Shown: positions 1-33,699 of the stretch, one piece after another
Layout of the letters: every line of letters starts with the position of its first letter
Numbering within the stretch: the first letter of the stretch is position 1
From: Acidobacteriota bacterium
GTDB taxonomy: Bacteria > Acidobacteriota > Terriglobia > Acidiferrales > UBA7541
DNA: 33,699 nt
Assembly: GCA_003154775.1 (NCBI GenBank)
Contig: PMES01000064.1
Location: 1-33,699, forward strand
Direction: 5' to 3'
Position numbers and translations under genes: made by a program
The notes under the pieces: model-generated
What the model was told of the DNA's origin: nothing
The model's input: the letters and a program-made list of their open reading frames with translations, nothing else
Database searches by the model: none

Positions 1-2
1 CG

Positions 3-1190
3 TTACTCGATGATCTCCGCGACGGCGCCGGCGCCGACGGTGTGGCCGCCTTCGCGGACAGCGAAGCGCAAGCCCTTCTCCAGCGCCACCGGCGTGATCA
101 GCGTGACTTCACAGCTCACGTTGTCGCCCGGCATGACCATTTCCACGCCCTGCGGCAGCTTCATGTCGCCGGTGACGTCCGTGGTGCGGAAGTAGAACTG
201 CGGCCGGTAGCCGCTGAAGAACGGCGTGTGCCGTCCGCCTTCTTCCTTCGTCAACACGTACGCTTCGGCCTTGAACTTCGTGTGCGGCGTGATCGACCCG
301 GGCTTGCAGACCACCTGCCCGCGCTCGACATCGTCCTTTTCCGTGCCGCGCAGCAAGAGGCCGACGTTGTCGCCCGCGATGCCTTCGTCGAGAAGCTTCT
401 TGAACATCTCCACGCCCGTGACCACTTTCTTCTGCGTCGCGCGAAAGCCCACGATTTCCACTTCTTCCGAGGTCTTGACCTTGCCGCGTTCGATTCTTCC
501 GGTGACCACGGTGCCGCGTCCAGAGATGGAGAAAATGTCTTCGATGGGCATGGCAAACGGTTTGTCGATGTCGCGCACCGGCAGCGGCACATTGGCGTCC
601 ACCGCGGCCATCAGCTCAATAATCTTCTTTTCCCACTTTTCATCGCCGTTCAGAGCCAACAGCGCCGACCCGCGAATTACCGGCAAGGTGTCGCCGGGAA
701 ACTGGTAGCTCTTGAGCAACTCGCGCACTTCGAGTTCGACAAGTTCCAGGAGTTCCACGTCGTCCACCATGTCGCATTTATTAAGAAACACGACAATGTA
801 GGGCACACCGACCTGGCGGGCGAGCAGGATGTGCTCGCGCGTCTGCGGCATGGGCCCGTCGGTCGCGGCCACGACGAGAATCGCCCCGTCCATCTGCGCC
901 GCGCCGGTGATCATGTTCTTGATGTAGTCGGCGTGGCCCGGGCAATCCATGTGCGCGTAGTGGCGGTTCGCGGTCTCGTACTCGACGTGGGAAACCGCGA
1001 TGGTAATGCCGCGCTCGCGCTCTTCCGGAGCGTTGTCAATCGAGTCAAACGCGCGGAACAGCACCTTGGGATTGTTCTTTGCCAGCACTTTCGTGATGGC
1101 CGCCGTCAAAGTGGTCTTGCCGTGGTCAATGTGACCGATGGTGCCGATGTTTACGTGCGGCTTGTTGCGCTCAAATTTCTCTTTGGCCAT
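3..1190 (-). CDS. tuf: Translation elongation factor Tu
   Basis: GTPase that carries aminoacyl-tRNA to the ribosomal A site in the cytoplasm. The 395-residue product has the usual family length. Visible motifs are the P-loop GHIDHGKT at residues 19-26 (Ile where most have Val), the switch I GITI at 61-64, DCPGH at 82-86 and NKCD at 137-140, followed by the two beta-barrel domains. The ATG at 1188-1190 is preceded by a GAGG-type ribosome binding site. The gene is complete, with its TAA at 3-5. It is the last visible gene of a tRNA-tuf operon transcribed leftwards; what follows lies outside the window. Identification is near certain. Confidence 0.99.
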
Positions 1191-1277
1191 ATGCCCTCAT
1201 CCTTTGCGCAAACCGACTTTTACGACGCGGCATGCGCCGAACTTCCTTCGCCGCTCTCGAAGCAGCTCAGGAAAACC

Positions 1278-1352
1278 TGGAGCGGGGGACGGGATTTGAA
1301 CCCGCAACCATCACCTTGGAAGAGTGAGACTCTACCGTTGAGTTACCCCCGC
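1278..1352 (-). tRNA. tRNA-Gly (anticodon TCC)
   Basis: A full cloverleaf can be folded on the minus strand. The acceptor GCGGGGG pairs with CCCCCGC, the T arm carries GGTTCAAATCC, and the anticodon loop CTTCCAA reads TCC. The 3' CCA is encoded at 1278-1280. It lies between tRNA-Thr(GGT) and tuf and should be cut from the same precursor as the tuf message. Confidence 0.97.
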
Positions 1353-1414
1353 CCATTCCCTCCGGAAACTTGCTACTGCCCTCCTGCGCTTCCTTGCGGA
1401 AACCCAGCAGATCC

Positions 1415-1490
<76 letters not shown>

Positions 1491-1676
1491 CAAACGCGTT
1501 CCCTGCAAAAAACCTGAGCATCGTGGCGCACTATTTCTGACCGGCTGACTCGCCGCGGTTTGTACCGCCCTCGAACATCGCGTCTGCGATTTTCCTGCGG
1601 TGTTATTACGACCGTCCGGCGACCCTCTTCACCAGGCGTGCTACTTTTCCAAACTTCCCCCGCGGAACTCGAATCC

Positions 1677-1765
1677 TGGTGGACGGGGAAGGATTCGAAC
1701 CTTCGTAGCCCGCAAGGAGCGGCAGATTTACAGTCTGCTGGTTTTAACCACTCACCCACCCGTCC
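1677..1765 (-). tRNA. tRNA-Tyr (anticodon GTA)
   Basis: Class II tRNA of 89 nt with a long variable arm. The acceptor GGACGGG pairs with CCCGTCC, the anticodon loop CTGTAAA reads GTA, the T arm is GGTTCGAATCC and the CCA is encoded. The variable arm (CCGCTCCTTGCGGGC region) is typical of bacterial tRNA-Tyr. Confidence 0.97.
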
Positions 1766-1932
1766 CGAGAAAAAACCCTCGGACATAAAGTCAAGGTGTC
1801 CACAGTTTCAGCCCGCATCGTCTTCGGAAGAGGCACAAGCGAATACACAAAGCGGACTCGTGTCAAAAGACACCAGCCCGTCGAATTAGGGTTCAGGGAT
1901 TCGCTTCGCCTCACTCCCCTGCTTAAATCTGG

Positions 1933-2008
1933 TGGAGCTGGCGGAGGGAATTGAACCCCCGACCCTCTGATTACAAATCAGATGCTCTACCAGCTGAGCT
2001 ACGCCAGC
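1933..2008 (-). tRNA. tRNA-Thr (anticodon TGT)
   Basis: First gene of the operon. The acceptor GCTGGCG pairs with CGCCAGC, the anticodon loop TTTGTAA reads TGT, the T loop is GGTTCAATTCC, and CCA is encoded at 1933-1935. It starts about 11 nt after the predicted transcription start, so the precursor has almost no leader. Confidence 0.97.
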
Positions 2009-2025
2009 GCTGCTCAAACCGCACA

Positions 2026-2055
2026 AGAATAGCAGATTGGGCACAGGAATTGCAA
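2026..2055 (-). promoter_or_regulatory. Promoter of the tRNA-tuf operon
   Basis: On the minus strand a -35 TTGCAA (2050-2055) and a -10 TATTCT (2026-2031) are separated by 18 bp. Transcription would begin near 2019, just before tRNA-Thr(TGT). The position directly upstream of the first tRNA supports it. Confidence 0.7.
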
Positions 2056-2323
2056 GGGGAGGGGAAGAAATGTAAGAGCACTTGGGCCTCCAGATCTGTG
2101 GAAAATCTACCACAGTTTGTGCATCCGTCACCGCAGGATAAGACTATTTATTTTCAATGCGTTACGCTAAGACAAGTGGCGTACGTCTGTCCGTCTATCC
2201 ACAGCTGCCAGTGACACCCCGCGCTGGATGTTCGCCGGGAGAGCAAACTCTTGTTGCTTCGGGTGATTTGGATGCGAGAATGGCCGAGATGTGTTGCTGG
2301 CCGATTGTTGGCCTTAGCGTACC
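2056..2323. other. Intergenic region with hairpin and DnaA-box-like 9-mers
   Basis: This gap separates the leftward tRNA-tuf operon from the rightward gene at 2324 and holds no convincing coding frame. It contains a hairpin with stem CTGTGG/CCACAG (2096-2101 and 2110-2115, 8-nt loop). The minus strand reads TTTTCCACA across 2098-2106, which fits the relaxed DnaA-box consensus TTWTNCACA, and CTATCCACA at 2195-2203 has one mismatch. An A+T-rich stretch lies between them at about 2136-2160. No clear promoter for the 2324 gene is visible. Confidence 0.4.
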
Positions 2324-3370
2324 ATGCCCGACCGCAAACTACTGCCTGGCTTGCTCGTCATACTTGCACTTTCCCTGGCGGGTACGTTCGTCTACTTTCG
2401 CTACAAGTCGAGTGATCCGCTGGCCATCCGGAACGAGATGCTCGCGCGCATGCCGTCGAGTGCAAACGCGGTGGTGTTTCTGGATCTTTCGTCGCTGCGC
2501 TCTTCACCGTTTCTTGCGCAGTTGTTTGCGTGGGCGCCGCGTCCAGCACCGGATGAGGAATACACGCAATTCGTGCAAGCCACGGGATTTGATTATGAAC
2601 GTGACCTGGATCGCGTGGCGCTGGCGGTTTCGCGCGCGTCCAATGGTTCCATCTTTCTTGTTATCGCGGACGGACATTTCGACCACAGAAGAATTGAGGA
2701 CTATGCGCGGCGCTCCGGCAAATCCGAGGCGAGGAACGGCGCGACAGTTTTTTCGATTGCACCGAGCGGAACTTCGCAAGCGTTGTTCTTCACTTTCCTG
2801 CGTGAGGATCGGATGGCGTGGACCAACGATCCTTCAGCGGCGGCGCTTTTTTTGCAACCCGATCCGTTTGCGGCAGAGTGGCGCGAGCGCTACGAGCGGC
2901 TCGCGGGCACCCCGCTGTTTGCCGTGATCCGGCAGGATTCCGGGACGGCGTCCGCGCTGGCGCAGCAGGCGTCGGGAGGATTCCGTTCGCCGCAACTGGC
3001 GGCGCTGCTGGCGCAATTGCAGTGGATTTCGATTGGAGTGAAGCCGGACGGCAATTTGCTGCGCGTGGTTGCGGAGGGCGAGTGTGCGTCTGAAGCGACG
3101 ATGCGGCAGCTCAACGATATTCTGAGCGGGATTCTTCTTCTGGCCCAGGGCGGGCTGAATGGCGCAGACACGCGCAGTAAGTTGGACCCGCAATTGCGCG
3201 AAGGGTATCTGGAATTGCTGCAGTCGGCGGAGGTTCAGAAGGTGGATCGGGGATCGAGCAAATCGGTGCGCGTGGTATTTGATGTGACGCCAAAATTATT
3301 GCAGGCAGCGAGGGCGGCAGGACCGCCGGTAGGGGCGGCGGCGCCTGTGGGGCGGGCCCCGAACCATTAA
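2324..3370 (+). CDS. Membrane-anchored protein of unknown function
   Basis: I do not recognise the family. The 348-residue product begins with a short basic stretch and a hydrophobic segment (about residues 6-26) that reads as a signal anchor or uncleaved signal peptide, so most of the protein is probably periplasmic. The body is of mixed composition without cysteine clusters or an evident catalytic motif. The C-terminus is Ala/Pro/Gly-rich (last about 25 residues). The ATG at 2324 lacks a good ribosome binding site, but the hydrophobic N-terminus starts right there, which supports it. The gene stands alone: it diverges from the tRNA operon and converges on the M23 peptidase. The reading frame is well supported, the function is not. 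Confidence 0.75.
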   Translation: MPDRKLLPGLLVILALSLAGTFVYFRYKSSDPLAIRNEMLARMPSSANAVVFLDLSSLRSSPFLAQLFAWAPRPAPDEEYTQFVQATGFDYERDLDRVALAVSRASNGSIFLVIADGHFDHRRIEDYARRSGKSEARNGATVFSIAPSGTSQALFFTFLREDRMAWTNDPSAAALFLQPDPFAAEWRERYERLAGTPLFAVIRQDSGTASALAQQASGGFRSPQLAALLAQLQWISIGVKPDGNLLRVVAEGECASEATMRQLNDILSGILLLAQGGLNGADTRSKLDPQLREGYLELLQSAEVQKVDRGSSKSVRVVFDVTPKLLQAARAAGPPVGAAAPVGRAPNH

Positions 3371-3493
3371 ATCAAAGGGTGGCCGAGATAGCGTCCAGCG
3401 TGCTGGACCCCTACCATAGGCACAGCAAGTACATGTTCAGCGGTTGGAGGCAGAGGAGAGTTTGGTAGCAAGGACGTCGATCGGGAGGAGGGA

Positions 3494-4381
3494 TTAATCG
3501 GCGGAGGGTGCGGTGGATTTCATGTAGCGCCAGGGGTTGACGGGGGCGTTGTTCATGCGCACTTCGTAGTGAACGTGAGGTCCGGTGGAGCGGCCGCTGA
3601 TCCCGGTGTAGCCAATGACTTCGCCGCGCTTGACGCGGGTACCGGCGATGACAGCGTAAGACGAGAGATGCGCATACCAAGTGGTGAGGCCAAAGCCGTG
3701 ATCAACGATTACCACACGGCCATAGCCGGAGTGCTGTCCCGCGTCGAGGACCATCCCGTCAGCGGTGACGTGCACGGGCGCACCGTAATCCGCGCCGACG
3801 TCCACGCCGGTGTGGAACGCACCTTCACCAGAGAAGGGGTCAAGGCGCTCGCCGAAGCCATCCGTGATGCGGCCGAGAACAGGCCAGATGGAAGGCGTAT
3901 AACTTGAGTCCGCGAAAGCGCTGGCCGGCAGCAGGCGAAGGCCGCCCGCGGAAACAGCGATGGCCGCGGCGTTGCGCTTGAGGAAGGAATACTGCTCGAC
4001 GGAGCGGTCAAAGGCGTCTTCGGGAGTTGCGGCAGAATCCATCTGATCAAAAGCGGCAGGGTGATAGCGCATCACGCCATAGGTCATGGCGACTTCGGTG
4101 GCCAGGGATTGCAGGGAGTCGAGCCGTTGGTTGGTGTCCTTCACGCTCGTCTGCAACTCGCGATACTGCTTCTTGAGGGTTTCCTGGTCGTGGCGAAGGG
4201 CGTTGTAATTCCCGATCTTCCAGAGCATGCGGCTGTAAGAACCGATGGCAGCAGCGACGGTAATGCTGCCAATGAGGGCCAAAACCGCTAGACCGTGAAG
4301 TAGATAGGCGGGCACGATGAGCTTCCGGAGTTTTCCGGGCGTCGTGGCAATATAGAACGTATAGTTCTTCCCGCTAATCAC
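3494..4381 (-). CDS. M23-family (LytM-type) metallopeptidase
   Basis: Probable peptidoglycan endopeptidase or a regulator of one, anchored in the inner membrane and facing the periplasm. The 295-residue protein has a cytoplasmic N-terminus, one transmembrane helix (about 28-48), a coiled-coil stretch (about 60-98) and a C-terminal LytM domain (about 165-285). The zinc ligands and catalytic residues of the family are present: H190 and D194 (HTGVD), H238 (YAHLS), H269 and H271 (HVHYEV). The domain therefore looks catalytically competent. Translation starts at a GTG (4379-4381) with a strong GAGGGGT site 6 nt upstream. Stand-alone gene, convergent with the unknown gene before it. Coiled coil plus LytM resembles NlpD/EnvC-type and MepM-type proteins; the substrate cannot be read from sequence. 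Confidence 0.92.
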   Translation of the reverse strand: MISGKNYTFYIATTPGKLRKLIVPAYLLHGLAVLALIGSITVAAAIGSYSRMLWKIGNYNALRHDQETLKKQYRELQTSVKDTNQRLDSLQSLATEVAMTYGVMRYHPAAFDQMDSAATPEDAFDRSVEQYSFLKRNAAAIAVSAGGLRLLPASAFADSSYTPSIWPVLGRITDGFGERLDPFSGEGAFHTGVDVGADYGAPVHVTADGMVLDAGQHSGYGRVVIVDHGFGLTTWYAHLSSYAVIAGTRVKRGEVIGYTGISGRSTGPHVHYEVRMNNAPVNPWRYMKSTAPSAD

Positions 4382-4860
4382 TGAGTGACCCCTCAGGCCT
4401 TCTTGCTTTCATTTGAAGTGCGGTTATTCATTCCCTGGATCCGCACCGTAGCGTGAATGTCGCGATGGCTGTGAACCGTGAGCCTTGGTTCGCTATAGGT
4501 AAGATATTAGATTTTGTAGGTTGCCCGCGTCAACCCTGTACTTGGAATTTTTTGGGACAGCCATTGGAAAACTGTCCCCTGTCCCGAGGGCCAGTTTCCC
4601 GTGGTGGACCGGGGCTGACCGGAAGGGAACCATCGTGGAACGACGCAGAGAGCGCCGCTGCCCGATTCCCGCCTCATCCGCCGCAAAAACACACGCGGGA
4701 ACTGGGGGCGGGGGCGACAGTAGATTCGGTAGAGAAACTCGCACGCGGCGAGATACAATCCGCCTCGGATGAGGAAGTAAGAGTCATGCAGGAACATGGG
4801 GGAGTCCGCCAGTTACACTGAAGGCGAATGTAGCACTTACGAGGGCCAGGTCCAACAGCG
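4382..4860. other. Intergenic region between M23 gene and thiL
   Basis: 479 bp between divergent genes. No reading frame here is convincing. A hairpin GGGACAG/CTGTCCC (4554-4560 with 4572-4578, 11-nt loop) is followed at once by a second CTGTCCC (4579-4585). A 9-bp perfect inverted repeat, CCTCATCCG at 4672-4680 and CGGATGAGG at 4765-4773, spans the likely thiL promoter, where TACAAT at 4753-4758 could be a -10 box; no good -35 is visible. Confidence 0.4.
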
Positions 4861-5829
4861 ATGAATGAAGAGCAGGTGCTAAAGCGGATTGCTTCAGGGG
4901 CAAAGGCAGCACGGCTATCGGCGGCAGGAATACACCTGGGGATTGGCGATGACGCAGCGCTGTTAGCGCCGCGCGCGGGTCGAGAGACGATCCTCACGTG
5001 TGATTGGTCTTTGGAAGGAACGCATTTCCTTCGCGACAAGCATCCGGCGGATGCCGTGGGCTGGAAAAGCCTGGCGCGCGCGGTGAGTGATGTTGCCGCG
5101 ATGGGTGGGACGCCGCGATGCTACTTGCTGAGCCTGGCGCTGCCTGCTTCCCATACAGGCCGGTGGCTGGAGGAGTTCTTGCGTGGGCTGCGGCGCGCCT
5201 CCCGCGCTTTCCGCTGCGAGTTGGCAGGCGGTGACACAACGCGACGCAACGAGATCCTGATCAACATCGCGGTGGCCGGAGAGATTGCGCCTGGGCAGGC
5301 ATTGCGGCGCACGAGTGCGCGGGCGGGAGACTTGATTTATGTCAGCGGAAGACTGGGCGAAGCAGATCGCGGATGGGAGCATTTGCAGAAGATGCGCGGG
5401 AGGGTGAGGGCGGATGACCGGTTGCTGCGCAAGCATCTTTATCCGGAGCCGCGGCTGGCGCTGGGAGAGTGGCTTGCGGAGAACGGACTGGCGACCGCAG
5501 CGATGGATTTGTCAGACGGATTATCGATTGATCTTTCACGGCTATGCACGGCGAGCAGAGTGGGAGCGCTCGTGGACGTCGCAACGCTGCCGATGCTGCG
5601 GGATGTAGAGAGGGAAAAAGCGGTGAAGCTCGCGTTGCACGGCGGTGACGATTACGAATTGCTTTTTACGGTGGCGCCGCGAAAGGCACATCGCATTCCA
5701 AGGAAATTTCGGGGATTGCGGCTCACACCCATCGGCAGGATCATGAGCGAAAGAAAGATTGAAGTACGCGCGGAAAATGGCAGCGTGTACCGGCTGCGGC
5801 CCGGTGGTTGGGATCCCTTCCGCAGATAA
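4861..5829 (+). CDS. thiL: Thiamine-monophosphate kinase
   Basis: ATP-dependent phosphorylation of thiamine monophosphate to thiamine diphosphate, the last step of vitamin B1 cofactor synthesis, in the cytoplasm. The 322-residue product has the normal family length. Diagnostic motifs are GIGDDAA near residue 27, EGTHF near 52, GGDTT at 123-127, then DLSDGLSID and GGDDYELLFT in the C-terminal half, which form the nucleotide- and metal-binding sites of the PurM/ThiL fold. The ATG at 4861 fits the family N-terminus although the ribosome binding site is weak. No other thiamine gene is nearby; the gene stands alone and converges on the penicillin-binding protein gene. Confidence 0.96.
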   Translation: MNEEQVLKRIASGAKAARLSAAGIHLGIGDDAALLAPRAGRETILTCDWSLEGTHFLRDKHPADAVGWKSLARAVSDVAAMGGTPRCYLLSLALPASHTGRWLEEFLRGLRRASRAFRCELAGGDTTRRNEILINIAVAGEIAPGQALRRTSARAGDLIYVSGRLGEADRGWEHLQKMRGRVRADDRLLRKHLYPEPRLALGEWLAENGLATAAMDLSDGLSIDLSRLCTASRVGALVDVATLPMLRDVEREKAVKLALHGGDDYELLFTVAPRKAHRIPRKFRGLRLTPIGRIMSERKIEVRAENGSVYRLRPGGWDPFRR

Positions 5830-5941
5830 TCACGAGAATTGAACGGGCAGTCGAAGCGCGTACGCGCAAGAAGTTTGATGGTGGAAACTTCCGGGGCCAA
5901 AGCCGCGCCTTACCAGGAAGCGCTCCTTGCGGAGCAGCACG

Positions 5942-8233
5942 CTAAGGTGTGGGGGGAGAAGGTGCGGGTAGAGGAGTCGCCTCAGTCTTTTCCCTCGGCA
6001 GGCTGGGGGCTTCGTCTTCAGGTGCCGTGTCCGGTGTATCGACGTTGACGTGATGTTCGCTGGCCTGCTGCTCCAGCGTGACCACGTTCGCAAAATCCAT
6101 GACCGGCATGCCCGCCATGCCGCGTTCGATGAACTCCATCCAGATAGGCAGCGCGGCTTGCGCGCCGGTTTCCCGTTTTCCCAGTGAAATTTGCTTGTCG
6201 TCGAATCCGACCCAGACGCCCGCGGTGATTTGCGGGGTGAAGCCAATGAACCAGGCATCAGTGAAGTCCTGGGTGGTGCCGGTCTTGCCGCCGGCGGGTC
6301 GGCCGATGTTTTTGGCCTTGATGGCGGTGCCGAATTGCATGACCTCCTCGAGCATGGCGGTCATGGTGCGCGCGACGTCCGGTGAGATGACGTCGTGGAC
6401 TTCGGGATGGGCTTCTTCGAGCAGCGCGCCATCGTAGCTGGTGACGCGGCGAATCATGTGCGGATCGATGCGGATGCCGTCATTGGGAAAGACGGTGAAG
6501 GCGGAAACGTGCTCGATGAGCCTCATATCCGCGGCGCCGAGAGCAAGGGGAAGATAGGGAGGGAGCGGGGTGGTGATGCCGAAGCGGCGGGTCATATCCA
6601 CGACGGAATTGATGCCGATTTTTTCGGTGAGTTTGACGGCGGGAACGTTTCGCGAGCCGGCGAGGGCGCGGCGGAGCGTGATGGTGCCTTCATATTTTTC
6701 GTCATAGTTGTGCGGGGAGTAGACTTGGCCGCCGCTGATGGTGGTGAAGGGCGCATCAACGATGGTGTCAAAAGGCGAGGAACCCTTCTCGACGGCAGCG
6801 GAGTAGACGTAAATCTTGAAGGAGCTGCCGACCTGGCGATAGGCCTGCGTGGCGCGATTGAATTTGGAATCTTCAAAGCTGTAACCGCCGACCATGGCTT
6901 TGATCTCGCCAGTAGGGTTGTCAATGGCGATCATCGCGGCTTGCGGGGCGGGCTGCTGTTCGAGTTGAATGCGGGCGGTGGTTTCGCGCAAATCCTGAAT
7001 GGAGACCTGGACGAGATCGCCGACGGCGAGTATCTCATTGAGCTTTTTGCGGCCGGTCCAGGCGATGTCCGAGGGAGACAAGAGGGCGCGATAGGCGCCG
7101 ATCTTGACGGTGGCGCTTTTATCTTCGGCGGCGAGGATGAGGCCGGTGACGTAGCTTCCTTTTTCGATGGCGTGGCGCCAATCGTCGTCTTCGTAAGTGT
7201 CGAGCTTGCCGAGATTGTCTTTGAGGACGTTGGGGAGCTTGCCGCGCCAGCCGTGGCGGCGATCGTAGGTGTGCAGGCCATCGCGGAGGGCTTGGTTGGC
7301 CGCCTTCTGCATCTGGATGTTGAGCGTGGTGTAGACACGGAGGCCGCGCTCGTGCACAGCTTCGGTGCCGTAGGTGGATTCCAGGTATTTCCGGATCTCT
7401 TCAAAGAAATAGGGAGCGAGATCGTTGCGCGGATATTGCAGATGAAGGCCGAGGGGCGTTTTCCTTGTGGCTTCTTCTTCGGCAGCGGTGATCTTTCCTT
7501 CTTCGCGCATCTGGTGGAGGACGAGGTTGCGGCGGGCAAGAGCGCGCACGGGGTCGACGAGCGGCGAATAGATCGGGCCGCGAATCATGCCCGCAAGGAG
7601 CGCGGCTTCCTGGAGCTTGAGATCGCTGACGGGCTTGCCGAAATAGAATTGCGAGGCGGCGGCGAAACCGTAATTGCCGTGAGCGAGATAGACCTGGTTG
7701 GCGTACATGGTGAAGATTTGCGGCTTGGTGTAGCGGCGCTCGATTTGCAGGCCGAGGAGGATTTCCTGGGCTTTGCGGCGGAAGCTGCGATCGCTGCGGT
7801 CGAGGAAGAGATTGCCGGCGAGCTGCATGGTGATGGTGCTGGCGCCTTCGGCCTTGCGGCGCTTGACGAGGTTGCGGTAGGCAGCGCCGGCAACGCGGGG
7901 AAAATCGACGCCCCAGTGATCCTCGAAGTGCTGGTCCTCGATGGCGGTAACGGCGTTGTAGAGGACTTTAGGAATTTGCTCCCAGGTCATGAGGATGCGG
8001 CGCTGCAGGGCGAAGCTGCCGACAAGCTGGCCATCGTCGGCGTAGATTTCGGTGACGACGTTGGGGCGATAGGTTTCCAGGGCGTGGATTTCGGGGAGAT
8101 CGCTTTCGTAGACGAAGAGAAGGCCGGCGGCGGCGCCGAGGGCGATGGCGCAGAGGAGGAGGAAGGCGAGGGCGACGCGGTCAATCAGCTTCCAGCCGCG
8201 GAGGCGCAGGGTGATAGGAGGGAGACTCAGCAT
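5942..8233 (-). CDS. Class A penicillin-binding protein (PBP1)
   Basis: Bifunctional peptidoglycan synthase at the inner membrane: the GT51 domain polymerises lipid II and the transpeptidase domain cross-links stems. The 763-residue protein has a short cytoplasmic tail and one transmembrane helix (about 19-42). The GT51 domain has E99 in EDQHFEDHWG and GASTITMQLAGN at about 130-141. The transpeptidase domain carries S470-SF-K473 (SxxK), S527-R-N529 (SxN) and K650-TGT, all intact. The C-terminus (about 720-763) is Pro/Thr/Glu-rich. The ATG at 8231-8233 has no clear ribosome binding site. It lies 141 bp downstream of the MauE-like gene on the same strand. Family assignment is secure; I do not assign it to PBP1a or PBP1b. 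Confidence 0.96.
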   Translation of the reverse strand: MLSLPPITLRLRGWKLIDRVALAFLLLCAIALGAAAGLLFVYESDLPEIHALETYRPNVVTEIYADDGQLVGSFALQRRILMTWEQIPKVLYNAVTAIEDQHFEDHWGVDFPRVAGAAYRNLVKRRKAEGASTITMQLAGNLFLDRSDRSFRRKAQEILLGLQIERRYTKPQIFTMYANQVYLAHGNYGFAAASQFYFGKPVSDLKLQEAALLAGMIRGPIYSPLVDPVRALARRNLVLHQMREEGKITAAEEEATRKTPLGLHLQYPRNDLAPYFFEEIRKYLESTYGTEAVHERGLRVYTTLNIQMQKAANQALRDGLHTYDRRHGWRGKLPNVLKDNLGKLDTYEDDDWRHAIEKGSYVTGLILAAEDKSATVKIGAYRALLSPSDIAWTGRKKLNEILAVGDLVQVSIQDLRETTARIQLEQQPAPQAAMIAIDNPTGEIKAMVGGYSFEDSKFNRATQAYRQVGSSFKIYVYSAAVEKGSSPFDTIVDAPFTTISGGQVYSPHNYDEKYEGTITLRRALAGSRNVPAVKLTEKIGINSVVDMTRRFGITTPLPPYLPLALGAADMRLIEHVSAFTVFPNDGIRIDPHMIRRVTSYDGALLEEAHPEVHDVISPDVARTMTAMLEEVMQFGTAIKAKNIGRPAGGKTGTTQDFTDAWFIGFTPQITAGVWVGFDDKQISLGKRETGAQAALPIWMEFIERGMAGMPVMDFANVVTLEQQASEHHVNVDTPDTAPEDEAPSLPREKTEATPLPAPSPPTP

Positions 8234-8374
8234 CGCAAGAGAATTCTAGAACAGATGGATGAGGATTGCAGATAGGCAAGCACAACAAAGTTTCCAAATG
8301 TCGATGCGGGAAGGGGGAGGAGACGCAGTGTTCGGAGGCTGGCTTGAGCTACAGATAAGGGATGAGCCACGGCG

Positions 8375-8884
8375 CTACGTCGATGGCTTCGCTGGAGCGG
8401 ACCAGGGATGCGGACGGCGGGCCTCCTGGAAGGCGAACACGGTCATGAGGATGGCGAGTAGAAGGAGAGCGCCATCGCGGAGGACGGTGGTGCCGGTGAG
8501 CGGCTCGGGCTTGGCGAAGCAGCCGCAATTGATGTCCAGGTGAAGAGCATAGGCACGGACAACGCTGGCGAAGAAGCCGCCGATGATGAGTGTGGTGATG
8601 GTGGCCCAGATGCGTAGCTGCCAGCCGATGAGAAGGAGAAGACCGATGGAGATTTCAGCGAAAGGCAGGGTCTTGGAAACGAAGAGGGAGGCCCACGGCG
8701 GAAGCATCTGGTAGGAATCGATTTGAAGAGCGAAGAGCGAGAGCGCGATGGGAATGGGCGGACGCGGATGCATGTCCGGGCGAAACAGTTTGGCGTAGCC
8801 GGCGTAGAGGAAGATGGCGGCGAGAACGATACGGCCGATCCAGATGATGAGGCGGCGGTAATTGAAAGGGGCGGATTGGAGCAT
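8375..8884 (-). CDS. MauE/DoxX-family membrane protein
   Basis: Inner-membrane protein of 169 residues with four predicted helices (about 12-30, 45-62, 70-90 and 92-112) and a last hydrophobic stretch at about 135-152. A Cys pair in the motif INCGCF (C120 and C122) matches the MauE/DoxX group, which works in periplasmic thiol-disulfide or quinone-linked redox chemistry. It sits 135 bp downstream of a DsbA-like gene on the same strand, which suggests a redox partnership, though the spacing leaves room for separate transcripts. The ATG is at 8882-8884 with a weak ribosome binding site. The exact substrate is unknown. Confidence 0.82.
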   Translation of the reverse strand: MLQSAPFNYRRLIIWIGRIVLAAIFLYAGYAKLFRPDMHPRPPIPIALSLFALQIDSYQMLPPWASLFVSKTLPFAEISIGLLLLIGWQLRIWATITTLIIGGFFASVVRAYALHLDINCGCFAKPEPLTGTTVLRDGALLLLAILMTVFAFQEARRPHPWSAPAKPST

Positions 8885-9019
8885 GGGTGAATTCTCAAAT
8901 TTCCCGCAGAGAGCAGATTCCTCGCTACGCTCGGAATGACAATTTACGTTGTCACTTTACCATTCCATTTCAATCGTTCTGCTAAACCCGAGGTTCACGA
9001 AGCACACTTCAATTTCCAA

Positions 9020-9751
9020 CTACTTCTGCGAAACGAGCTGATCCAAGAAAGTCTTCAGGACGTCGTAGCTGACAAAACCGACGACCGGGAAAGTCTGGCC
9101 GGACTTGGTGTGAAGGACGGTGTAGGGAGTCTGGTTCACCGGAACCAACTGGCCGAGCTGTTTATCCTTTTCGATGAGCGGCTCGAAGGTCTTGGCCTCA
9201 ACGAAGGCTTGCACCTTTTTCATTTCGGCGGGGCTGAGTGCGGCGGCGACTGTGCCCTGTATATCACCGTTCATTTCCCACTTTTCCTGATTCTGGAAGA
9301 TAGCCTGTTCGACTTCCTCGCCTCTGCCGATATGCGCCGCGGCGCGGGAGTAGCTGGCAGCCACGCGGGAGTAGGCATGCATGGGCAAGGGAAAATCACG
9401 GTGGATGAGATAGACCTTGCCGGTGTTGACGTAATTGTCCATGACCTTTTGCGTGGTGGTGGCGAAGAGCTGTTTGCACGCAGGGCACTGAAAATCGCTG
9501 AAGATTTCCATGACAACGGGGGCGTTCTTGGAGCCGAAGGCCTTGGTGGGATCGATGTCGTTGACGCCGTTGACGGAAATGGTGGTGAGGACCGGGGCAG
9601 GATCGGGAGACTTAGTTTGCGATGAGGTCTTCGCTTTGCTCGCCGTATTCTTGGCTTGCGATTTCTGCGGGGGGAGAGCGGCAAGAAGCATACCGCTGAG
9701 CGCTGCGAATATCAGGACAGTGGCAAAGCCAAGGAGAAGCCGGCGGATCAA
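9020..9751 (-). CDS. DsbA-like thioredoxin-fold oxidoreductase
   Basis: Exported thiol oxidoreductase of 243 residues. Residues 1-25 form a signal peptide or anchor, followed by a Lys/Ser/Thr-rich linker (about 28-52) and a thioredoxin-fold domain with the active site C89-P-A-C92 in FSDFQCPACKQLF. A helical insertion follows, then a likely cis-proline region at TPYTVL and FVSYDVLKTFLDQL at the end. This is the Thioredoxin_4/DSBA arrangement, so it likely makes or isomerises disulfides in exported proteins. It begins with TTG (9749-9751), supported by GGAGGA 4 nt upstream. It heads the run DsbA-like, MauE-like, PBP1. Confidence 0.9.
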   Translation of the reverse strand: MIRRLLLGFATVLIFAALSGMLLAALPPQKSQAKNTASKAKTSSQTKSPDPAPVLTTISVNGVNDIDPTKAFGSKNAPVVMEIFSDFQCPACKQLFATTTQKVMDNYVNTGKVYLIHRDFPLPMHAYSRVAASYSRAAAHIGRGEEVEQAIFQNQEKWEMNGDIQGTVAAALSPAEMKKVQAFVEAKTFEPLIEKDKQLGQLVPVNQTPYTVLHTKSGQTFPVVGFVSYDVLKTFLDQLVSQK

Positions 9752-10063
9752 GGATTCCTCCGAATCGAGAGAGATTGGTTAATTCAAGGCCAGAGTATCA
9801 CAGCTTTCGGCGGTGCTGGGTGATGGCGGAAGGCAGGATGGCGAAGCAGACATAAGTATGGGATGCGGCGGGGGAAAGAAGGGGCTGGAGGGGGGAGAGG
9901 GCTTACGGAAGTGAGCGTGGGGTAGTTAGGGCAAAGGAGTTGATAGGAGGGAAAGGGCAGGCGGAGAGATTCTTGGGCCCAAGGAGAGAAAAACACGTCT
10001 GAGAGGGGATGGGAATGCTTGTAAAGCATTGAAGAGATTGCGCATATATTCGATATCAAATAA
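9752..10063. other. Intergenic region between dsbA-like gene and dnaK promoter
   Basis: No gene is visible. The plus strand is strongly purine-rich at about 9860-10010. It contains a 12-bp perfect palindrome CTTGGGCCCAAG (9972-9983) and a small hairpin AATGCTT-GTA-AAGCATT (10014-10030), about 35 bp upstream of the dnaK -35 box. Their roles are unknown. Confidence 0.4.
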
Positions 10064-10084
10064 CTTGACAACGTCACACTCAAC
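10064..10084 (+). promoter_or_regulatory. HAIR-like operator for HspR
   Basis: The sequence CTTGACA-N7-ACTCAAC matches the HspR-associated inverted repeat consensus CTTGAGT-N7-ACTCAAG at 5 of 7 and 6 of 7 positions with exact spacing. It overlaps the -35 box and spacer of the dnaK promoter, where a bound repressor would block RNA polymerase. The third gene downstream encodes an HspR-type regulator. Confidence 0.75.
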
Positions 10085-10093
10085 TTGTATAGT
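10065..10093 (+). promoter_or_regulatory. dnaK operon promoter (sigma70-type)
   Basis: A consensus -35 TTGACA (10065-10070), a 17-bp spacer and the -10 TATAGT (10088-10093) make the best promoter in the window. The start would be near 10100, giving a leader of about 190 nt before dnaK. That leader has a perfect 7-bp hairpin GAGCCTG/CAGGCTC at 10225-10240. Confidence 0.85.
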
Positions 10094-10287
10094 GGGGCAG
10101 GTTCTGAGGCGGTAGCACGCCGGAGGGCGAGTAGAGCCAGGCGGGATGGCACGCTGCGTCAGGGCAGTATTCGACGGCCGCCGCTTCTGAGAATTGACGG
10201 GAGGCCGTGCTGCCAAGTTATTGCGAGCCTGGACAGGCTCAAGAAGAAAAGAGTTTTGGGAAGCACTTAGAAGGAGAAATAGAGGAC

Positions 10288-12237
10288 ATGAGCAAGACTA
10301 TTGGAATTGACCTGGGAACGACGAACTCTGTGGTGGCCGTGATGCAGGGCGGCGAACCGGTAGTGATCCCGAACCAAGAAGGCGGAAGAACTACGCCTTC
10401 GGTGGTGGCGATCACGAAGGCCGGGGAGCGGCTGGTGGGACAAGTGGCTAAGCGCCAGGCGGTGACGAATCCCGAGAACACGGTGTATTCGATCAAGCGG
10501 TTCATGGGGCGGCGCTATGACGAAGTGAGCGAAGAGATGAAGCGCGTGCCCTACAAGGTGGTGAAGGGCAACCACGATGACGCGCGCGTAGAGGTAGCCG
10601 GCAAGGTATACAGCCCGCCGGAAATTTCCGCGATGATCCTGACGAAGCTGAAGAACGCCGCTGAAGATTTTCTGGGCGAGAAAGTGACCAAGGCGGTCAT
10701 CACGGTTCCAGCCTATTTTAATGACGCGCAACGGCAGGCGACCAAGCAGGCGGGAGAAATTGCCGGTCTGGAAGTGCTGCGCATCATCAATGAACCGACG
10801 GCGGCAGCGCTGGCGTACGGCCTGGAAAAGAAGAGCGACGAAACGATTGCGGTGTATGACCTCGGCGGCGGCACGTTTGACATATCGGTGCTGGAAGTTG
10901 GCGCGGGTGTAGTGGAAGTGAAGTCCACCAACGGCGATACGCACCTGGGCGGCGACGACGTGGACCAGAAGATCGTGGACTGGCTGATTGACGAATTCAA
11001 GAAAGAGCACGGCATCGATCTCGGCAAAGATAAGATGGCGCTGCAACGCCTGAAGGAAGCGGCGGAGAAGGCGAAGATCGAGCTTTCGCAGATGATGGAG
11101 ACGGAGCTCAACCTGCCGTTCATCACGGCGGGGGCGAGCGGGCCGATCCACATGCAGCAGAAGCTGACGCGGACGCGGCTGGAAGAGTTGATGAAGGACC
11201 TGCTGGAACGCTCGATGAGGCCAGTGAAGCAGGCGCTGGAAGACGCGAAGATGTCGCCGCAAAACATCCAGGAAGTGGTGCTGGTGGGCGGTTCGACGCG
11301 TATCCCGAAGGTGCAGTCGCTGGTGAGCACGTTCTTCGGTGGGAAAGAGCTGCACAAGGGCGTGAATCCGGATGAAGTGGTGGCGGTAGGCGCAGCGATT
11401 CAGGGCGCGGTGCTGGCGGGAGAGGTGAAGGACATCCTCCTGCTGGACGTGACGCCATTGTCGCTGGGCGTGGAGACGCTGGGCGGCGTGATGACCGTGC
11501 AAATTCAGCGGAACACCACGATACCGACGCGCAAGGTGGAGACGTATTCGACGGCTTCGGACAACCAGCCGGGCGTGGAAATCCACGTGATGCAGGGAGA
11601 ACGGAAGTTTGCGAAGGACAACCGGTCGCTGGGAACGTTTAAGCTGGACGGGATTCCACCGGCACCGCGGGGCATTCCGCAGATTGAGGTGACGTTTGAC
11701 ATTGATGCGAACGGCATCTTGAACGTGAGCGCGAAGGACAAAGCCACGAACAAGGAGCAGAAGATCACCATCACGGCTTCGACCGGGTTGACGAAGGACG
11801 AAGCCGAGAAGATGCGCACGGAAGCGGAATCGCACGCCGAGGACGACCGCAAGCGCATGGAAGAAGTCGAGGCGCGGAACCGGCTGGACGGCATTGTGTA
11901 CCAGGCGGAGAAGACCATCCGCGAGAACCGCGAAAAGCTGCCGGAAGGCGACGTGAAGCGCGCCGAAGAGGCGATGGAAGATGCAAAGAAGGCGATGAAC
12001 GAAGGCGGCGTGGCACGGCTGCGCTCCGCGACCGAGAACGTGGAAAAGACGCTGCACAAGATGGCGGAAGAGCTGTACAAGAAGACGCAATCGGCCGGCG
12101 GCGCGGAGCAAGCAGGCGCGGCAGGAGCCGATGCGGCACCTGGGTCCACAGGCGGCGGGAGCGCGCAGGGCGGCAAGCCCGGCGATGTGATCGACGCAGA
12201 GTATGTGGACGTGGACGACAACAAGAAGCCGAATTAA
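10288..12237 (+). CDS. dnaK: Molecular chaperone DnaK (Hsp70)
   Basis: ATP-driven Hsp70 chaperone of the cytoplasm. The 649-residue product has the actin-like ATPase start [20 protein letters not shown], the adenosine-binding [20 protein letters not shown] and [10 protein letters not shown], then the linker DVTPLSLG and the substrate-binding domain. The C-terminal tail is Gly/Ala-rich and ends in an acidic Asp-rich segment. The frame stays open upstream to 10207, but the ATG at 10288 is the family start and has AAGGAG and AGAGGA just before it. It is the first gene of dnaK-dnaJ-hspR. No grpE is present in this operon, unlike the actinobacterial dnaK-grpE-dnaJ-hspR arrangement. Confidence 0.99.
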
Positions 12238-12393
12238 GAAGCGATCAGTGATCAGGAACCGGATGGCGGTGAAGGTTTCGGATAGCGGGAATCGCCAGGA
12301 TGTAAAGCGTGCGTGGGGGTCCGGGCTGGCTGGGCCCCTGTGCGCGGAAGAGAAGCGGGCCGGGCGAGGGCGCGAGCCGACACAAAGAGACTC

Positions 12394-13545
12394 ATGGCGA
12401 CGGGGACAAAACAGGATTATTACGAATTGTTGGGAGTGCCGCGGAAGGCGACGGCGAAGGAGATTCGCACGGCGTTTCGCAAGCTGGCGCGGAAGTATCA
12501 CCCGGATTTGAATCCCGGCGACAAAGCCTCGGAAGAAAAATTCAAGCAACTGCAGGAAGCGTACGACGTGCTGTCTGACACCAAGAAGCGGGAGATGTAC
12601 GACCAGTACGGCTTCTACAGCAACAATGCGCCGCCGGCCGGATATGGCGGTGGAACGGATGCGGGCGCCGGAAACGTGAATTTCGATTTTGGCGGGTTCG
12701 ATTTTGGAGGGCAGCAGGGGGGTGGCTCGAGTTTCCGGGATTTGTTCGGCCAGTTTTTCGGCGGGCGACGCGGCGCGGCAGCGATGGAGCCGGAGGAAGA
12801 ACCCGGCGGCGACCTGGAATACCAGATCGAGATTGATTTCCGGGACTCGGTGCGCGGCGCGGTGAAGAAACTGCAGATCACGCGGATGGATGCGTGCGAG
12901 ACGTGCCACGGGACGGGAGCGGTGGGATCGCCGCAGACATGCCCGACGTGCAATGGAAGCGGGTCCGTGCAGCAGACCGCGGGGAAGATGCGGTTCAACG
13001 TGCCGTGCAGCCGTTGCGGGGGCACGGGCAAGTTGCGGACGCCGTGCCGGACGTGCGGCGGGGAAGGGCGCGTGCGGCGAACGGAAACGATAGATGTGCG
13101 CATTCCGGCAGGCGTGGCGAATGGCGGACGCGTCCGCGTGCCGGGGAAAGGCAACGCGGGCACGATGGGCGCGCCGGCGGGCAATTTGTACTTGCAGGTG
13201 GTGGTGAGGCCACACGCGTATTTCGAACGGCGTGGGAATGATTTGTACACGAAGGTGCCGGTGACAGTGCCGGAGGCGTCGCTGGGCGGGAAGATCGAAG
13301 TGCCGACGATTGACGGGAGGTCGCTGGTGCGGATTCCTCCGGGCACGAACAGCGGAAGCACGTTGCGGCTGAAGGAAAAGGGCGTACCGCACGGAAAAAG
13401 CGGGGCGCGCGGGGATCAGTACGTGGAGATCCAAGTGATCGTACCGGAGCCGACCGATGAACGAGTGCGGCACTTGATGAAGGAGCTGGAGGAGATTGCG
13501 CCGGCGGATCCGCGGAAGGATTTGTTTGGGAAGGCGGGGGTGTGA
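12394..13545 (+). CDS. dnaJ: Co-chaperone DnaJ (type I Hsp40)
   Basis: J-domain partner that stimulates DnaK ATPase and delivers substrates. The 383-residue product has an N-terminal J domain with HPD at 36-38, a Gly/Phe-rich linker (about 75-125) and four CxxCxGxG zinc repeats starting at C168, C183, C205 and C218. The C-terminal substrate-binding domain follows. All eight zinc cysteines are present, so it is a complete type I DnaJ. The ATG at 12394 gives the family N-terminus ([15 protein letters not shown]); an in-frame ATG at 12313 would add a non-homologous 27-residue extension. It lies 156 bp after dnaK. Confidence 0.97.
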
Positions 13546-13552
13546 GGCAGTT

Positions 13553-13645
13553 GTAAGTAATCAGTTATAAGTTTTGAGTAAGGCGTCGGCGGTTCGTTTT
13601 ACTTAATACTTAAAACTTAGAACTTAAAACTGAGAACTTTGGTAC
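13553..13645. repeat. 7-bp short repeats between dnaJ and hspR
   Basis: An A+T-rich tract built from variants of a 7-bp unit AAGTTTT (right half read on the minus strand). The left arm (about 13555-13580) and right arm (about 13598-13640) form an imperfect inverted repeat of about 20 bp around a G+C-rich centre (about 13582-13597). Related units recur after hspR at about 14038-14068. Confidence 0.6.
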
Positions 13646-13649
13646 TCCA

Positions 13650-14033
13650 ATGCCAGTCAAAGCTAAAAAACGAGCCAAGGCCGGGTACATGATCAGCGCG
13701 GTGGCGGAGCTATACAAACTGCATCCGCAGACGTTGCGCTTGTACGAGCGCGTAGGCTTGCTGAAGCCGTCGCGATCGCAGGGGAACACACGGCTGTATA
13801 CGGACTCCGACCTGGAGCGGCTGGACGTGATCTTGACCCTGGCGCGAGACATGGGAGTGAACCTGGCGGGAATCGAGATCATATTGAATATGAGAGAGAA
13901 GATGATCGAGATGGAACGGCAGATGGGCGAGTTTGCGCACGTGGTTCAACAAGAGTTGTCGCGGATGGCGCGGACGGAAGAGAAAGCGCCGAGGACGGCG
14001 ATTGTGAAAGCGGTGCCGCGGGCGGTGAGATAG
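13650..14033 (+). CDS. hspR: HspR-type MerR-family heat-shock repressor
   Basis: DNA-binding repressor of the dnaK operon, in families studied in actinobacteria and Helicobacter. The 127-residue product has a winged-helix MerR domain (about residues 10-80) with the hallmark HPQTLRLYERVGLLKPSR, then NTRLYTDSDLERL and a coiled-coil helix (about 85-115). It lacks the effector-binding domains of larger MerR proteins. It is the last gene of dnaK-dnaJ-hspR, followed by a strong terminator, and a HAIR-like site lies at the operon promoter, so autoregulation is expected; DnaK usually acts as co-repressor. The ATG at 13650 has a weak ribosome binding site. Confidence 0.93.
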   Translation: MPVKAKKRAKAGYMISAVAELYKLHPQTLRLYERVGLLKPSRSQGNTRLYTDSDLERLDVILTLARDMGVNLAGIEIILNMREKMIEMERQMGEFAHVVQQELSRMARTEEKAPRTAIVKAVPRAVR

Positions 14034-14037
14034 AGAA

Positions 14038-14068
14038 GTGGTAAGTTTTTAGTTTTAAGTTGTAAGTG
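14038..14068. repeat. 7-bp short repeats after hspR
   Basis: A run of AAGTTTT, TAGTTTT, AAGTTGT and AAGTGAT units directly follows the hspR stop codon. It resembles the tract between dnaJ and hspR and precedes the terminator. Confidence 0.5.
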
Positions 14069-14070
14069 AT

Positions 14071-14100
14071 GCCCCGCTCGGTCGGGGCGTTTTTGTTTTT
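14071..14100 (+). terminator. Rho-independent terminator of the dnaK operon
   Basis: The stem GCCCCG/CGGGGC with loop CTCGGT (14071-14088) is followed by a T-rich run (TTTTTGTTTTT, to 14100). It lies 38 bp after the hspR stop. Confidence 0.92.
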
Positions 14101-14128
14101 GTGCACAGATATCCGCAGGGCAGACCGA

Positions 14129-14157
14129 TTGTGGCGTGACGGACTGGGACGTATGAT
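14129..14157 (+). promoter_or_regulatory. Candidate promoter of the loader ATPase gene
   Basis: TTGTGG (14129-14134), a 17-bp spacer and TATGAT (14152-14157). The -10 matches 5 of 6 consensus bases and the -35 only 3 of 6. It sits after the terminator of the previous operon, where a promoter is needed. Confidence 0.4.
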
Positions 14158-14236
14158 GGCGGCTGGCGAAAGAGCGCTGGCAGGTTGCCGCAGTTGTGAA
14201 GACGGTTTGTCTGGGTGAGCGGCTGAGACCGCAAAA

Positions 14237-14254
14237 GCGGGAGCAAGCTCCCGC
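14237..14254. repeat. REP-like palindrome
   Basis: The 18-bp perfect palindromic hairpin GCGGGAGCAAGCTCCCGC lies just before the ribosome binding site of the loader gene. Its sequence style resembles repetitive extragenic palindromes; only one copy is present in this window. Confidence 0.55.
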
Positions 14255-14270
14255 ACTCCAAAGGAAAATC

Positions 14271-15071
14271 ATGGCACGCGAAGATTGCGCAGTTTGCAGA
14301 GGGACGGGATGGAAGCTGGTGGAGCGGAAGGATGGCACGCCGGGCAGCGTGGCGGTGGCGTGCGAGTGCGGAATGGAAGAGCGCGCAGGCTTGGTGATGG
14401 AACGAGCGCGGATCCCAAAGCGGTATGAGCATTGTGACTTTGAGAGCTACGCGACGGACCTGGCGGACGGGAAGACCTGGAGTTCGGAGCACGAGCAATC
14501 GTTGAAACAGGCGAAACTGCTGATGCAGGGGTTTGTGCGGGAGTATCCGGCGACGGAGAAGGGTTTGCTGCTAATGGGGCCTTCGGGCGTGGGGAAAACG
14601 CATCTGGCGGTGGCGGGATTGAAGGAACTGATCCGGCGGGGGCACGGCGGGTTGTTTTGCGATTACCGGGAGTTGTTGAAGGAGATTCAGGCGAGCTACA
14701 ACCCGGCCAGCGAATCCACGGAGATGGGAGTTCTGGAGCCGGTGCGAACGGCGGAGATACTGGTGCTGGACGATCTGGGGGCGAGCAAGCCTTCGGCGTG
14801 GGTGCTGGACATCATTGGATTGGTGCTGAACGCGCGGTACAACGAGCGGCGCATGACGATTCTGACGACGAACTATGTTGACGAGACGGCAAGCCCGGTG
14901 GAAGGCGCGCGGTTGCCGGGCGGGCAGCGCGTGGCGGTGAAAGAAGACACGCTAGCAGACCGGATTGGGGCGCGGATGAGGTCGCGGTTGTATGAAATGT
15001 GCCGGACGGTGAAAGTGAGTGCGCCGGACTTTCGGCGAGAGACACGGCAAGCAGGACGAGCAAGAGCGTAG
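14271..15071 (+). CDS. DnaC/DnaI/IstB-like AAA+ ATPase with zinc ribbon
   Basis: Probable helicase-loader-type ATPase of 266 residues. The N-terminus has four cysteines (C6, C9, C31, C33; CAVCRGTGW and ACECG) likely to bind zinc. The AAA+ core has Walker A GPSGVGKT at 103-110 and Walker B LVLDDLG with D167 and D168, then the sensor region ILTTNY and an arginine-rich RIGARMRSRLYEM segment. By family it would load the replicative helicase or act in a related DNA step. There is no transposase beside it, which argues against an IS21 IstB. The ATG at 14271 has AAGGA 5 nt upstream; the open frame reaches back to 14196 across the REP-like palindrome, which is unlikely to be coding. Confidence 0.87.
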   Translation: MAREDCAVCRGTGWKLVERKDGTPGSVAVACECGMEERAGLVMERARIPKRYEHCDFESYATDLADGKTWSSEHEQSLKQAKLLMQGFVREYPATEKGLLLMGPSGVGKTHLAVAGLKELIRRGHGGLFCDYRELLKEIQASYNPASESTEMGVLEPVRTAEILVLDDLGASKPSAWVLDIIGLVLNARYNERRMTILTTNYVDETASPVEGARLPGGQRVAVKEDTLADRIGARMRSRLYEMCRTVKVSAPDFRRETRQAGRARA

Positions 15072-15079
15072 GCAATTGG

Positions 15080-15352
15080 ATGAGAATTAGATCTATCCTG
15101 CTGGTCGCTGTGGGATGCATTTGGCTTGCATCCGTTCTGTACGTGATGATCGGTAATTCCATATTGAGGGAATCTCGCCTCGGGGTCATCGCTAAGTTCC
15201 TCGATGGGCTGCCGCCGGCTTTCTCCAATGCTCTATTCATCTTGTTCTGGATCGTTTTCTTGTTCGGATGGAGCATCCCACTCGTATTCGGTTTCAGGGA
15301 ACTGTTGCGATCGAAAGCTTCGAGTAAGGCTCTCCGAACAAATTCCCGCTGA
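15080..15352 (+). CDS. Small two-helix membrane protein, unknown
   Basis: A 90-residue frame 8 bp after the loader gene. It has two hydrophobic stretches (about residues 4-24 and 47-75) and a basic C-terminal tail, which fits a small inner-membrane protein with two helices. No family is recognised. The ATG at 15080 has only a weak ribosome binding site. Base composition is visibly less G+C-rich than in the genes on both sides, which may mean recent acquisition or that the frame is not a gene. Its stop codon touches the -35 box of the rpsA promoter. Confidence 0.5.
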   Translation: MRIRSILLVAVGCIWLASVLYVMIGNSILRESRLGVIAKFLDGLPPAFSNALFILFWIVFLFGWSIPLVFGFRELLRSKASSKALRTNSR

Positions 15353-15381
15353 TTGACAGGGGTTGGGGCGGCGGGTATCCT
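15353..15381 (+). promoter_or_regulatory. rpsA promoter (sigma70-type)
   Basis: TTGACA (15353-15358), a 17-bp spacer and TATCCT (15376-15381). The start would be near 15388, giving a leader of about 180 nt. The -35 abuts the stop codon of the preceding small frame. Confidence 0.75.
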
Positions 15382-15444
15382 TGTGGGTAAGTGGGGTGCG
15401 GCGTACACCCATGTTCGCGGCATCCAAGTGAAAGCTAACGAGTT

Positions 15445-15559
15445 ACTGCGAAGCAGTTCAATAATTCTGTACTGCCCCGTTGTAACCCTCCTTGCATCAC
15501 CCCGATAGGGATTCAGCAAGGATTGACTCGACAAAAAACAGGGATAGAAATCCCGGAGG
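15445..15559 (+). promoter_or_regulatory. Structured rpsA leader
   Basis: Three hairpins follow one another. The first is ACTGC-GAA-GCAGT (15445-15457). The second is CCTTGC/GCAAGG (15490-15521) with an inner CCC-GATA-GGG. The third is GGGAT-AGAA-ATCCC (15541-15554), directly before the ribosome binding site GGAGG (15555-15559). Such a leader fits the feedback control by S1 known for rpsA in enterobacteria, but no homology to that leader is claimed. Confidence 0.5.
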
Positions 15560-15568
15560 CGATTGATC

Positions 15569-17548
15569 ATGTTTTCTGACCACGATAACCCCGTATCTTC
15601 CGCAACAGGAACCGCAGCAACCCAGGCCAGCGAGAGCACCCCGAAAGACGAAGCGACGCCGAGCACAGAGGCACCCGTAGCCGAGTCACCCGTGGCAGAA
15701 GCAGCCGCGGCGAGCGATGCCCCGAGCACACCTGCGCCCGTGGAGCACGTGAAGGCTGACGAAGTCCACGCGACAGCGGAAGCGCACGCGCAGGCCGCAG
15801 TCGTGGACGCCGAAGCAGCGGCGGCAGCCGAAGAAGCCGCCGGCGCGGAAGAGATGAGCAAGCTGATCGAGCAGTACAGCGAGCCACAGGAAGCCGCATC
15901 GCAAAACGAAATTATCGAAGTGAAGGTAGTCGCGTACACGGAACAGGGCGTGGTGGTGGACGTCGGCGGGAAGACCGAGGGCCTGATTCCCGCGGTGGAG
16001 TTCTCTGAGACAGACATTCCCCGGCCCGAACCGAACGCGACGATTGAAGTGCAGCGCACCGGAGAGCACAAGGACGGGTTCGTCATATTGACGTACCAGA
16101 AGGTGCTGCGGCGGCGGACGTGGGAAAAGATTGACGCGCAGTATAAAACCAAGGAAACGATCACCGCGAAGGTAGTGGACCGGATCAAGGGCGGACTGGT
16201 GGTGGATGTGGGCGGCGTGCGCGCCTTCCTGCCGGGTTCGCAGTATGACCTGCGGCCGACGGCGAACCTGGACGGCTTGATGGGGCAGGAAGTGCAGGTG
16301 CGCATCACGAAGCTGAACCGGCGGCGCGGGAATGTGGTGGTGAGCCGGCGGGCGCTGCTTGAGGAAGAGCTGCATGCCAAGCGCGCGGAGTTGATGGAGA
16401 AGTTGACCGAAGGGCAAGTGGTCCACGGCACGGTGAAGAACGTGACGGACTACGGCGCTTTCGTGGACCTGGGCGGAATCGACGGGTTGCTGCACCTGAC
16501 GGACCTGAGTTGGGGACGCGTGCGCCATCCAAGCGACGTGGTGAAGCCGGAGCAGGAAGTTGACGTAATTATTTTGAAGTTTGACAAGGATAAGCAGCGG
16601 GTCTCGCTGGGCCTGAAGCAATTGGCCAAGGACCCGTGGGTGGACGCGGCGGAGCGGTATCCCGCAGGCGGCAAGTACAAAGGCAAGGTAGTGGGCGTGG
16701 TCGATTACGGCGCCTTCGTCGAGTTGGAACAGGGCATCGAAGGACTGGTGCACGTGACGGAGATGAGCTGGTCGAAGAAGCCGACACACCCGTCGAAGGT
16801 GGTGAAGGCCGGCGAAGAAGTGGACGTGGTGGTGCTGGACATCAAGCCGAGCGACCGGCGCGTTTCGTTGGGAATGAAGCAGGCGCAGGCCGATCCATGG
16901 CTGCTGGTTGCGGAGAAGTATCCGGTGGGCACGGTGGTGACCGGTAAGGTGCGGAACATCGCGGAGTTTGGCGCATTCATCGAGATCGAAGACGGTTTCG
17001 ACGGGCTGGTGCACGTCGGCGATGTGAGCTGGACCGGCCGGGTGAAGAACCCGCACGAGGTGTTCAAGAAGGGCGAGCCGATCACCGCGAAGGTATTGCG
17101 GATCGACCCGGAGAATCGCCGGGTGTCGCTGGGCATGAAGCAGGTGAACGACATCTGGGGCGACTGGTTCAAGCAGCACCGCGTGGGCGAGATCGTGAAG
17201 GGAAAAGTTTCGCGGATCGCGACGTTCGGCGCCTTCGTGGAGCTTGGCGACAACATCGAAGGACTCTGCCACAACACGGAAATCGAAGAGCGCAAGCGGC
17301 GCGACGATGGGGCCTCGAGCTTCCGGCCGACCACGGGACCGCTGAAGAGCGCGGGACCCCTGGAACCCGGCAAGGAATACGATTTCAAAATCATCAAGAT
17401 CAGTTCCGAAACGCGGCGGATCGGGTTAAGCTACCGCGCGGCCGTGCGGCAAATTGAACGCAAGGAGATCGAACAGTACAAGTCGACGAAATCCTCGGCG
17501 ACGGCAACGATCGGCGACGCCATGAAGCAGAAGCTGGCGTCCCGGTAG
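15569..17548 (+). CDS. rpsA: Ribosomal protein S1 with acidic N-terminal extension
   Basis: RNA-binding protein of the 30S subunit that helps mRNA docking. The 659-residue product has six S1/OB repeats at about 113-180, 196-263, 282-351, 367-436, 453-524 and 539-623; repeats 3-6 show the GxVxxxxxxGAFV...GL.H pattern. The sixth holds a basic/Ser-rich insertion (about 574-598). Residues 1-95 are an Ala/Glu/Pro/Ser-rich low-complexity extension. ATG 15569 has GGAGG 9 nt upstream. A second in-frame ATG at 15854, after GGAAGAG, would give an ordinary S1 N-terminus (MSKLIEQYS), so dual starts are possible. Next comes an HU/IHF gene, a common rpsA neighbour. Confidence 0.96.
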   Translation: MFSDHDNPVSSATGTAATQASESTPKDEATPSTEAPVAESPVAEAAAASDAPSTPAPVEHVKADEVHATAEAHAQAAVVDAEAAAAAEEAAGAEEMSKLIEQYSEPQEAASQNEIIEVKVVAYTEQGVVVDVGGKTEGLIPAVEFSETDIPRPEPNATIEVQRTGEHKDGFVILTYQKVLRRRTWEKIDAQYKTKETITAKVVDRIKGGLVVDVGGVRAFLPGSQYDLRPTANLDGLMGQEVQVRITKLNRRRGNVVVSRRALLEEELHAKRAELMEKLTEGQVVHGTVKNVTDYGAFVDLGGIDGLLHLTDLSWGRVRHPSDVVKPEQEVDVIILKFDKDKQRVSLGLKQLAKDPWVDAAERYPAGGKYKGKVVGVVDYGAFVELEQGIEGLVHVTEMSWSKKPTHPSKVVKAGEEVDVVVLDIKPSDRRVSLGMKQAQADPWLLVAEKYPVGTVVTGKVRNIAEFGAFIEIEDGFDGLVHVGDVSWTGRVKNPHEVFKKGEPITAKVLRIDPENRRVSLGMKQVNDIWGDWFKQHRVGEIVKGKVSRIATFGAFVELGDNIEGLCHNTEIEERKRRDDGASSFRPTTGPLKSAGPLEPGKEYDFKIIKISSETRRIGLSYRAAVRQIERKEIEQYKSTKSSATATIGDAMKQKLASR

Positions 17549-17716
17549 GCAAGCACACAGAATTTCCTCGCCCAGGGGATGTGGCGCGAAAATTCGTTTA
17601 CCTGAGGGTCATTTTAATGATAGGAAGAGGGACAGCCAGAGGCGAAGCCCCTCTAAGTCGGCTCGCACCAGAGAGTTGTGCGGGCCAAACGGGAAACGAT
17701 TGAAGAGGCAGGGACG

Positions 17717-18043
17717 ATGACAAAGCAACCGACGTTGACGAAGGCCGACTTGATCGAGGAAGTGCTGCGGGTGACGGAACTTCCACGCAAGGAGTCGGAG
17801 ACAATCGTCGAGACGATTTTTGAAAACATCATCGACGCGCTGCAGAAGGGCGACAAGATCGAGATCCGGGGATTCGGAAGCTTCCGGACACGGCAGCGAA
17901 GAGGCCGCGTGGGCCGCAACCCGAAGACCGGCGAGAAGGTGGAAGTGCCGGCGAAGAAGATCCCGTTCTTCAAGCCGAGCAAGGAATTGAAGGACTTCGT
18001 CAACAGCCCGGAGGCGGCACCCAGCGAGGCAACGCCCTCGTGA
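17717..18043 (+). CDS. HU/IHF-family DNA-binding protein
   Basis: Small nucleoid protein that bends DNA as a dimer. The 108-residue product begins with the helical dimerisation part (TLTKADLIEEVL and following) and then has GFGSFRTRQRRGRVGRNP, the beta arm with the Arg-Asn-Pro tip that enters the DNA minor groove, and KKIPFFKPSKELK. A short Pro/Ser/Ala tail follows. The ATG at 17717 is the family start; the frame is open to 17678 upstream. Its place 168 bp after rpsA recalls the rpsA-ihfB pair, but the sequence alone does not separate HU from IHF. It is followed by a strong terminator. Confidence 0.95.
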   Translation: MTKQPTLTKADLIEEVLRVTELPRKESETIVETIFENIIDALQKGDKIEIRGFGSFRTRQRRGRVGRNPKTGEKVEVPAKKIPFFKPSKELKDFVNSPEAAPSEATPS

Positions 18044-18072
18044 GGATGAGCTTTGACAATTAAGGGTTGTGG

Positions 18073-18103
18073 ACGCCCCGGCAAGTTCGGGGCGTTTTTT
18101 TTT
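18073..18103 (+). terminator. Rho-independent terminator after HU/IHF gene
   Basis: The stem ACGCCCCG/CGGGGCGT with loop GCAAGTT (18073-18095) runs straight into nine T residues (18095-18103). It closes the rpsA-HU/IHF unit. Confidence 0.95.
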
Positions 18104-18181
18104 GAGGAAGACGATGTCCGGTTGCGAAGAGGATTTTGGGTTATGCTGAGTGCCAGATTGCGCGAGTGAGGATTGCAAACG

Positions 18182-18667
18182 ATGGATTACCTTTGGTCGC
18201 CGTGGCGGTTCCAGTATATGGCGGGAGTGACGCAAGGCACGCAGCCCGAGTGCTTTTTCTGCGCTGCGGTGAAGAGCACGCACGATGAAGAGACGCTAGT
18301 CGTCTACCGGGGGAAGAAGGTATTCGTGATCTTGAACCGGTATCCATACACGTCCGGGCACGTGATGATCGTGCCGCACGCGCATGTGGCGGAATTGAAT
18401 CTTTGCGATGCGGACGCGTTGAAGGAAATGATGGAGTTGGCGCAAAGGGTGGAAGCGGCTTTTCGCACGAATTACGCGCCGGACGGAATGAACCTGGGTA
18501 TGAACCTGGGGAAGGCCGCCGGTGCCGGCGTCGAGGGGCACCTGCATCTGCACATTTTGCCGCGATGGATTGGGGATACGAATTTTATGACCGTGACGGG
18601 AGAAACGCGCGTGCAGCCGGAGGAATTGAAGACCACGTTTGAGAAGCTGAGGAAGGCGTTGGCTTGA
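18182..18667 (+). CDS. HIT-family nucleotide hydrolase/transferase
   Basis: Histidine-triad enzyme acting on nucleoside phosphate linkages, similar to Ap4A phosphorylase-like members. The 161-residue product has the triad HLHLHILPRW with H120, H122 (expected nucleophile) and H124. The CFFC pair C24/C27 with H34 may bind zinc, as in the GalT-like subgroup. Start MDYLWSPWR is typical of that subgroup. ATG 18182 is chosen because GAGGA (18167-18171) is 10 nt upstream; the TTG at 18173 is too close. A small internal duplication, NLGMNLG, is seen at 104-110. The acyl-CoA dehydrogenase gene follows after 52 bp. The substrate is not known. Confidence 0.93.
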   Translation: MDYLWSPWRFQYMAGVTQGTQPECFFCAAVKSTHDEETLVVYRGKKVFVILNRYPYTSGHVMIVPHAHVAELNLCDADALKEMMELAQRVEAAFRTNYAPDGMNLGMNLGKAAGAGVEGHLHLHILPRWIGDTNFMTVTGETRVQPEELKTTFEKLRKALA

Positions 18668-18719
18668 AGAATCCCGAGAAGCAGATCCTCGGCCCAGAGC
18701 AGGCTGACAAGGAGTTGCC

Positions 18720-19862
18720 GTGAATCTGGAGCTTAGCGAAGAGCAGAGGCTGCTGCAAAAGAGCGTGCGGGAATTTGCGGAGTCCGAGGTGCGCCCGCTG
18801 GCCAAGGAACTGGACGAGACGGGACACTTTCCGCGGGAACTGTTCAGGAAAGCGGCAGAACTGGGCTTGACGGGCGTGGCGTTTCCGGAAGCCGAGGGCG
18901 GGGCGGGGTTCGACCACCTGGCGTACACCATTGTGATCGAAGAGATTTCGCGATGCTGCGCTTCCACGGGCGTGATCCTGAGCGTGCAGAATTCACTGTT
19001 CTGCGATCCCATTTATCGTTACGGAACAGAGGAGCAGAAGAAGAGGTTTCTGCTGCCGTTCATGCGCGGCGAAAAAATCGGGTGTTACGCGCTGACGGAA
19101 CCGCAAGCGGGCTCGAATGCGGCGGCGCTGCAAACGAAGGCGGTGAAACAAGGTGATACGTACGTGATCAACGGCACGAAGGCGTGGATCACAAACGGCG
19201 GCGTGGCGGATGCGGCCATCGCTTATGTGAATACGGACCCCGCAAAGGGCGAGCGCGGGATCACGGCCATTGTGGTGGAAAAGGGGACGCCAGGGTTCAA
19301 GGTGGGAAAAGAAGAGAAAAAGCTGGGGATCAACGCCACGGCGTGCTGCGAGTTGATTTTCATGGACTGCGCGGTGCCGGTGGCGAACCGCGTTGGAAAT
19401 GAAGGCGAAGGGTACAAGGTAGCGCTCTCGACGCTGGATGGGGGACGCATCGGGATCGCGGCGCAGGCCACGGGAATCGCGCAAGGCGCGTTTGAGGCAG
19501 CGCTCAAGTGGGCGAAGGAGCGCATGGCCTTCGGGCACCCAATCGCGCAGTTTCAGGCGATCCAGTTCATGCTGGCGGACATGGCCACGGAGATTGACGC
19601 GGCACGGCTGCTGGTGAGGAAAGCGGCGTGGAAGCAGGATAGCGGCGGGCGATTCAGCCAGGAAGCGGCGACGGCGAAATTGTTCGCCAGCGAAATGGCG
19701 ACGCGCGTGACGCACAAGGCGATCCAGATTCACGGCGGGTATGGCTACAGCCGGGAGTATCCGGTGGAGCGAGCGTACCGGGACGCGCGCGTTACGGAGA
19801 TTTATGAAGGGACCAGCGAGATTCAGAGACTGGTGATTGCATCGTGGGTGCTGAAGGGGTGA
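18720..19862 (+). CDS. Acyl-CoA dehydrogenase (short/branched-chain type)
   Basis: FAD-dependent alpha,beta-dehydrogenation of an acyl-CoA in fatty-acid or branched-chain amino-acid breakdown. The 380-residue length is standard. Signature 1 is CYALTEPQAGSNAAA (Asn where many have Asp). Signature 2 is QIHGGYGYSREYPVER, and the likely catalytic base is E363 in IYEGTSEIQR, as in short-chain enzymes. The start is GTG 18720, with AAGGAG at 18709-18714. It follows the HIT gene closely and may share its transcript. No electron-transfer flavoprotein genes are adjacent, so the pathway cannot be read from context. Confidence 0.95.
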   Translation: MNLELSEEQRLLQKSVREFAESEVRPLAKELDETGHFPRELFRKAAELGLTGVAFPEAEGGAGFDHLAYTIVIEEISRCCASTGVILSVQNSLFCDPIYRYGTEEQKKRFLLPFMRGEKIGCYALTEPQAGSNAAALQTKAVKQGDTYVINGTKAWITNGGVADAAIAYVNTDPAKGERGITAIVVEKGTPGFKVGKEEKKLGINATACCELIFMDCAVPVANRVGNEGEGYKVALSTLDGGRIGIAAQATGIAQGAFEAALKWAKERMAFGHPIAQFQAIQFMLADMATEIDAARLLVRKAAWKQDSGGRFSQEAATAKLFASEMATRVTHKAIQIHGGYGYSREYPVERAYRDARVTEIYEGTSEIQRLVIASWVLKG

Positions 19863-20076
19863 AGAGCCCCTTAAAGGCGCTCCTCCGGTTCAGAGCAAGC
19901 GGAAAAATCGCCGCAAGTCCCCATTCCCCGCCCAACCGAAAGCCAATCCACTCCAGGTCTGACTCAGCCACATGAATCAGTGTCGCATTCGGCTAGTGTG
20001 ATGCTGTGGACCCACGTTAACGAACTGAAGACCTTCCGCGGATAAACCCGACCGATTGGCGGGAGCCTCCCGAATA

Positions 20077-20907
20077 ATGGAAATAACAAATACTCTAATT
20101 TATGGAGGCATCGCGCCGCCCGCGCGATCTCAAACTATGTACGAACACTTGTGGCGAGATGCGGCAATACTGCTCGGGTCCATGCACGTGATAGCGCCGA
20201 TGGCTGTGCGAAGCGGTTTCCGGTTTGCGGCGCACTGCAAGCCGGTGCAGGTGCCGGTGGAAGAACTGCCGCGTGAAGTATCGGCGTACATCCAGTCGCA
20301 GATACCGCAGATGCACAGCCTGGGTTTCGAGTTTCTGGGGTGCTACGACTGCGGCGTGCTGGCGAGCAACACGCGAAGCTTCATCGCGTATTTCTGCAAC
20401 CGGACGACGAACGATTTTGCCAACGTTTCGGTGGCCACCTCGCCGCAGAGAACGGCGGGCTACTTCGAATTTTCGACGCGGTTCGGAAACGGAATGGCGC
20501 TGGAAACGAACACGAACGGCATTTTACCGCTGACGCCGGATAATCCGGAGGTTCGCGTGTTCCGGTTCCCGGAGATCAAAGAGCCGCGCGAGCTATATCA
20601 GGTGCATAAGAGCCTGACCGAAAAGTACGCCAACGGCCAGTGGGCGCAAGGCGAGCCGAAGGGGCAAGAGATTCAACGGTTTGTGCGCGTGATGGAGAAG
20701 TATGGACCGCGGCACGTGAAGATGGGCTACATGTACTTGGCGCCTGATGGGGAAGCTTACTTCTTGACGTGGAAGGGCGCGATCCTGATGACGTGGCGGG
20801 GATTGTGGCCGATTGCGCTGATTCGAAGGGCGATGCATAAGTATGAGATGCGAGCGGAGTTGCAGTCGCTGCGCGTCCGTGGAGTGCCCGCGCTGCAGAA
20901 GGCGTAA
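20077..20907 (+). CDS. Conserved-looking protein of unknown function
   Basis: I do not recognise the family. The 276-residue product looks soluble and globular apart from a moderately hydrophobic stretch (about 20-35) and a C-terminal Trp-rich segment (about 235-250, WKGAILMTWRGLWPI). The central part contains CYDCG (about residues 91-95) and NRTTNDFANVSVAT. The start is uncertain. ATG 20077 lacks a ribosome binding site, a TTG at 20056 lies next to a small hairpin (GGGAG/CTCCC), and an ATG at 20137 would also be possible. Third-position G/C bias is like that of the neighbours, so the frame is real. It stands alone on the plus strand. Confidence 0.72.
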   Translation: MEITNTLIYGGIAPPARSQTMYEHLWRDAAILLGSMHVIAPMAVRSGFRFAAHCKPVQVPVEELPREVSAYIQSQIPQMHSLGFEFLGCYDCGVLASNTRSFIAYFCNRTTNDFANVSVATSPQRTAGYFEFSTRFGNGMALETNTNGILPLTPDNPEVRVFRFPEIKEPRELYQVHKSLTEKYANGQWAQGEPKGQEIQRFVRVMEKYGPRHVKMGYMYLAPDGEAYFLTWKGAILMTWRGLWPIALIRRAMHKYEMRAELQSLRVRGVPALQKA

Positions 20908-21094
20908 GAAAAAATCCGCATAGATTGAACCACCAGATGTCCGTGGCTGCGAAGTCTCACCTGTTGAGAATCCTATTATTGGGGATCAGGCGGAAAGGGG
21001 CGCAACGTTTGCTCGCCTTCGAGCCGGGCAAGGCTGCGCGTCCGCGTGTGCGGGTTCTTGGCGTTTGGGAGACAAGATTTAGTATTCTGGCGGG

Positions 21095-22324
21095 GTGCTG
21101 GAACTCGACGCGGGACTTGCATTCAGGGCGGAAGAAGACGCGGAGTTTTTTTCGCTGCTCCCGGCCAGGCCGGCCGTCTGCTTGATTGAACCGCGAGAAG
21201 AAAACGCCGAACCCTATTTAATACGGACAGCGGACCTGCGGCGGCGGCTGCAACGATTGCTGGGCCCGGCGGATCCCGCGAGCAAGCGATTGAACCTGCG
21301 CGAGTTTGCGCGGGCCGTGCATTACCGCGAGACGGGGTCGGCATTTGAGCAGGCGCTGACCTACTATCGCCACGCCAAACAGAATTTTCCCAAGCGCTAT
21401 CGGGACCTGATGCGGCTGCGGCCGGCAGCCATTCTAAAGGTAAATTTGCGCAATGCCTACCCGCGCTGCTACGTGACGCGGCGCATTGCCGTGGACGAAC
21501 AAGGGTTGCCAACGGCGGGAGCGTACTATGGGCCGTTTGCGTCGCGGCGCGCGGCGCAAGGCTTCGCGGAGAAGATGCTGGATTTTTTCAAGGTGCGGCG
21601 GTGCCAGATTAAGATCCGGCGAGACCCGGCCTTTCCGGGATGCCTGTATTCCGAGATGAAAATGTGCCTGGCGCCGTGTTTTGCGGGTTGCACCAAGGAA
21701 GAGTACGACGTGGAGGTGAACCGGTTGGTGTCGTTTCTGGAGACGAGCGGGGGCTCGCTGCGCGGAGGATTTGAAGCGGAACGCGAAAAGGCCAGCGAAG
21801 AACTGGATTTCGAGCGCGCGGCGGCGATTCACAAGAAGGTGGAAAAGCTGGATGATGTGCTGCGCGGGAGGCCGGAACTGGCGCGGAGGATTCAGGACCT
21901 GGATGCTGTAATTCTGCAACGCACGGCGCGGGAGCAAACGATTGGGGTCTATGCGGTACGAGGAGGGCGGCTGGCGGAACCCTATGAATTGCGATTTGGG
22001 GACACCAGCGAGCCGCGGTCGGCGGAAGAAACGGTCCGCGAGTATCTGGAAGGTGTGATGGGCGGTGGGGTGCCACTTCTTGCTGCAGCGTCTCCGGTTG
22101 CGGGTAATATCAGACAAAGCGCAGCGGAATTGGGCGAGCATCTTTGCCTGGTGGCGCGCTGGTACTACAGCAATCCACGGGAAGGCGAAATTTTCTATCG
22201 GGAGAAGGACTGGCCGTACCGGCGGATTTTGCGGGCTTGCGCCAGGTTGCTGGCGGCGAAAAAAAATGCCAAGGAAGAAACCGGGGTTCCAGAAGGAAAA
22301 GCGCAAAGCGAGGAGCAGAAATGA
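21095..22324 (+). CDS. UvrC-like protein, N-terminal half only, degraded GIY-YIG site
   Basis: The 409-residue product aligns by eye with the N-terminal half of UvrC. A GIY-YIG-like region (about 25-56) is followed by RCYVTRRI, then GAYYGPFAS, FKVRRCQIKIRRD and CLYSEMKMCLAPC, which is the UvrC Cys-rich segment. A UvrB-binding UVR helix pair, EKASEELDFERAAAIHKKVEKL, follows. The GIY motif has become AVC (C29 replaces the catalytic Tyr) and the YVG is YLI, so nuclease activity is doubtful. The C-terminal RNase H-like nuclease and HhH domains of UvrC are absent. The start is GTG 21095; a possible -10 box lies so close that a leaderless message is possible. The stop overlaps the next gene (ATGA). 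Confidence 0.85.
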   Translation: MLELDAGLAFRAEEDAEFFSLLPARPAVCLIEPREENAEPYLIRTADLRRRLQRLLGPADPASKRLNLREFARAVHYRETGSAFEQALTYYRHAKQNFPKRYRDLMRLRPAAILKVNLRNAYPRCYVTRRIAVDEQGLPTAGAYYGPFASRRAAQGFAEKMLDFFKVRRCQIKIRRDPAFPGCLYSEMKMCLAPCFAGCTKEEYDVEVNRLVSFLETSGGSLRGGFEAEREKASEELDFERAAAIHKKVEKLDDVLRGRPELARRIQDLDAVILQRTAREQTIGVYAVRGGRLAEPYELRFGDTSEPRSAEETVREYLEGVMGGGVPLLAAASPVAGNIRQSAAELGEHLCLVARWYYSNPREGEIFYREKDWPYRRILRACARLLAAKKNAKEETGVPEGKAQSEEQK

Positions 22325-23430
22325 GCCGGGGAGCGACACAAGAAGGAACCAAGAAGTATGCGGCAAAGCTTCAAGGGGCAGCGGCGGAGGGACATTTCCG
22401 CGAGGTACAGGGATTGACGATTTCCTCTCTTGGGGCGGGAACGTACCTGGGCCAGCCGAACGAAAACATGGACGCGGGATATGCGGCGGCGCTTGTGGCG
22501 GCGGTGGAGAATGGCATCAACGTCATCGATACGGCAATCAACTACCGGTTTCAGCGAAGCGAGCGGAGCGTTGGCACAGCGGTGAAGGTGCTGGCGAACA
22601 AGGGATTTGCGCGCGAGGAAATCGTTGTCTGCACGAAGGGAGGGTACCTGACGCCCGATGGAACCATGCCAGCGGACCCCAACCGCTATTTTTTCGAGGA
22701 GTACATCCAAAAAGGCATTTTCACCGCGAAGGAGATTGCGGCGGGCAGCCATTGCATGGCGCCGCGGTTCCTGGAAAACCAACTGGGGCGCAGCTTGAAA
22801 AATCTGGGCGTGGAATGCGTGGACGTCTATTATCTGCACAACCCGGAAACACAACTGAGTGAGATTCCGAAAGCAGATTTTTTGGGCCGGATACGCGAGG
22901 CGTTTTTATTTCTGGAATCGGAGGCGACGCGCGGGCGGATTCAGTATTACGGCATGGCGACATGGAATGGATTCCGGCAGAACGCGAGCGCCGGGGATGC
23001 GATGCAACTGGCGGAGATTGCGAATTTGGCGAAGGAGATTGCGGGAGAGCAACACAGGTTCCGGTTCGTGCAACTGCCGTATAACCTGGCGATGACAGAG
23101 GCGCTCACGCTGGGAAACCAGACCGTTGGGGGAAATACGAAGACGATGATGGAAGCAGCCGGCGAGCTGGGCATCACGCTGATTGCAAGCGCTGCGCTAC
23201 TGCAAGGGCAAGTGGCGCAAAACCTGCCGGCATTCGTGGCCGAGGCTCTGGGGCTGGAAAATGATGTGGAGCGGGCGCTGCAATTTGCGCGATCGTCGCC
23301 GGGAATTGCGACGGCACTTGTGGGAATGTCGCGCGTGGCGCATGTGGAAGCGAACACGCGACTCGTGGGGATGGCGCCGGCGGGAATCGAGGAGTTCAAT
23401 AAGTTGTTTTCGCGGGGAGAGGGCGTTTAA
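22321..23430 (+). CDS. Aldo/keto reductase family protein
   Basis: NAD(P)H-dependent carbonyl reductase fold of 369 residues. The catalytic tetrad can be read as D70 and Y75 (VIDTAINYRF), K106 (VVCTKGGYL) and H173 (VYYLHNPE). An insertion of about 50 residues after the Lys (PDGT...SHCMAPR) is longer than in classical members. The C-terminal part (SSPGIATALVGMSRVAHVEAN) resembles the usual cofactor-binding end. The ATG at 22321 overlaps the stop of the UvrC-like gene (ATGA) and has AGGAG 5 nt upstream, so translation is probably coupled. The physiological substrate is unknown, and a functional link with the UvrC-like protein is not obvious. Confidence 0.92.
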   Translation: MSRGATQEGTKKYAAKLQGAAAEGHFREVQGLTISSLGAGTYLGQPNENMDAGYAAALVAAVENGINVIDTAINYRFQRSERSVGTAVKVLANKGFAREEIVVCTKGGYLTPDGTMPADPNRYFFEEYIQKGIFTAKEIAAGSHCMAPRFLENQLGRSLKNLGVECVDVYYLHNPETQLSEIPKADFLGRIREAFLFLESEATRGRIQYYGMATWNGFRQNASAGDAMQLAEIANLAKEIAGEQHRFRFVQLPYNLAMTEALTLGNQTVGGNTKTMMEAAGELGITLIASAALLQGQVAQNLPAFVAEALGLENDVERALQFARSSPGIATALVGMSRVAHVEANTRLVGMAPAGIEEFNKLFSRGEGV

Positions 23431-23438
23431 CAGCCGGA

Positions 23439-24101
23439 TCAGGAGCGGGCAAGTTCGGGATGGCGACGGACAAGCCAAGTGGTGATGGCTTGGTCGAGTT
23501 GGTGGAGATGGCCAGAAAAGAAATGGTCGGCGCGATCGACGATGGACAAATGATTTTCACCGGGCAACGCGGCGACGAGTTCGGCAACCTTGGTTCGGGC
23601 GCCATGCACATCGTTGGCGCCATGGACAAAGAGCTTGGGTTTGTTGCAGCTCCAGAGATAGGTGAAATCGGTGTTGTTGACAGGAAGGCCGAGGGCAATC
23701 AGATCGGTGACACGAGGATCGGCACAACCGACGCGAAGGCCAACCCAGCTTCCGAAGCTGAAACCGGCGAGAAGCAGGGGGATGTTCGGAAATTCCGCGG
23801 CAAGAAAATTGATGGCGGCTTGGACGTCGCCCTGCTCGCCCTGGCCGCTGTCGTGTGATCCGGCGCTGAGTCCTGCGCCGCGAAAATTGAATCGCAGCAC
23901 AGGAAGGCCGAGGGCATCCAGGGACTTGGCGGCTTGATAGACAACCTTGTTGTGGAGGGTGCCGCCGTACAGCGGGTGTGGGTGGCAGACCACAGCCGCG
24001 AGCGAGGGGGAGGCCGACCGCGTTGGAGTCCAGAGGATGGCCTCCAAACGGCCAACAGGGCCGTCTAGAAAGAGATTGCGGGAATCGTGGGAAATGCGCA
24101 T
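23439..24101 (-). CDS. Alpha/beta hydrolase
   Basis: Cytoplasmic serine hydrolase of 220 residues in the COG2945/dienelactone-hydrolase-like group. It has CHPHPLYGGTLHNKVV near the N-terminus, FNFRGAGLSAG at about 71-81 and the nucleophile S115 in GFSFGSW. The acid D164 is in FVHGANDVHG and H193 in DRADHFFSGH, so the triad is complete. The ATG at 24099-24101 gives the family start; the frame stays open to 24230 but would run through the large inverted repeat at 24168-24200. No Shine-Dalgarno is seen. It converges on the aldo/keto reductase gene with only 8 bp between stops and diverges from the PilZ gene. Confidence 0.9.
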   Translation of the reverse strand: MRISHDSRNLFLDGPVGRLEAILWTPTRSASPSLAAVVCHPHPLYGGTLHNKVVYQAAKSLDALGLPVLRFNFRGAGLSAGSHDSGQGEQGDVQAAINFLAAEFPNIPLLLAGFSFGSWVGLRVGCADPRVTDLIALGLPVNNTDFTYLWSCNKPKLFVHGANDVHGARTKVAELVAALPGENHLSIVDRADHFFSGHLHQLDQAITTWLVRRHPELARS

Positions 24102-24167
24102 AAAAGGCCAGGAAAAGTGTACCTGAAAAGAGCGGGCTCGCAGGAAGACACCTGTAAAAGGTCTCCG

Positions 24168-24200
24168 TTCCCAATTGGAGAAAAGCGCTCCAATTGGGAA
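24168..24200. repeat. Perfect 13-bp inverted repeat
   Basis: TTCCCAATTGGAG and CTCCAATTGGGAA flank a 7-nt spacer. Each arm itself contains the 8-bp palindrome CCAATTGG, and the two copies are 19 bp apart. It lies between the divergent hydrolase and PilZ genes. It could be a pair of operator sites or an RNA hairpin; it has no T-run on either side. Confidence 0.9.
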
Positions 24201-24333
24201 ACTGGGATGGGGCAGTTCTATACCTGCCACTATGCGAGTTTGTCGTACTAGAGCTAAAAAGTTGGACTTTCGGATTGCAGTTTACGGCGGCGAATGTTAC
24301 TTTCGCCCCCGGTTCAACCTCCAGGGGGAAATA

Positions 24334-24669
24334 ATGGCTGATTTGTCGGACAGGCGAGAAGCACGACGCTTTGTCATGACCCTGCCCGTTCGGGTGATGG
24401 CACATGATGCAAACAGCCCGGAACTGAAAGCCCACACGCGAGATGTGAGCTACCGCGGCCTGTATTTCCTGGCGGAAGCTTCGTTTGACAGTGGAAGCGA
24501 GATCGATTTTGTTTTGACACTGCCGAAACAGGTGATTTCCGTGGGCGATGTGCATATTCGCTGCCATGGCAAGGTCGTGCGTGTCGAAGCCACAGACAAC
24601 GGCAAAACCGGGATTGCCGCGCGCATCGACCGCTATGAATTTGTGCCCGTTCGGGCTTCGGCCGCGTAG
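24334..24669 (+). CDS. PilZ-domain protein
   Basis: Single-domain PilZ protein of 111 residues, a likely cyclic-di-GMP receptor. Both binding motifs are present: RRxxxR in DRREARRF (residues 6-13) and DxSxxG as D37-V-S39-Y-R-G42. The beta-barrel follows (FVLTLPK, GKVVRVEA, GIAARIDRYEF). The ATG at 24334 has AGGGGG 5 nt upstream; an earlier in-frame start at 24175 would translate through the inverted repeat and is less likely. It has no partner domain, so the output, perhaps motility, secretion or polysaccharide, cannot be told. Confidence 0.93.
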   Translation: MADLSDRREARRFVMTLPVRVMAHDANSPELKAHTRDVSYRGLYFLAEASFDSGSEIDFVLTLPKQVISVGDVHIRCHGKVVRVEATDNGKTGIAARIDRYEFVPVRASAA

Positions 24670-24735
24670 CCGGCCGCCCTCGGCGTCCCACCAGATTGCA
24701 ACTCGCAGCTCACCATTTTGCGTAGAATAGTTGCA

Positions 24736-24780
24736 GGAGAGTCTCGCCACCGAGGATGGCGAAGAACTCTCGGGAGGACT
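24736..24780 (+). promoter_or_regulatory. Compact hairpin leader with ribosome binding site
   Basis: Two stacked helices, GAGAGT/ACTCTC (24737-24742 with 24766-24771) and CGCCA/TGGCG (24745-24749 with 24757-24761), enclose a 7-nt loop CCGAGGA. The ribosome binding site GGGAGGA (24772-24778) follows directly. A -10-like TAGAAT at 24723-24728 would place the transcript start close to the hairpin. It may be a regulatory leader for the 75-residue gene. Confidence 0.55.
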
Positions 24781-24783
24781 TGC

Positions 24784-25011
24784 ATGTATCACTACAATCC
24801 AAATCTGGCGCTGGAAGAATTGCGGGAAGATGGCTTTCTGCCGCACCCGGTGAAGCTGCGGGATATGATCCTGCGGAATCAACTGGGGCCGCAAGATGCG
24901 CAGCTTCTGAACCAGGAATTCCAGGAGTATCTGACACGGTTCGGTGAGCTGCAAAAGCTGGGTGGCGTGATCCTGGAAAAACTCTCAACGGGTCAGCGGA
25001 AGAGCGCTTAG
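24784..25011 (+). CDS. Small orphan protein of 75 residues
   Basis: No family is recognised. The product is soluble, charged and mostly helical by appearance, with Leu/Glu-rich segments (LALEELREDGF, LLNQEFQEYLTRFGELQKLG) that could form a helical hairpin. The ATG at 24784 has an excellent GGGAGGA 5 nt upstream, preceded by the hairpin leader, so the start is secure. The region right after its stop codon is a broken glycosyltransferase gene, which suggests that a rearrangement placed this gene here or removed the other gene's 5' part. Confidence 0.7.
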   Translation: MYHYNPNLALEELREDGFLPHPVKLRDMILRNQLGPQDAQLLNQEFQEYLTRFGELQKLGGVILEKLSTGQRKSA

Positions 25012-25022
25012 GCGCGGGCGCG

Positions 25023-25232
25023 GGATGCGGACAGGAAGCGCGCAACGCGGACCACTTGCTGGAGGCGGGGGCCGCGATACGCTGTAACAACCTACCGGCA
25101 GCTGCTTGGAAAATCGCAATGCTCCTGGATCAGCCGGAAAGGCTGGCGGGCATGAAGCGCGCAGCGAGCGAGATGGCGCGGCCGGAAGCGGCCAGCAGGA
25201 TCGTCGAAGATGCGCTGGGGCTGTTACACTAA
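25023..25232 (+). pseudogene. C-terminal remnant of an MGDG-synthase/MurG-like glycosyltransferase
   Basis: One reading frame (codons in phase with 25050) gives about 68 residues with GQEARNADHLLEAGAAIRC, LLDQPERLAGMKRAASEMARP, then IVEDALGLLH and a TAA at 25230-25232. This matches the well-known C-terminal end of GT28-type lipid glycosyltransferases (the PGQEExN region that binds the sugar nucleotide, then the ...DPERLxxM...ARP tail). There is no start codon or ribosome binding site, and the N-terminal two domains are missing. The piece begins just after the stop of the 75-residue gene, so it looks like what a deletion left behind. Confidence 0.72.
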
Positions 25233-25294
25233 ACCCTTGCTCCCCGGGAATCGTCGGAAGAGCGACCGCCCAGAGGGGTCATCTACTCAAAACC

Positions 25295-25981
25295 ATGAAG
25301 CGCCACACACTGCTGATCGATGCAGACGACACACTTTGGGAGAATAACGTTTTCTTCGAGAAGCTGATCGATGATTTCATCAGCCTGGTCGAACCCTGCG
25401 GGTACAGCCGGGCGTACATCCGCCACATCCTGAACGAAACGGAACGCAAGAATATCCGTCAGTATGGCTACGGGGTGCGGAGTTTTGGGAGGTCACTGGA
25501 AGAGACTTACCTGAAGCTGGCGGACCAGATGGCGCAGCGCGAGGTGCTGGCGCAGGTGCACAATCGCGTGATGGAACTTGAGAGAACGCCGCCGAAGATT
25601 CTGGACGGGGTGCCAGAGACGCTGGCATACCTGACGGCGCGACACCGCCTGATCCTTTTTACCAAAGGCGAGCCGGCGGAGCAGGCAGCGAAGGTGGAGC
25701 GCTCCGGGTTGCAGGGATTTTTTGAAGCCATCGAGATCGTCTCCGAGAAGGACGCGAAGACCTACGGGGCGCTGGTGCACAAGCACAAGATTGTGAAGAC
25801 GTACGGCTGGATGATCGGGAACAGTCCACGCAGCGACATCAATCCGGCCATGGAAGCGGGCCTGAATGCCGTGTACATCCCGCACGTGAACACGTGGCAA
25901 TTGGAGCAGGAAGCGGTGTTGGCGGGATCGGGGAAGCTGGTGATTCTGCCGGCCTTCCGCGAGTTACGCAATCATTTTTGA
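25295..25981 (+). CDS. HAD-superfamily hydrolase
   Basis: Phosphatase-type hydrolase of 228 residues. HAD motif I is D9-A-D11-D-T in LLIDADDTLW, motif II is LFTKGEP, motif III is the Lys in SEKDAKTY and motif IV is MIGNSPRSDINPAMEAG. A helical cap (about 20-100) lies between motifs I and II, as in type C1 members. The ATG at 25295 starts exactly at the motif I strand; there is no close Shine-Dalgarno, and the frame open to 25106 overlaps the glycosyltransferase remnant in another phase, so the longer version is rejected. panE follows after 49 bp on the same strand. The substrate is unknown. Confidence 0.92.
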   Translation: MKRHTLLIDADDTLWENNVFFEKLIDDFISLVEPCGYSRAYIRHILNETERKNIRQYGYGVRSFGRSLEETYLKLADQMAQREVLAQVHNRVMELERTPPKILDGVPETLAYLTARHRLILFTKGEPAEQAAKVERSGLQGFFEAIEIVSEKDAKTYGALVHKHKIVKTYGWMIGNSPRSDINPAMEAGLNAVYIPHVNTWQLEQEAVLAGSGKLVILPAFRELRNHF

Positions 25982-26030
25982 AAAGCCAAGCCCTGACGTA
26001 CACCATCGAACGACCCACCGAAGGAATGCG

Positions 26031-26960
26031 ATGAGCGAGGAGACGCGCTGGCCAAAAGTAGCGGTGATCGGAGCGGGCGCGGTCGGCGGCTACTTTGGCG
26101 GGATGCTGGCGCGGGCAGGCGCACCGGTGACAATGATCGGGCGGCAGGCGTTTGCGGAGGCGGTGAAGAACTCCGGCCTGCAACTGGACACAGTGCAGTT
26201 CCGGGAGACGGTATATCCCGAGGCATCCACGGAGATTGCCGCCGTGGCCGGGGCGGAAGTGATTTTGTTTTGCGTGAAGACAACGGACACGGCGAGCACG
26301 GCGAAAAGTTTGACGCCACACATTTCGCCCGGGGCGATTGTGGTGAGTCTGCAGAATGGCGTGAACAACGCCGAAGAGATTCGGGCCTCTGCGGGAATCG
26401 ATGCGCTCCCTGCCGTGGTGTATGTGGCTGCGGCGATGTCGCCACCGGGATGCGTGAAGCACCTGGGCCGGGGAGACCTGGTGGTGGGACCAAAGAATGC
26501 GCGGACGGAAAGAATCGCAAGTCTTTTCCTGCAGGCGGAGGTGCCGTGCCGGATTTCCGAAAACATTGAAGGGGAGCTCTGGACCAAGTTGATCTGGAAC
26601 TGTGCGCTGAATGCGATTTCAGCGCTGGGCCGCGTAACCTATGGAGAAATATTCGCGAGTTCAGACGCACGCCGCATCATCGAAACCCTGGTCGATGAAG
26701 TGCTGGCGGTGGCTCGCGCAAAGGGAATCCACCCGCCCGGTTTGGAGGATTCCAAGGCGGCACTCGCGGGTGCGCTGAAGATTGCCGAGCAGATGAGCGG
26801 GACGCGGTCGTCGACGGCGCAGAACATGGCGCGGGAAAAGCGGACAGAAATTGATTCCTTGAATGGGTATGTGGCGCGGCTGGGAGAGCAACTGGGCGTG
26901 GCGACGCCAGTGAATCATGCGCTGTACACGTTAGTGAAATTGCAGGAGTCGGGTTTTTAA
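26031..26960 (+). CDS. panE: 2-dehydropantoate 2-reductase (ketopantoate reductase)
   Basis: NADPH-dependent reduction of ketopantoate to pantoate in vitamin B5/CoA synthesis. The 309-residue product has the Rossmann motif GAGAVGGYFG starting at residue 14. The catalytic Lys is in ELWTKLIWNCALNAISAL and the substrate-binding acidic residue in KRTEIDSLNGYV; both are family hallmarks. The ATG at 26031 has AAGGA 5 nt upstream. It is probably co-transcribed with the HAD gene. Some members of this family (ApbA/PanE) act on other 2-oxo acids, so the substrate is likely but not proven. Confidence 0.92.
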   Translation: MSEETRWPKVAVIGAGAVGGYFGGMLARAGAPVTMIGRQAFAEAVKNSGLQLDTVQFRETVYPEASTEIAAVAGAEVILFCVKTTDTASTAKSLTPHISPGAIVVSLQNGVNNAEEIRASAGIDALPAVVYVAAAMSPPGCVKHLGRGDLVVGPKNARTERIASLFLQAEVPCRISENIEGELWTKLIWNCALNAISALGRVTYGEIFASSDARRIIETLVDEVLAVARAKGIHPPGLEDSKAALAGALKIAEQMSGTRSSTAQNMAREKRTEIDSLNGYVARLGEQLGVATPVNHALYTLVKLQESGF

Positions 26961-27049
26961 CCTGCGCGGTAGAACCTCCGAAACCAAATTCTCTAGTTAA
27001 CGACACGGGCCGAGATTTTCTCCGCCAGACTCACGCGCGAGCTGAAGAA

Positions 27050-28729
27050 TCAGCGGCGCTCAGGGCCGCGAAAGGGAATGTAGACGATGGCCTCGAGGTC
27101 GACGGGCTGACCTTCCTTGGTGGCGGGCTGGAATTTCCACTGAGCGAAAGCCTCGATGGAGTAGGCGTCAAGCTGAGGGTCGATGCCGCGCACAAGCTGA
27201 ATGCTGTCCACGGCACCGTCCCGGCGAATCACGCCGTAGAGGATCACTTCACCCTCCACGTGATCCTGGACCAGAGTCTGCGGATATTTAGGGTCAACCT
27301 TGCGCAGAGCCACGGGCGCGTTGACTTCGCCAAGGCGATGCGCGGCACTACCACCGAGGTGCAATTCGGAGAAGTGGATGATCCAACTGCCCGTGGCGCT
27401 GCTCAGATTAGGCATGTTGATGTTCATGGAGTAGACGCGGCGCGAGGTGAAGATCAGCTCCGGCTTCGCGCCGGGTGGCAACGTCGCAAAATTCGGCGGA
27501 CCGATGCGCTCGGGCGGGTCATCGGCGTCGGCATTCGGATCGGGACGCTTCAGGCCCGATTGGGTTTTCGGAAGGCTGAGCTTTAGCGCACCGCCAAGAC
27601 CCGAGGAGTTTGCGTTTGGCTTCGGAGAACCGCCGCTGATGCTGATGCCGATGTCGCTCTTCCCTGCCCTGCCCGTGCCGTTTCCATGCGAATCGCCGTT
27701 TCCGGATTTTGCGGGGCCGGGTGAATTTCCAGGCGCGCCGGGCTTGCCGTCGGGAGACATGGCAACACGCGCGGCGAGATTGCCTTGAGGCACAGGAACA
27801 ACGGGAGCCGGAGGCGCGGGATTCGCTGAAAGTGCGATGAGCGTGCTGGGCGCTCCACCGTTCACCTCAGAAGGTACGGCGGGAACTTCCGGTGCGGCGG
27901 CGTCACCGGTCTGCTTGCGGGATGCGACGCGAGGAGCGGAGCCGGCATTGATTTCGAGCTTGGGCCTGGCGGGGCCGGTTGGAGTGGCCGCCAAGCTGAT
28001 TTCCGCGGGGCGCTGCTCGAGATTCGGCAGGTCGGGAGAAGGCGCGTCCGTTGTTGCGACAGTTCTAGCCTTATGGGGATGAAGTTTCGTGAGGGCTTGC
28101 TCGCTGATCTCGATATGCGGACGCGCGGGAACTTGCGAGGCGGCAAGTTGGACGATGTTGGGCATGGCGGGAAGGAATTTCGGGGCTTCCGCTGGAGCGG
28201 CGGGATTGATCAGGGTCTGACGTGGGTGCGTCGGGTGGACAGGATCCGTGTAAATGCGCTGGCGAGGGTGAAATGCGTCCACGCTGTGCTCAGCGGGGGG
28301 CGGGTCTGGCACCGATTTCCGCGGGGTTGTGGCCCTCGCGCGAGGAACAGTGAGAAATGGCAAGTCCTCGATCGAGCCAGACCAGGTGAGTTGCGTGTTA
28401 TCAAAGGAAGGATTGTGCCGGGAGGCGCCTGGAAGGTTTTGCCACGGGAAAATCACGAAGGCGATGTGCAGCAGTGCTGCGGCGAGGAAAGCGCGGCGTG
28501 GGAAGCTCCGCTCGACGCGGCAATCCCGAAAGACAAAGGTGAGAGGATCGGTTTTCAGGAGATGTGTGCGCTGGAAGGATACGGCCACACTGCTGAGAAA
28601 ATTTTGGTGGAAGCTGCCCCAAGCGATTTCGAGCTTCGGCTGAACCTCTCCCGGAAGGAAGATGTGGGGCGGGTAGAGTTCCGCCTGACCGAGGAGGTCG
28701 TAAGGATCGACGTGGAAAGCGGTAGACAT
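27050..28729 (-). CDS. TonB-family energy transducer
   Basis: Inner-membrane protein of 559 residues that would couple the proton-motive force to outer-membrane receptors. It has an unusually long cytoplasmic N-terminus (about 1-78), one transmembrane helix (about 80-97) and a very long Pro/Ala/Ser/Gly-rich periplasmic region (about 100-440). The TonB C-terminal domain (about 475-555) contains PKYPQTL, GEVILYGVIRRDGAV and AFAQWKFQPA. The long disordered region is far larger than in E. coli TonB. It is the last visible gene of recG-rsmD-tonB, 62 bp after rsmD. No exbB, exbD or receptor gene is nearby, so the partner is unknown. Confidence 0.9.
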   Translation of the reverse strand: MSTAFHVDPYDLLGQAELYPPHIFLPGEVQPKLEIAWGSFHQNFLSSVAVSFQRTHLLKTDPLTFVFRDCRVERSFPRRAFLAAALLHIAFVIFPWQNLPGASRHNPSFDNTQLTWSGSIEDLPFLTVPRARATTPRKSVPDPPPAEHSVDAFHPRQRIYTDPVHPTHPRQTLINPAAPAEAPKFLPAMPNIVQLAASQVPARPHIEISEQALTKLHPHKARTVATTDAPSPDLPNLEQRPAEISLAATPTGPARPKLEINAGSAPRVASRKQTGDAAAPEVPAVPSEVNGGAPSTLIALSANPAPPAPVVPVPQGNLAARVAMSPDGKPGAPGNSPGPAKSGNGDSHGNGTGRAGKSDIGISISGGSPKPNANSSGLGGALKLSLPKTQSGLKRPDPNADADDPPERIGPPNFATLPPGAKPELIFTSRRVYSMNINMPNLSSATGSWIIHFSELHLGGSAAHRLGEVNAPVALRKVDPKYPQTLVQDHVEGEVILYGVIRRDGAVDSIQLVRGIDPQLDAYSIEAFAQWKFQPATKEGQPVDLEAIVYIPFRGPERR

Positions 28730-28791
28730 AAAGTTTAATTATATCGCGCTCTGCCTGGGACCTGGAGCGCGGGAAGAGCCCCGTCAGTGAA

Positions 28792-29400
28792 TCAAGTAGA
28801 TAGATGAACCGCAGGCGGATTAGGGTGTACTGCGGGGCGAGCCCGGAAGAAGGAGAGACTGGCGTCGCCTTGGCGGAGCACGCGGACACGCTCCAGTTGA
28901 CCGAGTGCCTCCGGAAGATCGAAAGCGCGGCGGTGTTCGGCGACCACAAGGGCGCCGGGCGCGAGAAACGGAGCGGAGCCGAGAAAGGTGAGGACGCGGC
29001 GGTATTCGTCGGCGGCAGCGTAAGGAGGATCGAGGAAAACGATGTCGAATGGAGCGCTTGCGGGAATGTGTTCCGCGGCGATGCGCTGCAGGCCCCGCAG
29101 CACGTCGAGCTTGAGAATCCGTACGCAACCGCTAACGCCGAGGGAATCGAGATTCTTCTGAATGAGAGTGGCGGCAGGCGAATGGTTTTCGATGAACACG
29201 ACTTCAGCAGCACCGCGGCTGAGCGCTTCGATGCCGACGGCGCCAGTGCCGGCGAAGAGGTCGAGGAAGCGGCAGCCGGGGATGCGTTCAGCCAGGACGT
29301 TGAAAAGAGATTCGCGGAGGCGATCGCTGGTAGGGCGAAGGGCAAGGCCCTTGAGGCTTTTAAGTTGGCGGCTGCGAAATGTTCCGGCGATGATGCGCAT
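28792..29400 (-). CDS. rsmD: 16S rRNA (guanine966-N2)-methyltransferase
   Basis: SAM-dependent methylation of G966 of 16S rRNA. The 202-residue product starts with MRIIAGTFRSRQLKS, typical of RsmD, and has TSDRLRESLFNVL. The SAM-binding motif FLDLFAGTGAVGIEALSRG is followed by the catalytic DPPY in FDIVFLDPPYA. The C-terminal tail is slightly longer and Pro-rich. It begins 18 bp after recG, so they are surely co-transcribed. In many bacteria coaD follows rsmD; here a TonB-like gene does. Confidence 0.96.
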   Translation of the reverse strand: MRIIAGTFRSRQLKSLKGLALRPTSDRLRESLFNVLAERIPGCRFLDLFAGTGAVGIEALSRGAAEVVFIENHSPAATLIQKNLDSLGVSGCVRILKLDVLRGLQRIAAEHIPASAPFDIVFLDPPYAAADEYRRVLTFLGSAPFLAPGALVVAEHRRAFDLPEALGQLERVRVLRQGDASLSFFRARPAVHPNPPAVHLST

Positions 29401-29418
29401 GGTGGTTTTTGATGGGCC

Positions 29419-31533
29419 TCAGCCGACGCGGGCAAGGTGATAGCGGCGTTGCCATTCGCCAGGAAGGAGACGCAGCACGCGCTGAAGCGCTTCCTTCTGG
29501 GCAGGCTGTTCGGCGAGGGCGAACGCTTCCTTGCGGGCGAGTTCGAGGAGTTCGCGATCGCGGAGCGGGTTGGCCACATGGAAGCCGAGTTGGCCGGACT
29601 GGCGGGTGCCAAAAAACTCGCCGGGGCCGCGAAGCTGGAGGTCGGTTTCGGCGATTTCAAAACCGTCGGTAGTGCGGACCATCGTTTCGAGGCGTGCGCG
29701 GGCATCCTCGGTCATGCGGCCGGGCGCGACCAGGATGCAATGGGATTGCTGCGCGCCGCGGCCGATGCGCCCGCGAAGCTGGTGCAGTTGGGCGAGGCCG
29801 AAGCGTTCCGCGTGCTCAATGATCATGACCGTGGCGTTGGGGACGTCGACACCGACTTCGACGACAGTAGTGGCCACGAGAATTTGAATATCGTTGCGGC
29901 GGAATTTCTGCATGACGTCTTCTTTTTCTTCGCTGGGAAGGCGGCCGTGGAGCAGGCCGACCTTGAGTTTGGGGAAAACGGTTTTTGAGAGGCGCTCGTA
30001 CTCTTCCATCGCCGCCTTGAGTTCCAGCTTCGATTCCTCGATGACCGGGTAGATGACATAACCCTGATGTCCGGCGGCGACTTCGCGGCGAAGAAATTCC
30101 CAGACGCCGGGAAGATGCTGCTCGGTGGTGGTGCGGGTTTCGATGGGGGTCCGTCCGGGAGGAAGTTCATCGAGGACGGAGACCTCGAGATCGCCATAGA
30201 GCGTGAGGGAGAGCGTGCGGGGGATGGGCGTAGCCGTCAAGACGAGGACGTGCGGCGCATTGCCGTGGCGGGCGGCTTTGTCCATCAGGCGCTTGCGTTG
30301 GAGGACACCGAAGCGGTGCTGCTCATCAATGGCGACAAAGCCGAGCCTATTGAATTCGACGGCCTCCTCGATGAGGGCGTGTGTGCCGATGACGAGCTGG
30401 GCTTCGCCGGAACGGATGCGCTCGCGCGCAGCGGTTTTTTCGGAGGGTTTGAGGCCGCTGATGAGCAGTTCCACGGTGTAGCCGCCGGGAGCGAGGATGC
30501 GCCGGGCAGAAAGGAAATGCTGGACGGCGAGAATTTCGGTGGGAGCCATCAGCGCGGCCTGGCAGGCGTTTTCGATGGCGATGACCGCGGCCTGGAGCGC
30601 AACGATGGTTTTGCCGCTGCCTACATCCCCTTGCAGGAGGCGATTCATGGGTATGGGCTTTTCGAGGTCCGTGGCAATCTCGCCAAGAACGCGTTTCTGG
30701 GCGTTGGTGGGCTTGAACGGAAGAATGCGTTTCAGGGCTTCGCGAACTTTATCTTCGCGAACACGGAAGGCGATGGCATTTTCCTTGCGCACGGCCCTGC
30801 GGCCCAAGGCCAGGCTCAACTGATACAGGAAAAATTCCTCGAAAATGAGGCGCTGCTGGGCGGGCGAACGAAAGAGATTGAGCGCTTCGAGGGATTCGCC
30901 GGCGTCGGGAAAATGAGTGTGGATTAAAGCATCGAGGCGCGAAGGATAGTGGAGCTGTTGCAGGAGGGCTGGAGGCAAGACGTCGGGAATGTTGGGATCA
31001 AGGTTCTGCAGCGTGGTGTAAATCGCACGGCGAATCTGGCGCGTGCCAAAAGTGCCGACGGCTTCGTAAATGGGCACGATGCGGCCCATCTCCACGGAAT
31101 CCACCTCTTCGCCGGTAAGCACTTCAATCTGGGGATTGACCATTTCCCGGCGCGCAGGGCGGAGCTTATCGATTTCGACTTTGCCGTGCAGGATAAGCTG
31201 CTGGCCGGGCTTCAAGCGTCCTTCCAGATAACCGCCATGAAAGAACTTGCACGGCAACGATCCGGAATCATCCTGAACGAGGAGATGATAGATGGCATCG
31301 CGGCCGTACATGCCGCGAACGGCTTGGCCGCTCATCACGCGGGCACGCAGGGTGTAGGTGCCGTTGGGCTGGACGTCCTTGATCTTCGAGAAATGGATGC
31401 GGTCTTCGTAGCGGAACGGAAGATAGTTGAGCAAATCTTCCAGGGTGAAGATGCCGCGTTTGGCGAGGAGCTCGGCGCGCTGCGGCCCCACGCCTTTCAC
31501 CATGCGGACATCGGTCTGAAGAGAGATGGACAT
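29419..31533 (-). CDS. recG: ATP-dependent DNA helicase RecG
   Basis: Branch-migration helicase that remodels stalled forks and Holliday junctions. The 704-residue protein has a wedge/OB domain (about 60-150) and the helicase core. Walker A is GDVGSGKT, the DEQHRFG box is motif II, TATPIPRTL is motif III, and the C-terminal part has QLRGRIGRG (motif VI). The ATG at 31531-31533 has AAGGAG only 2 nt upstream, a short spacing; an extended -10 (TGGTATAAA on the minus strand, tttata at 31543-31548) is so close that transcription could start near 31536. It is the first gene of recG-rsmD-tonB and diverges from the CPBP gene. Confidence 0.97.
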   Translation of the reverse strand: MSISLQTDVRMVKGVGPQRAELLAKRGIFTLEDLLNYLPFRYEDRIHFSKIKDVQPNGTYTLRARVMSGQAVRGMYGRDAIYHLLVQDDSGSLPCKFFHGGYLEGRLKPGQQLILHGKVEIDKLRPARREMVNPQIEVLTGEEVDSVEMGRIVPIYEAVGTFGTRQIRRAIYTTLQNLDPNIPDVLPPALLQQLHYPSRLDALIHTHFPDAGESLEALNLFRSPAQQRLIFEEFFLYQLSLALGRRAVRKENAIAFRVREDKVREALKRILPFKPTNAQKRVLGEIATDLEKPIPMNRLLQGDVGSGKTIVALQAAVIAIENACQAALMAPTEILAVQHFLSARRILAPGGYTVELLISGLKPSEKTAARERIRSGEAQLVIGTHALIEEAVEFNRLGFVAIDEQHRFGVLQRKRLMDKAARHGNAPHVLVLTATPIPRTLSLTLYGDLEVSVLDELPPGRTPIETRTTTEQHLPGVWEFLRREVAAGHQGYVIYPVIEESKLELKAAMEEYERLSKTVFPKLKVGLLHGRLPSEEKEDVMQKFRRNDIQILVATTVVEVGVDVPNATVMIIEHAERFGLAQLHQLRGRIGRGAQQSHCILVAPGRMTEDARARLETMVRTTDGFEIAETDLQLRGPGEFFGTRQSGQLGFHVANPLRDRELLELARKEAFALAEQPAQKEALQRVLRLLPGEWQRRYHLARVG

Positions 31534-31649
31534 CGCTCCTTCTTTATACCACTGCTGGGATAAGGTCCGCTTTTCGAGAAACTTGCGTCGCGGGCATGCG
31601 TATCGTTAGAGTGGGCGTTCGGGGCCGGCAGAGCCCTTGGGAGGTTGCC

Positions 31650-33699
31650 GTGGCGGAAACACGATTGAATGGAGCGGACAAGCGCGCGCTATTGCTGTGG
31701 ATCGTGCTCGGGATCCTGGGTGCAGCATTTGCGCACAAATACTTTTTCCGGGCGTTTCCGGAAGCCTCGGTGGATTTCAAGGTTTCGCGGGCGGAGGCGC
31801 AGGAGCGCGCAAAGGAGTTCGCGGAAGGGCTGGGGGAGCGGCTCAACGGTTATCAGTCCACGATTGTGTTCGATGTCGACGAAACCGCGAAGACCTACCT
31901 GGAACGCGAGTTGGGCTTGCAGCAGGCCAACCGGCTGATGTCCGGCGAATTGAACATCTGGTATTGGGAAGTGCGCTTTTTCCGGCCGCAACAGGAGGAA
32001 GAGTTTCAGGTGCGGGTCAGCCCTGCGGGGAAAATTGTCACGTACGAGCACAAAATCGAAGAGGCGCGAGCGGCCAAATCGCTGAACCGCGAACAGGCGC
32101 AATCGGCAGCACAGGGTTTTTTGCAGGGCAAGCTAGGCACGGACCTGAACAACTGGAATTTCCTGCCGGAGGAGGCCAATTCCCAAACGCGGCCGAACCG
32201 CGTGGACTGGTCGTTTACCTGGGAGCGCAAGAATTTCAAGGCCAAGGATGCGCCGTACCGGCTGGTGGTGGGGCTGCAGGGCAACCAAATCGGAAGCACG
32301 CAGGAATTCCTGCAGGTGCCGGAAGCGTGGTCGCGGGATTACAAGAACCTGCGTTCGAGAAACGACCTATACGAAATCATTGCGATCGTGCCGTACATTT
32401 TATTGCTGGGGGCAGTTCTGTGGCTTGGCATTTCTCTAACCAGGCAGGACAAGACGAAGTGGGGCGCCGCAATAAAAATTGGCCTGTTCGTGGCGGCGCT
32501 GTTTTTCCTGATGCAGTTCAACCAATGGGATTCCTACCGCGCAGGGTATGACACGAAAGATTCCTATGCGAGCTTCGTCACGCTGCGAATCGTAATCATC
32601 CTGGCATCCGCGCTTGTGACGGCGCTTCTGGTGACTTTGGTGTTGCCGGGCGGAGAGCCTTTATATCGCTCCGCGCAACCAGAACGATTGCGTCTCTACC
32701 AGACGTTTAGCCGAAGAGGACTCTTGTCGAAAGAGTTTTTTTGCTCATCGGTGGTCGGATTGTCACTGGCAGCGGCGCACATCGGATTCATTGTCGCGTT
32801 TTACATGGTGGGTAGCCGGTTTGGTGTGTGGGCGCCGCAAGATACGAATTATTCGGAGGCCTTTAACACATCAATACCCTGGATCGCCGGAGTGGCGATC
32901 GGCGTAACCGCGGCGACCAGCGAGGAGTTTTTGTTCCGTTTATTTGCGATTCCCTTTCTGCACAAGTTGACGGGGTCGCGATTCCTGGCGGTCGTCTTGC
33001 CGGCATTCTTCTGGGGGTTTCTGCATAGCAATTATCCGCAGGAGCCGGGATATATACGCGGAATAGAAGTGGGACTCATCGGGATTGTTGCGGGAATGGT
33101 GATGCTGCGGTGGGGCATCGTGGCGACGTTAATCTGGCATTACACGGTGGATGCGTCGCTGGTCGGGATGTTGCTGATCCGCTCCGATAATCTTTATTTC
33201 AAGATTTCTGGAGTGGTTGTGGGGCTGGCAGCGGTCGCTCCGCTGGCGTGGTCCGGCATCAGCTATTTGCTCCGCGGGAGATTTGAGCCGGTGGACGATC
33301 TGCTGAATGGCGCGGAGGCCGTGCCGGAGATCAACCTGGCACGTCGTCCCGCAACCGAGGGAGGGCAGCTATCGGCACGGCGGTACACCGCGCTGACCGC
33401 GGGAGCGATTGGTTTTCTGGCGTTATGTTTGCTGGTTGGCGGGCTGCTGGCGTGGCGCATCAAGCGCGAAAGTATCGGAGATTATCTAACGCTTTCCACA
33501 AACAGCCGCACCGCGGTTATGAAAGCGGACGCCGTGCTGCGCGAACACGGTCTGGACCCCAAAAGTTTTCGCAAAGGGGCGCTATTTGTGGACACGACGA
33601 ATTCCGTCAGCAATGAATACCTGCGGCGCCGGATGTCCATCGCGGAGATCAACAAGATCTATGCGGAACGGGTGCCGGGAGCGTTGTGGCGGGTGCGCT
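31650..33699 (+). CDS. CPBP-family membrane metalloprotease, truncated by window end
   Basis: An open frame of at least 683 codons with no stop before the window ends. After an N-terminal helix (about 11-30) comes a soluble, probably extracytoplasmic region (about 35-235) that includes a PepSY-like stretch (about 117-160). A multi-helix membrane part from about residue 240 follows. The CPBP (Abi/CAAX-like) motifs are E425-E426-FLF-R430, H459 in FWGFLHSN and H497-YTV-D501. This is the active-site set of Rce1-type intramembrane proteases. The start GTG 31650 has GGGAGG 5 nt upstream; an in-frame ATG at 31596 lacks a site. Beyond residue 560 another membrane segment and soluble region begin. Confidence 0.88.
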   Translation, partial: MAETRLNGADKRALLLWIVLGILGAAFAHKYFFRAFPEASVDFKVSRAEAQERAKEFAEGLGERLNGYQSTIVFDVDETAKTYLERELGLQQANRLMSGELNIWYWEVRFFRPQQEEEFQVRVSPAGKIVTYEHKIEEARAAKSLNREQAQSAAQGFLQGKLGTDLNNWNFLPEEANSQTRPNRVDWSFTWERKNFKAKDAPYRLVVGLQGNQIGSTQEFLQVPEAWSRDYKNLRSRNDLYEIIAIVPYILLLGAVLWLGISLTRQDKTKWGAAIKIGLFVAALFFLMQFNQWDSYRAGYDTKDSYASFVTLRIVIILASALVTALLVTLVLPGGEPLYRSAQPERLRLYQTFSRRGLLSKEFFCSSVVGLSLAAAHIGFIVAFYMVGSRFGVWAPQDTNYSEAFNTSIPWIAGVAIGVTAATSEEFLFRLFAIPFLHKLTGSRFLAVVLPAFFWGFLHSNYPQEPGYIRGIEVGLIGIVAGMVMLRWGIVATLIWHYTVDASLVGMLLIRSDNLYFKISGVVVGLAAVAPLAWSGISYLLRGRFEPVDDLLNGAEAVPEINLARRPATEGGQLSARRYTALTAGAIGFLALCLLVGGLLAWRIKRESIGDYLTLSTNSRTAVMKADAVLREHGLDPKSFRKGALFVDTTNSVSNEYLRRRMSIAEINKIYAERVPGALWRVR

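Follow-up and report, generated by a model that had tools for sequence, protein, structure and literature searches.

The usual picture of excision repair has a single UvrC, which cuts. The hallmarks of GIY-YIG nucleases are the GIY and YIG motifs, a central Arg and a catalytic Glu, as set out in PMC1564403. That paper also describes Cho, which has its own C-terminal domain where UVR would be, and a ‘Cho-like’ GIY-YIG subfamily with a C4 region and a UvrB-binding domain, for which it gives one member, from Gloeobacter violaceus. The UvrC–UvrB contact requires UVR, according to PMC7835731. Here we describe a Terriglobia-wide relative of the N-terminal half of UvrC that is, judged from its residues, catalytically dead.

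The window, the whole 33,699-nucleotide stretch of DNA that was analysed, lies on contig C64 of a 4.63-Mb genome. A gene at 21095..22324 on the plus strand encodes a 409-aa protein with Cho-like architecture, which we call half-UvrC. Its GTG start is consistent with the aligned N-termini of relatives, and the nearest named relative of the genome, Candidatus Acidiferrum typicum, has 96% protein identity over it. Its sequence corresponds to the N-terminal half of UvrC, with a predicted GIY-YIG fold, a four-Cys region, a UVR motif and a short C-terminal part. The best NCBIfam match is the DEDD-exonuclease/UvrC fusion model PRK07883 (E 2.8e-31, far under the cutoff). The UvrC model TIGR00194 gives 86.6 bits (E 1.6e-24; cutoff 285) and the Cho model PRK10545 gives 19.2 bits (cutoff 367). 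The likeness is not chance, given the NCBIfam E-value and the class-wide homologues. Pfam finds the UVR motif alone in the window protein: GIY-YIG, UvrC RNase H, HhH and RNase_T have no match there, while the genome's own UvrC has the first three. A phmmer search of half-UvrC against solved chains gave no UvrC match at E<=1.

An earlier note on this DNA had described a UvrC-like half protein with AVC for GIY and YLI for YVG, and this description holds: residues 27-29 and 41-43 stand where UvrC has GVY and YVG. The note was also right that the second nuclease and HhH domains are missing. Half-UvrC thus lacks the marks of UvrC membership under TIGR00194, which are an RNase H-type 5' nuclease, HhH and the curated score. 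The full uvrC that the note suggested looking for elsewhere in the genome is there, encoding an intact 622-aa UvrC with GVY/YVG, RNase H and HhH, and the genome also encodes a protein that both UvrB models accept as UvrB. Just upstream of half-UvrC, the frame at 20056-20907 has no Pfam or NCBIfam match at E<=1, and members of its cluster occur in only four loci. Neither half-UvrC nor the downstream reductase has a PADLOC match at E 0.01 that would make it a known anti-phage system.

The degenerate GIY-YIG domain spans residues 20-110 (21152..21424, plus strand), as placed by alignment and by comparison of an AlphaFold2 model with UvrC structures. Residues C29, Y41, I43, R44, R51, Y90 and Y102 of the window protein correspond to Y19, Y29, G31, K32, R39, E76 and N88 of UvrC. 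The ‘YIG’ Tyr is kept, and the GIY Tyr (C29), YIG Gly (I43), catalytic Glu (Y90) and C-terminal Asn (Y102) are lost. An earlier alignment put the Glu place one residue away in the window protein, at T89 rather than Y90; both are non-acidic. We aligned 103 family members, 28 of them from one genus, with 17 UvrC, 2 DEDD-UvrC and 2 Exo-Cho proteins, leaving out L001, L006, L019, L035, L049-L052 and L056 (duplicates, near-duplicate or truncated) and the fragment L072u. None of the 103 members has the catalytic Glu; in its place stand Leu, Tyr, Phe, His or others, never an acidic residue. The GIY Tyr position holds Phe in 57, Cys in 28, Leu in 8, Val in 4, Thr in 1 and Tyr in 5. No member retains the C-terminal Asn; 15 retain the YIG Gly, 66 the YIG Tyr and 94 the Arg. 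In contrast, 17/17 UvrC keep all six of these residues. The dead-looking site is thus family-wide, with the active-site Tyr lost in 98 of 103 members; five homologues keep this Tyr and none keeps the Glu, so the intact-site relatives that would have counted against the earlier note did not appear. Measured against the enzyme's hallmarks, the Arg is widely retained and the Glu and the GIY Tyr are not, and PF01541 (GIY-YIG) matched 0/48 members. Half-UvrC is very likely unable to cut, as far as residue conservation can tell.

Family f5 keeps the GIY Tyr in 2/3 rows and has no Glu. It is the earliest split within the clade in the midpoint-rooted tree, so loss of the Glu may have preceded that of the Tyr. 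Half length does not itself bring loss of the site, because phage half-UvrCs with matching domains, used as a control, keep Tyr, Gly and Glu in 8/8 aligned, of 12 loci fetched. These phage proteins (L233-L244; IMG/VR contigs, several of 56-292 kb) are about 245 aa long, with GIY-YIG, C4 and UVR, and their catalytic site looks intact in the 8 aligned. Separately, a member of the half-UvrC family occupies one end of a 41-kb IMG/VR contig (L221:44-1165), about 0.7 kb from a DNA methyltransferase-like frame, perhaps in host DNA beside a provirus.

The fold itself appears to be retained. An AlphaFold2 model built from 17 sequences has mean pLDDT 71 and pTM 0.67, with pLDDT mostly 80-90 in the GIY-YIG domain; a single-sequence model was unusable (pLDDT 36). 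Model residues ~10-104 match the UvrC GIY-YIG structures 1yd6 and 1ycz with Z 6.5 and 5.4 (TM on target 0.69 each), and Foldseek gave E of only 0.03-0.6 against UvrC GIY-YIG structures. This match is not fully independent, because the model's alignment included UvrC sequences. The GIY-like domain is strongly basic, with a calculated pI of 10.6.

The four-Cys region (residues 111-205; 21425..21709, plus strand) holds candidate [4Fe-4S] ligands at C170 (21602), C183 (21641), C191 (21665) and C195 (21677), all on the plus strand. Each Cys is present in 103/103 family members and 17/17 UvrC, so the Cys-rich region is kept, as first noted, and has the make-up of the UvrC/Cho C4 region. UvrC is reported, in work by Silva from 2020, to hold an O2-sensitive [4Fe4S] cofactor, and we take the four Cys of its C4 region to be the ligands. 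By analogy, half-UvrC likely carries such a cluster too.

The UVR motif (PF02151) covers residues 227-253 (21773..21853, plus strand) around an F239-E240-x-A242 core. It scores 20.2 bits in the protein search and 23.2 in the genome scan, against a cutoff of 21.5. F239, E240 and A242 are invariant in 48 members, which bears out the earlier claim that the UVR helices are kept as far as the core is concerned. The claim does not extend to the ‘LRD’ end, which has changed to LHK or LHR: 96% of the family have H246, where 17/17 UvrC have R. Pfam finds UVR in 31/48 members, and 17/48 have no match at E 0.01. UvrB binding is not assured, given the altered LRD end and these unmatched members, and the partner could have changed, because the motif differs from that of UvrC at LRD. 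A UVR scan of the own genome found UvrB and UvrC as the other full matches, plus one weak partial match on contig C148. The motif suggests that half-UvrC binds UvrB, at about even odds.

The C-terminal part (residues 263-395; 21881..22279, plus strand) resembles the post-UVR part of UvrC and of DEDD-exonuclease/UvrC fusions. In a profile comparison, residues 263-345 align with the UvrC stretch just past UVR, and PF08459, the catalytic RNase H half, has no match in this part. The residues invariant over 48 members are S82, P123, R124, G146, F148, R168, C170, C183, C191, P194, C195, Y204, F239, E240 and A242. This set marks the Cys region and the UVR core and includes no catalytic residue.

Homologues of half-UvrC were found in 245/299 Terriglobia genomes (E<=1e-20), and in 212/239 of those with at least 90% completeness and at most 5% contamination. 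A full UvrC reached 4.4e-21, so about three of the 245 matches, at E 1e-22 to 1e-24, may themselves be full UvrC. A member from another family, run against 199 genomes sampled from the phylum, matched 21/21 Terriglobia at E<=5.2e-51. The best match outside Terriglobia had E 1.1e-26, and the non-Terriglobia matches listed look like full UvrC, because their open frames are at least 522 aa. Families f3, f8, f9 and f10, a small sample, gave UvrC-sized matches only, and one f3 genome gave none, so half-UvrC is dispensable. One contig scan for relatives outside Acidobacteriota returned a single near-identical locus, and plasmid searches returned matches of UvrC, Cho+Exo or DEDD-UvrC type. The family is known here from Terriglobia only, and members may exist in other phyla. 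In the tree, 46 family rows form one clade (support 100/99) on a long stem, apart from UvrC, Cho and DEDD-UvrC. By a simple Nei–Gojobori count, with silent sites saturated in many pairs, dN/dS is 0.11 between the window gene and its closest relative and 0.07-0.24 over the 15 lowest-dS of 159 genus pairs. Half-UvrC is under purifying selection, which we regard as practically certain.

Downstream, an ATGA stop/start overlap at 22321..22324 (plus strand), already seen in the earlier note, joins half-UvrC to the gene for a 369-aa aldo/keto reductase (AKR; 22321..23430, plus strand; ATG at 22321; PF00248, E 6.8e-27). The superfamily has an Asp-Tyr-Lys-His catalytic tetrad. Here it is kept as D70, Y75, K106 and H173, so that both the domain and the tetrad of the superfamily are present. 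The tetrad is found in 31/31 alignable members; two more are gapped at D, Y and K, and the H is present in 33/33. Against solved chains, phmmer gave distant matches only (best E 6e-9).

We tallied linkage in the genomes with AKR, counting a gap of up to 500 nt as direct. The window's genus has 29 such genomes, with AKR directly downstream in 26, within 2.5 kb in one and within 5 kb in one; the other has no listed half-UvrC. Of 25 in the rest of family f1, 6 are direct and 16 have AKR 0.5-2.5 kb downstream; in 2 the genes are on different contigs, and 1 has no listed place. In family f7, among 20 genomes with both genes, AKR lies directly upstream in 19 and on a different contig in one. The single f2 genome with AKR has the genes on different contigs, as do all 19 in f6 and 4 of 5 in f11; the fifth has them on the same contig, on opposite strands and far apart. 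Linkage in f6 and f11 is thus 0/24, although 23 of these pairs are on different draft contigs, some at contig ends, and a few could be linked unseen. No AKR lay within two genes of half-UvrC among the f6 and f11 loci in the neighbour survey, whose gene caller missed half-UvrC in L091 and L191 and AKR in L183. The ATGA junction recurs in 20/26 genus loci having both genes (4 had only one). In f7 a half-UvrC start codon lies -22 to +12 nt from the AKR stop in 19/19, and 7 of these are ATGA. The junction survey took the in-frame start codon nearest the stop, and true starts may differ. In the AKR tree the f1 and f7 enzymes are placed apart, in keeping with a linkage that arose twice, or arose once and was then rearranged. 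AKR is no obligate partner, since it is absent or unlinked in many half-UvrC genomes. Other neighbours also recur: TldD/PmbA-type peptidase genes adjoin half-UvrC, upstream in several f11 loci (14 neighbour entries) and downstream in L111 (f7), and a 518-aa protein with no Pfam match at E 0.01 (L076:5847-7400, minus strand) is found near half-UvrC in several f11 loci.

Several other readings of these data have to be weighed. The half length by itself would fit a frameshifted or decaying uvrC, a reading that is contradicted and has next to no probability: a full uvrC lies elsewhere in the genome, relatives share the length class and the stop, the AKR start sits at the stop codon, and no frameshift hiding the rest of a UvrC was found. 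The gene is a maintained pseudo-nuclease, neither frameshifted nor decaying, because dN/dS is ~0.1 in the closest pair. It is very improbable that nuclease activity persists through a rearranged active site with other metal-binding residues. The fold is modelled as GIY-YIG, the Arg and Tyr29 are kept in the 94 and 66 members counted above, E85 is kept in 100/103, and R.Hpy188I is a precedent for a shifted site, a GIY-YIG enzyme that is active although Lys replaces its YIG Tyr, with the Glu retained (PMC2630997). However, in all 103 members the Glu column and the columns on either side of it are free of acidic residues, and E85 is no replacement, because 17/17 UvrC have the same Glu beside the catalytic one.

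The link to the reductase could be operon hitch-hiking, with AKR having no functional tie to half-UvrC. AKR is in only 124/298 class genomes (E<=1e-60), f6 and f11 showed no linkage, and f1 on its own is poor evidence, since the pair there belongs to a larger conserved gene block that includes acyl-CoA dehydrogenase. A stronger sign of coupling than f1 comes from f7, where the pair recurs in swapped order with abutting genes (19/20 adjacent) and the genes outside it vary among lineages. The coupling that the earlier note read from the ATGA overlap is real and recurs in a second family. We find hitch-hiking rather unlikely and a functional tie fairly likely. Half-UvrC could also have been neofunctionalised outside nucleotide excision repair, with its Fe-S region and UVR serving another UVR protein, the reductase or RNA, and its UvrC likeness reflecting ancestry only. 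The change at LRD, the separate clade on its long stem and the family-specific neighbours (acyl-CoA dehydrogenase, AKR, TldD/PmbA peptidases; no repair gene among those examined) all point this way. The invariant four Cys and F239, E240 and A242 point the other way, as does the finding that UvrB and UvrC are the genome's other full UVR matches, and we consider neofunctionalisation doubtful.

The reading we prefer, with a probability of roughly 0.5, is a UvrB-docked modulator that does not cut. The GIY-YIG fold would serve as a basic module for nucleic-acid binding or for structure. Selection holds fixed the UVR core and the four-Cys region, whose probable [4Fe-4S] cluster would act as a structural or redox element. 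UVR would dock half-UvrC on UvrB or on UvrB-bound DNA, where it may modulate nucleotide excision repair as an adaptor or brake. The earlier note had proposed that the protein might bind UvrB without cutting, as a competitor or adaptor. In two families half-UvrC would be made together with AKR, and the simplest reason would be that the two proteins respond to a common stress. Going by what AKRs and excision repair do chemically in general, this stress may be reactive aldehydes, whose adducts would be cleared by excision repair. A more elaborate version is distinctly unlikely: a two-protein Terriglobia module in which a redox- or aldehyde-sensitive Fe-S pseudo-nuclease gates UvrB and a co-translated NAD(P)H reductase removes damaging aldehydes or sets the state of the sensor, which would make half-UvrC the first non-cutting UvrC paralogue acting as a regulator. 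A dead-site UvrC relative with a fixed cluster and UVR core would separate their roles from that of the nuclease, and would offer a natural cutting-dead tool for studying the purpose of the Fe-S cluster in UvrC. That the pairing with AKR recurs in swapped order is a testable hint at the stress involved.

Among the matches listed in the open-licence PMC literature, we found no publication on the Terriglobia half-UvrC family. It shares with UvrC (TIGR00194) the N-terminal half, that is the fold, four Cys and UVR, but has no RNase H or HhH domain and has lost the catalytic residues. Like Cho (PRK10545), it is a stand-alone GIY-YIG plus C4 protein; unlike Cho as described in PMC1564403, it has UVR and not Cho's C-terminal domain. 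Like the DEDD-exonuclease/UvrC fusions (Cho-like+Exo, Actinobacteria), it extends past UVR into the C-terminal part, and its PRK07883 match reaches 501/563 in the window, 529/563 in L111 and 555/563 in L047. Unlike the fusions, it lacks the N-terminal DEDD exonuclease that defines Cho-like+Exo, whereas L149 has RNase_T. In the fusions L149 and L164 the GIY Tyr, both YIG residues Tyr and Gly, the Glu and the Asn are all present, and they lie on the opposite side of the tree from its clade. In the phylum, 0/247 genomes had a DEDD-UvrC over the PRK07883 cutoff. The Tsukamurella fusion (L164:801-2630) has two of the four Cys replaced by Ala and Pro and keeps the nuclease residues, a mirror image of the window protein. 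Half-UvrC has the domain make-up of the ‘Cho-like’ subfamily as PMC1564403 describes it: GIY-YIG, four Cys (C4) and UVR (Pfam match in 31/48), and no exonuclease, RNase H (EndoV) or HhH. Unlike that one-member subfamily, whose Gloeobacter protein is likened here by its description in that source, half-UvrC forms a large class-wide family from which the catalytic Glu is gone.
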